Assembly: GCF_029245835.1 (NCBI RefSeq)
Contig: NZ_JAQWOO010000074.1
Span: 1-58,538 of the forward strand
Length of the DNA: 58,538 bases
Reading direction: 5' to 3'
Source: Algibacter sp.
Lineage (GTDB): Bacteria > Bacteroidota > Bacteroidia > Flavobacteriales > Flavobacteriaceae
This document shows positions 1-58,538 of this stretch, one piece after another. The notes under the pieces are model-generated. The model searched no databases. It saw nothing but the letters and a program-made list of their open reading frames with translations, and was not told where the DNA came from. Both the position numbers and the translations under genes were made by a program. How positions within the stretch are numbered: position 1 is the first letter of the stretch; every line of letters starts with the position of its first letter.

Positions 1-141
1 AAAGCACTAAAAAATGGATAATGCCTGTTAGAAATTGGGGAATTATACTCAACCAATTTTTAGCTATATTTGAAAACAGGATTAAACTATAAATAATTTA
101 ACCCTGAAATTTTGAACTTACACACTTTTTAGGATAGTGTC
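1..141 (+). mobile_element. IS256-family insertion sequence, 3' end (cut by window edge)
   Basis: Positions 3-92 encode the last residues of a transposase and 93-141 are the non-coding tail ending in the terminal repeat CACTTTTTAGGATAGTGTC. About 103 bp of the same end recur at 26316-26418 with only a few differences, and both copies stop at the same base, which defines the IS boundary. The element body lies left of the window. Immediately after base 141 a flavoprotein gene continues without its start, so the IS most likely sits inside that gene. The family call rests on the transposase C-terminus, which resembles Mutator/IS256 transposases. Confidence 0.75.
3..92 (+). CDS. IS256-family transposase, C-terminal fragment
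   Basis: The reading frame is open from the window edge to a TAA at 90-92. It contains KKWIMPVRNWG, then NQFLAIFEN shortly before the stop. The W-x-MP-x-x-NW pattern followed by an aromatic helix is typical of the end of Mutator-type (IS256) transposases. The catalytic DDE core would lie outside the window, so activity cannot be judged. A second, mostly deleted copy of the same end (GIIFNQFLAIFEN, then TAG) is seen near 26.3 kb. Confidence 0.7.
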   Translation, partial: STKKWIMPVRNWGIILNQFLAIFENRIKL

Positions 142-695
142 CATTGGTTTTAGGTTCTGCCAAACCAAAAACATTTGCCGCAAACAAATCCATTGGTATT
201 ATTATGCATCAAAAAACATCGCATTTACAAACTGCTTTATTTAATAATGTTTTAGGATTACCTCCAGGAACTACTGGAACTTCTATTTTGGAAAGTGGTA
301 AAGCACAACTTTCAAACCTTTATCCGCATGTTGAGCAAATTGAAAAAGAAAAAGTTTGTGAAATATCTAAATCGAGTGACGGGTTTAAAATTACAACCAA
401 CAAAAACACCTATGCTTCTAAAATTGTTGTTATAGCAATTGGCTACACCAATTTAATGACTATTAAGGGGATTGAAAAGTATATTGAACCTCACCCAAGA
501 GCAGCTATTGAAAAAAATCGTATTTGGTTAAAAAATACCGACCATTTAATTGAAGAGAACCTATATGTTGCTGGTACTTTAGCAGGATGGCGCAGTCAAT
601 TTGCTATGGCTTCTGGAAGTGGCGCGCATGTGGCTACTGATATTTTAACACTTTGCAATGGCGGGAAGCATGTCAAGGTGCATGATAAGGTTTAA
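142..695 (+). pseudogene. FAD-dependent oxidoreductase, 5' end removed by IS insertion
   Basis: An open frame of about 184 codons starts directly at the IS end and has no plausible start: the only nearby candidate is a TTG at 144. The protein resembles small thioredoxin-reductase-like NAD(P)/FAD oxidoreductases of Flavobacteriaceae. VLGSAKP at the truncated start is what normally follows the N-terminal GxGxxG dinucleotide-binding segment, and the C-terminus has the AGTLAGWRSQFAMASGSGA segment that closes the FAD site. About 15-20 N-terminal residues carrying the Rossmann glycines are missing, so the product should not bind FAD normally. Substrate unknown. Confidence 0.65.
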
Positions 696-790
696 TTATC
701 GGCTGAAGTTGCTAAGATTATGAATGTATTTGATGAGAGACTGAAACAACCTTTGACTACCCTCTAGGTGATATCTTCAATATACCAATA

Positions 791-2383
791 TTACTCACCA
801 CCATTACTCAACTTAATAACCTCATCAATCATAATATCGCGTTGGTTATAAACTTCTTCAAAAGCGCCCGCTCCAAAAAGTTGATCGGCAAGTGTGGCTT
901 TAATATATTGTTTTACCTCTTCGTGGTAGGCCACAAAAGTAACTTTAGATTCTGTTCTTAGATTCAAGTAATCTTGAAAAGCAAACACTAAATCACTACC
1001 TACTTCAAAAGCATCTATAAAATCTTGTCTTGTAGCACCATCATAAAGGTGTCGGTCTTTTTCAAGCTCTTCAAATACGAAATTCCCAAAAAACCCGCGA
1101 CGTAGTAAAAAGGACAATGTTTCGTTTTGCATGCTATTATCAATAGGCACAAAAACATCAGGAATAATACCACCACCACCGTAAACAATTTTTCCTTTGG
1201 GTGTGGTGAATTTTAAAGAATCATCTACTTTTATCTTTTCAGGGTCTAGAAGTTCTCCGCTATCTAATCTATCAAAATACTCATCGTAATAGTCTTTATT
1301 TCCATTAATATACGGACGCTGAATAGAGCGACCCGTTGGCGTATAATAACGAGATACGGTTAAGCGCACTGCACTACCATCTCCTAAATCCATTTCGCGT
1401 TGTACAAGTCCTTTCCCGTAAGAGCGTCTTCCAACAATAGTGCCTTTATCATTGTCTTGCAATGCTCCTGCAATAATTTCGCTTGCTGATGCGGAGTTTT
1501 CATCAATTAGCACATATACTTTGCCGTCTTCAAAATCACCTTTGCTAGTAGCAAAGCTTTCCTCAATATCGCCTCGCTTATTTTTAGTAAATAAAATAAG
1601 GGTATTATCCTCTAAAAATTCATCTGCAATTTGTTCAGCAATACCTAAAAAACCCCCTGGGTTGTCTCTTAAATCCAAGGCCATTTCGGTAGCCCCTAAA
1701 GCCTCAAGTTTTTCAATGCCAGCTTTAAATTCTTTATAAGTAGATTCGGCAAAACGATTTATCTTTATGTAGCCTAAATTTTCCGTTAGCATATAAACGG
1801 CATCTACACTTTTAATAGGAATTTTTCCGCGCTTAACTGTAAAATCTAAAAGCTCTGGTTCGCCTCTTCTATAAACTTTTAGCTTAACTTTAGAGTGCAT
1901 TGGTCCTTTTAGCTTTTTAACCAAATCCCCATCTTTTAAATTATCACCAAAAAGCGAATCGCCATCAGCCATAATAATCCTATCACCACCCATAATACCC
2001 GCTTTTGCACTGGGTCCGTTTTCAATAGCACGAATAACGGCAATGGTATCTTTATAAGTATAAAAACTAACACCAATCCCTACAAAATCACCTTTCATTT
2101 CTTCAGCAACACGTGCCATATCAGACTTAGGAATGTACACAGAATGTGGGTCTAGATTATCCAATATTCCATTTACAGTCACATCAACAATACTGTCTGT
2201 GTCAATATCATCAACATAATCATATTCAATGTAATCTATAAGCCTGTTGAGTTTATCTTTTTTGCTATTGGTAGAAAACAAACGATCTGAAGAGTCTGAA
2301 AAATCTAACTTTCCACCAATAAAAATGCCCGCTGCAATGGCAACGCCTAAAACAAGTGGTAAATATTTTTTTTGATATGGCAT
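791..2383 (-). CDS. S41 family C-terminal processing peptidase
   Basis: This is a 530-residue CtpA/Prc-type periplasmic serine protease that cleaves proteins near their C-termini. An N-terminal hydrophobic segment (LVLGVAIAAGIFIGG) acts as signal or anchor. It is followed by the S41 N-terminal helical region, a PDZ domain (roughly 85-170; GIGVSFYTYKDTIAV, then AGIMGGDRI) and the S41 catalytic domain. The nucleophile lies in DENSASASEI near residue 300 and the general-base lysine in GRRSYGKGLVQ about 25 residues later, so the catalytic dyad is intact. Its ATG overlaps the stop codon of the upstream dCMP deaminase gene by one base (TAATG), indicating translational coupling. Length is typical for Bacteroidetes. 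Confidence 0.9.
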   Translation of the reverse strand: MPYQKKYLPLVLGVAIAAGIFIGGKLDFSDSSDRLFSTNSKKDKLNRLIDYIEYDYVDDIDTDSIVDVTVNGILDNLDPHSVYIPKSDMARVAEEMKGDFVGIGVSFYTYKDTIAVIRAIENGPSAKAGIMGGDRIIMADGDSLFGDNLKDGDLVKKLKGPMHSKVKLKVYRRGEPELLDFTVKRGKIPIKSVDAVYMLTENLGYIKINRFAESTYKEFKAGIEKLEALGATEMALDLRDNPGGFLGIAEQIADEFLEDNTLILFTKNKRGDIEESFATSKGDFEDGKVYVLIDENSASASEIIAGALQDNDKGTIVGRRSYGKGLVQREMDLGDGSAVRLTVSRYYTPTGRSIQRPYINGNKDYYDEYFDRLDSGELLDPEKIKVDDSLKFTTPKGKIVYGGGGIIPDVFVPIDNSMQNETLSFLLRRGFFGNFVFEELEKDRHLYDGATRQDFIDAFEVGSDLVFAFQDYLNLRTESKVTFVAYHEEVKQYIKATLADQLFGAGAFEEVYNQRDIMIDEVIKLSNGGE

Positions 2384-2814
2384 TATGCTTTTAAATCTTC
2401 AATATGTTCTAATTCGATACCGGCTTTTTCTAAAAATTTTAATCCAGAATTATCCTTATAGGCGTTATTATACACCACTTTTACTACACCAGCCTGATGG
2501 ATTAATTTACTACATTCCTTACAGGGCGACATGGTTATATAAAGTGTTGCACCTTTACAGGATTGTGTAGATGCTGCTACTTTTAAAATAGCATTGGCCT
2601 CGGCATGCAACACATACCATTTTGTATAGCCTTCATCATCTTCACAAAAATTCTCAAAACCTGAGGGTGTACCATTGTATCCGTCTGAGATTATCATTCT
2701 ATCCTTCACAATAATAGCGCCCACTTGCCTACGATTACAGTACGACAATCTCCCCCACTCTTGCGCAATTCTCAAATAAGCCTTATCGTACTTAAGCTGT
2801 TTGTTTTTAGACAT
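2383..2814 (-). CDS. dCMP deaminase family protein
   Basis: This 143-residue zinc-dependent cytidine/deoxycytidylate deaminase converts dCMP to dUMP for dTTP synthesis. The zinc site is complete: HAEANAI supplies the His ligand and catalytic Glu, and PCKECSK supplies the two Cys ligands. RRQVGAIIV and DGYNGTPSG are hallmarks of the ComEB/dCMP deaminase branch. It is the first gene of a two-gene unit with the S41 peptidase. A 319-bp repeat-filled gap precedes it. Confidence 0.88.
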   Translation of the reverse strand: MSKNKQLKYDKAYLRIAQEWGRLSYCNRRQVGAIIVKDRMIISDGYNGTPSGFENFCEDDEGYTKWYVLHAEANAILKVAASTQSCKGATLYITMSPCKECSKLIHQAGVVKVVYNNAYKDNSGLKFLEKAGIELEHIEDLKA

Positions 2815-2824
2815 TAATTTTTTA

Positions 2825-2951
2825 TTTGGGCGTTACCTTTTACTTATACCTGCCAGGTTTTTAAAACCTTGCAGGATCGCAAAAGGTCAGGCTTTCCGTT
2901 TCAATCTTTTGCTATAAAGCAAAAGGATTTTCTCTGCAATCCTTAACGCGA
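2825..2951 (+). repeat. GGGCGTTACC-family dispersed repeat, copy 1 (interrupted)
   Basis: The copy begins TTGGGCGTTACC and ends CAATCCTTAACGCG. It carries a GGTCAGGCTTTCCG block and an internal hairpin (TCTTTTGCT / AGCAAAAGGA). Between GTTACC and the GGTCAGGC block about 45 bp of foreign sequence are inserted, including a REP palindrome at 2848-2877. Related copies lie at 3040-3126, 31172-31310 and 38544-38593. No coding potential. Confidence 0.7.
2848..2877. repeat. REP palindrome (CCTGYCAGGTTTT family), nested in another repeat
   Basis: A near-perfect hairpin (ACCTGCCAGG..., then ...CCTTGCAGGAT) belongs to the same family as the 33-bp palindromes flanking the RAYT gene at 48.8-49.4 kb and the one at 57587-57617. 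It interrupts the GGGCGTTACC repeat, so it arrived after that element. Confidence 0.65.
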
Positions 2952-3039
2952 GTCCATATAACGAATATAGTTAGTTAGTATTTTAATTACAACGCAAAGT
3001 TCGTTAAAGTTTTACGAAAGTTTGTTGAGGAAACGGTTT

Positions 3040-3126
3040 TGCGTTAGGGATTGAACGGTCTGTTTGAGCTCCCCGACCTTGGAGGGAGCGAGTAGTGAAA
3101 GCCCGACCCTTGTGGTAACGCCCAAA
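3040..3126 (-). repeat. GGGCGTTACC-family dispersed repeat, copy 2
   Basis: Read on the minus strand it begins TTGGGCGTTACCACAAGGG, continues GTCGGGCTTTC, and ends CAATCCCTAACGC. It faces copy 1, so the gap between the deaminase and HupE genes is bounded by inverted GGGCGTTACC ends. Its middle section (GAGCTCAAAC) matches the copy at 31172-31310 rather than copy 1. Confidence 0.7.
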
Positions 3127-3133
3127 TTAAATT

Positions 3134-3724
3134 TTAAGCTAAAAAGTCGCTATTTAAAATCATAGGAATTACCAAACCTACTACTATGGCCGAAATAACC
3201 ATAATCCAATCGCGTTTTGTAAACCTGAAAATAGTTTGCACCACATAACTTAAAAACAGAACAATAAATACAATTATAACTTGAGCTAATTCGATACCTA
3301 AAGCAAATTCTATAAGTAAAACTAACTTGTTATCTGTATCACCCAATAGCATTTGAAACTCGCGTGCAAAACCTAAACCATGTATTAAACCAAAAAATAA
3401 TGTAGATAGAAATAGTACGCCTATTTTTTCGCGTTGTGCGCCTTTACCGGAAGTAAATACATTAAAAAGTGCGACAACTAAAATGGTGATAGGAATTAAA
3501 AACTCAACCACTGTAGCATTAACAGCTACTACATGGTAAGCTGCTAAAACTAAGGACAAGGTATGCCCAAGTGTAAACACAGAAACAAGTAGTAACACGC
3601 GTTTCCAATTTTTAAAAACGTAAGGAACGGTTAAAACGATAAGGAATAAAACATGATCGTAGGCATTAATATCAAGTACATGATTGATGCCATACTCTAC
3701 GTTAAACCAAAAATTTTCTAGCAT
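3134..3724 (-). CDS. HupE/UreJ family membrane protein
   Basis: The 196-residue integral membrane protein has about six hydrophobic helices. It carries the HupE/UreJ_2 signatures YDHVLFLIVL near the N-terminus, FTLGHTLSLVLA, and FFGLIHGLGFA. The conserved His and Asp residues in these helices are thought to help nickel or other metal movement in relatives next to hydrogenase or urease genes. No hydrogenase or urease gene lies here, as is usual in Flavobacteriaceae, so the substrate is unknown. It is a single gene, with a repeat-rich gap downstream and a divergent lipoprotein gene upstream. Confidence 0.75.
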   Translation of the reverse strand: MLENFWFNVEYGINHVLDINAYDHVLFLIVLTVPYVFKNWKRVLLLVSVFTLGHTLSLVLAAYHVVAVNATVVEFLIPITILVVALFNVFTSGKGAQREKIGVLFLSTLFFGLIHGLGFAREFQMLLGDTDNKLVLLIEFALGIELAQVIIVFIVLFLSYVVQTIFRFTKRDWIMVISAIVVGLVIPMILNSDFLA

Positions 3725-3827
3725 AATAATTAGGATTTAGGGGTTATCAAATATACGATTATTGAGATAACTGCAATAGCAATAACGATGTAATCTCTTC
3801 TACTAGAAACGAATTTTAGCCGTTATT

Positions 3828-3859
3828 TTGAAGTTCATTTGGTATTTAATCTATATTTG
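3828..3859 (+). promoter_or_regulatory. Bacteroidetes-type promoter for the 3885 gene
   Basis: TTG at 3828-3830 and an exact TAnnTTTG box (TATATTTG) at 3852-3859 are separated by 21 bp, a plausible spacing for the Bacteroidetes -33/-7 promoter. The predicted start is about 20 bp before the ATG at 3885. Confidence 0.55.
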
Positions 3860-3884
3860 TAATATTGATATTAAATGAAACCTA

Positions 3885-4403
3885 ATGCGTGTTAAAATCG
3901 GAGTTATTTTAAGTTTTCTAGTGTTAATTTCAGCTTGTAAAAAAGCTCAAGAAGCCCCTTTAGAAAACCAAATGGAGCAAGATAAAAGTCAAGAAATAAC
4001 AGAACTAGAAATATCTAAGCTAAATTATGTTGAATATATTTTAGACTCTAAAACCAAAGAAACGGTTCAAGATTGGAGTGAATATCAACAATTAGCAGAT
4101 GTTATTAGCAATATTAAAAAAGCAGATTTAGTTTTTTTTAATGATAATGAAAAAGCCATTAAATTACTTTTAAAAGAGCTAAAACAAAACATTCCTAAAA
4201 CTTTAAATTCAGAATCGATTCTTTCTAGGCTTTTGGTTTTAGAAACTAAATTGCTTAAGCTGGAGAGTTTATCAAATTTATCTACTACAAGTAAAGAAGA
4301 ACTTCTTATCAATATAAAAGAATTCTTTATTGCTTTTTCAAACTTAAATTTTCAAATGAACAAAAAAATAGAGTTTGATAGTCAAGCGATTGAAAAACCG
4401 TAA
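3885..4403 (+). CDS. Hypothetical lipoprotein
   Basis: The 172-residue protein has a type II signal peptide (MRVKIGVILSFLVLISAC) whose lipobox LISAC places the lipidated Cys at residue 18. The mature part is Lys/Glu-rich and predicted mostly helical, with leucine-rich stretches suggestive of a coiled coil and no recognisable catalytic motif. It is monocistronic, with its own promoter and a bidirectional terminator downstream. I do not recognise a family; a periplasm-facing lipoprotein of unknown role is all that can be said. Confidence 0.65.
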   Translation: MRVKIGVILSFLVLISACKKAQEAPLENQMEQDKSQEITELEISKLNYVEYILDSKTKETVQDWSEYQQLADVISNIKKADLVFFNDNEKAIKLLLKELKQNIPKTLNSESILSRLLVLETKLLKLESLSNLSTTSKEELLINIKEFFIAFSNLNFQMNKKIEFDSQAIEKP

Positions 4404-4413
4404 TTAACACAAT

Positions 4414-4449
4414 AAAAAAAGTAGCTCTAAATTTAGAACCACTTTTTTT
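4414..4449. terminator. Bidirectional terminator between lipoprotein and TPR genes
   Basis: An A-run, a stem (AAGTAGCTCTAAA / TTTAGAACCACTT) and a T-run lie between two convergent genes, so the hairpin can end transcription from both sides. Confidence 0.7.
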
Positions 4450-4465
4450 ATAATTTTATTTTTAA

Positions 4466-5179
4466 TTATTGTTTTGGTTGAGCTGCAGCTTGCTGTAAGG
4501 TCTGCTTTTGCCTTAATAATTCTTTTTTAGTAATGTTAATTAAACTAAAATTAGGCGCTTCTTTTAAAGCAGCATCTAAAATATCAACAGCAGCATCAAT
4601 ATTCGCTTTTTTATCTTTACTAAAAGTAGATATCGCATTTAAGTACATAAAACTAGATTTTAATGACACCTCATAAGGTGTTTGGGTTTCGTAGTATGCT
4701 TTTTTATCTTCTGGTTTAGAATTTTCCAAACCAAATGCAATATGCTTATCAGCTTCTACTAAATTTTGAATTTGCAAGTAAATTTCAGCCAATTCATAAG
4801 CTACTAATAGGTTTTTTTCTCTTTTAAAAAGCTCTTCAAAATGCTCCACAGCAAGCTTTGGTTGTTTAACAGATTTTAAAGAAACTGCCTTTACCTCAAC
4901 AGCAATATCAGAATCTGTAGCGTTTTGTTTTATCCCAATAGTATTAAGCGCCTGCATATATTTGTTTTCGCTCATATATATATAAGCCAACGTGTCTTTT
5001 CTAGCTTCTGATGGTGATAATAAATTTAAATGCGTCATAGCATTAATAACCCCTTGTGTATCACCTTGAGATTTCATTTGTGCGTAATACGCCTCGTAAT
5101 GTTTTAATAACTCCGAGTTAGTTTGTGCTCCCACCATAAAACTTGTCATCAATAAAACCAATCCAAATAATTTTTTCAT
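4466..5179 (-). CDS. Secreted tetratricopeptide-repeat-like protein
   Basis: The 237-residue protein has an N-terminal signal peptide (MKKLFGLVLLMTSFMVGAQ) ending at an AQ cleavage site typical of Bacteroidetes. The rest is all-helical with TPR-like spacing: YMSENKYMQALN, AVEHFEELFKREKN, VAYELAEIYLQ, AVDILDAALKEAPN. TPR arrays mediate protein contacts; no enzyme motif is present. The C-terminus is Gln/Ala-rich. It probably acts in the periplasm as a scaffold or assembly factor, which is inference only. Confidence 0.65.
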   Translation of the reverse strand: MKKLFGLVLLMTSFMVGAQTNSELLKHYEAYYAQMKSQGDTQGVINAMTHLNLLSPSEARKDTLAYIYMSENKYMQALNTIGIKQNATDSDIAVEVKAVSLKSVKQPKLAVEHFEELFKREKNLLVAYELAEIYLQIQNLVEADKHIAFGLENSKPEDKKAYYETQTPYEVSLKSSFMYLNAISTFSKDKKANIDAAVDILDAALKEAPNFSLINITKKELLRQKQTLQQAAAQPKQ

Positions 5180-5385
5180 TTTTAATCTAATTTATTTTTA
5201 GTGCGCTAAAACTAAAAAAAATTAACATTTAAACTCTTAAAAGAATGCTAATTATTACTAATTAAAATTTAAATTAGAGGTATTCGTAAGATATGTTGTG
5301 CTTTCCAAGCTTTAAACAATTACTTTTTTAGGAAAAATCAAAAAAAATAAGTATATTTAAGATTATTAAAAATTTAAATATTATT

Positions 5386-5853
5386 ATGGGAATAAAGAGT
5401 TTTCAAGGAGCGAGAAGGCAACAGTCAGCAAATACTGATATACCATCATTAACGGTAAGCGATTATATGACCACAAGTTTAATAACGTTTACTCGTGACC
5501 AATCTATTGAAAGCGTCATGCAGTCTTTGATTAAAAACAGAATTTCTGGCGGACCAGTTGTAAATGAAAATAATGAACTTATCGGAATTATTTCTGAAGG
5601 CGATTGTATAAAACAAATAAGTGAAAGTAGATACTATAACATGCCAATGCAGGATCAAACTATTGAAAAGCACATGGTAAGTAATGTAGAAACTATAGAT
5701 GGTAATATGAATATTTTTGATGCTGCTAGCAAGTTTTTGCAATCAAAACGCAGACGTTTTCCTATTCTTGAAAACGGGAAATTAGTAGGGCAAATAAGTC
5801 AAAAAGATGTGCTTAAAGCGGCTATGCAAATGAAAGGGCAGAATTGGAAATAA
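5386..5853 (+). CDS. CBS-domain pair protein
   Basis: The 155-residue protein has a Bateman module of two CBS domains (about residues 25-80 and 90-150): TVSDYMTTSLITF, NRISGGPVVNE, GIISEGDCIK, then EKHMVSNVETI, RRRFPILENGKLVGQIS. Such stand-alone pairs bind adenine nucleotides and act as sensors. There is no effector domain, so the partner is unknown. The A-rich leader with TATATTTA resembles a weak -7 element. Confidence 0.8.
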   Translation: MGIKSFQGARRQQSANTDIPSLTVSDYMTTSLITFTRDQSIESVMQSLIKNRISGGPVVNENNELIGIISEGDCIKQISESRYYNMPMQDQTIEKHMVSNVETIDGNMNIFDAASKFLQSKRRRFPILENGKLVGQISQKDVLKAAMQMKGQNWK

Positions 5854-5905
5854 ACCTTTTTAATGCTTTCAAAAGAATAAAAAAAATAGTGTTATCAGTA
5901 TATAT

Positions 5906-5942
5906 AAAGCTTCTGGTTTCTAATTAACCATAAGCTTTTTTT
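5906..5942. terminator. Terminator after CBS gene
   Basis: The stem AAAGCTTCTGGTT / AACCATAAGCTTT is followed by a T-run that reaches the stop codon of the convergent 5941-6633 gene. It can serve the CBS gene and, less efficiently, the opposite gene. Confidence 0.65.
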
Positions 5943-6633
5943 AAACCCGACCGTGTTTTGTCTTTAATACAGCAGGACTATCTGTTATTAAAAGTTTGTC
6001 TTTTCCTTTTGCGGTAATAGAAGCTATACTAGAATAATTATAATCTTTTAGCTGGTTTTCTAACTTTATATAATTAACATAACCAGCAACAGTAATACGT
6101 TCTCCAACTTCTACAATAGCTTCTTTGTATCGTAGTTGTTTATTAAAGCCAAACAAATTATCCGTTTTAATATTATAACCCTTTAAAAGTTCTGCAAATT
6201 CTGGTGTGAGTTCTTTAAACAAACCTGAACTTGTTTTTTTATCCGTTACTAAATAATCGTAATAATTTTTTGGTGTTTTGGTTGGAAGCACAAGCACACG
6301 CTCTCCCATTTGCTCAATAAAAAAATCTTGAATATATTCTTCGCTAACAATTGTTTTCCAATGCGAATTTTTACCAGAACTCACTTTTTTTTGAATCTGC
6401 ATTTTATAAAACACGCATTTACGCTTGCTTAAAGACGCAATTAATGGCGCTTCAATATTTAAAGCCTTACCTTCTATTTTAGAATAGGTTTTTGTTTTTA
6501 AACTACCTACACGCTGTTGTGGCAAATTTTTAAGTCGTCTTAAAATAATTGTTTTTGGGCTATAGTAATAAATTAAACAAGCGATTAACGAAAAAGCACT
6601 AATAGCAATAACAACAATAATTGGTGTGCTCAT
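5941..6633 (-). CDS. GIDE-like membrane protein
   Basis: The 230-residue protein has an N-terminal transmembrane helix (about 3-25) and a cytoplasmic domain resembling the GIDE/MULAN fold that in eukaryotes precedes a RING E3 ligase domain. Supporting motifs are the core APLIASLSKRKCVFYKMQI, W-x-T-I-x-x-E before the DFFIEQMGERVLVLP strand region, and the closing LRYKEAIVEVGERITVAGYV segment. No RING finger is present, as in other bacterial members. Function in bacteria is unknown. It is a single gene. Confidence 0.55.
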   Translation of the reverse strand: MSTPIIVVIAISAFSLIACLIYYYSPKTIILRRLKNLPQQRVGSLKTKTYSKIEGKALNIEAPLIASLSKRKCVFYKMQIQKKVSSGKNSHWKTIVSEEYIQDFFIEQMGERVLVLPTKTPKNYYDYLVTDKKTSSGLFKELTPEFAELLKGYNIKTDNLFGFNKQLRYKEAIVEVGERITVAGYVNYIKLENQLKDYNYSSIASITAKGKDKLLITDSPAVLKTKHGRV

Positions 6634-6703
6634 TTTTTAAATTTGAAATGATTAGTTGGTATACATAATAAGTATCTCAGCATGCAAAAAAGTTACAGCA
6701 ATA

Positions 6704-7051
6704 TTACTCCCTTTTTACAAGCGCATAAAAATCATTCTCTAAAGGCAAATACCCTTGATCGTAAACGAAATAATAAATAGTTCCTGCTTTAGTAGTATAA
6801 ATACTTGTGAAATAATTAAAATCAAAACCATTTTGAATAAGTTTTGTTCTTGTAGTTTTAGTTTTTTGATTAGGGTTTAAAGTTTCTAAAATTCTCCAAT
6901 TCTTTCTTAATCGATTATTAATATTCCTAATCAGGTTTTTAGAATCTTTATTAATAGTATTGTTATAAGCGTTTCTACAATAATCACTACAGAATTTTTT
7001 ATCACTTCTTCCTAATAATTTATCACCACATTCTAAACAAACTTTATTCAT
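6704..7051 (-). CDS. Small zinc-ribbon protein of unknown function
   Basis: The 115-residue protein opens with a CxxC pair (CLECGDKL) and a second pair (FCSDYC) 15-20 residues later, a probable zinc ribbon. A basic, Asn-rich helix (NINNRLRKNWRILETL) and a C-terminal aromatic beta-rich segment follow. The zinc ribbon plus basic helix suggests nucleic-acid or protein binding, but I do not recognise the family. It is divergent from ssb, with 222 bp between the starts. Confidence 0.6.
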   Translation of the reverse strand: MNKVCLECGDKLLGRSDKKFCSDYCRNAYNNTINKDSKNLIRNINNRLRKNWRILETLNPNQKTKTTRTKLIQNGFDFNYFTSIYTTKAGTIYYFVYDQGYLPLENDFYALVKRE

Positions 7052-7273
7052 AATTACTAATTTTTATAAATATATACAATTTATTTTAAAAAAATTATAA
7101 TTATACTATTCAATTATATTAATGATTTAAAACGATTTAAACGACTACAATTATTTACAAACGAACACAAACGTTTACTAACCGATTAAAAACTTTCAAG
7201 TATAACATCTTTGCAGTGTCGAAACATAAGAACTCGATAGTATTAACTGTTTAACGATTAAAAATTTAAAATT

Positions 7274-7606
7274 ATGAACACACTTAGAAACAAAGTACAG
7301 TTGATTGGTAACTTAGGAAACGATCCTGAAATCATCAATCTTGAATCAGGAAAAACTTTAGCAAAATTTAATATTGCTACTAATGAAAGCTACACCAATA
7401 ATAAAGGTGAAAAAATTACAGATACACAATGGCACAACATTATTGCTTGGGGAAAGACTGCTCAGATTATTGAAAAGTATGTAACTAAAGGAAAAGAGAT
7501 TGCTATTGAGGGCAAATTAACATCTAGAAGTTATGATGATAAAGATGGTAACAAACGTTATATCACAGAAATTGTATGTGGTGAATTATTAATGCTTGGA
7601 AAATAA
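7274..7606 (+). CDS. ssb: Short single-stranded DNA-binding protein
   Basis: The 110-residue OB-fold protein has the SSB signatures NKVQLIGNLGNDPEI, FNIATNESY, TQWHNIIAWGKTA and KGKEIAIEGKLTSRSYDDKDG. It stops right after the OB fold and lacks the Gln/Gly-rich linker and acidic DDDIPF tip used by replicative SSB to recruit partners. It is therefore likely a second SSB, as found with natural competence or mobile elements, rather than the main one. Single gene; it shares a bidirectional terminator with nadB. Confidence 0.88.
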   Translation: MNTLRNKVQLIGNLGNDPEIINLESGKTLAKFNIATNESYTNNKGEKITDTQWHNIIAWGKTAQIIEKYVTKGKEIAIEGKLTSRSYDDKDGNKRYITEIVCGELLMLGK

Positions 7607-7634
7607 ACACCTGTTTTTGCCCAAAGAAAGACTT

Positions 7635-7672
7635 AGAAGAGATTCTCTAAAAAGAGTCTCTTCTATTTTTTT
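7635..7672. terminator. Bidirectional terminator between ssb and nadB
   Basis: A 12-bp stem (AGAAGAGATTCT / AGAGTCTCTTCT, one G-U pair) with a 6-nt loop is followed by a T-run. It overlaps the last codons of the convergent nadB gene. Confidence 0.7.
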
Positions 7673-9219
7673 GTGTTATCAATATTAAAATACCCGCCTT
7701 TATTTTCAGTTCTATCTAAAGATTGTCTAATAATTAAATGCGCTACATTTATCATATTTCGTAATTCACAAAGCGACGTGGTTATTTTAGATTCTCGATA
7801 CAAATCTTCAACTTCCTCATAAATCAAATCTAAATGTTTAATAGCTCTTTTTAAACGTTTATTACTTCTTACAATACCAACATAATCTCGCATTAAAGCT
7901 TGTAATTGTTTTAAATTATGTTTTATTAAAATATGTTCTTCTGGTATAATAGTGCCTTCATCATTCCAATCTGGAATATTAACCTTTATAGATTCAGGCT
8001 CTTTCTTAGAATGAAGTTTATAAATATTATGGGCATATACCAAAGCTTCTAATAAAGAATTTGAAGCCAATCTATTTGCACCATGCAGCCCGGTTCTAGA
8101 ACATTCTCCACAAGCAAATAAATTATTAATAGTGGTCGCTCCGTTGTTATTCACTTTAATGCCTCCGCATAAATAATGTGATGCTGGCACAACAGGAATC
8201 CAGTCTGTTTTAATATCTATATGATGCTCTAAACATTTCTTATAAATATTAGGAAAATGATTTATAAAGCTATCCATATCTAAATGGGTGCAATCTAGAT
8301 AAACATGCGATTCTCCAGATTTTTTTAGTTCGCTATCAATACTTTGCGACACAATATCTCTTGAAGCAAGTTCAGCACGCTCATCATAATCTGGCATAAA
8401 CCGATACCCCTTTTTATTTCTTAGGTAGGCACCAAAACCTCTAACGGCTTCAGAAATCAAAAAAGAAGATTCGCCTTTGGCTTCGTATAAAGCTGTTGGG
8501 TGAAATTGCACAAATTCCATATCCTCAATTCTAGCTTTAGCCCTGTATGCCATTGCAATACCATCACCAGTAGCAATTACGGGGTTTGTAGTGTGTCCAT
8601 AAACACAACCTATACCGCCAGAGGCCAACAATGTACTATTGGCTTTTATAGTGAAAATACGTCCAGACTTTTGATTAAAAACATACGCTCCATAACAAGA
8701 TAATTCCTCTGAATCCGCATATTTAAAATGATGATTTGTTACTAAATCTATTGCAAAATGGTGGGGTAAAATTGAAATATTAGGTAATTGATGTGCCTTA
8801 GTTAATAAAGCGCGTTCTATTTCGTAGCCTGTAATATCTTTATGGTGTACAATGCGGTATTCAGAATGCCCTCCTTCTTTACCTAAATCAAATTTCCCTG
8901 TATCATTCAGGTCAAAATTGGCGCCCCAAAGGAGTAACTCTTCTAAACGGTCTGGACCTTCTTTAACAACCATTTCTACAACATCTTCATCACAAAGGCC
9001 ATCGCCAGCAATTAAAGTGTCTTTTATATGTTTTTTAAAGGAGTCTTCTTCTTTATTTGAAACAATAGCAACACCTCCTTGCGCATATTTAGTATTAGAT
9101 TCGTCTTCATTGGCTTTAGTTACAATAACAACCGTTCTGTCAGGAAACTTTTCAGCTATTTTTACTGAAAATGTTAGACCTGCAACACCCGAACCTATTA
9201 CCAAATAATCTGTAGTCAT
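7663..9219 (-). CDS. nadB: L-aspartate oxidase
   Basis: The 518-residue FAD enzyme oxidises L-aspartate to iminoaspartate, the first step of de novo NAD synthesis. The N-terminal FAD motif is VIGSGVAGL; SNTKYAQGGVA and HSEYRIVHHKDITG are characteristic of L-aspartate oxidase and the succinate dehydrogenase flavoprotein family. HPTALY, SHYLCGGI and GLHGANRLASNSLLE complete the substrate and FAD sites, and a helical C-terminal domain follows. It is one base downstream of nadA in the same operon, so the two subunits of the quinolinate pathway are made together. Confidence 0.95.
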   Translation of the reverse strand: MTTDYLVIGSGVAGLTFSVKIAEKFPDRTVVIVTKANEDESNTKYAQGGVAIVSNKEEDSFKKHIKDTLIAGDGLCDEDVVEMVVKEGPDRLEELLLWGANFDLNDTGKFDLGKEGGHSEYRIVHHKDITGYEIERALLTKAHQLPNISILPHHFAIDLVTNHHFKYADSEELSCYGAYVFNQKSGRIFTIKANSTLLASGGIGCVYGHTTNPVIATGDGIAMAYRAKARIEDMEFVQFHPTALYEAKGESSFLISEAVRGFGAYLRNKKGYRFMPDYDERAELASRDIVSQSIDSELKKSGESHVYLDCTHLDMDSFINHFPNIYKKCLEHHIDIKTDWIPVVPASHYLCGGIKVNNNGATTINNLFACGECSRTGLHGANRLASNSLLEALVYAHNIYKLHSKKEPESIKVNIPDWNDEGTIIPEEHILIKHNLKQLQALMRDYVGIVRSNKRLKRAIKHLDLIYEEVEDLYRESKITTSLCELRNMINVAHLIIRQSLDRTENKGGYFNIDNTKK

Positions 9220-9220
9220 A

Positions 9221-10147
9221 TTATTTTGAAAGCTCTAGCATGCGTTCTATGGGCAACAATGCACGTTCAATTATAGCTGGATTAACTTCAATTTGCGGAG
9301 ACTCATTAAGCATACAATCGTATAGTTTTTGAAGGGTATTCATTTTCATGAAATGGCATTCGCTACACGCACAAGTATTATCTTCTTTTGCAGGCGCTGG
9401 AACCAATTCCGTATTAGGCATTTCTTGCTTCATCTTATGCAAAATACCTGCCTCGGTTGCTACAATAAACTTTTGGTCTTGATGTTCTTTTACATAATTT
9501 ATCATGCCTGATGTAGAACCAATATATGTTGCCGTATCTAAAATATGAGTTTCAGATTCTGGGTGGGCAATAATTTTATAATCCGGATATTTTTTATGAA
9601 GCTCTATGAGTTTGTCCATTGAAAACGCTTCGTGTACAATACAGCTACCATCCCAAAGCAGCATATCTCTACCTGTTTCATTTATAATATATTGTCCTAG
9701 ATTTCTATCTGGAGCAAAAATAATTGGCGTTTCTTTTGGAATAGAATTTACAATTTTTAATGCATTTGATGAGGTACAAACAATATCACTCAAGGCCTTA
9801 ATTTCCGCAGAACAGTTTACATAAGTAATCACCACATGGTTTGGGTGTGCTTTGGTAAATTTCTCGAAATCTTCTGGTGGACAAGAATCTGCCAATGAAC
9901 ATCCTGCCTTTAAATCTGGTAATACCACCGTTTTTTCTGGACTTAAAATTTTAGCCGTTTCCGCCATAAAATGAACACCTGCAAATACAATCATATCTGC
10001 ATCAGTTTCTGCCGCTTTTTGAGAGAGTCCTAAACTATCTCCTACGTAATCTGCTATATCTTGTATCTCGCCTACTTGATAATAATGCGCTAAAATAATA
10101 GCATTCTTTTCTTTTTTTAAGCGATTAATTTCTTTTACTAAATCCAT
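9221..10147 (-). CDS. nadA: Quinolinate synthase
   Basis: The 308-residue [4Fe-4S] enzyme condenses iminoaspartate with dihydroxyacetone phosphate to quinolinate. It has the three pseudo-repeated domains of NadA. The cluster cysteines are in [26 protein letters not shown], and the C-terminal [19 protein letters not shown] near the N-terminus and HPE in [10 protein letters not shown] are substrate-binding motifs. It is the first gene of the nadA-nadB pair. Confidence 0.95.
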
Positions 10148-10368
10148 TTTAATCTTTTAAGAATAATTGCAAAATAGTTAATAACTACTATTTCTTATTA
10201 CTAAAGTTACAAATATCTTAATTAAAAGCTTTAATAAAATATGAATTCCTAAAAAAAAATAATGGAATATCGAACCTACAGTTTTTTTATAAAATCATTA
10301 AATTTTCATTAAACAAAGGCTTCAATAATTCATAAAACTAAAACTCGTTTTTAGTTATTTATTATATT

Positions 10369-12177
10369 TTAAGATATAACCGTTAAATTTTGAATTTCTA
10401 ATTGAATCCTATTCAAAGTTTTCTCACTCTTTTCTAACTCTTTTAAAACTGTAGTTTTAATACCTTCAAAACTATGCTTAACCTCCTTAAATAAATTTTG
10501 ATAATACACAATTCCAGCTTTCATATTACTAGTAAATGTATGTAGATATTTTTCATCTTTCCTATTCATTGAAGTCTTAGCATCATCTAACTTATCCTTA
10601 AGATAGTCAATGTAAATATGAAGCTCTTTAATAAATAAATTAGGACGATCTGGACGAGACACCATATTACTTCTGCCATAAATATGATCTGTAATATTTT
10701 CAAGACTCATCACTTTAGAATAGTATGCCATATTAGGTCCAGGACAAACGGAAACACCATCGCCCTCAACTTTGGTATCTAAATTATATTTTAATAAAGC
10801 AGAGGTACCAAGCCCAACGCAAGTACAAGATTTTTCAGTAATTTTATTAAGCTCTTTTTGGTATATATCTGGATTTAAGCCCATACCATCTAAGGCTTTA
10901 ATCTTGTTGTATTGATACTCTCTTGATGCTGTACAAATACCTTTTTCTTTAAATTCCTTATTTAAAGCAACAAACTTTTTAGGGCAAGAACTACCGGGTC
11001 TGTCTTTATTAATCAGTGCCTGCTTTTCAATATCTTTTGTATTATCCCTTAAATTATTAAAAGGAATTCCTAATGGTGAAATATTACTGAGGTACAAATC
11101 TTTTTCCTCAGCTTTAGCTAATTTCGCTAGGGTATTATCATCAACTGTAGTGGCCTCTGGAACTAATAAAAAAGGACTGCCCCAACCTATTGAATCTAGG
11201 TTGTAATGGTCTAATAAAAAATTATGCTCTTCTTGGGTTCCAACACCGCCTTGAGCGCTAATTTCTATAGATAGCGGTTGTTTAGGAATACTTTTATTTT
11301 GGCTTAAAAGCGCTTTAGAAAACACACTATGAATAGTTTCAATAAGGGCACCTCGCTTTTCATTAAATTCTGCTAAAACAGGCCCTAACAAATATCCCTC
11401 AGTTGCAAATGCATGTCCCCCACAATTCAGTCCGGATTCTATTCTATATTCTGAAACCCAAAGGCCTTTTTTAGCTAAAAATCGTCCTTGAATAAGTGCA
11501 GATCTATAATCACTAACTTTTAAAATAATTCGTTTTTTTATGTTTCCATTTTCGTCTGGATAAAAATCATCAAACTGAGACATATAACTGAATAATCTAG
11601 GGTTCATACCAGCAGAAAGTACAACTGAAGAATGTAATTTACTTTCTGCAAAACCACGAAGTGCTGCATGAGCATCATTATATTCAACATCTAATTTCTC
11701 GTCTTTTTTATAGTTATCCTTATCAACTTTAGTCATGATATTAACATCAATGGCACCCATAACCAGATTATTTGATGCCCATTTTTTTATTTCAGTAAAA
11801 TCAACGCCTTTTGAAGTTAACTTTTTAAAATCAGCTTTAAGGTTTGAATTATCGGGAAGCATATTAATATACGCTAGCAATTCATCTCCTTTTTTAGAAG
11901 TCGCCGTTTTTAAAGTTTCAAACTTGTTTTCAGCTAAATCGCTTATTAAATTCAGATAAGAGGTTATTCTTTTTGCTCTAAAATCATCAATCTTTTCAGA
12001 AATTTCTTGATAAGGTATTTCAAATTTTTCACTGTACATCTTTCTTAACTTCTCCAATAAAATATCATCTACTAAAGATATTACTGAATCCATACCGTAC
12101 TGCGCCACTTTTAAAGGCGTATCTATTGTAAAACCAATTCCCATTACAGGAATGTGAAACGAATGTGCTTTTTTCAT
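10369..12177 (-). CDS. Uncharacterised Cys-rich enzyme, possible TIM-barrel flavoprotein
   Basis: This large conserved-looking protein has about 602 residues. The start is set at 12177 (MKKAHSF) because a TACCTTTG promoter box covers the upstream TTG at 12198. The N-terminus HIPVMGIGFTIDTPLKVA and the later SAQGGVGTQEEH, WGSPFLLVPEATT recall nitronate monooxygenase/IMPDH-like barrels, but the match is weak. Six cysteines fall in motifs that look ligand-like: GLNCGGH (about 252), SSCPKK (397), GICTAS (412), SCTCVG (448/450) and VCPGPN (476). These could hold an iron-sulfur cluster or act catalytically. The C-terminal 100 residues are helical. Function unknown. It is monocistronic and divergent from ppc. 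Confidence 0.6.
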   Translation of the reverse strand: MKKAHSFHIPVMGIGFTIDTPLKVAQYGMDSVISLVDDILLEKLRKMYSEKFEIPYQEISEKIDDFRAKRITSYLNLISDLAENKFETLKTATSKKGDELLAYINMLPDNSNLKADFKKLTSKGVDFTEIKKWASNNLVMGAIDVNIMTKVDKDNYKKDEKLDVEYNDAHAALRGFAESKLHSSVVLSAGMNPRLFSYMSQFDDFYPDENGNIKKRIILKVSDYRSALIQGRFLAKKGLWVSEYRIESGLNCGGHAFATEGYLLGPVLAEFNEKRGALIETIHSVFSKALLSQNKSIPKQPLSIEISAQGGVGTQEEHNFLLDHYNLDSIGWGSPFLLVPEATTVDDNTLAKLAKAEEKDLYLSNISPLGIPFNNLRDNTKDIEKQALINKDRPGSSCPKKFVALNKEFKEKGICTASREYQYNKIKALDGMGLNPDIYQKELNKITEKSCTCVGLGTSALLKYNLDTKVEGDGVSVCPGPNMAYYSKVMSLENITDHIYGRSNMVSRPDRPNLFIKELHIYIDYLKDKLDDAKTSMNRKDEKYLHTFTSNMKAGIVYYQNLFKEVKHSFEGIKTTVLKELEKSEKTLNRIQLEIQNLTVIS

Positions 12178-12195
12178 ATTGTAAATATTAATCGA

Positions 12196-12203
12196 CAAAG
12201 GTA
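12196..12203 (-). promoter_or_regulatory. -7 promoter box of the unknown Cys-rich enzyme
   Basis: On the minus strand the box reads TACCTTTG, an exact TAnnTTTG match, placing transcription start near 12191 and a short leader before the ATG at 12177. No clear TTG is seen at -33; that position is occupied by a palindrome, which fits activator dependence. Confidence 0.5.
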
Positions 12204-12220
12204 GAGTGAGGTTAAAGAAG

Positions 12221-12266
12221 ATTACATGATTTATATCATGTAATTAACTATCATGAATGCATGATA
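12221..12266. promoter_or_regulatory. Twin palindromes, candidate Crp/Fnr-type operator
   Basis: ATTACATGAT-TTAT-ATCATGTAAT (12221-12244) is a perfect 10-bp inverted repeat, and TATCATG-AATG-CATGATA (12249-12266) is a second perfect one. The hexamer CATGAT or its complement occurs four times. The first site has the Crp/Fnr-like core TGAT-N4-ATCA and is centred about 41-42 bp upstream of the predicted start of the unknown enzyme, the classic class II activator position. It also lies in the divergent region shared with ppc. A matching site is at 42870-42889. Confidence 0.6.
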
Positions 12267-12450
12267 AACGCATTTGGAGTGTTTTAAAAAAGAAGAAAAT
12301 ATTAAAAAAATTAAGGTATCCAAGCTATTTTTTTTAATTATTCACAATCATAATTCATCAAAGAACAGAAATTGATAAAACTTTAAAAAGACTATGTGTT
12401 TCGTTTAAGCTTCACTACTTTTATGGTTAATTTTTTCAACAGAAGATACT

Positions 12451-15042
12451 ATGCCAGTAAAACCAAAATTAACACGATTTAATCAAAATGTGTTATCAAA
12501 ATACCAGATATATAACAGTATATTCATGACATTACCTTTTGATGCTGTTACAAAAACAGGAGTATTACTTCCGTTATTTCATGAAACCTGTAAAAAAGGA
12601 TTTAACAACGGAGATGATCCTACTGCCATTGTTGACTCCTTTTTTGAAAAATATCAAGCTAGAAGAAATAAACAAAGCCAAATTAACTTACTATTTAGGT
12701 TTATTCAATATATAGAAAGACAAGTTGTTTTATTTGATGCTATTGAAGATGCATCATTCTCAGTTGTAAATAATATGGAGGGTTTAGGTACTTTAAGAAA
12801 CCTTAAAGAAACCGCAAGTTCTGAAGGAAAGTTAGAAGAACTTAAAGCATTTCTTGAAGAATTTAAAGTTCGAATCGTTTTAACGGCTCACCCAACACAA
12901 TTTTACCCAGGTTCTGTTTTAGGTATTATTACAGAACTTACAGATGCCATTAAAAGAAACGATTTAACAGAAATAAACAATCTATTTGGTCAATTAGGAA
13001 AAACACCTTTTTTCAAACAAAAGAAGCCAACACCTTACCAAGAGGCAAAAAGCTTAATGTGGTACCTTGAAAATGTATTTTATCAATCATTTGGTGATAT
13101 TTATAATTACATTCAAACGAATATTTATGATGATGGTAAAAAACACAACGATATTATAAACATTGGATTTTGGCCAGGAGGAGACCGTGATGGAAACCCG
13201 TTTGTAAAACCAGAAACTACTTTAAAAGTTGCAAAAAAATTAAAAAAATCTATTCTTAAAAAGTATTACCAAGATTTAAAAAATTTAAGAAGAAAGCTAA
13301 CATTTAAAGGTGTTGAAGATCGTATTATTCGTCTTGAAACCATCATGTACGAATACAGCATTAATTTAAAAACAAAAAAAGCAATTAGCGCTAAAGAATT
13401 AAGAGCAGAGCTTTTAAGTATAAGAGATGTTATTGTAAACGAGCATCAATCATTATATGTAAGTGAAATTAACAACCTAATAAATAGAGTTCATCTTTTT
13501 GCTTACAGATTTGCATCTTTAGATATCAGACAAGATAGTAGAATACACCATAATGTTTTCACAACAGTTATAGACCACTTAATTGCTAAAGGCAACTCAT
13601 CTTTCCCAGATAATTATCACGATTTATCTGAAGCTGAACAAATTAAAATACTATCAAAAGCCACTGATGATATTGAAGATTTAGAGATTTTTGAAGATGA
13701 AATGGTTAGCAATACTTTAAAAACTATTGCTATAATAAAAGACATTCAAAAAAGCAATGGTGAACGTGGCGCTAACCGATACATTATTAGCAACAACCAA
13801 ACAGCACTTAATGTAATACAGTTATTTGCTATGTTGAGAATGGTGGCTTTTAAAGATAATTTAACAGTTGATGTAGCGCCGTTATTTGAAACCATTCCTG
13901 ATTTAGAAAATGCACCAGGAGTTATGGAACAATTGTACCTAAACCCAGAATACATGGCTCATTTAAGAGCTAGAGGAAGCAAACAGCATATTATGTTAGG
14001 GTTCTCTGATGGCACAAAAGATGGTGGTTATTTAATGGCAAACTGGGGTATTTATAAAGCAAAAGAATTGCTAACTGAAATGTCTAGAAAATATGATATT
14101 ACCGTTATATTCTTTGATGGTCGTGGCGGACCTCCTGCTCGTGGTGGTGGAAAAACGCATAATTTCTACTCATCTTTAGGACCAACTATTGAAGATAAAG
14201 AAGTACAGATTACCATTCAAGGACAAACGGTAAGTTCTAATTTTGGAACCAACGACTCTTCACAATATAACTTAGAGCAATTAATTACTTCTGGTATAAA
14301 AAATAGAATTGATGGCGAAAAGAATCGTTTATCAAATGAAGATAGAACGGTAATGAATGATCTTGCAGAAACAAGTTACCAAACTTATAAAGATTTTAAA
14401 AGCCATCCCATGTTTATCCCATATTTGGAACGCATGAGTACTTTAAAATATTACGCAAAAACCAATATTGGAAGTAGACCTTCTAAAAGAGGCACATCAG
14501 ATAAATTAGTGTTTTCAGATTTAAGAGCCATCCCTTTTGTAGGGTCTTGGAGTCAGTTAAAACAAAACGTTCCAGGTTTTTATGGTGTTGGTACAGCATT
14601 AAAAGTTTACGAAGATAAAGGTGAATGGCATAAAGTTGAAGACCTTTACCACAACTCTAAATTCTTTAAAACACTCCTAGAAAACAGTATGATGTCCTTA
14701 ACTAAATCGTTTTTTGATTTAACAAAATACATGTCTAAAGACGAAGAGTTTGGCGGTTTTTGGAATATTATTTTTGAAGAATACAAAACCACTAAAAGAT
14801 TATTATTAAAACTAACCGGGTACACTGAGTTAATGGAAAACGAGCCTTCTGGAAAAGCTTCAATTGAAGTAAGAGAGTCTATCGTTTTACCGTTATTAAC
14901 CATTCAGCAATACGCACTTAAAAAGATACAAGAGTTTGAAAAAGCTGGTGTAGCTGCTGACGATCCTGAAAAATTAATTTTCGAAAAGATTGTAACACGA
15001 TCGTTATTTGGAAATATTAATGCCAGTAGAAATTCAGCATAA
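12451..15042 (+). CDS. ppc: Phosphoenolpyruvate carboxylase
   Basis: The 863-residue enzyme carboxylates PEP to oxaloacetate, replenishing the TCA cycle. Active-site motifs are all present: VLTAHPTQ (catalytic His), FWPGGDRDGNPFVK, MLGFSDGTKDGGYLMANW, and FFDGRGGPPARGGGKTH, plus QGQTVSSNFG. IGSRPSKRG and GVGTAL occur further on. The C-terminus ends in NASRNSA rather than the widely conserved NTG tail. It is a single gene followed by a terminator and divergent from the Cys-rich unknown enzyme. Confidence 0.95.
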   Translation: MPVKPKLTRFNQNVLSKYQIYNSIFMTLPFDAVTKTGVLLPLFHETCKKGFNNGDDPTAIVDSFFEKYQARRNKQSQINLLFRFIQYIERQVVLFDAIEDASFSVVNNMEGLGTLRNLKETASSEGKLEELKAFLEEFKVRIVLTAHPTQFYPGSVLGIITELTDAIKRNDLTEINNLFGQLGKTPFFKQKKPTPYQEAKSLMWYLENVFYQSFGDIYNYIQTNIYDDGKKHNDIINIGFWPGGDRDGNPFVKPETTLKVAKKLKKSILKKYYQDLKNLRRKLTFKGVEDRIIRLETIMYEYSINLKTKKAISAKELRAELLSIRDVIVNEHQSLYVSEINNLINRVHLFAYRFASLDIRQDSRIHHNVFTTVIDHLIAKGNSSFPDNYHDLSEAEQIKILSKATDDIEDLEIFEDEMVSNTLKTIAIIKDIQKSNGERGANRYIISNNQTALNVIQLFAMLRMVAFKDNLTVDVAPLFETIPDLENAPGVMEQLYLNPEYMAHLRARGSKQHIMLGFSDGTKDGGYLMANWGIYKAKELLTEMSRKYDITVIFFDGRGGPPARGGGKTHNFYSSLGPTIEDKEVQITIQGQTVSSNFGTNDSSQYNLEQLITSGIKNRIDGEKNRLSNEDRTVMNDLAETSYQTYKDFKSHPMFIPYLERMSTLKYYAKTNIGSRPSKRGTSDKLVFSDLRAIPFVGSWSQLKQNVPGFYGVGTALKVYEDKGEWHKVEDLYHNSKFFKTLLENSMMSLTKSFFDLTKYMSKDEEFGGFWNIIFEEYKTTKRLLLKLTGYTELMENEPSGKASIEVRESIVLPLLTIQQYALKKIQEFEKAGVAADDPEKLIFEKIVTRSLFGNINASRNSA

Positions 15043-15069
15043 GTATTTTTCATAAAACACAAAAAAATC

Positions 15070-15102
15070 AAAGCCTTCACTTTTTTAGTAAAGGCTTTTT
15101 TA
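15070..15102 (+). terminator. ppc terminator
   Basis: The stem AAAGCCTT / AAGGCTTT, extended by a few pairs after one mismatch, is followed by a T-run 28 bp after the ppc stop. Confidence 0.65.
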
Positions 15103-15361
15103 TGTAATAAATCTAAGCCAGTAATCCTAAAAAGTTACTACTCTAAGTGCTTTTTGGACGTTATCAAAAGAGTCAGGCTATACGCTATAAGTCCTTGGTA
15201 TTAAATCTCTGTGGACTTTTATTCACTTTTTTTTATATGTTGTTTTTATGAACATAAATGTTTCATTGCTATTAACTAAAGCGGACTTTCAAATTATTAA
15301 TTAATATGACTCAGCTTCACCTTTTAACACCCTTTAATTGTAGCACTTAACTTTACAAAAC
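15103..15361. other. Gap between convergent ppc and amt
   Basis: I see no gene, repeat shared with the rest of the window, or clear regulatory motif here. The stretch is AT-rich and carries stops in all frames. Confidence 0.5.
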
Positions 15362-15400
15362 AAAAAAAAAGGACGCCTTGCAAAAGCAAAACATCCTTTT
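15362..15400 (-). terminator. Terminator of the ammonium-transport genes
   Basis: Read on the minus strand, a 13-bp stem (AAGGATGTTTTGC / GCAAGGCGTCCTT, with three G-U pairs) and a 4-nt loop are followed by a run of nine T, 37 bp after the stop of the 15437-16666 gene. Confidence 0.7.
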
Positions 15401-15436
15401 AATCAAACTAACTAAACTAAACTAAATTGTTATTAA

Positions 15437-16666
15437 TTAGTGCTCATTTAACCTGAAATCTGGATACGCATCCATTCCATGCTCATGACCATCTAATCCT
15501 TCTAATTCTTCTTTTTCAGACACTCTAATTCCAATAGTTTTCTTAAGTGTAAATATTATAATGAATGATGTTACAATACAAAATACAGCATAACAAGCCA
15601 CGCCTATTAATTGTGCAACAAATGTATGATCTGGGTTAGTTGAAAATATTCCAACAGCTAAAGTTCCCCAAATACCACAAATTAAGTGCACTGCAATTGC
15701 TCCTACTGGATCATCTAATTTAATAGCATCTACAAAAGCAACAGCAAATACAATAAGCGCACCAGCAACAGCACCAATAATAATGGCACTCTCAGGAGTC
15801 ATAACATCCGCACCAGCAGTAATACCTACTAAACCACCTAAAATACCATTTAAAAACATGGTTAAATCTAAATTTTTATATTTTAGAAATGATACCACCA
15901 TAGCAACTACTCCACCTGAAGCTGCCGCTAAACAAGTTGTTACCAGCGTTAATGATGTTAATTCTGGGTCAGCAGAAAGTACAGAACCACCGTTAAATCC
16001 AAACCATCCTAACCAAAGAACTAATACCCCAGCAGTAGCTAATGGTATACTATGACCTGGAATAGCTTGAGGCTTTCCATTTTTAAATTTGCCAATTCTT
16101 GAACCTAACAAATAAACAGCAACCAAAGCAGCCCATCCACCAACAGAGTGTACTAGTGTAGAACCAGCAAAATCATAAAATCCGAGTTGATCCAAAAATC
16201 CACCACCCCATTTCCATGATCCGGCAATTGGGTAAATTAAACCAACGTATATCACAGTAAAAATCATAAATGCACCAATTTTCATACGCTCCGCAACGGC
16301 CCCTGAAACAATAGTTGCAGCTGTTGCAGCAAACATTCCTTGAAATAAGAAATCTGTCCACCATGTATAACCACCATCAGCATATTCTGGAGTCATTCCA
16401 TTTTCCGGAGGCGCAATACCAAATCCTGCAAAATCAAAAAATCCAGCTGAACCTTCAGCAAACCCTGGATACATTAAGTTGAATCCCATTATATAATACA
16501 ATAGTAAACCAACTGTAATGATAAAAATGTTTTTAAATAATATGTTTATTGTATTTTTTTGTCTTGTTAGCCCAATCTCCAAAAATGCAAAACCAGTATG
16601 CATAAAAAAGACGAGTGCCGTACAGACCATCATCCATACGTTATTAGCTGTAAATAATCCTTCCAT
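15437..16666 (-). CDS. amtB: Ammonium transporter (Amt), first copy
   Basis: The 409-residue channel has 11 predicted helices and conducts ammonium/ammonia across the inner membrane. The twin pore histidines lie in STLVHSVGGWAALVA and GAIAVHLICGIWG. Other Amt signatures are GFAFLEIGLTRQKNT, WKWGGGFL and LGWFGFNGGS. The cytoplasmic tail (RVSEKEELEGLDGHEHG) is of the type that packs against P-II. It starts 10 bp after the P-II gene, the classical glnK-amtB arrangement, and is about half identical by eye to the second Amt at 17173. Confidence 0.92.
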   Translation of the reverse strand: MEGLFTANNVWMMVCTALVFFMHTGFAFLEIGLTRQKNTINILFKNIFIITVGLLLYYIMGFNLMYPGFAEGSAGFFDFAGFGIAPPENGMTPEYADGGYTWWTDFLFQGMFAATAATIVSGAVAERMKIGAFMIFTVIYVGLIYPIAGSWKWGGGFLDQLGFYDFAGSTLVHSVGGWAALVAVYLLGSRIGKFKNGKPQAIPGHSIPLATAGVLVLWLGWFGFNGGSVLSADPELTSLTLVTTCLAAASGGVVAMVVSFLKYKNLDLTMFLNGILGGLVGITAGADVMTPESAIIIGAVAGALIVFAVAFVDAIKLDDPVGAIAVHLICGIWGTLAVGIFSTNPDHTFVAQLIGVACYAVFCIVTSFIIIFTLKKTIGIRVSEKEELEGLDGHEHGMDAYPDFRLNEH

Positions 16667-16676
16667 AATTGTTATT

Positions 16677-17027
16677 TTATTTTGATACTTTCTTTAAAGT
16701 GTCTCCTCCTTTTTCTCCAGTTCTTATTCTATAAGTTTCTGTAATGTCTGATACGAAAATTTTACCATCTCCAACTTCTCCTGTTGCAGCAGATTTTAAT
16801 AAGGCATCTAAGGTTATTTTTTCAAAATCGTCATTTACCACAATTGATAAGTATCTTCTTTGAATATCGCTCGTACTATATGAAACACCTCTGTAAACGT
16901 GTGCTTCTTTTTCGTTACCTAAACCTGTTACATCCCAATAAGAGAAGAAGTTTACATCTACTTGATGCAACGCTTCTTTAACGGCACTAAATTTAGATTT
17001 TCTAATAATTGCTTCAATTTTTTTCAT
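16677..17027 (-). CDS. Nitrogen regulatory protein P-II
   Basis: This 116-residue member of the GlnB/GlnK family is a trimeric sensor of 2-oxoglutarate, ATP and ADP that blocks Amt channels and tunes nitrogen metabolism. Features are MKKIEAIIRKSKFSAVKEAL, the T-loop after YRG, with a tyrosine at residue 50 in the uridylylation position, the B-loop AATGEVGDGKIFV, and a basic C-terminus. The segment after the T-loop Tyr (STSDIQRRYL) departs from the usual VDFLPK form, so modification may differ from enteric GlnB. It lies between two amt genes. Confidence 0.9.
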   Translation of the reverse strand: MKKIEAIIRKSKFSAVKEALHQVDVNFFSYWDVTGLGNEKEAHVYRGVSYSTSDIQRRYLSIVVNDDFEKITLDALLKSAATGEVGDGKIFVSDITETYRIRTGEKGGDTLKKVSK

Positions 17028-17172
17028 AATTTATTATCTTATAATTGTTTAGTTTGTTAAAATAGGAAATTATTTAATGCTGATAACTAAACTTTGAAAA
17101 CACTACTTTTATTAAAGTCTAAAAGATGCCTTAGTTATAAGGCACCTTTTAGATAATAATTTAATTTTATAA

Positions 17173-18459
17173 TTATTCCTCAATTTCTCTTTGTCTCTTA
17201 CCTGGGTAAGCGATAGAGCCATGTTCTGTCCAGTCAAGACCAGCAATTTCTTCTTTTTCAGAAACTCTTAATCCAACTGTCTTTTTCATAATTCCTAAGA
17301 AAATGAATGATAAACCAATAGCCCATGCAGCATATGCTAAAACTCCAATAGCTTGAGCGCCTAATTGTGCAGCTCCACCACCATTAAATATACCAATACC
17401 AGCATCACCATCAACACCCCAAAGACCTATAACTAAAGTACCCCAAGCACCAACAACACCGTGTACTGAAATAGCACCTACAGCATCATCAATTTTTAAT
17501 GTTTTTTCAATGAAACCTATCGAGAATACAACAAGTAAACCACCAATTAATCCAGCTAATACAGCACCACCTTCAGTCATGTTACCACATCCTGCAGTAA
17601 TACTTACAAGACCAGCAAGTGCGCCATTTAAAGTCATACTAAGATTTGGTTTTCCGTTTTTAAACCAGGTAAGCAATAATGCACCTAAAGCACCCGCAGC
17701 AGCAGCTAAGTTTGTTACAAGTACAACTTGCGAAGCAGCAGTAGCATCATCACCACCCCAAGCTAATTGAGAACCACCGTTAAAACCGAACCATCCTAAC
17801 CATAGGATAAATACACCTAAAGTTGCATACATTTGGTTGTGACCATGCATTTCAATTGGCTTACCATTAAGGAATTTTCCAATTCTAGGACCAACCATCC
17901 AAGCAGCAACTAATGCAGCCCATCCACCAACAGAGTGAACAATAGAAGATCCAGCAAAATCGATAAATTCAGCAGGCATAATACCATCAGTGTTGTTTAA
18001 CCAACCACCGTTCCATTCCCAACCACCAGCGATAGGGTAAATAAAAGCAGTTAATAAAATACTAAAGATGGCGTAAGTTGTATATTTAGTTCTTCCAGCA
18101 ATAGCTCCAGAAACAATAGTTGCAGCAGTAGCAGCAAATACAGTTTGAAAAAATAAATCTGCAGCACCTTGAGAAAATATAAAGCCTCCCCAATGGAACC
18201 AACCACCGGCAACATCAGTACCGTACATTAAAGAATATCCGATAAACCAGAAAGCTAGAGAGCCTACTGCAATATCAAGGAAGTTTTTCATCGCTATATT
18301 TACAGCGTTTTTTGAATCTGTCATTCCAGACTCTACCAAGAAGAATCCTGCTTGCATGAAGAATACTAAGATACCTGAAATAAGCATCCACATCATTCCC
18401 ATATCGCCTTCAATAGCGGCAGTATCTTGAATTAAAAAGGGTATATTTAATATTGACAT
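17173..18459 (-). CDS. Ammonium transporter (Amt), second copy
   Basis: The 428-residue Amt paralogue has the pore histidines in SSIVHSVGGWAALVA and GAISVHGVVGAWG. It carries FFLVESGMTDSKNA and a P-II-type tail (RVSEKEEIAGLDWTEHG). It is slightly longer than the downstream copy, with glycine-rich periplasmic loops (NGGWLNNTDG). It sits 145 bp upstream of the P-II gene and 94 bp downstream of a porin gene, with a strong hairpin between porin and amt. Whether it is a transporter or sensor cannot be told from sequence. Confidence 0.9.
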   Translation of the reverse strand: MSILNIPFLIQDTAAIEGDMGMMWMLISGILVFFMQAGFFLVESGMTDSKNAVNIAMKNFLDIAVGSLAFWFIGYSLMYGTDVAGGWFHWGGFIFSQGAADLFFQTVFAATAATIVSGAIAGRTKYTTYAIFSILLTAFIYPIAGGWEWNGGWLNNTDGIMPAEFIDFAGSSIVHSVGGWAALVAAWMVGPRIGKFLNGKPIEMHGHNQMYATLGVFILWLGWFGFNGGSQLAWGGDDATAASQVVLVTNLAAAAGALGALLLTWFKNGKPNLSMTLNGALAGLVSITAGCGNMTEGGAVLAGLIGGLLVVFSIGFIEKTLKIDDAVGAISVHGVVGAWGTLVIGLWGVDGDAGIGIFNGGGAAQLGAQAIGVLAYAAWAIGLSFIFLGIMKKTVGLRVSEKEEIAGLDWTEHGSIAYPGKRQREIEE

Positions 18460-18492
18460 AATAAATAATTTTTAGGGTTAGTTAAATAAATA

Positions 18493-18528
18493 AAGGCAAG
18501 TTCTCTGAGAACTTAGAGAACTTGCCTT
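18493..18528. terminator. Strong intercistronic hairpin between porin and amt
   Basis: A perfect 14-bp stem (AAGGCAAGTTCTCT / AGAGAACTTGCCTT) with an 8-nt loop is followed on the minus strand by TTATTTATTT. It may partly terminate or stabilise the porin transcript, giving more porin than Amt message. Confidence 0.6.
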
Positions 18529-18553
18529 ATATTCTCTTTTATATTTTTTTCTC

Positions 18554-19543
18554 TTAGAACGAGTAGATTGCAGCTAATGTGAAAGCAGCTAAATTATCAG
18601 ATGCATCTCCATCAGAATCAAAATAAGGCATATCATTACTCCAAGAATCTAATCTAATCTCAGGTTTGATAATTAAATTGTCTACAGTATAACTAGCTGT
18701 TAATGTAGTAGCAAATACACTAGGCAAATCATCAACATCTTTTTCATGTAATCCGAAAAGCTCACCTCTTAGACCAATAGAAAAAGAATCAGATGTCGCT
18801 AATTGTGGATATAATGCTACACCATAAAACCCAGCTTCATCACTAACTTGATAAGCACCATTAATACCTAAGAAAAAAGAATCAGATAAATCAAAACCAC
18901 CTGTATAATCGATTTCAAAACCTAAAACTTCATCATCATCATAGTAAAGGTTTAAGAATTGTCCTTTATACCCTAATTGAGCACCTAAAGCATATCCACC
19001 AGTTAAGTTATTGTTAACATCTGTTGGATTCATAAAAGCAAGCATTAAGCTAAAATCTTCAGATAAGGCGAAATCAGCTTTTAAACCAACCATAGAAAAA
19101 GGTCCGCTTGAAAATAAATAAGACGTACTGTAGTTGAAATTTGCAACCGGAGAAATCACTTCGTAACCAAGGTAAGTATTCCAACGTCCCATTGTTAATG
19201 TGGTGCTTTCAGATACATTCCAGTAAGCATACAATTGGTTAATGTATAAATCATTCCCGCCGCCTGCAGCTTGAATTCCTCTAGTTCCAAAAGCCAAATC
19301 AGCTACTGCACCTGTTGTTTCACCCTCATAAGATGCTATTACATTTGCCATACCTAAAGCAAAACCTGTTTGATCTGCAAAAGATGATCCAAAAGATTGG
19401 ACAACATTATCTGAGGCTGTTAAATAAGTTTGATAATAAGTATCAACACTACCACTAATACTTAATTTTTTTGGTGCTTCTTCTTGAGCAAATAACGCTG
19501 TTGCTACGAAAAGCATTGAAAGTGTAATAATTTTTTTCATCAT
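18554..19543 (-). CDS. Outer-membrane beta-barrel porin (BBP2/OmpL-like)
   Basis: The 329-residue protein has a signal peptide (MMKKIITLSMLFVATALFAQ) and alternating beta-strand composition throughout, ending in the aromatic terminus AAIYSF expected of an outer-membrane barrel. LSISGSVDTYYQTYL opens the barrel, and LTMGRWNTYLGYEVISP is characteristic of putative beta-barrel porin-2 proteins often next to amt genes in Bacteroidetes. It probably lets small nitrogen compounds cross the outer membrane; this is inference from context. It is the first gene of the amt/P-II series. Confidence 0.75.
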   Translation of the reverse strand: MMKKIITLSMLFVATALFAQEEAPKKLSISGSVDTYYQTYLTASDNVVQSFGSSFADQTGFALGMANVIASYEGETTGAVADLAFGTRGIQAAGGGNDLYINQLYAYWNVSESTTLTMGRWNTYLGYEVISPVANFNYSTSYLFSSGPFSMVGLKADFALSEDFSLMLAFMNPTDVNNNLTGGYALGAQLGYKGQFLNLYYDDDEVLGFEIDYTGGFDLSDSFFLGINGAYQVSDEAGFYGVALYPQLATSDSFSIGLRGELFGLHEKDVDDLPSVFATTLTASYTVDNLIIKPEIRLDSWSNDMPYFDSDGDASDNLAAFTLAAIYSF

Positions 19544-19549
19544 TGTTTT

Positions 19550-19623
19550 ATTTTTAAGTTATTTAATTTTTTAGATCTAAGTTTTGATTAGTTTTTGTTT
19601 TAAGTTAAATAATTTTAGATCTA
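19550..19623. repeat. Imperfect tandem repeat upstream of the porin gene
   Basis: Two copies of TTTTAAGTTA...TTTTAGATCTA lie about 45 bp apart; the palindromic TAGATCTA cores are at about 19571-19578 and 19615-19622. They are in the 5' leader or promoter of the porin gene and could be operator sites or a duplicated leader. Confidence 0.4.
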
Positions 19624-20054
19624 GTCTTCCTTAAGAACGGGGCTAAACTATATCAAAAAGATTTAACCCCCATAAAAAATAGGGGCATTTAGCTTACTTT
19701 TATCAATATTCTATTTTTTGCCCTATTTTTTTAAGGGTATTCTCTAAAATAATAGATTTTTTGATATTTCAACAATCAGCGTAATTGAATTATTGTCAGT
19801 ATTTTCTAATTTTTAGTATTATAAATTTCATTTAAAAGATGATTTCTTAACATAAATTCACATATCCTTATATATAAGCAAAAATTTACCGTTTGAATAT
19901 TTATTAAAAAAAACGTCTAATATTGATATATACCCATTTTTATATCCTGTTGACTTCAAAAATCGAAATAATCAAATCTACCTTATTGTATTTCAAATCT
20001 TAGAGCGTATCTTAGCTCTTCAACTCAAGTTTTTAAACTAATTTATTGTTGACT
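19624..20054. other. Divergent control region between porin and gltB
   Basis: About 430 bp of very AT-rich DNA without an open gene. A short CCCC(C)AT...ATAGGGG hairpin lies near 19665-19690. I found no exact sigma-54 site, riboswitch fold or full -33/-7 promoter by eye, although the position between two nitrogen operons makes it the likely control region. Confidence 0.4.
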
Positions 20055-23000
20055 ATGATTAAGAAACAAGGACTTTATTTACCAGAATTTGAACACGAAA
20101 ACTGTGGCGCAGGTTTTATTTGTAATCTTAAAGGAGAGAAAACAAATCAAATCATTCATGATGCCCTAGAAATTCTTGTTAAATTGGAACACCGTGGTGG
20201 TGTTAGTGCAGATGGAAAAACTGGTGATGGTGCTGGGTTATTAATTGATATCCCTCACGACTATTTTAAACGCGTTTGCGATTTTGAAATCCCTAAACAA
20301 AGGGCATATGCTGTTGGTATGGTTTTTTTACCAAAAACATCAAACCAATATAATTTTTGTAAAACCACTTTTGAAAAAGAAGTAGAAGCACAAGGGCTTA
20401 CTATTTTAGGATGGCGTAAAGTACCGGTTGACTCCTCTCAATTAGGGCAAATTGCTTTAGCATCAGAGCCTAACATAGAACAACTTTTTATTGGCAAAAC
20501 AGAAGCTATTGATGAAGCTACTTTTAAAGCTAAATTGTATGCGGCTAGAAAAATAACTGAACACGCTATTAGAACCTCTAAAATCTCTGAAAGCGGTTAC
20601 TTTTACGTACCTAGTTTATCGAATACAACCATAATATACAAAGGTATTATTATGCCTGAAGATATTGGGCCATATTATACCGATTTACAACAAATAGATT
20701 TAGTAACCCGTTTAGCATTAGTGCACCAACGTTTTTCTACCAACACCATGCCTACTTGGGAATTGGCACAACCATTCCGCCACATGTGTCAGAATGGAGA
20801 AATTAATACCCTACGCGGAAACGTAAGCAGAATGCGTGTTCGTGAAGAAATCATGAAGAGTGATGTTTTCGGGCCACAAATAGATAAATTATTCCCAATA
20901 ATTTTACCAGGAAAATCAGATTCAGCTTCTATGGATATGGTTGTTGAATTATTAACGCATACCGGACGCTCATTACCAGAAATTATGATGATGATGATTC
21001 CTGAAGCATGGGAAAAACACGCCACCATGTCTGAAGAGCGTAAAGCTTTTTACGAATACAATGCTTGTATTATGGAGCCTTGGGATGGTCCTGCATCTGT
21101 GCCTTTTACAGATGGCGACTATATTGGTGCTTTATTAGACAGAAACGGATTAAGACCTTCAAGATATACCATTACAAAAAGTGGTAAACTTATTATGTCT
21201 TCTGAAATTGGCGTGGTTGAAGTTGCACCAGAAGATGTAAAAGAACACGGTAGATTAGAACCAGGAAAAATGTTCTTGGTGGATATGAATAAAGGACGCA
21301 TTATTGAAGATGAAGAAATAAAAAGTAAAATAGTTTCAGAAAGACCGTATCAAGAATGGTTAGATAAATCACGTTTACATTTAAAAGACGTAGCATATAC
21401 CAGCGAAACTTGCCCTATTGAAACTATAGATATTAAAACACGTCAGCGTTTATTCAACTACACGTTTGAAGATATTCAAGAAGTCATCACACCAATGGCG
21501 CAAGTTGGAAAAGAAGCTTTAGGCTCTATGGGTATTGATACCCCTTTAGCGGTTTTATCTGATAGACCTCAACTCATTTCAAACTACTTTAAACAATTAT
21601 TTGCACAAGTAACAAACCCACCATTAGATGGGATTCGCGAAGAGATTGTTACAGATATTAGTTTAAATTTAGGAAAAGACAGAAACATTTTCAGCATTAC
21701 AGAAAGACAATGTAGGAAATTAAGAATTCAAAATCCTGTTATTTCTAATGATGATTTAGAAAAAATAAGAACCATTGATATAGATGGTTTTAAAGCCGAA
21801 ACCATACAAATGCTTTATCCAAAAGTAGAAGGTATGAATGGTTTAGAAAATGCGCTTGATGATGTCATCATTCAAATTGAAAAAGCTTTAGAAAGAAAGA
21901 CAAATATTATTATTCTTTCTGATAGAGGAGTTAATCAAGAATTTGCGCCAATTCCTGCTTTATTAGCCTGTTCTTATGTTAACCATCAATTGAATCGTTT
22001 ACGTAAGCGTTCTTATTTCGATATTATTATTGAGTCTGCAGAACCTAGAGAACCTCATCATTTTGCTACCTTATTTGGTTACGGTGCTAGTGCTATTAAC
22101 CCGTATATGGTTAATGAAATTATCAGAATGCAGGTTAAAGAAGGCTTCATCACTGATATGGATGAGCAAAAAGCAGTCGATAATTTTAATAAAGCGATTG
22201 GAAAAGGTATTTTAAAAGTGATGAATAAAATTGGAATCTCTACGCTACATTCGTACAGAGGTTCTCAAATTTTCGAAATTGTTGGATTTAATTCTCAATT
22301 TGTTGAAAAATATTTCCCATACACCGCTTCAAGAATTGAAGGTATTGGATTATATGAAATTGAAAAAGAAATTGACCAACGTTATAAACAAGCGTACCCA
22401 GATAATTCTATCGATAAAAATTTAGGATTAAATATTGGTGGTGATTATAGATGGAGACGTAATGGAGAGCGTCACTTATTTAACCCAACTACAGTTTCAA
22501 AATTACAACAAGCGGTTCGATTAAGCGATCAAGCCAGTTATAATGTCTATGCAAAAGCCATAAACGAACAATCTGAAAACTTAATGACTATTCGTGGTTT
22601 ATTTGAGTTTGATAACTTAGACCCTATTCCTTTAGAGGAAGTAGAGCCTTGGACAGAAATTGTAAAAAAGTTTAAAACTGGAGCGATGTCTTATGGTTCT
22701 ATTTCTCGCGAAGCCCATGAAAATTTGGCCATTGCGATGAACAGAATTGGTGGAAAATCGAATTCTGGTGAAGGCGGAGAAGATAGAAAGCGTTTTCAAA
22801 AAGATATAAATGGCGATAGTCGTAATTCAGCAATAAAACAAGTCGCTTCTGGTCGTTTTGGAGTAACGTCACATTACTTAACCAATGCCAGAGAGATTCA
22901 AATAAAAATGGCGCAAGGTGCTAAACCCGGAGAGGGCGGACAATTGCCAGGGTATAAAGTATTACCATGGATTGCAGCAGCACGTAACTCAACACCATTT

Positions 23001-24569
23001 GTAGGGTTAATTTCGCCGCCGCCACATCACGATATATATTCTATTGAAGATTTAGCTCAATTAATTTTTGATTTAAAAAATGCCAATCGCGAAGCTAGAA
23101 TTAATGTAAAATTAGTTTCAGAAGTTGGTGTTGGTACCATTGCCGCTGGTGTTGCAAAAGCAAAAGCCGATGTGGTGTTAATCTCAGGATATGATGGCGG
23201 AACAGGCGCATCTCCTTTAACCTCTTTAAAACATGCAGGTTTACCATGGGAACTTGGTTTATCTGAAGCACAACAAACTTTAGTTCTAAACAACTTAAGA
23301 AGTAGAATTGTTGTAGAATGTGATGGTCAGTTAAAAACAGGTCGCGATGTTGCCGTAGCCGCTTTATTAGGAGCTGAAGAATTCGGATTTGCAACAGCGC
23401 CTCTAGTAGCTTCTGGTTGTATAATGATGCGAAAGTGTCACTTAAACACATGCCCAGTGGGTATTGCAACTCAAGATAAAGAGTTACGTAAAAACTTTAA
23501 AGGCACACCAGAGCACGTTATTAATTTCTTCTATTATATCGCTGAAGAATTAAGAGGAATAATGGCACAGTTAGGATTTAGAACGCTTGCCGAAATGGTT
23601 GGGCAAACACATAAAATAAATGCTAATAAAGCTATTAAACATTATAAAGCTAAAGGTTTAGATTTATCAAGTATATTGCATAGACCTGCAGCTTATAGAG
23701 AACTTACTGTTAGAAATACAGAACAACAAGATCATAACTTAGATAGTGTTTTAGACTTTACAATATTAAAAGATTCGCATCGCGCTTTATATAGAAAAGA
23801 GAAAATGACGCTTGCCTATCCTATAAATAACATAAACCGTACAGTTGGTGCTATTGTAAGTAACGAGATTTCTAAAATTTACGGACATCTTGGTTTACCA
23901 GAAGATACCTTAAATATTAATTTTACAGGTTCTGCGGGGCAAAGTTTTGGCGCTTTTGGTGCACATGGATTAACATTCATTTTAGAAGGCAATACAAACG
24001 ATTATTTAGGTAAAGGTTTATCTGGAGCGAAATTGATTGTTAAAAAACCAGCTAAGGCAGACTTTATTGCCGAAAACAATATTATAATTGGTAATGTTTG
24101 TTTGTTTGGAGCTGTTCAAGGTGAAGCTTATATTAACGGTATTGCAGGTGAGCGTTTTGCAGTTCGTAACTCTGGAGCAACAACTGTTGTTGAAGGGGTT
24201 GGAGATCACTGTTGTGAATACATGACAGGTGGAAAAGTAATTGTTCTAGGTAAAACAGGAAGAAACTTTGCAGCAGGTATGAGCGGTGGTATCGCTTATG
24301 TTTACGATCCAGATAACAAATTTGCAAACGGTTTATGTAATATGGAAACTATAGAGTTTGAAGATATTACTGGCGATGATGCAACAGACTTAAAACAATT
24401 TATTGAAAAGCATACGCTTTATACAGATAGTGGTCTTGGTAAAAAACTATTAGCAGACTGGGATACTAGTCTTGGTAATTTTGTAAAAGTCATGCCAATT
24501 GAATACAAACGTGCATTGAAACGTTTAGAGACAGAAGAACCAATGGTAGAAGAATTAACAATAGCATAG
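20055..24569 (+). CDS. gltB: Glutamate synthase, large subunit
   Basis: The protein has about 1504 residues and makes glutamate from 2-oxoglutarate using glutamine-derived ammonia. The ATG at 20055 is chosen over a TTG at 20046. The class II amidotransferase domain begins after a short propeptide with nucleophile Cys17 (ENCGAGF). It includes [17 protein letters not shown] and [21 protein letters not shown]. The FMN synthase domain has [19 protein letters not shown], and the 3Fe-4S cysteines in [15 protein letters not shown]. The C-terminal GxGxG beta-helix ends the protein ([15 protein letters not shown]). It is 4 bp upstream of gltD. Confidence 0.96.
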
Positions 24570-24573
24570 TGTC

Positions 24574-26037
24574 ATGGGAAAAGTAACAGGATTTAAAGAA
24601 TTTGAAAGACAAGATGAAACTTACACACCTGTAAAAGATCGTGTAAAACATTATAAAGAATTTACGGTTCCATTAAATGAACCCGAGCTTCAAAAACAAG
24701 GGTCGCGTTGTATGGATTGTGGTATTCCGTTTTGCCATAGTGGTTGTCCATTAGGAAATTTAATTCCTGATTTCAATCATATGGTTCACCAAGGTGAGTG
24801 GCAAAAAGCCTCTTGGATATTACATTCAACCAATAATTTTCCTGAGTTTACAGGTCGTTTGTGTCCTGCCCCATGTGAGCAATCATGTGTGTTGGGTATT
24901 ATAGAAGACCCCGTATCTATTGAAAATATTGAAAAAAACATTGTTGAGCGTGCTTTTAAAGAAGGCTGGATTAAACCACAACCACCAAAAACAAGAACAG
25001 GTAAAACCATTGCCGTTGTTGGCTCTGGACCTGCTGGTTTAGCTGCAGCGCAACAATTAAATAGAGCGGGACATACAGTAACCGTATTTGAGCGCGATGA
25101 TGAAGTTGGCGGATTATTACGATACGGGATTCCTAATTTCAAAATGGAAAAAGGCATTATAGACCGTCGTTTAAAAATTTTAGAAGCTGAAGGTATTGTA
25201 TTTAAAACTAACGTTAATGTTGGTGTTAATTATAGTGTTGAAGACTTAAAAGCTTTTGACTCGGTTGTTTTGTGCGGAGGTGCTACAGACAGGCGTAGTT
25301 TACCAACTCCAGGTATAGATGCTGATGGTGTAGTACAGGCTATGGATTTCTTAACACAACAAACGAAAGTGTTATTTGGTAAGAAAGTTGAAAACCAAAT
25401 ACTAGCCACTGATAAAAATGTTATTGTAATTGGTGGTGGAGATACAGGTTCAGATTGTATTGGTACATCAAACCGTCAAGGTGCGAAATCGGTAGTTAAT
25501 TTTGAAATTATGCCGAAACCTCCAGGACATCGTTCACCAACTACCCCTTGGCCTTTTTGGCCATTACAGTTAAAAACATCATCGTCTCATAAAGAGGGCG
25601 TAGAACGTAACTGGTTAATTAACACTAAAGAATTCGTAAAAGATAAAAACGGAAAGTTAACCGCATTAAAAACGGTTAATGTGGAGTGGAAAATGGTTCC
25701 TGGACAACGTCCGCAGTTAATTGAAATTGAAGGTACAGAAAAAACATGGCCTTGTGATTTAGCTTTATTGGCACTTGGTTTTACAGGCCCAGAAAGTACA
25801 CTTGCAGATAAATTAGGAATTAATAAGGATGCGCGTTCTAATTACAAAGCAGCATACGGAAAATATCAAACGAATGTTCCAAATATATTTGCCGCTGGCG
25901 ATATGCGTCGTGGACAATCTTTAATTGTTTGGGCCATTTCTGAAGGGAGAGAAGCTGCAAGACAAGTGGATATATATTTAATGGGTAAATCTAATTTACC
26001 TTCTAAAGATGTTACTGGCGATTTGGTTGCGATGTAA
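24574..26037 (+). CDS. gltD: Glutamate synthase, small subunit
   Basis: The 487-residue NAD(P)H-oxidising subunit passes electrons through FAD and [4Fe-4S] clusters to GltB. N-terminal cluster cysteines occur in CMDCGIPFCHSGCPLGN and CPAPCEQSCVLGI. The FAD site is VVGSGPAGLAAAQQL and the NAD(P)H site VIGGGDTGSDCIGTS. FAAGDMRRGQSLIVWAI near the C-terminus is the second FAD motif. It is in one operon with gltB and followed by a strong terminator. Confidence 0.96.
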   Translation: MGKVTGFKEFERQDETYTPVKDRVKHYKEFTVPLNEPELQKQGSRCMDCGIPFCHSGCPLGNLIPDFNHMVHQGEWQKASWILHSTNNFPEFTGRLCPAPCEQSCVLGIIEDPVSIENIEKNIVERAFKEGWIKPQPPKTRTGKTIAVVGSGPAGLAAAQQLNRAGHTVTVFERDDEVGGLLRYGIPNFKMEKGIIDRRLKILEAEGIVFKTNVNVGVNYSVEDLKAFDSVVLCGGATDRRSLPTPGIDADGVVQAMDFLTQQTKVLFGKKVENQILATDKNVIVIGGGDTGSDCIGTSNRQGAKSVVNFEIMPKPPGHRSPTTPWPFWPLQLKTSSSHKEGVERNWLINTKEFVKDKNGKLTALKTVNVEWKMVPGQRPQLIEIEGTEKTWPCDLALLALGFTGPESTLADKLGINKDARSNYKAAYGKYQTNVPNIFAAGDMRRGQSLIVWAISEGREAARQVDIYLMGKSNLPSKDVTGDLVAM

Positions 26038-26056
26038 CTTATAAAATAACATCATT

Positions 26057-26090
26057 TAAAAAGGCGAACTTAATAAGTTTGCCTTTTTTT
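26057..26090 (+). terminator. gltBD terminator
   Basis: The stem AAAAAGGCGAACTT / AGTTTGCCTTTTT with loop AATA is followed by a T-run 20 bp after the gltD stop. Confidence 0.8.
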
Positions 26091-26126
26091 ATGTCTTGTT
26101 ATAAAAACATAATTACATTTCAAACT

Positions 26127-26315
26127 CCGCTACCGCACGAACCCTTTCGTGTGGTTTCTGTAAAGCTAAACTACATATTTGTAAAAGTCTAAAATTTGCT
26201 TATTATAAAGATACCTTTTTTATATTTACAGTAAACCAATAAAGTATCTATGAGCAGAAATTATAAAATCATTATAAATTCGAACTACCACACGAAAGGA
26301 TTCGTGCGGTAGCGG
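26127..26315. mobile_element. MITE derived from a REP-RAYT transposon
   Basis: This 189-bp element is bounded by 29-bp inverted repeats (CCGCTACCGCACGAA... at 26127-26155 and its complement at 26287-26315, one mismatch). Each end is itself a hairpin (ACCGCACGAA / TTCGTGTGGT). Inside, an ATG at 26250 starts MSRNYK, the typical N-terminus of Bacteroidetes REP-associated tyrosine transposases, and then the frame jumps to the right-hand repeat and stops after 20 codons. It looks like a RAYT transposon that lost its body. Confidence 0.6.
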
Positions 26316-26418
26316 GGAATTATATTCAACCAATTTTTAGCTATATTTGAAAACAGGATTGAACTATAGATAATTTAACCTTGAAATTTTGAACTTACAC
26401 ACTTTTTAGGATAGTGTC
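26316..26418 (+). mobile_element. IS256-family remnant (3' end only)
   Basis: About 103 bp nearly identical to 39-141: the end of the transposase frame (GIIFNQFLAIFEN, stop TAG) plus the terminal repeat ending GGATAGTGTC. The rest of the IS is missing, and the RAYT-derived MITE abuts the left side. The IS end lies 4 bp from the fbp stop codon. Confidence 0.7.
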
Positions 26419-26422
26419 TTTT

Positions 26423-27430
26423 TTATTTAGCATTCCGCATAAACTCTTCAGCTTTTTCAACCATGTTTTTGCTTCCACAAATAAAAGGTACACGTTGGTG
26501 TAACTCTGTAGGTTCAACATCCATAGTTCTAGTAAACCCATCACTAGATTTACCATTAGCCTGTTCTGCTAAAAAAGCCATTGGATTACATTCGTATAAT
26601 AAACGTAATTTACCTTGTGGATTTTTCGAACTTTGCGGATATAAATAAATCCCCCCTTTTATCATATTTCTATGGAAATCAGATACTAAAGACCCTATAT
26701 ACCTTGATGTATAAGGTCTGTCATCTTGCTCTTGTTGGCAATATTTAATATAATTTTTTATACCCTGTGGAAAATGAATATAATTTCCTTCATTAACCGA
26801 ATAAATATTCCCATCCTCTGGGAATTGCATATCTGGATGCGATAAATAAAACGAACCTATAGCTGGATTTAATGTAAACCCATTAACACCATCACCCGTA
26901 GTATACACTAACATCGTAGACGTTCCATAAACCACATATCCAGCCGCTACTTGCTGACTCCCTTTTTGTAAAAAATCTTCAAGTTGAACAGGCGTACCAA
27001 TAGGCGTTACGCGTCTGTAAATTGAAAATATAGTTCCTACAGAAACATTTACATCTATATTAGAAGAACCATCTAGAGGGTCTATCAAAACCACATATTT
27101 ATTCTGATGGTTTTCATCTTGACTATTAATGGCTACAAAATCATCCTCTTCCTCACTGGCAATACCACAAACAATATTTCTTTTAGTCATGGTTTGAATA
27201 AACTTTTCATTGGCATATACATCAAGTTTTTGCTGGTCTTCCCCTTGAATATTAGTGTCACCAGCAGCACCAATAATATCAACTAACCCCGCTTTATTCA
27301 CCTCATGATTTACCACTTTTGCAGCCAATCGAATAGAATTTATAAGACTTGATAATTCCCCTGAAGAATATTTAAAAGAGGATTGATTTTCAATAATAAA
27401 CTCTCCTAAAGTTTGCTTTTTATGAGCCAT
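26423..27430 (-). CDS. fbp: Fructose-1,6-bisphosphatase class I
   Basis: The 335-residue gluconeogenic phosphatase hydrolyses fructose-1,6-bisphosphate to fructose-6-phosphate. Metal and substrate motifs are [51 protein letters not shown] (the FBPase core), and [42 protein letters not shown] holds the active-site Glu. Length is standard for the bacterial class I enzyme. It is monocistronic; an IS256 remnant sits directly at its 3' end. Confidence 0.95.
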
Positions 27431-27527
27431 AAAGATGTATGTTTTGATTCTTGCAAATATCTATAAATTTTATCAAACTATAACGTTTTCGTAAAGTTTA
27501 AATTCTTCTATGTAATGAACTTTAAAC

Positions 27528-27535
27528 TATATTTG
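27528..27535 (+). promoter_or_regulatory. -7 promoter box for the GNAT-lysC-olsF operon
   Basis: TATATTTG is an exact TAnnTTTG match 19 bp before the ATG at 27554. The -33 region is weak, with no TTTG at the usual distance. Confidence 0.45.
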
Positions 27536-27553
27536 AAATAATTAAAGAAAATT

Positions 27554-28033
27554 ATGAATTTCACAATTAGAAATGCTCAAAAAGAGGATATGCCACAAGT
27601 GCTTCGTTTAATTAGAGAATTAGCTCTATTTGAAAAAGAACCTGATGCGGTTGAAGTTACTATAAAAGATTTAAAACGTGATGGCTTTGGCGAGTACCCT
27701 GCTTTTCATTGTTTTGTTGCAGAAGTAAATTCTAAAATTGAAGGTATTGCTTTAATATACAATCGTTACTCTACTTGGAAAGGTAAAATTATACACCTAG
27801 AAGATTTAATTGTTAGTAATGCTATGCGTGGGACTGGATTAGGAACTGCGCTTTTAGATCAAGTAGTTAAATACGCATACGATTTAGGCGTAAAACGCAT
27901 TAACTGGGAAGTTTTAGATTGGAATGAAAATGCCATTGCCTTTTATGAAAAAAAGGGTGCAAATGTTATGCGAGATTGGGATGTAGTTCAGTTAAATGAA
28001 ACAGGCATTAAAAATTATATAGCAAAATTATAA
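27554..28033 (+). CDS. GNAT family N-acetyltransferase
   Basis: The 159-residue single-domain GNAT enzyme transfers an acetyl group from acetyl-CoA to an amine. It has the CoA-loop motif GTGLGTALLDQVVKYA (Q/RxxGxG/A-type, here MRGTGLG) and a spermidine/diamine acetyltransferase-like C-terminus (GVKRINWEVLDWNENAIAFYEKKGA). The resemblance to SSAT-type enzymes suggests a polyamine or small amine substrate, but this is not certain. It is first of three genes with 11- and 22-bp gaps. Confidence 0.8.
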   Translation: MNFTIRNAQKEDMPQVLRLIRELALFEKEPDAVEVTIKDLKRDGFGEYPAFHCFVAEVNSKIEGIALIYNRYSTWKGKIIHLEDLIVSNAMRGTGLGTALLDQVVKYAYDLGVKRINWEVLDWNENAIAFYEKKGANVMRDWDVVQLNETGIKNYIAKL

Positions 28034-28044
28034 TTTATATTAAC

Positions 28045-29295
28045 ATGCAAGTATTTAAGTTTGGTGGCGCTTCTATTAAAGATGCAAACGGTGTAAAAAA
28101 TATAGCATCTGTTTTGCAAAAAACGGGCTATAAAAACACCTTGATTGTAGTTTCTGCAATGGGAAAAACAACAAATGCTTTAGAGGTTGTTATCAAAAAC
28201 TATTTTGAAAATAAGGCTGAATTACAAAGTTCGCTTCAAGACGTAAAAAAATATCACAATCAAATATTACTCGACTTATTTGAAAACGTTAGTCATCAAG
28301 CTTTCAAAAAAGTTAAAGAGTTATTCGATGAATTAAACAGTTTTTTAAAAACTAATAAATCCCCTGATTATAACTTTGTTTATGACCAAACTATAGGTTA
28401 TGGAGAACTTCTTTCAACACTAATAATTAGCGAATATTTAAACAATATTGGCTTAAAAAATAATTGGATAGACGTTAGAAATCATATTAAAACTGATAAT
28501 TATTACAGGCGTGCCAATGTAAATTGGAAAGCAACTCAAGATCTCATCTCATCAAAATTCAATACCTCTGTTTTAAATATCACCCAAGGGTTTTTAGGGA
28601 GTGATAAAAATAATTTTACCACAACGCTTGGTAGAGAAGGTAGCGATTACACAGCAGCTATTTATGCTTACTGTTTAAATGCCACTAGTGTAACCATTTG
28701 GAAAGATGTTCCAGGGGTTTTAAATGCAGATCCCCGTTATTTTGAAAACCCACAATTATTAAATAAAATATCATATCGTGAGGCCATAGAATTAGCATTT
28801 TATGGCGCTTCAGTTATTCATCCAAAAACACTGCAACCTCTGCAAGGGAAAGAAATTCCACTATTTGTAAAATCTTTTTTAAATCCCGAAGCCACAGGAA
28901 CTCAAATAGGAAAAAATGTAACTTTAGAACCTCTAATCCCCTGCTTTATAGTCAAAAAAAAACAAGTTTTAATTTCATTATCGTCACTTGATTTTTCGTA
29001 TATCGTTGAAGAGAATATCGGTGAAATTTTCAGTCTTTTACATACCTATAAAATGAAAGTAGATGTGATTCAAAACTCTGCCATCAGTTTTTCTGTATGT
29101 GTTGATAATATTTATAATAACCTAGACAAACTATTACAACATTTAAAAGCAAAATTTAAAGTAACTTGCCATGAAAATGTCTCACTTTATACGATTCGGC
29201 ACTATAACCAGTCGGCTATAAATGAAATTGAAACTGGTAAAATGGTATTGTTGAAACAATTAACACATGAAACTGTTCAAATAGTAACTAAATAG
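28045..29295 (+). CDS. Aspartate kinase (monofunctional)
   Basis: The 416-residue protein phosphorylates aspartate, the entry step for lysine, threonine, methionine and diaminopimelate. The N-terminal MQVFKFGGASIKD carries the kinase KFGG motif, TTLGREGSDYTAAIYA is the catalytic loop, and IWKDVPGVLNADPRY binds ATP/aspartate. The C-terminal 120 residues form a divergent ACT-like regulatory part, so feedback inhibition cannot be predicted. It is the second gene of the GNAT-kinase-olsF unit. Confidence 0.88.
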   Translation: MQVFKFGGASIKDANGVKNIASVLQKTGYKNTLIVVSAMGKTTNALEVVIKNYFENKAELQSSLQDVKKYHNQILLDLFENVSHQAFKKVKELFDELNSFLKTNKSPDYNFVYDQTIGYGELLSTLIISEYLNNIGLKNNWIDVRNHIKTDNYYRRANVNWKATQDLISSKFNTSVLNITQGFLGSDKNNFTTTLGREGSDYTAAIYAYCLNATSVTIWKDVPGVLNADPRYFENPQLLNKISYREAIELAFYGASVIHPKTLQPLQGKEIPLFVKSFLNPEATGTQIGKNVTLEPLIPCFIVKKKQVLISLSSLDFSYIVEENIGEIFSLLHTYKMKVDVIQNSAISFSVCVDNIYNNLDKLLQHLKAKFKVTCHENVSLYTIRHYNQSAINEIETGKMVLLKQLTHETVQIVTK

Positions 29296-29317
29296 TTTAT
29301 TTAGTACATTTACAACC

Positions 29318-31144
29318 ATGGGCAAAACGGAAGACATCGGTTTAGTAAACGCAAAAGAAGTTGCAAAAGCTATTCAATTAGATAAGTATGGCTTTCTTGG
29401 TACTTTCATTGGTTGGGGGTTAATGAAAGTTCTTAAAATATCTACTCTAAATAAATTTTACAAACGTCATAAACATCTTGAAGGTGTAGATTTTCTGGAT
29501 AGTATTCTGGAAGAATTTCAAATTAAATTTGAAATCCCAGAAGAAGATTTAAAACGTTTACCAAAAGATGGTGCCTATATAACCGTATCTAACCATCCGC
29601 TTGGTGGTATAGATGGTATTTTACTTTTAAAACTCATGTTAGAGCAACGCAGCGATTTTAAAATCATTGCCAATTTTCTGCTACATAGAATAGAACCTAT
29701 GATACCTTATATTATGCCTGTAAACCCATTTGAAGACAGGAAAGACATAAAATCTAGTCTTGCAGGATTTAAAAACTCTATACTTCATTTAAGAGCAGGG
29801 CATCCCTTAGGTATTTTTCCTGCTGGAGAAGTATCAACGTATAGAGATGGTAAACTCGTAGTTGACAGACCTTGGGAAGAAGCTGCCATGAAACTAGTTA
29901 AAAAAGCTGAAGTCCCTGTAGTTCCCATTTATTTCCATGCTAAAAATAGCAGGTTATTTTATAAACTTTCTAAAATTAGCGATACGTTTAGAACCGCTAA
30001 ATTACCATCAGAAGTACTAACACAAAAACGACGTACTATTAAGGTTAGAATTGGCAAACCTATTTCTGTTACTGATCAAAAAGAACATACTAGTCTTGAT
30101 GATTTTTCAGAATTTTTAAGGCGGAAAACATATATGTTATCTCATGCTTTTGAGGACAAACCCAAAATATTAGAAAACTTATCATCTACCTTAAAAACGC
30201 CTAAAGCACCTAAAAACATTGTAACGCCAGTTGAAAATGGTTTAATGATAAAGGAAGTTGATACCCTTAGGGAGGGAGATGCTAGGCTATTACAAAGTAA
30301 AAATTATGAAGTGTTTTTGGCTCAAGCCAAAAATATGCCTAATATTCTTCGAGAAATAGGGCGTTTAAGAGAAATTACATTTAGAGAAGTTGGAGAAGGC
30401 ACTAATGAAGCTATAGATTTAGACGAATTTGATGACTATTACCACCACATGTTTTTGTGGGATAATGAGAATAAAGTGCTTGCAGGTGCTTATAGAATGG
30501 GTTTAGGCTCTAAGATATTTTCGCAATTTGGTATTAATGGTTTTTATTTACAAGATTTATTTCGTTTTGAGCCAGAACTCTACAAAATGATGAGCGAATC
30601 CATTGAAATGGGTCGTGCTTTTATAATTAAAAGCTACCAACAAAAACCTATGCCTTTATTTTTACTTTGGAAAGGTATTGTGCACATTACGTTACGATAC
30701 CCAGAACATAAATATTTAATTGGTGGCGTAAGTATTAGTAACCAGTTTTCAAACTTCTCAAAATCTCTGATGGTGGAGTTTATGAAATCCCATTACTACG
30801 ACCCTTATATTGCACAATATGTGCATCCTAAAAAGGAGTTTAAAGTAAAATTAAAAGACGCCGACAAAGATTTTGTTTTTGATGAAGCTGAAGCCGATTT
30901 AAACAAGTTTGATAAGTTTATTGACGAAATCGAACCTGGAGCATTGCGCTTACCTGTGCTACTTAAAAAATACATTAAACAAAATGCCCGATTAGTAGCT
31001 TTTAATGTGGATCCTTTATTCAACAACTCGGTTGATGGTTTGATGTATATTAGGATTGCCGACTTACCTGAAAGCACCGTAAAACCTGTAATGGAAGAGT
31101 TTCAAGCGGAGTTGGAACGTAAATTAGAAAGTAAGATTGAATAA
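29318..31144 (+). CDS. olsF: Bifunctional ornithine-lipid acyltransferase, OlsF type
   Basis: The 608-residue protein has two acyltransferase parts. The N-terminal PlsC-like domain (about 60-280) has SNHPLGGIDG (the HxxxxD-type site), NPFEDRKDIKSS, and FPAGEVSTYRDG. The C-terminal part (about 310-600) is a GNAT/OlsB-like domain with FREVGEGTNEAIDLDEFDDYY and ESIEMGRAFI. OlsF proteins of Flavobacterium and Serratia make ornithine lipids with both domains, and the layout here matches. Product specificity (ornithine, or another amino acid such as glycine) is not visible. Confidence 0.75.
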   Translation: MGKTEDIGLVNAKEVAKAIQLDKYGFLGTFIGWGLMKVLKISTLNKFYKRHKHLEGVDFLDSILEEFQIKFEIPEEDLKRLPKDGAYITVSNHPLGGIDGILLLKLMLEQRSDFKIIANFLLHRIEPMIPYIMPVNPFEDRKDIKSSLAGFKNSILHLRAGHPLGIFPAGEVSTYRDGKLVVDRPWEEAAMKLVKKAEVPVVPIYFHAKNSRLFYKLSKISDTFRTAKLPSEVLTQKRRTIKVRIGKPISVTDQKEHTSLDDFSEFLRRKTYMLSHAFEDKPKILENLSSTLKTPKAPKNIVTPVENGLMIKEVDTLREGDARLLQSKNYEVFLAQAKNMPNILREIGRLREITFREVGEGTNEAIDLDEFDDYYHHMFLWDNENKVLAGAYRMGLGSKIFSQFGINGFYLQDLFRFEPELYKMMSESIEMGRAFIIKSYQQKPMPLFLLWKGIVHITLRYPEHKYLIGGVSISNQFSNFSKSLMVEFMKSHYYDPYIAQYVHPKKEFKVKLKDADKDFVFDEAEADLNKFDKFIDEIEPGALRLPVLLKKYIKQNARLVAFNVDPLFNNSVDGLMYIRIADLPESTVKPVMEEFQAELERKLESKIE

Positions 31145-31171
31145 AACACATGTGTTCCAAACTAAAGTTTT

Positions 31172-31310
31172 AATTTGGGCGTTACCACAAGGGTTGGGCT
31201 TTATTCGCTGGTTTATATTTTAAATTATTGAACTCATGAATATGAATATTTCACTACTCGCTTCCTCCTATCGTCGCCGAGCTCAAACAAAGCGTTCAAT
31301 CACTAACGCG
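31172..31310 (+). repeat. GGGCGTTACC-family dispersed repeat, copy 3
   Basis: The copy begins TTGGGCGTTACCACAAGGG and ends TTCAATCACTAACGCG. It matches the copy at 3040-3126 except for about 45 bp inserted after GGGCTTT (31200-31245). It lies 28 bp after the olsF stop. Confidence 0.65.
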
Positions 31311-31868
31311 AAAAAAAGACCAAACTTGAAGGATCTGAAAACGCTAAATAAACAAGATTATTAGTAATACCAAATAAACTTTAAAACTGTATAATCAACC
31401 TGACCTGAAAGCTTAAATTTCTTTATCACAATTAAGCGGAGCTTATCTGTACGGTGTAATAATGAACCTCTAAAATAGAGTGATTCAAAATTTTTCATAA
31501 AATGCTTTTACGGGAAAACCACAGCAATACTTTAACTTTTTAATGACGTGTGTAAAATTTTACAAAAAAGTTTGCTTTTTCCTATTTTTCTTTTTTTACA
31601 TTTGAAGTGTTCAAAAGTAAAGTTTTGTTTAAGTCTTTACAAAATAATGTTTTTGAACAAACATGTTGCAACAAAATCAGCGCTGATTATTTTTTGTTCT
31701 CCCTTAAAACTAAATATTGACAAAAAAGGTTTAAATTTTAGACTGCTTAAATCATTACAAATAGGCTAAATTCATAGACTATAAATTTTAGACTGAAATA
31801 GACTGGTTAATATTTTGTTAAACCAAACGGTCATCATATTGTATTGACTGTTATAAAGATTTATAACT
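31311..31868. other. Non-coding stretch before the broken lipoprotein gene
   Basis: About 560 bp. A frame at 31548-31769 would encode a Cys/Phe/Lys-rich peptide without family resemblance and is not called. A 12-bp direct repeat AAATTTTAGACTG occurs near 31732 and 31787. I see no convincing promoter, RNA or mobile-element ends. Confidence 0.4.
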
Positions 31869-32675
31869 ATGAAAATTTTAGATCAAATTAATGACACAAC
31901 TTTAAAAGTAGCAAAAGGGTTTTTAGCAATTTTTGTGCTTAAAGTATTTCTTTTATGTGGAGTTTTAATTTTCCAATCTTGTGAAGTGGATTCTAACAAA
32001 GACTACGAAACTTCTCAAAAAGAAATTGCTATCGACAATTTTGAAAAGTTAGTTTCAAGTAATGCTTCAAATATAGAAGGCTATGTAAATAATGAAAGAG
32101 ATTTATTTTTAGCAAGAAATAGTAATAAAGGAAAAAGTACTGAATTAGACTAAAGAAAAGCTAAAGCAACTGTAATTCCTTTAATTAATGGGTCTAAAGA
32201 TCTGCTAACTAATTACGATATAAATGAAGAAGATTTAAACAATATCTTTGGTGACTCTAATGATCCAAGAATAGCTATTTTAGGTCTATTAACTTTAAGA
32301 ATTGAAATGCTTTTAAAGCAAAATTCTAATATATCATTTACAGAGAGTAAAACCGTTAGCAATATATTTTTTAGTAGTGCGTATGCTCAGTCAACACTAC
32401 AAGTAGTAGATTGTGCACTTATAGCAATGAGGCTCCCCGCTGGTTTAGTAATTGGTAGTGCAAAAAATTTAGGAACAAAAGCAATACTTAAAGCTGCTGG
32501 AAAATTAGCTGGAAGAGCTGTAGGATGGATAGGAATGGCTGTAGCAACTTATCAATTTATAAGATGCCTTGAAAATCTTCCAAGAGAGGATATGAGTACT
32601 TATTTTCCAGAAATAGCAATAGAGTTGGAGTTGACTCTTCTTCCTTGGGATGAAGGCGAGCCATTAAGTATTTAA
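31869..32675 (+). pseudogene. Lipoprotein gene with an in-frame stop
   Basis: One reading frame of 268 codons is split by a single TAA at 32151-32153 (codon 95); frame and protein character continue unchanged after it. The N-terminus has a membrane segment and lipobox (VLIFQSC, Cys about residue 37), with an unusually long N-region of about 15 residues before the hydrophobic stretch. The distal part has a Gly/Ala-rich hydrophobic segment (GTKAILKAAGKLAGRAVGWI) and two Cys. No family recognised. It may be a pseudogene, a sequencing error or a truncated lipoprotein of 94 residues. Confidence 0.6.
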
Positions 32676-32715
32676 AAATCAATAAAAACCTTTTTTTTAG
32701 TCAAAAACATTCCTT

Positions 32716-32883
32716 GTGGAAACTTTAGATTTAATATTAAACTATTTAGCTATAGCCTTATATGGTTACATTCTTTTTTTAATCTATGAAAAAATTAAAG
32801 TAGAGACTTCATCCAAACACAAAATTATTTATATTTTAACCTTTGTTCTTTTATTATTATTATTGACAAGAGCTTTTTTTTAG
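32716..32883 (+). CDS. Putative small two-helix membrane protein
   Basis: A 55-codon frame from GTG (32716) to TAG has two hydrophobic segments (about residues 4-22 and 36-52) separated by a charged loop, EKIKVETSSKHK. It lies 40 bp after the broken lipoprotein gene, same strand. The start codon is uncertain (GTG, or TTG at 32714 out of frame). It could be a small membrane partner of the lipoprotein, or chance. Confidence 0.4.
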   Translation: METLDLILNYLAIALYGYILFLIYEKIKVETSSKHKIIYILTFVLLLLLLTRAFF

Positions 32884-32919
32884 ATTATCCTAAAAAATAA
32901 AAACTAATTACACAACTTG

Positions 32920-32952
32920 TAATAGCTAAAACTGTTCCAGTTTTAGCTATTA
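32920..32952. terminator. Perfect hairpin at the end of the arsC-type gene
   Basis: A 15-bp perfect stem (TAATAGCTAAAACTG / CAGTTTTAGCTATTA) with loop TTC overlaps the arsC-type stop codon. There is no long T-run on either strand, so it may be an mRNA-stabilising or weak terminator hairpin. Confidence 0.55.
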
Positions 32953-33581
32953 CGCTTTTGTTTTAAACTAGAAAATACAAACTTCATTTCTGTTGCTATT
33001 TGCAAACTTCTTTTTCGATACGTTTCTGTTTGTTGTGGTGTTCCATCAGATTTTTTTGGGTCTTCGTAAGTTATTGCTATCCGCTCATCACATCCAAAAA
33101 CCATAGGGCAACCTTTATCTGCTGAAGAACAAGTCATGATAGCTGCAAATTCTGAAGCAGGATTAAAATCGTCACTAAATTGTTTTGAAAACGCTATAAT
33201 AGCAGGTTCGTTTTCTGAAAACTTAATACTGTAAACAGGATTATTTTCTTCAGACAATTTATTAATTTTAAAGCCTTGATTATTTAAAGTCTCTCCTACT
33301 TTTGGAAACATGGCCGTGGCTTCTGTTCCTCCAGAATAACAGGATACATTATTAATATTATAATACGCTGCCATAGTTTGTGCCCAAATTTGAGACAAGT
33401 GACTACGACGCGAATTATGTGTGCAAATGAAATTTAACCGAATGGATTTGTTTGTTTTAATCTTATCTTTTAAATAGTCTATTAAAGGCTCAAGTATAGC
33501 TTTTCTTTCTTCTGAAATCTCCGTTATTTCTAATGATTCTATAGTATTAGAAATGGTTTCAAACAACTTTGTATGATTCAT
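32943..33581 (-). CDS. Arsenate reductase, low-molecular-weight phosphatase type
   Basis: The 212-residue protein has the phosphatase loop CTHNSRR (CX5R, Cys53-Arg59) and, later, CSSADKGCPMVFGC, which supplies the resolving cysteines used by thioredoxin-coupled ArsC. DPKKSDGTPQQTETY follows as expected for the Bacteroidetes/actinobacterial branch. It would reduce arsenate to arsenite. An N-terminal extension of about 45 helical residues precedes the catalytic domain, common in this group. It is the third gene of arsR-DUF6428-arsC. No ACR3/ArsB pump follows. Confidence 0.82.
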   Translation of the reverse strand: MNHTKLFETISNTIESLEITEISEERKAILEPLIDYLKDKIKTNKSIRLNFICTHNSRRSHLSQIWAQTMAAYYNINNVSCYSGGTEATAMFPKVGETLNNQGFKINKLSEENNPVYSIKFSENEPAIIAFSKQFSDDFNPASEFAAIMTCSSADKGCPMVFGCDERIAITYEDPKKSDGTPQQTETYRKRSLQIATEMKFVFSSLKQKRNS

Positions 33582-33593
33582 ATTATTTATTAA

Positions 33594-34103
33594 TTAACAG
33601 CAACCCAAACTAGGGGAACAACAAGATTCTACATTCTCAACTATTTTTTCAGCAGCTTCAACAATTTTTTCAGGTATGCCACAAATTTCTTTAGCTTTAC
33701 AGTCTGTTTTTTCGATGGCTAATTTAAGGATTAAGTTATCTCCATGTATTTCAAAATCATTAACAAATAGCTGTGCCGTATGGAAATTTGCATTACTATA
33801 TTCAAATTTTACTTCTGATTCTAAATCAAAAGCTTTCATTTCTCCAACCTTTTTGAGAATTGCCAAAGCTTTGTAAGCGCTCATATAGTCCGTTTTTCCT
33901 TTTTCTAAAGGACTTTCCCATAATTGAATAATGGTTTCGTTCCATGAATCGGTTTGAGCTCCGCAATCTACGGAGTCTACAACAATATGCTTTACTTCAG
34001 TAATATGATAATTGGCACCTACCAATAAATTTGGTGCATATTCAAATAATAAAGATTTTTGTTTATTATTTTCTAGTACTTTAAAAAATTCTTGTGTCTT
34101 CAT
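33594..34103 (-). CDS. DUF6428 family protein
   Basis: The 169-residue protein has the pattern VDSVDCGAQTDSWNETIIQLWE seen in DUF6428 proteins, which accompany arsenic operons in Bacteroidetes. The C-terminus ends in a cysteine cluster (ESCCSPSLGCC) that resembles a thiol metalloid-binding tail; further Cys occur in DCKAKEICG. It may bind arsenite or deliver it, which is inference. It lies 12 bp upstream of the arsenate reductase and 51 bp downstream of arsR. Confidence 0.7.
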   Translation of the reverse strand: MKTQEFFKVLENNKQKSLLFEYAPNLLVGANYHITEVKHIVVDSVDCGAQTDSWNETIIQLWESPLEKGKTDYMSAYKALAILKKVGEMKAFDLESEVKFEYSNANFHTAQLFVNDFEIHGDNLILKLAIEKTDCKAKEICGIPEKIVEAAEKIVENVESCCSPSLGCC

Positions 34104-34154
34104 ATTAATAATAGTTATTTCGATTGTGTGAAATCATTAAATCTTCGTTAAACA

Positions 34155-34478
34155 CTAACAGCAATTTGTTTTTGTTTTATTAAAAAAGCTGTTTAGTTGG
34201 TTTTGAATATCTATCCAACGTTCAATATTTATGCAATAGCACATGCGCTTTCCTTCTACCTCCCCATTAAGTAAACCAATACTTTTAAGCTCTTTTAAAT
34301 GTTGAGATATTGTAGCTTGTGCTAACCCAATTTCTTCAACCAAATCATTACAAATACATGCGTTTTGATTGCTTATATATTGCAAAATAGCTACACGAGC
34401 GGGATGCCCTAACACTTTAAAAAACTGTGCTAAATCATTTTGATTGTCTGTAAAAATTTGTGACTTAGTAATACCCAT
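34155..34478 (-). CDS. arsR: ArsR-family transcriptional repressor
   Basis: The 107-residue winged-helix regulator has FFKVLGHPARVAILQYI, the helix-turn-helix AQATISQHLKELKSIGL, and the wing EGKRMCYCI. Candidate sensor thiols are ACIC near residue 41 (CIC in the alpha3-like region), MCYC and the terminal NCC. It should repress its own operon until arsenite binds. It is the first gene of arsR-DUF6428-arsC, with a palindrome directly upstream. Confidence 0.85.
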   Translation of the reverse strand: MGITKSQIFTDNQNDLAQFFKVLGHPARVAILQYISNQNACICNDLVEEIGLAQATISQHLKELKSIGLLNGEVEGKRMCYCINIERWIDIQNQLNSFFNKTKTNCC

Positions 34479-34489
34479 TATATAATTAT

Positions 34490-34501
34490 ATATTGCAATA
34501 T
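34490..34501. promoter_or_regulatory. Candidate ArsR operator
   Basis: A perfect 12-bp palindrome ATATTGCAATAT lies 11 bp upstream of the arsR start, in the only place the operon promoter can be. Confidence 0.45.
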
Positions 34502-34520
34502 TACGATGTTAAATTTGAAT

Positions 34521-34554
34521 AAAAAAGTCAAAAGACTATACTTTTGACTTTTTT
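34521..34554. terminator. Terminator after the TM2 gene
   Basis: The perfect stem AAAAAAGTCAAAAG / CTTTTGACTTTTTT with loop ACTATA separates the TM2 gene from arsR. It works in both directions. Confidence 0.75.
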
Positions 34555-34566
34555 AAAATATATCTA

Positions 34567-35043
34567 TTAAAACCAAGGTTTTTTACCTGCTTGATACGTA
34601 TTATAAAACTCTTCATCAGATTTAGTTAAGTACATAATACCTTCGACTAAACCTATTACTGAAACAATCATCGTTGGAATGCCACATAAAAACCACCCTA
34701 AAACACCAACAGCAGCCATTATAGCACCTTCTTTGTTGTATCCTAAAATAAATTTATGAACACCAAGCCAGCCTAATAAAATAGCAAGTATTCCAGCTAA
34801 TACTTTCTTATTTTCTCCAGAACTAAAAGTTTCTTTAGCACTTTCACTAAACTCTGAAGCCGTTTTTTTAGCATCACTAGCAAATTCCTTTGCTTTTTCT
34901 TTAGCATCTCCTGCTAGTTCCTTGGCATCGTCTGCTAGCTCGCTTGCTTTATCACTTACTTTATCGGCAGCTTTTTTTGCACCATCTTTAGCATCACCTA
35001 ACATATCGTTTAGGTCATCACTTAAATTTTTGTCGTCAGCCAT
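34567..35043 (-). CDS. TM2-domain protein with charged helical repeats
   Basis: The 158-residue protein has two parts. Residues 1-75 are repeats of the type DKASELADDAKELAGDAKEK, a charged amphipathic helix similar to LEA proteins or apolipoprotein-like stress proteins. Residues 78-150 form a TM2 domain with two membrane helices: KKVLAGILAILLGWLGVHKF (GxHxFYLG-like), then GFLCGIPTMIVSVIGLVEG-like (here GWFLCGIPTM). TM2 proteins are poorly understood membrane proteins; the helix repeats could bind membranes. It is a single gene with its own terminator. Confidence 0.75.
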   Translation of the reverse strand: MADDKNLSDDLNDMLGDAKDGAKKAADKVSDKASELADDAKELAGDAKEKAKEFASDAKKTASEFSESAKETFSSGENKKVLAGILAILLGWLGVHKFILGYNKEGAIMAAVGVLGWFLCGIPTMIVSVIGLVEGIMYLTKSDEEFYNTYQAGKKPWF

Positions 35044-35147
35044 TTTAATATTTTTTTTGGTTATACTGTAAAATTAATAAAAAATAAATGGCTTTGTAAT
35101 TATATGTCATTTAAGTTAACTTAATGTTGCACAAACAATTAAATTAA

Positions 35148-35912
35148 TTATTTAAATAACATGATAACGCCACCAATAGCGGTAATAATTAAAATAAAAC
35201 GCCTGTAATTTACATTTGAAATTAATTTTATAATGTATGCGCCTAAGAAAAATCCAATAATTACAGCAGGAATTAGCACTGAGTTTAAAATCAATGTTTG
35301 GGTAGTAACCGTTTTCCAAATAAAAATATGAAAGGGTAGTTTAAATATATTTATAATGAAAAACAACCAAGCTGCGGTTCCGATAAATTCATTTTTTGGA
35401 AACCGCATTGCAAGAAAATAAACATTAGAAATAGGACCAGCAAGGTTTCCAATCATAGTCATAAAACCAGTTAAAAACCCTATAACTATAGCAAAGAATT
35501 TGTTAGTTGGCACTTTATTAGATTTTCTGATTTCAGTATAAAACATGATACCAACAGAAACAATTATTATAATTGCCATTAATTTTTTAAATAGTGTTTC
35601 AGAAATATCATTCCCAATCCAAACTCCAACTAAAACACCAACAATCATCCAAGGGATTAACTTTTTAATAATTTGCCATTGAACATGTTTTATATAATAA
35701 GTAACTGCAAAAATATCAGCACAAATTAACAGTGGAAGCAAAATGCCTGTTGATGCTTTTTCGCCAAAAACGAAAGCAAGTATGATAACAATTATAATGC
35801 CTATTCCTTTTATACCAGCTTTAGATAAACCCAATAAAAAAACTGCAAAACCAATAGCTATCCATTGTATGGCAGTTAAATTGTAGGATTGAAGAATTTC
35901 TAAGTAAGTCAA
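35148..35912 (-). CDS. TauE/SafE family permease
   Basis: The 254-residue protein has about eight membrane helices in two homologous halves, with the family motifs GLSKAGIKGIGI near the N-terminus, PLLICADIFAVTYY, and GFLTGFMTMIGNLAGPI in the second half. TauE/SafE members export sulfite, sulfoacetate or other organic anions; the substrate here cannot be assigned. Monocistronic. Confidence 0.85.
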   Translation of the reverse strand: MTYLEILQSYNLTAIQWIAIGFAVFLLGLSKAGIKGIGIIIVIILAFVFGEKASTGILLPLLICADIFAVTYYIKHVQWQIIKKLIPWMIVGVLVGVWIGNDISETLFKKLMAIIIIVSVGIMFYTEIRKSNKVPTNKFFAIVIGFLTGFMTMIGNLAGPISNVYFLAMRFPKNEFIGTAAWLFFIINIFKLPFHIFIWKTVTTQTLILNSVLIPAVIIGFFLGAYIIKLISNVNYRRFILIITAIGGVIMLFK

Positions 35913-35965
35913 TATGTTCTATATAATAAAAGGCCAAATTACGGGAATTTTTTAAATTTTGAATA

Positions 35966-35993
35966 AAGATTCCCGATTTCTCGGGAATGACAA
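35966..35993. repeat. TCATTCCCG-type palindromic repeat
   Basis: Complement reads TGTCATTCCCGAGAAATCGG, a palindromic repeat of the widespread GTCATTCCCG...CGGGAATC kind. A related copy is at 57490-57514. Confidence 0.55.
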
Positions 35994-36043
35994 TTTCAAC
36001 TGAAATCTCTTAGCAAAAAAGGCGAAGAGAAATTTTTTATCAT

Positions 36044-36430
36044 TTACAAAAATGCGGAATCTATAGGCTCCCAAAGTTCAATTTTATTGCCATCGTTATC
36101 CAAAATCCATCCGAATTTTCCATACTCGTACTCTTCAACTTCACCAACAATAGTAACCCCTTCCTCTTTTAAAACTTCAAGTAGTTTCTTTAGATTTTCA
36201 ACACGATAGTTGAACATAAAATCTTTTTTTGAAGGCTCGTAATATTTTGTATCTTCTGGGAAAGGACTCTATTGTGTTGAACAATCTTTCCCTGCTGCAT
36301 CTTTCCACCAAAAGGTGCAACCATAATCATCGCTATTAAAACCAAGATGTTTTTTATACCAATCTTTTGATGCTTTTGGGTCTTTAGTTTTAAAAAACAA
36401 TCAACCAATTCCCGTTACTCGATTTTTCAT
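36044..36430 (-). pseudogene. VOC-family (glyoxalase-like) gene with two stop codons
   Basis: A 129-codon frame starts MKNRVTGIG and ends with ...GWILDNDGNKIELWEP. Codon 10 is TGA (36401-36403) where relatives have Gly or Ile-Phe context, and codon 54 is TAG (36269-36271) in TQ-x-SPF, where Trp is expected. Otherwise KDWYKKHLGF and the metal-binding E in KIELWEP are retained. Two independent stops make a real pseudogene likely. An intact VOC gene lies 18 bp upstream. Confidence 0.75.
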
Positions 36431-36448
36431 ATTGTAGGTGCTACAAGG

Positions 36449-36820
36449 TTATACATGCTGATCGATGAGTATGGCATTGCCATCGGGATCGTTCAAAACT
36501 ATACTTGCTGGACCGGAGGTGTTTTCTTCGACCTCTTTTTCTAATTTTATATGATTATCCTTTAGGTGCTTTTGAATTGTTCTAACATCTTCAAAATCGC
36601 CCACTTTAGTAGCACTTTCATCCCAACCAGGGTTAAAGGTTAATATGTTTTGTTCAAACATACCCTGAAATAACCCGATGAGTGCGTTACCATTTTTCAT
36701 GATAAGGTAATTGTTTTTAATATCTCCTGCGAATACACTAAACCCAAGCGTTTCGTAAAATTGCTTTGATGCATTAATATCTTTAACGTTTAAACTTACT
36801 GAAAAGGCTCCTAATTTCAT
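36449..36820 (-). CDS. VOC superfamily (glyoxalase/bleomycin resistance-like) protein
   Basis: The 123-residue protein has the paired beta-alpha-beta-beta-beta modules of the VOC fold. The start LGAFSVSLNVKDINASKQFYETLGF and the end SIVLNDPDGNAILIDQH are typical. The conserved acidic position near the end is occupied by D/H rather than the E of true glyoxalase I, so it is a generic VOC protein with unknown substrate. It lies 21 bp downstream of a DUF1801 gene. Confidence 0.82.
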   Translation of the reverse strand: MKLGAFSVSLNVKDINASKQFYETLGFSVFAGDIKNNYLIMKNGNALIGLFQGMFEQNILTFNPGWDESATKVGDFEDVRTIQKHLKDNHIKLEKEVEENTSGPASIVLNDPDGNAILIDQHV

Positions 36821-36841
36821 GATTTAATTATTTTAAGGTTT

Positions 36842-37300
36842 TTATTTCTTTTTAATATTGGTTTCATAAATGTCTATCCATGCCTTCACAGATAACTGTG
36901 TACATAATTCTGCAATTAAGTCATACGGGATGTCTTCAATGTTTTTAAATCGGATACAACTTTTTCCCATATCTAATTTTCGCTTACTGTGTTTTGGGAA
37001 TTCAGATACAAACCAATCATGAATTTTTGGTACGGCATAAATCCCACTATGATAAAGATTAATTGAACTTTTTTGAGAAGCAAAACTCATAAAAGGTAAT
37101 GGTTCTTTTGGTGAGCAATGATAGCCGTCTGGATATATGGAATGTGGCACGTAATACCCAATCATACCATATTGAATACCTTCTTGAAACTCTTTTGGTA
37201 AATTTTCATTGATGATAGTACGTAGTTTTTTTAAAACCGGCTGACGCTCTTCTGGAACTTGACTAATATAGTCTTCTGGCGAGCTCGCTTTATATTGCAT
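36842..37300 (-). CDS. DUF1801 family protein
   Basis: The 152-residue protein has DYISQVPEERQPVLKKLR at the N-terminus and GMIGYYVP followed by LPFMSFASQKSSINLYHSG, the DUF1801/YdhG-like core; GKSCIRFKNIEDIP is the C-terminal signature. Homologues include the frataxin-like iron chaperone Fra, but whether this one binds iron is unknown. It is the first gene of a short unit with a VOC gene and a VOC pseudogene. Confidence 0.78.
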   Translation of the reverse strand: MQYKASSPEDYISQVPEERQPVLKKLRTIINENLPKEFQEGIQYGMIGYYVPHSIYPDGYHCSPKEPLPFMSFASQKSSINLYHSGIYAVPKIHDWFVSEFPKHSKRKLDMGKSCIRFKNIEDIPYDLIAELCTQLSVKAWIDIYETNIKKK

Positions 37301-37438
37301 AAGAAGTTGGTTTTGAAAAGACTAAAGTTAATAAAATAAATCCATGCTAGTATAAGTGATTTTGAAATCATTAAAAATAGTACTGAAAACTAATGGAATT
37401 AAACGTTTTAATACTCCCTTATTTTATGGGGACTTTAA

Positions 37439-38374
37439 CTAAAAAAACTTTGCTATAATTTTATCGACTATGGTTTGGGCTAGTTTTTCTTTACTCTCAA
37501 TAGTCCAACCCGCTACATGAGGCGATAATAAAACATTTTCTGAATCTATTAAATATTGGAAAGCTTCTGGCAATTCTGACGAAAAAAGTGTTTCAAAAGA
37601 TGCTTTTTCATATTCTAGAACATCTAATCCTGCGCCTAATATTTTTTCTGATTTTAATGCGGAAACTAAATCTGCTGTTACAACACTTTTTCCTCTTGCC
37701 GTATTAAAGAACCAAAACGATTTTTTAAATTGATTAATGAATTCTGAATTAATCATATTAAGCGTTAACGGTGTTTGTGGGGTGTGCAAACTCAATACAT
37801 CAACCTTTTCTTGGAATTCTTTTAGCGTGACTTGTTTTGCGTTTTTATCGCCAACATTTTCTTTTATATCATAACAAAGTACCTCAACATCGAAACCGCG
37901 AAGTTTTTTTGCAAAGGCTTTTCCCATATTGCCGTAGCCTATAAGACCAACTGTTCTCCCGTCTAGTTCGATACCTCGATTATCTTCTCTTAACCATTTT
38001 CCAGACCGAACCTCAGCATCTGCTTTGTTGAGTTTATTAAAAAGTGAGAGTAGCATACCCAAAGTATGTTCGCCAACAGCGTTTCTATTTCCTTCTGGTG
38101 CTGAAATTAAATATACCCCTTTTTGTTTGGCATAATCGCAATCTATATTTTCTAATCCCGCGCCAACACGAGCTATAAATTTTAGATTTTTTGCGGCATC
38201 CAGAAATTGTTTGTCTATGGAGAAACGACTTCTTAAAACGATGCCATCATAATTATGAATTTTTGCTTCAATGGCTTCTTTTGAGGACTTGTAATCTTCA
38301 TGATTTATGAAACCTAAATCGTTTAATTGACTGATTAGTAAGTTGTGATTGGTGTCGAGGTGGAGGATTTTCAT
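37439..38374 (-). CDS. D-2-hydroxyacid dehydrogenase (SerA-like)
   Basis: The 311-residue NAD-dependent enzyme has substrate-side motif FIARVGAGLENID, Rossmann motif VGLIGYGNMGKAFAKKL, NTARGKSVV with the conserved Arg, and LLSPHVAGWTIES with the catalytic His. Size and motifs fit phosphoglycerate dehydrogenase-like proteins lacking the C-terminal ACT domain. The exact substrate (3-phosphoglycerate or glyoxylate/hydroxypyruvate) is not fixed by sequence. It is monocistronic; a repeat follows upstream in the 270-bp gap. Confidence 0.85.
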   Translation of the reverse strand: MKILHLDTNHNLLISQLNDLGFINHEDYKSSKEAIEAKIHNYDGIVLRSRFSIDKQFLDAAKNLKFIARVGAGLENIDCDYAKQKGVYLISAPEGNRNAVGEHTLGMLLSLFNKLNKADAEVRSGKWLREDNRGIELDGRTVGLIGYGNMGKAFAKKLRGFDVEVLCYDIKENVGDKNAKQVTLKEFQEKVDVLSLHTPQTPLTLNMINSEFINQFKKSFWFFNTARGKSVVTADLVSALKSEKILGAGLDVLEYEKASFETLFSSELPEAFQYLIDSENVLLSPHVAGWTIESKEKLAQTIVDKIIAKFF

Positions 38375-38543
38375 GTTGTAAAATTACGGAGTTTTGATTT
38401 GAAAAGAAAGGGAGATTTATATTATACTGATTCCTTAGAATTGTAACGCAGAGATTTTTAACCCTTCCGTCTTTAATCCCGAAAATATCGGAATGAAATC
38501 CACCTTACCTTAAAACAAGGTAAGGAGTTGTTTCGTAGGTTGC

Positions 38544-38593
38544 TTGCGTTAGGGACTTGTAACGGAAAGCCCGACCATTGTGGTAACGCCCAA
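38544..38593 (-). repeat. GGGCGTTACC-family dispersed repeat, copy 4 (short)
   Basis: The minus strand begins TTGGGCGTTACCACAATGG, continues TCGGGCTTTCCG, and ends TCCCTAACGCAA. Compared with other copies the middle is deleted. A separate palindrome (CCTTACCTTAAAACAAGGTAAGG-like) lies just to its left, about 38503-38526. Confidence 0.6.
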
Positions 38594-38647
38594 CTTCTCG
38601 ATACAATTTTGATAAAAAAAATCAAAATCACTCGAAATGACAATTAT

Positions 38648-39196
38648 TTAAGCTTCCGGGTTTTTGTCTCTAAAATTTTTATAAACTTTGAAACCTAACA
38701 TGATAAGCACGCCTAAAACGACAATACCAATGATGCCCCAAACCCAATTGATGGCACTTTGCAGAATAACTAGAAAAACGACTGCGAATAGTATGAATGT
38801 GGCACCCTCGTTCCAGATACGCATGTAACTTGATGTTTTTTTTACGACACCGTTTTGTAATTGATTAAAATATTGATGCGTTTTTAGGTGATAAATGAAG
38901 AGCAGCAATACGAATGCTAGTTTTACATGCATCCAAGGTTGTTGGAGCCAATACGGTTGTAATATGAGTAACCATACGGCGAATAGTGTTGCTAAAATGG
39001 CTGATGGCCATGTGATGATGTACCACAGGCGTTTTGCCATAAGTTTGAGCTGTTTGCCAAGGATTTCTTTGTCTGGTGATGGTTTATAAAAGGCTTCTAT
39101 TTGATATACAAAAAGTCTTGGGATATAAAACAAACCGGCAAACCAAGTGATTACAAAAATAAGATGAAAGGCTTTTATGTATTGGTAATATTCCAT
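38648..39196 (-). CDS. hemJ: Protoporphyrinogen IX oxidase, HemJ/CopD family
   Basis: The 182-residue protein has four to five membrane helices. It carries the HemJ signature IKAFHLIFVITWFAGLFYIP with the essential His, and WMHVKLAFVLLLFIYH with further conserved His. HemJ oxidises protoporphyrinogen IX to protoporphyrin IX, the penultimate heme step, in bacteria lacking HemG/HemY. It is third in hemH-MATE-hemJ with a 3-bp gap, which supports the role. Confidence 0.85.
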   Translation of the reverse strand: MEYYQYIKAFHLIFVITWFAGLFYIPRLFVYQIEAFYKPSPDKEILGKQLKLMAKRLWYIITWPSAILATLFAVWLLILQPYWLQQPWMHVKLAFVLLLFIYHLKTHQYFNQLQNGVVKKTSSYMRIWNEGATFILFAVVFLVILQSAINWVWGIIGIVVLGVLIMLGFKVYKNFRDKNPEA

Positions 39197-39199
39197 AGT

Positions 39200-40570
39200 T
39201 TAAGTAATATGAGTTGCAAATTTACTTTCTGGCTTTAAGTTCTGAATAATTTCTCTATTTAGAAAATATGCTGTTACAATTGTTGCTAATATATCTGAAA
39301 TAGGGAATGCTATCCAGACGCCTAATTCGCCATAAAATATTGGTAAAATAAAAATTAGTGGAATAAAGAAAAACCCTTGTCTTGTTAGTGTTAATATCAG
39401 GGCTTGTTTTGCTTTACCAATGGCCTGAAAATATGCTGCACCTATAAGCTGTAAGGCAATTATTGGGGTAGCAGCAAATACCCATCGCATGGCTGGAGGT
39501 GTTTGTGAAATTACTTTTGGGTTATCGGTAAAAAGCCTTGTTATCGCCTCAGGGAAAACCATTAATAAAATAAAAACTATGGTTGCTAAACCTGCTGCAT
39601 ATTTAATGGCTGTATAAATACTTTCTCTAACTCTTGCATATTTGAGAGCGCCATAATTAAATCCTGCAATGGGTAAGAACCCTTGCGTTATTCCATAAAC
39701 GGGAAACAATGCGAACATAAGCATACGTCCAACAATAGCATAAGCTGTTACTGATGTTTCGCCACCTAAATTGAATAAAATATTATTCATAAATAAATAG
39801 GTTATACTAACTACAGCTTGTCTTGCAAGTGTAACAAAACCTAATGACCCTATCTCTAAAACAATAGGTTTATTAAGGCCAAAATGGTGTTTCTTTATTT
39901 TTAGTTCGGAGTTTTTGGATAAGAAAAACCAAAATATGAATGCAAAACAAAATACATAAGCCAATGTCGTTGCCCATGCGGCACCTGCCATTCCTAAATC
40001 TAAAACATTAATAAAAATATAGTCTAAAACGAGATTACCTACCGATGGAATCATCATAGCATACATGGCAAACTTTGGTTTTCCTTCTGCCCGAATCACC
40101 GTATTTCCCATCATGGAAAGTGCTAAAAAGGGCACACCATAAAGCACGATAATGTAATAGATTTTAGCGGGTTCTAAAATATTTCCCTTTCCTCCGAAAG
40201 CGGGAACAATAGCATCAACAAACCATAACCCTAAAATAACCATAGAGACTGTTAACACTAGAGTTAGTGTAATTTGGTTACCAAAGGTTTTTAGTGCTTT
40301 TTCAATAGTATTTGCGCCTAAAGCTCTCGATATTATTGAAGAACCACCAACACCTATAGACATGCCCAAAGCCGCTATAAAAAACGATACGGGCAAAACT
40401 ACATTAATGGCGGCAATAGCTGTAGATCCTATCCATTGTCCTACAAAAATAGTGTCTATCAATATATTTAGAGACATTACTAAAATACCTATTGATGCGG
40501 GAATTGCTTGCTTAACTAGGAGTTTATTTATGGGAAGTGTGCCTAAATCTTGTGATGCTATTTTAGCCAT
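39200..40570 (-). CDS. MATE family efflux transporter
   Basis: The 456-residue protein has 12 predicted helices and the DinF/NorM-like MATE fold: LNILIDTIFVGQWIG, GGSSIISRALG, FVTLARQAVVSITYLFMNN. MATE pumps use H+ or Na+ gradients to export cationic or aromatic compounds. Its start overlaps the hemH stop by one base and hemJ follows 3 bp downstream, so it is co-translated with the last heme steps; a porphyrin or heme precursor exporter role is attractive but unproven. Confidence 0.85.
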   Translation of the reverse strand: MAKIASQDLGTLPINKLLVKQAIPASIGILVMSLNILIDTIFVGQWIGSTAIAAINVVLPVSFFIAALGMSIGVGGSSIISRALGANTIEKALKTFGNQITLTLVLTVSMVILGLWFVDAIVPAFGGKGNILEPAKIYYIIVLYGVPFLALSMMGNTVIRAEGKPKFAMYAMMIPSVGNLVLDYIFINVLDLGMAGAAWATTLAYVFCFAFIFWFFLSKNSELKIKKHHFGLNKPIVLEIGSLGFVTLARQAVVSITYLFMNNILFNLGGETSVTAYAIVGRMLMFALFPVYGITQGFLPIAGFNYGALKYARVRESIYTAIKYAAGLATIVFILLMVFPEAITRLFTDNPKVISQTPPAMRWVFAATPIIALQLIGAAYFQAIGKAKQALILTLTRQGFFFIPLIFILPIFYGELGVWIAFPISDILATIVTAYFLNREIIQNLKPESKFATHIT

Positions 40571-41610
40571 TAAACGGTTAATGGATTTTTAACAGGAGAC
40601 CATTCCACAGCGATATTAGCAACAACTTGAGCAAAATCTTCACGATCGTTTAAGCATGGAATCACCGTAAATTCTTTTCCGCCAACTTCATGGAAAATCT
40701 CTTCGCCTTCCATTGCAATCTCTTCTAAAGTTTCTAAACAATCACTTACAAATGCTGGTGTAACAATAGCCATTTTTTTGACTCCCGCTTTACCCATACG
40801 TTCTATAGTACGATCTGTATAAGGTTGCAACCATGGATCAAAACCCAGTCTAGATTGAAACGACGTGGAGTATGTACCATTTTTTAAACCTAATGTTTTA
40901 GCGACATTAACCGTGGTAATTTCACATTGGTGTCGGTAACAAAACTCGTGTTGTTCGCTTCCTTTTTTAAAGCAACATTTTCCATCCATTTTACAATTAC
41001 CATTAGTCACATCACTTTTACGAATATGGCGTTCTGGAACACCATGATAACTAAAAAGTATATGCTCATAGTCTAAACCATCAAGGGTTTCTGCTATACT
41101 TTTAGAAAGTGCATTTATATAATCTTCTCGCTGATAAAAGGCTGGAGTTCGTGTTATTTTTAAATTCGGAAAATATTCGGCAACCAATTCGTCTACTTTA
41201 ACATCAATTGTTTCGGTAGTTGCCATTGCAAATTGCGGGTATAGTGGAATGGTTTTTATTTCTGTACAACCTTTATCTACTAATTCTTGAAGCCCCTTTT
41301 TAATGGTCATACTTCCATATCGCATGGCTAGTGCTACAGGCATTTCTAGTTTTTCTTGTACTTTGTCTTGAAGCTTTTCAGATAATACTATAAGTGGAGA
41401 CCCCTCTTTCCACCATATTTTTTTGTAGGCTGCGGCAGATTGTTTTGGTCTTGTATTTAATATAATACCTTTAACTAAAAGCGTTCTGGCCCAAAGTGGC
41501 ACGTCTATAACGCGCTCGTCCATTAAAAACTCTCCTAAATATTTTTTGACATCTTTTGGTTCTGGGCTATCTGGTGAACCAAGATTTACTAATAAGATTC
41601 CTTTTTTCAT
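40570..41610 (-). CDS. hemH: Ferrochelatase
   Basis: The 346-residue protein inserts Fe2+ into protoporphyrin IX. The start is set at 41610 (MKKGILLVNLGSP), not the upstream ATG at 41637, because a TATTTTTG promoter box lies at 41615-41622. Active-site motifs are SYHGVPERHI (metal His), TSFQSRLGFDPWLQPYTD, and TPAFVSDCLETLEEI. A Cys-rich insertion after SDVTNG (NCKMDGKCC, then FCYRHQC) could bind a cluster. It is first in hemH-MATE-hemJ. Confidence 0.93.
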   Translation of the reverse strand: MKKGILLVNLGSPDSPEPKDVKKYLGEFLMDERVIDVPLWARTLLVKGIILNTRPKQSAAAYKKIWWKEGSPLIVLSEKLQDKVQEKLEMPVALAMRYGSMTIKKGLQELVDKGCTEIKTIPLYPQFAMATTETIDVKVDELVAEYFPNLKITRTPAFYQREDYINALSKSIAETLDGLDYEHILFSYHGVPERHIRKSDVTNGNCKMDGKCCFKKGSEQHEFCYRHQCEITTVNVAKTLGLKNGTYSTSFQSRLGFDPWLQPYTDRTIERMGKAGVKKMAIVTPAFVSDCLETLEEIAMEGEEIFHEVGGKEFTVIPCLNDREDFAQVVANIAVEWSPVKNPLTV

Positions 41611-41614
41611 AATG

Positions 41615-41622
41615 CAAAAATA
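41615..41622 (-). promoter_or_regulatory. -7 promoter box of hemH
   Basis: Minus strand TATTTTTG, exact TAnnTTTG, only 4 bp before the ATG at 41610. The message would be nearly leaderless. The -33 region is not clear. Confidence 0.4.
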
Positions 41623-41672
41623 CGATAGAAATTTCAATCATAAAATCTAGTGAGAAATAATTACGAAACGGG

Positions 41673-41843
41673 TTACTTTGAAGACTCTTTCTCTTCAGCT
41701 CTTTGCTGATGATATAACTTAGGTCGCTCCTCAGTATAATCACAATCTTGAAAAATACCGCAAGACACATTAGTACGCGCTAACGATTTGCTAACAGTCA
41801 TGTTTTTTGATAGAGCTTCTATTTCCGGAGTTAGGTATTTCAT
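41673..41843 (-). CDS. Small hypothetical protein with two cysteines
   Basis: A 56-codon frame (MKYLTPEIEALSKNMTVSKS start, TAA at 41673) lies between hemH and the AraC gene, same strand. Two Cys lie six residues apart (SCGIFQDC) in a charged, Glu/Lys-rich chain. Codon use looks coding-like. It could bind a metal or act as a small partner in heme supply, but no family is recognised. An overlapping frame at 41567-41770 on the same strand is rejected. Confidence 0.45.
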   Translation of the reverse strand: MKYLTPEIEALSKNMTVSKSLARTNVSCGIFQDCDYTEERPKLYHQQRAEEKESSK

Positions 41844-41907
41844 AATTTAACGGAGGTTTCTTTATAAATTAGTCTAAGCGACATCTCATAGCTTACATTT
41901 TCAAATG

Positions 41908-42807
41908 TTAACCCAAAGACATCACATATTTCTTAGGTGTTGTGCCATATTTCTTTTTAAAAGCAGCAATAAAATGACTAGATGTACTGTATCCAATCTT
42001 ATGCCCTACTTCATTTACATTATCATTCCCAGCTTCTAAAAGTTTTCTAGCCACTTCCATTTTGTAATCAAATAAAAAACTAAACACAGAATCGCCATAA
42101 ATTTGTTTAAAACCTTCTTTTAATTTTTTTAGGCTCAATCCTATTTCATCTGCTAATTCCTGTAAACTTGGTGGTTCTGCCATACGACCTATTATAATAT
42201 CTTTTGCCTTTCTAATTTTTATCACATTAGTTTCGTCAACTAAAAATGGGCATTGCTCAATATCAGCATCTTCACTTCTGTTAAAATACAAACTTAACAA
42301 CTCGTAAGCCTTTCCTTTAAAATATAGAGGTTTTATAGATTGGTTTAGATTATAATTAATTAACTGATTTAATACAATGGCCATTGAGGGCGATATAACA
42401 CCATCTTTGTAATACTTTTTATCTTTATTATCTTCACTTAAAAATGTTATATAATCTGCTTCATGAGAAAAAAAACCATGAAATTTTTTAATAGATATTA
42501 AAACAGATACGATCCAAGAATGTGGATTGATCTCTAAATTTATTGGCAGATCGCGTTGTGGGTTATATAATAATAATGAATTCTCTTCAAGAATATTTAA
42601 TCGATATCTACCTTCATTAAAAACAAATTGACTTGACCCTTTGATACAAAAATGAAATTGAATATAATCGCTATCTATTTCTTTTGCAATTGATTGCACA
42701 AGGTTATCTTCATTCTTATGCGCCAATACAAAAACACCATCATCCACTTTTGTTTCTTCAAAAGAACTTTTAGCGATACTTTTATTAGTATTTAATTCTT
42801 GATTCAT
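41908..42807 (-). CDS. AraC-family transcriptional regulator
   Basis: The 299-residue regulator has an N-terminal sensor part (about 1-180) and a C-terminal AraC DNA-binding domain with two helix-turn-helix motifs: SLQELADEIGLSLKKLKEGF and NEVGHKIGYSTSSHFIAAFK, then KKYGTTPKKYV. The layout resembles PchR/YbtA-type regulators of siderophore and iron genes. It is divergent from hemA, with 189 bp between, and a Crp/Fnr-like palindrome overlaps its promoter. It is a good candidate regulator of heme synthesis. Confidence 0.85.
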   Translation of the reverse strand: MNQELNTNKSIAKSSFEETKVDDGVFVLAHKNEDNLVQSIAKEIDSDYIQFHFCIKGSSQFVFNEGRYRLNILEENSLLLYNPQRDLPINLEINPHSWIVSVLISIKKFHGFFSHEADYITFLSEDNKDKKYYKDGVISPSMAIVLNQLINYNLNQSIKPLYFKGKAYELLSLYFNRSEDADIEQCPFLVDETNVIKIRKAKDIIIGRMAEPPSLQELADEIGLSLKKLKEGFKQIYGDSVFSFLFDYKMEVARKLLEAGNDNVNEVGHKIGYSTSSHFIAAFKKKYGTTPKKYVMSLG

Positions 42808-42864
42808 ATCTCTTTTATTTAGATTGGTTCTAAATTAAATGTTTAAAACCTGCGTAATTCAGTA

Positions 42865-42872
42865 CAAAAATA
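42865..42872 (-). promoter_or_regulatory. -7 promoter box of the AraC regulator gene
   Basis: Minus strand TATTTTTG, exact TAnnTTTG, 58 bp before the start codon; its upstream edge overlaps the palindrome at 42870-42889. Confidence 0.4.
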
Positions 42873-42889
42873 TGATATTTATCATGTAT
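42870..42889. promoter_or_regulatory. Candidate Crp/Fnr-type operator in the heme divergon
   Basis: ATATGAT-ATTT-ATCATGTAT contains the same ATGAT-N4-ATCAT core and GTA flank as the palindrome at 12221-12244. It sits directly upstream of and slightly overlapping the araC -7 box, centre about 20 bp before the predicted start, which favours repression of the regulator. It is about 100 bp from hemA's likely start. Confidence 0.55.
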
Positions 42890-42966
42890 TACGAAAAAAC
42901 GATGTTAAAAAACCAAAAACGACACTAAAAGTTCTTTGAGCGTTACTTTTTAACAAACCATCCATA

Positions 42967-42974
42967 TATTTTTG
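42967..42974 (+). promoter_or_regulatory. -7 promoter box of the hemA operon
   Basis: TATTTTTG, exact TAnnTTTG, 22 bp before the hemA ATG. No TTTG at normal -33 spacing; the closest (42935-42938) is 28 bp away. Confidence 0.4.
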
Positions 42975-42996
42975 CTACACATTTTCAGGTATAAGT

Positions 42997-44262
42997 ATGC
43001 AAAAGTATAATATTAGTAAAAGTAGTTCCTTTTACGCCATTGGTTTAAGTTATAAAAAAGCCGATGCAGATATAAGAGGGCGTTTTAGTTTGGATGAAGA
43101 ATCTAGGCTAGCATTGCTAAATCAAGCTAAAGAAAATGAAATAGAAAGCTTATTAATTACTTCTACCTGCAACAGAACCGAAATATACGGTTTTGCACAA
43201 CACCCTTTTCAACTCATTCAATTACTTTGTGAAAACACTAGAGGCACAGTAGAAGAATTTCAAAAAGTGGCTTACGTTTTTAAAAACAAAGATGCCATAT
43301 CTCATATGTTTCGTGTGGGTTCTGGTTTAGACAGCCAAATTCTTGGTGATTTTGAAATTATAAGCCAATTAAAAACAAGTGCTAAATTATCTCGAAAACA
43401 CGGTTTACTGAATCATTTTACTGAGCGTTTAGTAAATGCTGTTATTCAAGCAAGTAAACGTATTAAAACGGAAACTGAAATTTCCTCAGGTGCTACCTCG
43501 GTATCCTTTGCGTCTGTGCAGTATATTTTTAATTCTGTAGAAAATGTTTCAAATAAGAATATTTTACTCTTCGGAACGGGGAAAATAGGAAGAAATACTT
43601 GTGAAAATTTAGTAAAACATACCAAAAACGAACATATTACACTTATTAACAGAACAAAAGATAAAGCAGAAAAAATTGCTGGAAAGTTCAATTTATTGGT
43701 AAAAGATTATGCCAATTTACAAGAAGAAATCACGGAGTCTGATATATTAATAGTAGCAACGGGTGCACAACGCCCAACTATAGATAAACATATCATTCAG
43801 ACTGATAAACCACTTTTAATTTTAGACTTATCCATACCTAAAAATGTGGATGCCAATGTTGAGGAATTAGATAATGTATCCTTAGTTCATCTAGACTATT
43901 TATCTAAAATTACAGATCAAACTTTAGAGGCTCGTAAAGCTCATATTCCTTCCGCGGAAGCGATTATAGAAGACGTAAAAGCAGAATTTAATAGTTGGTT
44001 AGAAACCAGAAAGTTTGCCCCAACAATTAAAGCTTTAAAACATAAATTAGCTGATTTTGCAACTGCAGAATTAGATACACAACGTAAAAAAAATGCTGAT
44101 TTTAACGAAGCGCAAGCAACATTAATTAGCAACAATATCATTCAAAAAATCACTAATCATTTTGCGCATCATTTAAAAGATGATGCCGTTTCTACAGATG
44201 ATAGTCTGGAACTTATTAAAAAAGTATTTCAGTTAGAAGAACCTCAAAAAACAAATGTCTAA
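42997..44262 (+). CDS. hemA: Glutamyl-tRNA reductase
   Basis: The 421-residue NADPH enzyme reduces glutamyl-tRNA to glutamate-1-semialdehyde, the first committed step of C5 heme synthesis. The catalytic Cys58 is in STCNRTEIYG. SHMFRVGSGLDSQILGD binds the substrate, LLFGTGKIGRNTCENL is the NADPH site, and a C-terminal dimerisation helix follows. It overlaps hemCD by 8 bp. It is the first gene of the plus-strand heme operon. Confidence 0.95.
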   Translation: MQKYNISKSSSFYAIGLSYKKADADIRGRFSLDEESRLALLNQAKENEIESLLITSTCNRTEIYGFAQHPFQLIQLLCENTRGTVEEFQKVAYVFKNKDAISHMFRVGSGLDSQILGDFEIISQLKTSAKLSRKHGLLNHFTERLVNAVIQASKRIKTETEISSGATSVSFASVQYIFNSVENVSNKNILLFGTGKIGRNTCENLVKHTKNEHITLINRTKDKAEKIAGKFNLLVKDYANLQEEITESDILIVATGAQRPTIDKHIIQTDKPLLILDLSIPKNVDANVEELDNVSLVHLDYLSKITDQTLEARKAHIPSAEAIIEDVKAEFNSWLETRKFAPTIKALKHKLADFATAELDTQRKKNADFNEAQATLISNNIIQKITNHFAHHLKDDAVSTDDSLELIKKVFQLEEPQKTNV

Positions 44263-45829
44263 AACCATAAGAATTGGCACGCGCGATAGTGAATTAGCAC
44301 TATGGCAAGCCAACATAGTAAAAAAATTACTCGAAGAAGCTGGTCATAAAACCGAACTCGTCCCCGTTAAATCTACGGGCGATTTAGTTTTAGACAAACC
44401 GCTTTATAAATTAGGCATAACCGGTATTTTTACTCGAACTTTAGATATCGCCATGTTAAATCATGACATTGATATTGCTGTACATTCTTTAAAAGATGTA
44501 CCTACAGTTTTACCAAATGGCATTATTCAAGCAGCGGTTTTAAAACGTGGCAACGTTAACGACACTTTAGTTTTTAAGGACAATGAAGAGTTTTTAGGCG
44601 CTAAAGATGCCGTTATTGCAACCGGTAGTCTACGCAGAAGAGCACAATGGTTAAACCGTTTTCCAACCCATACTATTACAGATTTACGTGGCAACGTAAA
44701 TTCGCGCTTGCAAAAACTGGAAGATAATGACTGGAACGGTGCTATTTTCGCAGCAGCCGGTATTGGCAGAATAGGTATAAGACCTGAAGAAGCCATAAAT
44801 TTAGATTGGATGATTCCTGCTCCAGCACAAGGCGCTATTATGATTACCGCTTTAGACGAAGACGAGTTTGTAAAAAAAGCATGTGCTGAATTAAACCATG
44901 AGGAAACTGAAATTTGCACAACCATAGAGCGTGAGTTTCTAAATAAATTAGAAGGCGGTTGTACAGCTCCTATTGGAGCTTTAGCCTTTATTAAAGATGA
45001 GGAAATCAACTTTAAAGGCGTTTTATTAAGTCCTGATGGCACCAAAAGAATTGATGTAACGCGAGTTAAAAAATTAGGTGAACATAACGATATGGCGCAG
45101 TATTGTGCCGATTTTGTTATAGAACGTGGAGGCAAACGTTTGATGGATAAAATCAAAAATTCCACTAAAAAAACAAATGTGTATTCCACAAAGAGTTTTA
45201 CCAAAGATCAACGTTTATTATTTCATGAAAAAGTGGTTGCAGAAAGCAGCGATTTTATCAAAATAAGCTTAAATCGTATCCACCCTCGATTCTTGAAAAA
45301 TGAAATTCAGAATGTAGTGATTACCAGTAAAAATGCTGTTGAATCATTAACAACAAACTATTCAGCAATAGAATTACAATTTAAAAATATTTACTGCGTT
45401 GGGCGCAGAACCAAACGACTAGTTGAAAACAAAATAGGAAAAGTTAAGCATACTGAAAAGAATGCTAAAAAGCTTGCTGAGTATTTAGTAGATTTCATAG
45501 AAGGTACCGAAGTCACGTATTTTTGTAGCGATATTAGGTTAGATGCATTACCAACTATATTAGCTGAAAATCATATAAAAGTAAATGAAGTTGAAGCCTA
45601 CCAAACTAAATATGATGGTGTAAAATTAAATGACTCTGTTGAAAGTGTTATGTTTTATAGTCCATCAACCGTTGAAAGTTTTGTGCGCAGTAATAAAGGA
45701 GAAGTCATTGCTTTTTGTATTGGTGAAACCACTGCAAAAGAAGCAAAAAAACACTTTGATGATGTTAGGGTAGCGAAAGTGCCAACTGTAGAAAGTGTCA
45801 TTGAATTAGTGAACGAACATTATGTGTGA
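44255..45829 (+). CDS. hemCD: Fused hydroxymethylbilane synthase / uroporphyrinogen-III synthase
   Basis: The 524-residue protein has HemC (about 1-300) with IRIGTRDSELALWQA, HSLKDVPT, GSLRRRAQ, LRGNVNSRL and the dipyrromethane Cys236 in LEGGCTAPIG. A charged linker (about 300-315) leads to a divergent HemD domain with VVITSKNAVESL, YCVGRRTKRL, FCSDIRLDALP, VEAYQTKY and MFYSPSTVESF. One chain thus makes linear tetrapyrrole and closes it to uroporphyrinogen III. The fusion is known in Flavobacteriaceae. The downstream hemE is delayed by a 75-bp gap and an inserted gene. Confidence 0.92.
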   Translation: MSKTIRIGTRDSELALWQANIVKKLLEEAGHKTELVPVKSTGDLVLDKPLYKLGITGIFTRTLDIAMLNHDIDIAVHSLKDVPTVLPNGIIQAAVLKRGNVNDTLVFKDNEEFLGAKDAVIATGSLRRRAQWLNRFPTHTITDLRGNVNSRLQKLEDNDWNGAIFAAAGIGRIGIRPEEAINLDWMIPAPAQGAIMITALDEDEFVKKACAELNHEETEICTTIEREFLNKLEGGCTAPIGALAFIKDEEINFKGVLLSPDGTKRIDVTRVKKLGEHNDMAQYCADFVIERGGKRLMDKIKNSTKKTNVYSTKSFTKDQRLLFHEKVVAESSDFIKISLNRIHPRFLKNEIQNVVITSKNAVESLTTNYSAIELQFKNIYCVGRRTKRLVENKIGKVKHTEKNAKKLAEYLVDFIEGTEVTYFCSDIRLDALPTILAENHIKVNEVEAYQTKYDGVKLNDSVESVMFYSPSTVESFVRSNKGEVIAFCIGETTAKEAKKHFDDVRVAKVPTVESVIELVNEHYV

Positions 45830-45904
45830 TAGCTATTGGCTATTGGCGCACACTCATATGGAAACAAAATTAAAGTCAACAACTAAAGGCTAACCGCTAA
45901 AAAC

Positions 45905-46261
45905 ATGAGAGACTTTAGAACACTTGAAATTTGGAAAAACGGAATTGAACTTGTAAAACAAGTTTATCAAATTTCGAACAAATTTCCTTCCGAAGAAAAG
46001 TTCGGTTTAAAAAGTCAAATCATAAGAGCTGCCGTCTCAATACCTTCAAATATTGCAAAAGGTTGTAGTCGAAATAGTGAAGTTGAATTCAAACGTTTTT
46101 TGGAAATAGCAATAGGTTCGTTATTTGAAGTTGAAACACAACTCATAATAGCCCAAGAACTAAAGTTTATAAAAACAAAAAAACTAGAAAACATTTTTAG
46201 CTTAATCGAAAAAGAAGCAAAAATGATAAACAGTTTAATAAATAAAATCAAAAACAGCTGA
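45905..46261 (+). CDS. Four helix bundle (S23-type) protein inserted in the heme operon
   Basis: The 118-residue protein of the four helix bundle/23S rRNA intervening-sequence protein family has FRTLEIWKNGIELVKQVYQ, FGLKSQIIRAAVSIPSNIAKG and IGSLFEVETQLIIAQEL, forming helices around a conserved pore-like core. Role unknown; family members are scattered in Bacteroidetes as single genes flanked by short AGCTAAAAGC/AGGCTAAC repeats, also seen here on both sides (TAAAGGCTAACC upstream, CAAACAGCTAAAAGCC downstream). It interrupts hemCD-hemE and carries no heme motif. Confidence 0.8.
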   Translation: MRDFRTLEIWKNGIELVKQVYQISNKFPSEEKFGLKSQIIRAAVSIPSNIAKGCSRNSEVEFKRFLEIAIGSLFEVETQLIIAQELKFIKTKKLENIFSLIEKEAKMINSLINKIKNS

Positions 46262-46305
46262 TAACCCCAAGCCAAAAGCTAAAGGCAAACAGCTAAAAGC
46301 CAGTT

Positions 46306-47337
46306 ATGATTAAAAACGATTTATTTTTAAGAGCACTAAAAGGAGAAACCGTAAACCGTCCACCAGTATGGATGATGCGTCAAGCAGGACGCTACCTTCC
46401 AGAATTCATGGAAATTAAGGCTAAATACGATTTCTTTACGCGTTGCCAAACTCCAGAATTAGCAAGTGAAATTACCGTGCAACCTATTAGAAGATACGGA
46501 ATGGATGCTGCGATTTTATTCTGTGATATTTTGGTTATTCCTCAAGCCATGAATATTGAGGTACAGATGAAACCTAATTTTGGTCCGTATTTACCAAACC
46601 CGGTTCGCTCTCAAAAAGATGTGGATAATGTTATCGTTCCAGACGTAAAAGAATCTTTAAGCTACGTATACGAAGCCATAAAAGCCACAAAAGAAAAACT
46701 TAATGATGAGATTCCATTAATAGGATTTGCGGGTTCACCGTGGACTATTTTATGCTATTGTGTGCAAGGTCAAGGCAGTAAAAACTTTGATAAAGCTAAA
46801 GAGTTTTGTTTTACTAACCCCATTGCTGCTCACCAATTATTGCAGAAAATAACCGATACAACCATTGCCTATCTTAAAGAGAAAGTAAAAGCCGGATGTA
46901 ACGCGGTACAAGTATTCGATTCTTGGGGAGGCATGCTCTCTCCAGTCGATTATCAAGAATTCTCATGGCAATATATCCAACAAATTATAGACGCTTTAAA
47001 AGACGATGCTCCGGTAATTGCATTTGGTAAAGGCTGTTGGTTTGCATTGGGGGAAATGGCAAAATCTGGTGCTTCGGCTCTAGGTGTAGATTGGACGTGT
47101 TCTCCAAGAAACGCGCGCTATTTAACGGGTGGAAACATTACCCTACAAGGTAATTTCGACCCAACGCGCCTATTTTCTCCACCTGCAGAAATCAAAAAAA
47201 TGGTGCACCAAATGATTAACGAATTTGGTAAAGACAAATACATCGTAAACCTTGGCCACGGTATATTACCCAACATCCCTTTAGATAATGCCAAGGCTTT
47301 TATTGATGCCGTTAAAGAATATAAAAGCCCCTCTTAA
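46306..47337 (+). CDS. hemE: Uroporphyrinogen decarboxylase
   Basis: The 343-residue enzyme decarboxylates uroporphyrinogen III to coproporphyrinogen III. Hallmark [17 protein letters not shown] is near the N-terminus with FCDILVIP (catalytic Asp), [12 protein letters not shown] and [14 protein letters not shown]. Standard length. It follows the four helix bundle gene by 44 bp and is separated from the EI24 gene by 153 bp that contain a palindromic repeat. Confidence 0.95.
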
Positions 47338-47455
47338 TCTCCCCAAAGGGTAGACACTCTTACTCAGGATTTTGTAAGATAAATTATGGTTGAATAAAAT
47401 TGAATCTTAAAATTTTCAATATTTGATGAATTTCAATATTTTAACGTAATCAATT

Positions 47456-47480
47456 CCCTCTCCTTTGGAGAGGGCTAGGG
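47456..47480. repeat. CCCTCTCC...GGAGAGGG palindromic repeat
   Basis: CCCTCTCCTTTGGAGAGGG followed by CTAGGG is a hairpin of a type common as dispersed repeats in Flavobacteriaceae. A related half (CTCCCCAAAGGG) is at 47340-47351, so the gap between hemE and the EI24 gene may be a remnant element. Confidence 0.5.
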
Positions 47481-47490
47481 AGAAGCTTCT

Positions 47491-48249
47491 ATGATTAAAA
47501 ACATCATTTCAGGAATTAAAGCATACTTCGGCGCTTTCAGTTTAATTTCAAAATTAAAACTTTGGAAGTATTTTGCAGTTCCTATGCTAATTAGTTTCAT
47601 AACAGCAATTGTTGTCTTTGGTTCAGCTTACGGATTATCAGATAACATTGGTGCTTTTATTTCCAAAATATGGGTTTGGGATTGGGGAGACGACACATTT
47701 TCTTCAATTAGTAATTTTATTGGTGGATTATTAGTATTAGTCATCGGGCTCATACTTTTTAAACACATCATAATGGCATTATCTGCGCCATTCATGAGCC
47801 CCGTTTCAGAAAAAATAGAAGTGCATTTTACTGGCAATCCTCCGCATTCACATAGAGACACCTCCTTTATGCAACAACTATCTAGAGGTATGCGTATTAA
47901 TGGTCGAAACTTGTTGATGGAATTACTACTAACCATACCCATTTTACTTTTAAAGTTCATTCCAGTAGTCAATATATTTTCAACCATTTTGCTATTTATG
48001 GTGCAGGCATATTATGCAGGTTTTGGTAATATGGATTATACTTTAGAACGTCATTTTCAGTATAAAGAAAGCTTACAATTTGTCCGTAAACATCGTGGTT
48101 TAGCCATAGGTAACGGTATTGTTTTCATTCTATTTTTATTAATTCCAATAATAGGCGTAATTTTAGTGCTCCCTTTATCGGTTACAGCAGCTTCAACTAG
48201 AACAGTAGAGGCACTTCAACTTAAAAATAAACCTATACATGCGGCTTAA
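47491..48249 (+). CDS. EI24 domain-containing membrane protein
   Basis: The 252-residue protein has about six hydrophobic helices, including FAVPMLISFITAIVVFGSAYG, GLLVLVIGLILF and VFILFLLIPIIGVILVLPL. It has the EI24/CysZ family pattern FMSPVSEKIE and RNLLMELLLTIPILLLKFIPVV. CysZ members carry sulfate, but others are uncharacterised; association with heme genes is common in this family of bacteria. It overlaps the next gene by 11 bp. Confidence 0.75.
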   Translation: MIKNIISGIKAYFGAFSLISKLKLWKYFAVPMLISFITAIVVFGSAYGLSDNIGAFISKIWVWDWGDDTFSSISNFIGGLLVLVIGLILFKHIIMALSAPFMSPVSEKIEVHFTGNPPHSHRDTSFMQQLSRGMRINGRNLLMELLLTIPILLLKFIPVVNIFSTILLFMVQAYYAGFGNMDYTLERHFQYKESLQFVRKHRGLAIGNGIVFILFLLIPIIGVILVLPLSVTAASTRTVEALQLKNKPIHAA

Positions 48250-48781
48250 TTTCGGCTCATATCATATTATACCAATTCATCCCAAAGATGGTTGGAACAT
48301 GTGCAACTTTATTGTAGCTAATGAAGACCGATTAAAAAGCTATTTCCCATTAACATTAGAACAAAACTTAACCCCCGATTTATCAAATATTTTTGTCGCA
48401 AAAAAGGCTAAGAAATTTGAAGCTAAAGAAGAGTTTTTATTCACTTTAAAAAAAAATGAGTCCAGTAAATTGGTTGGTTTAGTGTATGTTAAAGAAGTAG
48501 ATTGGGACAAAAAGCAAGGTGAATTTGCCTATTGTATAGATTACAATTTTGAGGGTAAAGGATTAATAACGGAAGCTATACAGCAATTATCAGATTATGC
48601 CTTTGACATATTGGGTTTAGAAACACTACAAATCATTTCGCATAAAAGTAATATTGGCAGTATTAAAGTGGCTGAAAATAATAATTTTACTTGGATTAAA
48701 ACACTTAAAAATGAGTTTACACCTCCTGAAGGAAACGCACTAAACATGGAGCTTTATGAGTTGTATAACGAGATTGAGTAG
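48239..48781 (+). CDS. GNAT N-acetyltransferase, RimJ/RimL-like
   Basis: The 180-residue protein resembles ribosomal-protein N-acetyltransferases: KLVGLVYVKEVDWDKKQGEFAYCID, then YNFEGKGLITEAIQQLSDYAF (CoA-binding loop), QIISHKSNIGSIKVAENNNF. Substrate unknown. It overlaps the EI24 gene, so both are co-translated. The RAYT element starts 12 bp after it. Confidence 0.8.
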   Translation: MRLNFGSYHIIPIHPKDGWNMCNFIVANEDRLKSYFPLTLEQNLTPDLSNIFVAKKAKKFEAKEEFLFTLKKNESSKLVGLVYVKEVDWDKKQGEFAYCIDYNFEGKGLITEAIQQLSDYAFDILGLETLQIISHKSNIGSIKVAENNNFTWIKTLKNEFTPPEGNALNMELYELYNEIE

Positions 48782-48792
48782 TTACGTAACGG

Positions 48793-48825
48793 AGACCTGT
48801 CAGGTTTTAAAAACCTGACAGGTCT
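48793..48825. repeat. REP palindrome, left of RAYT
   Basis: AGACCTGTCAGGTTTT-A and its complement, a perfect 16-bp inverted repeat around a single base. Related copies at 2848-2877, 49367-49399 and 57587-57617. Confidence 0.8.
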
Positions 48826-48851
48826 ATAAAAAAAACAAAAGCATAGTTTGA

Positions 48852-50333
48852 ATGGAAAAATTAGAAAAAGACCACTACTATCATATTTTTAATCGAGGAA
48901 TTAATAGCAGTATTATTTTCCAGGGTGATGATAATATGTCTTATTTCTTAAAATTAACTGAAAAACATTTAACAAATAACGTTGATATCATTGCTTACTG
49001 CTTAATGAACAATCATTTTCATTTGGTTGTGAAAATCATTTCAGAAGAATCCTTAGCTACACAATCATTCTCAAACCTTTTTAATGCTTATGCTAAAGCA
49101 TTTAACAAACAACAAAATAGAACTGGAACTCTTTTTGAAAGACCTTATAAGAGAATTAAAATTCAAAATGAAACATACTTAAAGAACTTGATTCTATATA
49201 TTCATAAAAACCCTGAATTGCATAATGTTGTTAAAAACTTTAAAGATTATAAGTTTTCATCATATCACTCCTATGTAAATGAGGATTTAAAGTTACTTTC
49301 AGAGGAGAAAAAATATATTCTAAATTTGTTTGAAGATATTAACAACTTTAGATATGCACACAAATCAGACCTGTCAGGTTTTGAAAACCTGACAGGTCTT
49401 AATAATCAAAATAAACCAAAAACCATCAAAAACAAATTCTACCAATACATCCAAGATTTACAAGACCGTATTACGTCAAAACTTGAAGCCATCGACGTGA
49501 AAGCCAAATTCCAAGAAGACCTTTGGGAACGACCAGAAGGTGGCGGTGGACGAACCCGTGTGATTGAAAATGGAAACGTTTTTGAAAAAGGAGGTGTTAA
49601 TATTTCTGGTGTTCACGGTAAATTACCAAAATCTATGCAAGCCTATTTTAAAGTAGGCGAAGTCGATTTTTTTGCCTGCGGTTTAAGCTTGGTATTGCAC
49701 CCAAAAAACCCAATGGTGCCTACAGTTCATGCGAATTGGCGTTATTTTGAGATGTATGACAAAGACGGAAAAATTATAGATAGTTGGTTTGGAGGCGGAC
49801 AAGATTTAACGCCTTATTACTTGTTTGAAGAAGATGCTATACACTTCCATAAAACCTGTAAAACAGCATGTGACAAACACAATTCTGAGTTTTATCCAAC
49901 CTACAAAAAACGATGTGATGAGTATTTCTATAACGCACACAGAAATGAAGGCAGAGGTATAGGTGGTTTGTTTTTTGACTATTGTAAAGCATCCGATGGT
50001 ATGACTATGGAAAATTGGTATAACTTTGTAACCGAAGTTGGTGATAGTTTCCTGGAAGCCTATGTGCCGATAGTTGAAAAACGGAAAGATTTACCATATA
50101 CAGAAGCACAACGTAATTGGCAAGAAATTCGTCGTGGTCGTTATGTAGAATTCAATTTAGTGCATGATAAAGGCACGCTTTTCGGGCTAAAAACAAACGG
50201 CAGAATTGAAAGTATTTTAATGAGTTTGCCACCGCATGTACAATGGGTTTACGACCATCATCCGGAAGCTGGAAGTGATGAAGAAAAATTAATTGAGGTA
50301 TTGAAAAATCCAATAGACTGGATGAACAAATAA
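48852..50333 (+). CDS. hemF: RAYT transposase fused in frame to coproporphyrinogen III oxidase
   Basis: The single 493-codon frame joins two proteins. Residues 1-170 are a REP-associated tyrosine transposase: YHIFNRGIN, the HUH motif NNHFHLVV (H55, H57), catalytic Tyr80 in FNAYAKAFN, GTLFERPYKR and YIHKNP. Residues 172-183 (DLSGFENLTGL) are encoded by a REP. HemF, the oxygen-dependent coproporphyrinogen oxidase, begins about 192 (IKNKFYQYIQDL) and continues with WERPEGGGGRTRVIE, VHANWRYFEMYD, GGGQDLTPYY and GRYVEFNL. The expected HemF ATG is ATC (49425-49427). Next possible start is GTG at 49497, which would lose about 24 residues. Likely a recent insertion. Confidence 0.85.
   Translation: MEKLEKDHYYHIFNRGINSSIIFQGDDNMSYFLKLTEKHLTNNVDIIAYCLMNNHFHLVVKIISEESLATQSFSNLFNAYAKAFNKQQNRTGTLFERPYKRIKIQNETYLKNLILYIHKNPELHNVVKNFKDYKFSSYHSYVNEDLKLLSEEKKYILNLFEDINNFRYAHKSDLSGFENLTGLNNQNKPKTIKNKFYQYIQDLQDRITSKLEAIDVKAKFQEDLWERPEGGGGRTRVIENGNVFEKGGVNISGVHGKLPKSMQAYFKVGEVDFFACGLSLVLHPKNPMVPTVHANWRYFEMYDKDGKIIDSWFGGGQDLTPYYLFEEDAIHFHKTCKTACDKHNSEFYPTYKKRCDEYFYNAHRNEGRGIGGLFFDYCKASDGMTMENWYNFVTEVGDSFLEAYVPIVEKRKDLPYTEAQRNWQEIRRGRYVEFNLVHDKGTLFGLKTNGRIESILMSLPPHVQWVYDHHPEAGSDEEKLIEVLKNPIDWMNK
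49367..49399. repeat. REP palindrome inside the RAYT-hemF frame
   Basis: AGACCTGTCAGGTTTT-G and its complement; 33 bp, same as the left copy except for the centre base. It is 25 bp before the point where HemF begins and would form a strong hairpin in the message. Confidence 0.8.
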
Positions 50334-50351
50334 ACAAAAAACATTTTAACA

Positions 50352-51341
50352 ATGTATCCACTTAGAAGAAACCGCAGATTAAGAACCAACGAAGCCATAC
50401 GTTCCTTAGTTCGAGAAACCATAATTACACCAAACGATTTTTTAGTGCCTCTTTTTATCGTTGAAGGTAAAGGTATAAAGGATGAAATTCCGTCGATGCC
50501 CAATTACTTTCGTTATAGCTTAGATTTGTTGGAAGGCGAAGTAAAAGCGCTTTGGAAACTGGGTTTAAAATCGGTTTTACTTTTTGTAAAAGTCCCTGAT
50601 AATTTAAAGGATAATAAAGGTACTGAAGCACTAAACCCAAACGGATTGATGCAACGCGCTATAAAAACGGTTAAAAATGTATGTCCAGACATGTTAGTGA
50701 TGACGGATGTTGCTCTTGACCCCTATTCAGCTTACGGACATGATGGTATTATTGAAAACGGACAGATAATTAACGATGAAACGGCTGAGTTTTTAGCAGA
50801 AATGAGCATCTCTCACGCACAAGCTGGTGCAGATTTTGTTGCGCCTAGCGATATGATGGATGGTCGCATTCTTACTATTCGTGAAGCTTTAGAAGATGAA
50901 GGGTTTATTAACACAGGCATCATGAGTTATTCGGCTAAATATGCTTCTGCCTTTTATGGCCCTTTTAGAGATGCTTTGGATTCAGCTCCTGTAGATTTAT
51001 TAGATATTCCAAAAGATAAAAAAACCTATCAAATGGATTACGCTAACCGTTTTGAAGCTATTCGGGAAACCGAAATGGATATTGATGAAGGCGCAGATAT
51101 TGTCATGGTAAAACCAGGTTTATGCTATTTGGATATTGTACGCGAAATAAAAAATGAAGTAGATGTTCCTGTTGCGGTTTATCAGGTTTCTGGCGAATAT
51201 GCCATGTTAAAAGCTGCTGCTGAAAAAGGGTGGTTAGACCATGATGCTGTTATGATGGAGCAGGTTACAGCAATGAAACGTGCTGGCGCAGATATTATAG
51301 CATCTTACTTTGCAAAGGATGTTGTTAAATTACTTTCGTAA
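50352..51341 (+). CDS. hemB: Porphobilinogen synthase
   Basis: The 329-residue enzyme condenses two 5-aminolevulinate molecules to porphobilinogen. The Schiff-base lysine lies in MVKPGLCYLDIV, and the second active-site Lys region near SYSAKYASAFYGPFR. The metal-site segment reads DVALDPYSAYGHDG, with Asp/Ala in place of the Cys triad, so the enzyme is probably the Mg-dependent type rather than zinc. It is 18 bp after the RAYT-hemF gene, ending the heme operon or joined to the following genes. Confidence 0.95.
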   Translation: MYPLRRNRRLRTNEAIRSLVRETIITPNDFLVPLFIVEGKGIKDEIPSMPNYFRYSLDLLEGEVKALWKLGLKSVLLFVKVPDNLKDNKGTEALNPNGLMQRAIKTVKNVCPDMLVMTDVALDPYSAYGHDGIIENGQIINDETAEFLAEMSISHAQAGADFVAPSDMMDGRILTIREALEDEGFINTGIMSYSAKYASAFYGPFRDALDSAPVDLLDIPKDKKTYQMDYANRFEAIRETEMDIDEGADIVMVKPGLCYLDIVREIKNEVDVPVAVYQVSGEYAMLKAAAEKGWLDHDAVMMEQVTAMKRAGADIIASYFAKDVVKLLS

Positions 51342-51367
51342 ATTAGCCGTTAACTAAAACCTATTTA

Positions 51368-52450
51368 ATGAGCGCATTAATTCTTTGGGCAACTGTTTCT
51401 ATTTTCTTTTCCTTTTTATGTTCAATACTCGAAGCTGTTTTATTGAGTATTACCCCAACCTTTATAAATGTTAAAAAACAAGAAGGAAAAGACTATGCTT
51501 TAACTCTTGAATCATTAAAAAAAGATGTTGATAAACCCTTAATTGCCATACTTACTTTAAACACTATAGCACATACTTTAGGCGCTATGATGGTAGGTAT
51601 TGAAGCTGAAAGTTTGCCATATAAAATTGAACTTTTTGGTATAAATACCGTAGGTATAGTGTCTGCAATTATGACGTTCTTAATTCTTGTTGCTTCGGAA
51701 ATTATTCCCAAAACTATTGGAGCAACCTACTGGAAAAAGTTAGCAAATTTCACATCAAAAGCACTAACTGTATTGATTTTTCCATTAAAATGGACAGGTA
51801 TTTTATGGTCGCTTCAACTAACAACAAAACTTATAGGTGGGAAAGGTCACGGTAGTGTTTTAAGTCGTGAAGGGTTTTTAGTCATGGCAGATATGGCTCA
51901 TGAAGAAGGTGTTTTTCAAGAAAACGAAAACACAATAATAAAAAATCTACTAAACTTTAAACTAATTTTGGCAAAAGACGTGATGACGCCAAGAACTGTT
52001 ATGAAGACAGAAGATGAAGCTACTACTGTTGAGGACTTTTTCAAACGAAATTTAAACCTTCGCTTTTCTAGAATTCCTGTTTATACTAATGACTCCGATA
52101 ACATCACTGGTCTTGTTCTAAAAGACGAAATCTTTAAGGAAATGGCTCTTGATAATAACAAGAAAAAATTATCTGAATTAAAGCGTAGTATTATTGTTGT
52201 AGATAGAAATCTACCTATTCCAACACTCTTCGAAAAATTAGTGGAAAGTAGAAATCATATGGCACTAGTAGTTGATGAATATGGTTCAGTAAGTGGCTTG
52301 GTAACTATGGAAGATGTTATTGAAACACTTTTAGGTTTAGAAATTATGGACGAGAGTGATAATGTTTCAGACCTTCAGCATCTTGCTAGAAAAAGCTGGG
52401 AAGTTAGAGCAAAAAAATTAGGTATTTTCGACGATAAAGATACGCCTTGA
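51368..52450 (+). CDS. CNNM/CBS-domain transporter-like protein
   Basis: The 360-residue protein has an N-terminal CNNM (DUF21) domain with three to four membrane helices (EAVLLSITPTFINVKKQEG, LNTIAHTLGAMMVG, SEIIPKTIGATYW) and two CBS domains (DVMTPRTVMKT, RFSRIPVYTND, ALVVDEYGSVSGLVTMEDV). It lacks the C-terminal CorC_HlyC domain of full-length members. Family members affect magnesium/cobalt transport. It starts 26 bp after hemB and its stop is 2 bp before the MGMT start. Confidence 0.85.
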   Translation: MSALILWATVSIFFSFLCSILEAVLLSITPTFINVKKQEGKDYALTLESLKKDVDKPLIAILTLNTIAHTLGAMMVGIEAESLPYKIELFGINTVGIVSAIMTFLILVASEIIPKTIGATYWKKLANFTSKALTVLIFPLKWTGILWSLQLTTKLIGGKGHGSVLSREGFLVMADMAHEEGVFQENENTIIKNLLNFKLILAKDVMTPRTVMKTEDEATTVEDFFKRNLNLRFSRIPVYTNDSDNITGLVLKDEIFKEMALDNNKKKLSELKRSIIVVDRNLPIPTLFEKLVESRNHMALVVDEYGSVSGLVTMEDVIETLLGLEIMDESDNVSDLQHLARKSWEVRAKKLGIFDDKDTP

Positions 52451-52452
52451 CA

Positions 52453-52932
52453 ATGGAAATTTGCATAATCAAAACGCCTCTAGGTTTTACTAAAATTATT
52501 GGTAATAACCTAGGTATTACCTCTGTAACCATTCTTAATTCTGAAGAAAAAGTAACCGATATTATCCCTATTGAATTAGAAGATTGTGTGATTCAACTAA
52601 ACGAATATTTTGACGGATTACGAAAGCAATTCGATCTTAAATTAAATCCTCAAGGTACCGATTTTCAAAAGAGCGTTTGGAAAAAACTTGCACAAATCCC
52701 CTACGGAAAAACAATTTCCTACTTAGAACTTTCAAAACAATTAGGAGATGTAAAAGCAATTCGTGCTGTTGCTAATGCCAACGGGAAAAATCCATTGTGG
52801 ATTATTGTGCCCTGTCATCGGGTTATTGGTAGCGATGGTGCTCTTACTGGTTACGCTGGAGGTTTGCATCGTAAAAAGTGGTTGCTAGAACATGAAAGCC
52901 CATATAAACAACAATCTCTTTTTCAATCTTAA
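52453..52932 (+). CDS. ogt: Methylated-DNA-protein-cysteine methyltransferase
   Basis: The 159-residue suicide repair protein transfers the alkyl group of O6-methylguanine to the cysteine of VPCHRVIG. FQKSVWKKLAQIPYGKTISY is the DNA-binding helix-turn-helix, and GYAGGLHRKKWLLEHE the C-terminal signature. The start is ATG at 52453; a TTG at 52447 overlapping the previous stop is less likely. Confidence 0.92.
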   Translation: MEICIIKTPLGFTKIIGNNLGITSVTILNSEEKVTDIIPIELEDCVIQLNEYFDGLRKQFDLKLNPQGTDFQKSVWKKLAQIPYGKTISYLELSKQLGDVKAIRAVANANGKNPLWIIVPCHRVIGSDGALTGYAGGLHRKKWLLEHESPYKQQSLFQS

Positions 52933-52978
52933 TTGCAAAGAATTTTCTTATCTTTAATTTCTACTTTAAACTAAAGAA

Positions 52979-54133
52979 ATGAAATTCTTAAAAAAAGGCT
53001 TCAAATGGATAATAATCTTATTCGGGTTACTAATCATTGTATTATATATTACGGATACAGACTATCTTATTAAAGCGGTAAGAACCATATATCTTCAAGG
53101 TTATACCACAGCTTATTTAGAAGATTATAAGAAATTTGACAACCAAGTTATTGAAAATGGGACTCCTCAACCTTGGCCAAATCACAAAAACTATAATTCA
53201 TTTAAAGAAACAAAAGGTTTAGATTCAATAAATCAAGCCAACGGAACTATTGCCTACGTTATTATAAAAAATGATAGTATTTGGTTTGAAAATTATTACG
53301 ATGGTTTTGATGAAAACTCTCAATCCAATTCGTTTTCCATGGCTAAAAGTTATGTTTCAGGTCTTTTAGGAAAAGCCCTTATGGAAGGACACATAAAAAG
53401 CTTAGACCAACCTGTTAGTGATTTTTTACCAACACTTAATAAAGGTTTAGCGGCTAAAATGACTGTTGGCGACTTATCTAGTATGGCTTCTGGGACTAAT
53501 TGGGACGAAAAATATTATTCTCCGCTATCCATTACAACACGAGCCTACTTTGATGATGACCTAGAAAAAGTAATGTTAGGGCTAAAAACTGTTGAGGAAC
53601 CCGGAAAAAGCTTTAAATACTCTAGTGGCGATACCCAAATGTTGGCTATGGTAATTGAGAAAGCCACAGGAAAAAAATTGTATAATTATTTAACCGAAAG
53701 CTTCTGGAAACCTCTAAATTCTGAAAATCCAACACTTTGGCAAGTTGATAGTGAAACACACGATTTAGTTAAAGCCTATTGCTGTATTGCAAGTAATGCC
53801 AAAGATTTTGCCCGCTTTGGTAAACTTTATAAAGATTATGGAAAGTGGAATGGAAAACAGATTTTAGACTCTACTTTTGTAACAAAATCTTTAAAACCTG
53901 TTCATAGCGATGGCCCTATGTATGGCTATGGTTGGTGGTTAAAAACCATTGGTACGAAACACTTTTTTATGATGCGCGGGCATTTAGGGCAATACGTAAT
54001 TGTTGAACCAAACGATAATGTAATTATTGTAAGATTAGGTCATTCTAAAGGGTCTAATAAAGAAGTTGGTAAATTTACAACAGATATTACCACGTATATT
54101 GAAGAAGCTTATAATATGTTAAATTATGATTAG
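52979..54133 (+). CDS. Serine hydrolase, class C beta-lactamase family
   Basis: The 384-residue protein has an N-terminal membrane anchor (WIIILFGLLIIVLYI) and an extracytoplasmic PBP-like hydrolase domain. The catalytic SxxK is SMAK in NSFSMAKSYVSG, the YxN-type motif is YSSGDTQM, and the C-terminal HxG-like motif is RGHLGQYV. It may act on peptides, esters or cell-wall precursors; beta-lactamase activity is not implied. It overlaps the exonuclease gene by 8 bp. Confidence 0.85.
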   Translation: MKFLKKGFKWIIILFGLLIIVLYITDTDYLIKAVRTIYLQGYTTAYLEDYKKFDNQVIENGTPQPWPNHKNYNSFKETKGLDSINQANGTIAYVIIKNDSIWFENYYDGFDENSQSNSFSMAKSYVSGLLGKALMEGHIKSLDQPVSDFLPTLNKGLAAKMTVGDLSSMASGTNWDEKYYSPLSITTRAYFDDDLEKVMLGLKTVEEPGKSFKYSSGDTQMLAMVIEKATGKKLYNYLTESFWKPLNSENPTLWQVDSETHDLVKAYCCIASNAKDFARFGKLYKDYGKWNGKQILDSTFVTKSLKPVHSDGPMYGYGWWLKTIGTKHFFMMRGHLGQYVIVEPNDNVIIVRLGHSKGSNKEVGKFTTDITTYIEEAYNMLNYD

Positions 54134-54839
54134 CAAATTAGATCTTGAAAATATTTTATTTCTGGATATTGAAACCGTTCCTGAAACACAACATTTCTCT
54201 GATTTAGATGAAACCAAACAAGCGCTTTGGGAACATAAATCCAAATATCAACGTAAAGACGATTTTACGGCTGAAGAATTTTACGATCGTGCTGGTATTT
54301 GGGCTGAGTTTGGCAAAATAGTTTGTATTTCGGTGGGTTATTTTAATATTTTAAACGATTTACGAACGTTTAGAACCACGTCTTTTTATGGTAATGAAAT
54401 TAAAATATTGAAAGACTTTAAAAACTTACTTATTTCGCATTATAGCCATACCAAACATTTACTTTGTGCCCATAATGGAAAGGAATTTGACTTTCCTTAT
54501 ATAGCACGACGCATGATAATTAATAATATTGAATTACCATATAAACTTAACTTATTTGGGAAAAAACCTTGGGAAGTTCCACATTTAGACACTTTAGAAT
54601 TATGGAAGTTTGGTGATTATAAAACCTATACGTCTTTAAAACTATTGACTAATGTTTTAGGAATACCTTCGCCAAAAGATGATATTGATGGTAGCGAAGT
54701 GTATCGTGTCTATTACGAAGAAAATGAAATAGACCGAATTATTACGTATTGTGAAAAAGATACGATTGCAGTCGCTCAAATATTTCTGAGATTACGAGGT
54801 GATGCGCTTTTGACTTCGGACGAAATTATTCATATTTAG
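54126..54839 (+). CDS. Predicted 3'-5' exonuclease (PolB exonuclease-like)
   Basis: The 237-residue DnaQ-superfamily protein shares the PolB-type exonuclease domain. Metal ligands are in ILFLDIETVPE (DxE), CAHNGKEFDFPY (D) and YCEKDTIAVAQI (D), with the final Tyr position YCEKD. It probably trims DNA or RNA ends; the substrate is unknown. It overlaps the serine hydrolase by 8 bp and abuts the ABC gene with no gap. Confidence 0.85.
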   Translation: MISKLDLENILFLDIETVPETQHFSDLDETKQALWEHKSKYQRKDDFTAEEFYDRAGIWAEFGKIVCISVGYFNILNDLRTFRTTSFYGNEIKILKDFKNLLISHYSHTKHLLCAHNGKEFDFPYIARRMIINNIELPYKLNLFGKKPWEVPHLDTLELWKFGDYKTYTSLKLLTNVLGIPSPKDDIDGSEVYRVYYEENEIDRIITYCEKDTIAVAQIFLRLRGDALLTSDEIIHI

Positions 54840-56519
54840 ATGAAAGAAAATACTATTTTAGAAATTAAAAATTTATCTATATCCTTTGGGGATAATGAAG
54901 TTATTCATAACATTTCATATCAACTCAATAAAAACGAAATATTAGGGATTGTAGGTGAATCTGGTTCAGGAAAATCGGTGTCTTCTTTGGCTATTTTAGG
55001 TTTGCTTCCTAAGAAAATCTCAAAAATAAATAATGGTTCAATTCATTATAACGATCATGATTTAACCCAACTTTCTTCAAAAGCATTTCAAAAAATTAGA
55101 GGACATAAAATCGCCATGATTTTTCAAGAACCCATGAGCTCTTTAAATCCGTCTATGACTTGTGGAAAACAGGTTGAAGAAATATTATTACAACATTCTA
55201 GTTTATCAAATAAACAAGTTAAGGAGGAAACGGTATCACTTTTTGAAAAAGTAAAGCTTCCAAATCCAGAACGTGTGTTTAAAGCCCATCCTCATGAAAT
55301 TTCTGGAGGGCAAAAACAACGGGTTATGATTGCTATGGCTATTGCCTGTAAGCCTAATATTCTAATTGCTGATGAACCCACAACTGCCTTAGATGTTACG
55401 GTACAAAAAGACATTATAAACCTGCTGAAAGATTTACAACTCGAAACAAAAATGAGTATTATATTCATTACTCATGATTTGGCTTTAATTTCCGAAATTG
55501 CAGATCGCGTTATTGTCATGTACAAGGGGGAAATTGTTGAACAGGGTTTAGTTAAAACCATTTTTAACAACCCGAAACATAATTATACAAAAGCCTTAAT
55601 AAATTCGCGCCCCTCTTTAGATACACGATTAAAAACCTTACCAACCATACAAGATTATTTGAATGATTTGATTTCAAATGGCGTAGTTACCTCTAACGAA
55701 CGTAAAAAAAACCATGAAAAATTATATAGTAACCCACCTATTTTAGAAGTTATTAATGTTAAAAAAGAATATATTACTAAATCTGGCTGGTTTACTAAAC
55801 CACAGCATTTTAAAGCCGTAAATAATGTAAGCTTCAAACTATATGAAGGTGAAACACTAGGTCTGGTAGGTGAGTCTGGTTGTGGAAAATCAACTTTAGG
55901 TAATGCGATTCTTCAGCTTGACAAAGCAACATCTGGATCTATCTTATACCATGGTATTGATATTACTAAACTGTCAAAAACTGAAACTAGGGCGCTTAGA
56001 AAAGATGTTCAAATTATATTTCAAGATCCTTATTCATCATTAAACCCAAGAATACCAGTGGGTGAAGCCATAATGGAGCCCATGAAAGTTCATAAGCTCT
56101 ATGCTTCAGACAAAGAAAGAAAAGAAAAAGTCATAGAAATTTTAAATCGAGTTGGTCTATCTGAAGATTATTTCAATAGATATCCGCATGAATTTTCTGG
56201 TGGACAACGCCAACGTATTGGTATAGCTAGAACTATTGCTTTGCAGCCTAAATTAATTGTTTGTGATGAATCGGTTTCAGCTCTAGATATCTCCGTTCAA
56301 GCACAAGTTTTAAATTTACTTAACGAACTGAAACGTGACTTTGGATTTACCTATATATTTATTTCTCACGACTTAGCAGTAGTAAAGTACATGTCTGATC
56401 AATTGTTGGTCATGAACCAAGGTAAAATTGAAGAATTAGATGATGCGGATATTATTTATAATAATCCGAAAAAAGAGTATACTAAAAAGCTAATCCATGC
56501 CATACCCAAAGGGTTATAG
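54840..56519 (+). CDS. Dipeptide/oligopeptide ABC transporter, fused ATPases
   Basis: The 559-residue protein has two ABC ATPase domains joined in one chain, DppD-like (about 1-265) and DppF-like (about 300-559). Walker A motifs GESGSGKS and GESGCGKST, signatures SGGQKQR and SGGQRQR, Walker B ADEPTTALD and CDESVSALD are present, so both sites look competent. No permease or binding-protein gene is adjacent, so partners must be encoded elsewhere. Similar to YejF-type fused ATPases. Confidence 0.92.
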   Translation: MKENTILEIKNLSISFGDNEVIHNISYQLNKNEILGIVGESGSGKSVSSLAILGLLPKKISKINNGSIHYNDHDLTQLSSKAFQKIRGHKIAMIFQEPMSSLNPSMTCGKQVEEILLQHSSLSNKQVKEETVSLFEKVKLPNPERVFKAHPHEISGGQKQRVMIAMAIACKPNILIADEPTTALDVTVQKDIINLLKDLQLETKMSIIFITHDLALISEIADRVIVMYKGEIVEQGLVKTIFNNPKHNYTKALINSRPSLDTRLKTLPTIQDYLNDLISNGVVTSNERKKNHEKLYSNPPILEVINVKKEYITKSGWFTKPQHFKAVNNVSFKLYEGETLGLVGESGCGKSTLGNAILQLDKATSGSILYHGIDITKLSKTETRALRKDVQIIFQDPYSSLNPRIPVGEAIMEPMKVHKLYASDKERKEKVIEILNRVGLSEDYFNRYPHEFSGGQRQRIGIARTIALQPKLIVCDESVSALDISVQAQVLNLLNELKRDFGFTYIFISHDLAVVKYMSDQLLVMNQGKIEELDDADIIYNNPKKEYTKKLIHAIPKGL

Positions 56520-56642
56520 CATGAATAATTTTTTTGTTAAATAAACTAAGCTTTTTAAAAATTGCAAATTCTCTTTTAAAGTTTCTTTGAATTTGCTTTT
56601 GTCATTTGTAGGTAGTTCAGGTAGATTTGTTGCAATATTCAT
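56514..56642 (-). CDS. Possible small protein of 42 residues
   Basis: A frame from ATG (56642) to TAA (56514) overlaps the end of the ABC gene by 6 bp on the other strand. It begins MNIATNLPELPTNDKSKF, then a charged and hydrophobic helix. No family recognised; the short length makes it doubtful. An N-terminal fragment of a larger lost gene is possible. Confidence 0.25.
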   Translation of the reverse strand: MNIATNLPELPTNDKSKFKETLKENLQFLKSLVYLTKKLFML

Positions 56643-56819
56643 AAGTTTTAAAGTTTATGGTAGATTTGGGGAAATCTATAATTATTTGGTCTATTTGGGG
56701 ACAACTAAGATAGTATACATTTTCAAAATACACGTTTAAAAACAAATAAAATCGACATAATACATTTTAATTTAACATTTAATCGAATTTTCTTATGTTT
56801 TTACTCATCTGTATTTTAT
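56643..56819. other. Gap upstream of the scoB end, no gene seen
   Basis: AT-rich spacer. TTTGGGGA occurs twice near 56668 and 56695, unexplained. No terminator of good quality for scoB was found by eye. Confidence 0.35.
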
Positions 56820-57473
56820 CTAAATATCCATTTCCGGAATATCCCCTTCAACAATTAAGGTCCCTTCAGTAGCAATTTTAATTTCTTCTACAGATACTCC
56901 TGGGGCGCGTTCTAACAACTTAAAACCTTGCTTTGTAACTTCTATTACAGCCAAATTAGTTACTATTCTTTTTACACAACCAACGCCTGTTAAGGGTAAG
57001 CTACAGGTCTTTAATAATTTAGACGCTCCACGCTTGTTAGTATGCATCATGGCAACAATAATATTTTCTGCACTAGCCACTAAATCCATCGCGCCCCCCA
57101 TACCTTTTACCATACGCCCAGGAATTTTCCAATTGGCTATATCTCCATTCTCTGCCACTTCCATAGCGCCTAAAATAGTTAAATCAACGTGCTTGCCTCT
57201 AATCATAGAAAAACTCATTGCTGAATCAAAAAAACTTGCTCCTGGTAAAGTAGTGATGGTTTGTTTTCCTGCGTTAATCACATCAGCATCTTCTTCACCT
57301 TCAAAAGGAAAAGGTCCCATACCTAAAACCCCATTTTCACTTTGAAATTCAACTTCTATATCATCTCTTACATAATTAGCCACAAGTGTAGGAATCCCAA
57401 TCCCGAGATTTACATAAAACCCATCTTGTACTTCTTGTGCAATCCGTTTTGCTATACCGTTTTTGTCTAACAT
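56820..57473 (-). CDS. scoB: 3-oxoacid CoA-transferase, subunit B
   Basis: The 217-residue beta subunit of succinyl-CoA:3-ketoacid CoA-transferase moves CoA between succinyl-CoA and acetoacetate in ketone body or branched-chain breakdown. The catalytic Glu lies in SENGVLGMGPFP; YVNLGIGIPTLVANYV and GKHVDLTILGAMEV are family signatures. The partner subunit is 156 bp upstream on the same strand, with two repeats in between. Confidence 0.93.
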   Translation of the reverse strand: MLDKNGIAKRIAQEVQDGFYVNLGIGIPTLVANYVRDDIEVEFQSENGVLGMGPFPFEGEEDADVINAGKQTITTLPGASFFDSAMSFSMIRGKHVDLTILGAMEVAENGDIANWKIPGRMVKGMGGAMDLVASAENIIVAMMHTNKRGASKLLKTCSLPLTGVGCVKRIVTNLAVIEVTKQGFKLLERAPGVSVEEIKIATEGTLIVEGDIPEMDI

Positions 57474-57489
57474 TTTTTAATCGATTTTG

Positions 57490-57514
57490 TCATTCCCGAG
57501 AAGGCGAGAATCTT
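57490..57514. repeat. TCATTCCCG-type palindromic repeat
   Basis: TCATTCCCGAGAAGGCGAGAATC-like palindrome, 16 bp upstream of the scoB start. Related to 35966-35993. Confidence 0.5.
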
Positions 57515-57586
57515 TGTAATTGAAACTTAATTTCTTAATTACTACAAAGGCTACCTTAAGGTATGTCTTATTATTTTTATAACTTA

Positions 57587-57617
57587 AACCTACAAGGTTT
57601 TAAAAACCTCGCAGGTT
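57587..57617. repeat. REP palindrome (CCTGYCAGGTTTT family)
   Basis: AACCTACAAGGTTTT...AACCTCGCAGGTT is a degenerate member of the REP family flanking the RAYT. It lies 13 bp downstream of the scoA stop. Confidence 0.6.
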
Positions 57618-57629
57618 CAATAATCAATA

Positions 57630-58331
57630 CTATACTTTTGTTCTAACAGTGCGTTGCTCAATGCGTTTTTCAAAATGTTTACCTTGAAAAATACGTTGTA
57701 TAAATATGCCTGGAATATGAATTTGGTTTGGATCCAATTCACCTAGCGGTACCATTTCTTCTACCTCAGCAACTGTTATTTTTGCTGCACCGCACATATT
57801 AGGGTTAAAGTTTCGTGCAGTTCCTTTAAAAAGTAAATTACCTGCTGCATCGCCTTTCCATGCTTTTACGAAAGCGAAATCTGCTTTAAAAGCATGTTCT
57901 AAAACATACATTTTTCCATCAAATTCTCGCGTTTCTTTACCATCTGCAACTTCAGTCCCATAACCTGCTGGTGTATAGATAGCAGGAAACCCAGCTTGAG
58001 CCGCTCTACAACGTTCTGCCAAGGTTCCTTGCGGAATCAATTCAACATCTAATTCACCTGAAAGCATTTGGCGTTCAAATTCGTCATTTTCGCCTACATA
58101 AGACGATATCATTTTCTTGATTTGTTTTTTTTGAAGTAGTAACCCCAAACCAAAATCATCAACACCGGCATTATTTGAAATACAGGTTAAACCATTTACC
58201 TCTAATTTTACTAATTCTGCAATGGCATTTTCAGGTATTCCACTAAGTCCGAATCCACCAAACATAAAAGTCATGTTATTAGAAACTCCTTTTAAAGCTT
58301 CTTGAACATCTGTTACTTTTTTATTAATCAT
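57630..58331 (-). CDS. scoA: 3-oxoacid CoA-transferase, subunit A
   Basis: The 233-residue alpha subunit of the same CoA-transferase has [63 protein letters not shown] and FYTPAGYGT-like (here [16 protein letters not shown]). It precedes scoB; normally the genes are adjacent, here separated by repeats. Confidence 0.93.
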
Positions 58332-58401
58332 TATTATTCAGTTTTTGCTTTATAAATTTACGAATAATTGAATGATATGTCTAAAATTTTAAAAAAGAAA
58401 A

Positions 58402-58440
58402 GAGGTCGTCTAAAAACAATTTAGGCGATCTTTTTATTTT
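58402..58440. terminator. Hairpin or IS end near the right edge
   Basis: GAGGTCGTCTA / TAGGCGATCTT forms an 11-bp stem with G-U pairs and is followed by T-runs on both sides. It can be a terminator for a minus-strand gene lying right of the window, or the terminal inverted repeat of an IS (GAGGTCGTCTAAAAA). Confidence 0.4.
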
Positions 58441-58474
58441 TGGTCATTTAGGTTTTATTTTGACGCTCTTTGTT

Positions 58475-58537
58475 TTAATAGTAAATAATAATGTTGTTAA
58501 AATAGAGCAAAGCGATTTCTATATCGCCAAACTCACT
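58475..58537 (-). CDS. Possible C-terminal end of a gene beyond the right edge
   Basis: The only minus-strand frame open at the right edge reads SEFGDIEIALLYFNN and a few more residues, then TAA at 58475-58477. It could be the tail of a transposase or another protein; the hairpin at 58402-58432 would follow it by about 40 bp. Confidence 0.3.
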   Translation of the reverse strand, partial: SEFGDIEIALLYFNNIIIYY

Positions 58538-58538
58538 T

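Follow-up and report, generated by a model that had tools for sequence, protein, structure and literature searches.

A RAYT transposase lineage at the hemF locus of Flavobacteriaceae, probably translated as a chimera with the heme enzyme

According to PMC8049555, RAYTs are single-copy genes that are inherited vertically, do not replicate themselves and have an exact function that is unknown. For Thauera, PMC2817692 infers that a RAYT was acquired horizontally, and the abstract of PMC6006769 reports a patchy RAYT distribution and proposes horizontal movement. The latter paper gives median lengths of 151-325 aa for the RAYT subclasses, states that proteins longer than expected, whether gene fusions or annotation errors, were removed, and notes atypical structures in the Bacteroidetes subclass 2.6. 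It also describes in-frame REP insertions in tnpAREP of subclass 2.4, generally between the HuH and Tyr motifs. The RAYT analysed here resembles that subclass in having a REP inside an unbroken frame; however, its REP forms the linker to another protein. It shares with RAYT/TnpAREP proteins the HuH and Tyr motifs, flanking REP-like palindromes with further genomic copies, and the 4er8 fold. Unlike known RAYTs, it is stopless, continues through its REP and has a housekeeping enzyme, HemF, as its C-terminal part. Fusions of transposases with host genes are found in eukaryotes, where splicing joins a transposase domain to a host protein, and the DNA-binding part is usually retained as a regulator. 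The present fusion differs from these in arising among bacterial heme genes by reading through a REP, in its metabolic enzyme partner, and in a block that has moved between genera. No report of a RAYT-HemF fusion was found in the literature searched, outside which most subscription papers lie. It would constitute a recurrent bacterial chimera of transposase and metabolic enzyme, with a linker encoded by the transposase's own palindrome.

The window is the whole 58,538-nt stretch analysed, contig NZ_JAQWOO010000074.1 of an Algibacter sp. genome. In the region of interest, hemE (uroporphyrinogen decarboxylase, 46306-47337, Pfam URO-D), EI24, a GNAT acetyltransferase (48239-48781, Pfam Acetyltransf_3), RAYT-hemF and hemB (delta-aminolevulinic acid dehydratase, 50352-51341, Pfam ALAD) follow one another on the forward strand, with the GNAT gene immediately 5' of the fusion. 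In several relatives that have no RAYT here, the GNAT stop overlaps or abuts the hemF ATG, and these represent empty sites. The RAYT-HemF frame is free of stops from end to end (48852-50333, 493 codons), as the initial annotation had stated. It comprises a RAYT domain (residues 1-170, 48852-49361), a linker of 22 codons (49362-49427) and a HemF domain (oxygen-dependent coproporphyrinogen III oxidase, 49428-50333). Pfam recovers both parts from the 493-aa translation: Y1_Tnp at residues 7-120 (27.5 bits, cut-off 23) and Coprogen_oxidas at residues 196-490 (453.7 bits, cut-off 31.8). The HemF domain is complete, scoring above the curated cut-offs of NF003727 (425.6, cut-off 297) as well as PF01218, as full-length HemF proteins do. 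It is unlike the usual HemF in its N-terminal nuclease domain and in the frequent absence of its own ATG among fused loci. The RAYT profile NF047646 scores 49.1 on the window RAYT, against a cut-off of 80. The RAYT assignment draws on the Pfam match, on invariant alignment columns and on fold: a Foldseek search found TnpAREP 4er8_A (E 7.5e-6, probability 1.00, TM 0.66 by target), and also recovered HemF structures. In the AlphaFold model of the fusion (mean pLDDT 68.6, 19 related rows) the RAYT domain is well folded, pLDDT falls below 50 at residues 175-189, and much of the second half of HemF is weak. The REP-encoded linker is short and probably flexible.

Two perfect REP palindromes flank the RAYT, at 48794-48824 (GACCTGTCAGGTTTTAAAAACCTGACAGGTC) and at 49368-49398, in agreement with the initial annotation. 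Both were located by pattern search, and none is expected in dinucleotide shuffles of the window. The second falls inside the reading frame, where it contributes DLSGFENLTG to the linker. The window's genome has five perfect copies, the two around the RAYT and three elsewhere, while a control pattern has none. The exact pattern is present in nine of 13 genomes searched: 16 copies in G260, 13 in G036, 15 in G248, one or two in each of G153, G385, G125 and G157, and two in G044, whose hemF lacks a RAYT, in addition to the window's own genome. It was found neither in G265 nor in the fused genomes G074, G168 and G134, some of whose linker REPs differ from that of the window in sequence. The tetranucleotide GT[AG]G, as read from the sequence, is at the foot of neither window REP. 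Because of this, and because subclass 2.6 is atypical, the window RAYT was kept out of the canonical subclasses; in the scheme of PMC6006769 it is of the Bacteroidetes type and could fall in subclass 2.6 or 2.4.

At the usual position of the HemF start, the last linker codon (codon 192 of the frame, 49425-49427) is ATC (Ile) in place of ATG. Counting from HemF codon 2, no in-frame ATG, GTG or TTG occurs between a TTG at -34, within the RAYT, and a GTG at +23, within HemF. Both observations bear out the initial annotation. Its description of the pathway as essential was overstated: hemF has one match in this genome, the fused copy, and hemN (TIGR00538) is above cut-off elsewhere in it, so that the coproporphyrinogen step may have a second enzyme. 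Of 19 genomes checked, 18 have hemN above cut-off, so HemF is not necessarily essential in these either.

The fusion is present in 17 of 397 genomes of the family Flavobacteriaceae, with 17 differing genus codes, and 33 distinct fused loci, including the window, were read. The suggestion that it is an accident particular to one strain thus does not hold. A search with the whole fusion against 299 family genomes gave 12 (the window's own included) matched over approximately the full length in a single frame of 490-553 codons. Fused loci occur in Algibacter, Hyunsoonleella, Winogradskyella and Flaviramulus. In Seonamhaeicola aphaedonensis (L056) and Dokdonia sinensis (L106) a RAYT lies beside hemF and is unfused. 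The L056 RAYT protein is identical to that of the fused locus L049; four extra bases before the hemF ATG break the frame, and the HemF ATG is kept. With the RAYT alone as query, 79 of the 397 family genomes have a match. The window's own genome has a second, free-standing RAYT (G000:C48:6401-6907), 46% identical to the fused one. A 430-codon frame is found at a weak RAYT match in L233 (G088:C41). Outside the family, no near full-length RAYT match with a long frame was seen among the matches listed for 395 genomes of the class. A partial match in G692 (L232:303-1421, reverse strand) lies in a frame of about 372-379 codons that has a RAYT-like start followed by unrelated sequence and matches no Pfam family.

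The reading we consider very probable is that a RAYT lineage of Bacteroidetes type resides at the hemF locus and is translated as a RAYT-linker-HemF chimera, with the HemF start decaying after fusion. The fused RAYT frame, having no stop of its own, runs through the 3' REP into HemF. Translation would begin at the RAYT ATG and yield one two-domain protein, a HuH/Tyr nuclease followed by HemF; species that keep the HemF ATG may make free HemF too. Since translation can enter from the RAYT, the HemF ATG would become dispensable, and it has decayed, as to ATC in the window. Once it is lost, the enzyme would be obtainable only as a chimera, the RAYT would be indispensable for HemF production, and loss of the RAYT would mean loss of HemF. 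Many fused bacteria thus apparently have HemF only as a hybrid with a transposase. The RAYT domain, with its catalytic residues kept, presumably still acts on REPs. From sequence data we infer that the fusion protein is made, and that both HemF and the RAYT are active in it. Joining a heme enzyme that afterwards loses its own start would be a route to RAYT persistence. A more tentative extension, possible though doubtful, is that this is a transposase lineage specific for the hemF start site, which spreads among Flavobacteriaceae to the junction immediately 5' of hemF, poised to fuse, and would ensure that it persists by capturing the translation start of the enzyme, in a kind of "addiction by gene fusion" with the REP as a portable in-frame linker.

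The RAYT domain itself looks functional. In the window it has the HuH motif at H55/H57 and the tyrosine motif Y116-I-H-x-N-P (motif forms from PMC6006769), and H55, H57 and Y116 are invariant in an alignment of 19 fusions. Among 41 hemF-linked RAYTs, the HuH motif is kept in 40 and the Tyr motif in all; the exception, fused RAYT L151, has lost one HuH histidine. Of 17 pairs compared, 14 give a RAYT dN/dS of 0.06-0.19; the value is 0.33 for L036/L049, which are very close, and two pairs with saturated dS gave no estimate. Most dS exceed 0.7, which makes the values rough, and one pair (L113/L148) includes an unfused RAYT. HemF dN/dS in the same comparison is 0.02-0.05. These ratios indicate purifying selection on the RAYT codons.

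Conserved catalytic residues and low dN/dS would also be seen if the RAYT domain had been co-opted, that is, if it were selected because it serves HemF or heme control, for instance by binding REPs and so tuning heme gene expression, or by oligomerisation. Such co-option is the strongest of the alternatives, though we consider it unlikely to be the explanation. It would account for the frame being open in 12 of the 18 adjacent-RAYT loci that still have the HemF ATG, and for the REP-like palindrome that is also seen by eye 5' of the RAYT in most junctions examined. However, linkers vary from 18 to 69 codons among the 31 fused loci compared, and the AlphaFold model, weak in much of HemF's second half, is no guide to whether the domains touch. 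Among 10 genomes of the window's genus that were searched, its own included, four have the fusion and six have no RAYT at hemF, and free-standing RAYTs occur elsewhere in the family; these too are unfavourable to co-option.

Translation as a chimera is further indicated by the linkers, compared together with start codons and motifs in 31 of the 33 fused loci (L207 and L210 were used in dS comparison only; L144, L146, L155, L158 and L165 were dropped from RAYT counts as duplicates, and L206 duplicates L036). All 31 linkers are free of stops in the coding frame, compared with six and two in the other frames. The stops number 0, 55 and 121, respectively, and Markov-simulated linkers are stop-free in about 23% of cases on average; kinship is ignored in these figures, as in the counts of loci generally. 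The open frame thus looks to be under selection. A REP palindrome is recognisable by eye in 29 of the 31 linkers. In most loci it is read in one shared frame and in L044-L046 in a different one, so the REP itself does not set the frame. The stop counts argue against an incidental open frame, in which HemF would be made separately by internal initiation at the ATC, at a linker codon or at the internal GTG, a reading that is improbable overall.

The start codons bear on the same question. In 74 hemF rows without a RAYT, the start position holds ATG in 67 and TTG in five, and in the remaining two (L084 and L091) an ATG lies two and four codons upstream. By contrast, ATG is lost in 19 of the 31 fused loci, 18 of them without any usual start codon at that position, while none of the six unfused loci among the 37 where a RAYT adjoins hemF has lost it, although six is a small number. 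The replacement codons are ATC, ATA, GTC, GTA, GTT, GTG, CTC, TTA, TTT and ACC, of which only GTG (L048) is a usual start. The near-cognate ATC and ATA make up 10 of the 19, and ATG is kept in 12 of the 31 fused loci, L044 of Winogradskyella psychrotolerans among them, as internal initiation would allow. Other in-frame starts also lie in or close to the linker of several ATG-lost loci: ATG at -22 in L041-L043, -28 in L161, -21 in L163 and -33 in L047, and GTG at -3 in L164 and -1 in L048. In L147 and in L037 of Algibacter pacificus, however, there is no in-frame ATG, GTG or TTG from codon -60 to +30. The ATC or CTG start that the initial annotation had considered for HemF is unlikely, because related fused loci carry ACC, TTA, GTA, GTT, CTC or TTT at that position. 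Its other proposal, the internal GTG, is unlikely because this codon replaces a consensus Gly codon of the 19 fusions (IDGKAKF). The replacement codon encodes Ile, Val, Leu or Phe in 18 of 19 ATG-lost loci, which gives weak support for a constrained residue at the former HemF start, as most single changes of ATG yield residues of this type anyway. The best trees imply seven changes between kept and lost ATG (RAYT tree, 31 rows) or nine (HemF tree, 30 rows), with many branches open; the HemF ATG thus appears to have decayed more than once.

The hemF-linked RAYTs (31 fused, six adjacent and four near; n=41) form one clade (100/98) relative to 15 RAYTs from elsewhere, the latter being a subset of the better RAYT matches and the bootstrap not settled (correlation 0.983). 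The best 21 RAYT matches in the 397 genomes are all 0-3 kb 5' of hemF. Many unrelated insertions of ordinary RAYTs, made by chance in front of hemF, would be compatible with the patchy spread of the fused state on the best HemF tree, where it changes 21 times (shuffled mean 26.6), with more than half of the inner branches open and only four changes forced by well supported branches (L109 and L152, with short flanks, and eight duplicate HemF rows were dropped). Such insertions were rejected as an explanation, and are very improbable, given the single clade and the position of the best matches. A sequencing or assembly artefact, conceivable in a window from a single draft genome of 100 contigs, has a negligible probability: L034 (G260) has the same fusion with the same ATC, which also makes a sequencing error at 49425 unlikely, and the fusion is found in 31 further distinct loci.

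The residence of the RAYT lineage at hemF appears in part to be old. RAYT and HemF distances are correlated across 37 loci (Mantel r 0.47, 0/2000 permutations as high). Between the window and L034, RAYT dS is 1.21 and that of the neighbours 0.85-1.29, all near saturation. Both results are as expected if RAYT and HemF have been together for a long time.

Other comparisons point to exchange. Between L036/L206 and L049, dS is 0.08 in the RAYT block and 0.97-1.36 in EI24, GNAT, HemF and HemB. Identity between L036 and L049 rises from about 0.80 to about 0.97 over the RAYT block alone, and the borders of this near-identical stretch fall no more than about 30 bases from the GNAT stop and from the HemF start. 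Thus, at least once, the RAYT block has moved alone between genera to the same junction. This arrival of a RAYT block by itself at the same site in another genus is what goes beyond the earlier proposals of horizontal movement. Short near-identical stretches lie on both sides of the block; insertion catalysed by the RAYT and homologous recombination via the flanks were both considered as the route. In the Winogradskyella pairs listed, RAYT divergence between L047, L048 or L050 on one side and L041-L045 on the other is 45-52%, whereas HemF divergence is 2-7%. The sisters L016 and L035 have 94% DNA identity from the hemF start onward, and the insert fits precisely between TAG, the stop of the GNAT gene, and the ATG of hemF, with no bases lost; no target-site duplication was seen in this comparison. 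Gain in L035 and loss in L016 were both considered. Together with the dS contrast, these comparisons show an element that persists, that has been gained or lost, and that on at least one occasion moved by itself.

Several minor observations were made at individual loci. In L035, a REP palindrome directly 3' of hemF (L035:4480-4530) is missing in the sister L016, a hint that the REPs are still mobile. A piece of a further RAYT (residues 4-33, 67% identity) is found in L041 on the 5' side of the fused RAYT, approximately 700-780 bases from hemF, which looks like the displacement of one RAYT by another. Between L044 and L050 (Winogradskyella), HemF dS is 0.23 and EI24 dS is 1.38, with RAYTs 56% identical; here hemF itself seems to have been exchanged by recombination.

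A fusion of a RAYT to a different host gene was found in G224:C16 (L231:1618-4695), where another RAYT runs in frame through a REP into a Pif1-like helicase. No other match covers both parts of this pairing among the matches listed for 249 family genomes. Since this RAYT also reads through its REP, exit through a REP into a host gene is hinted to be a more general capability of RAYTs. In L231 the helicase ATG is kept, near full-length relatives of the helicase have frames of about 805-870 aa, and a copy of the REP also separates the HuH from the Tyr motif within the RAYT.
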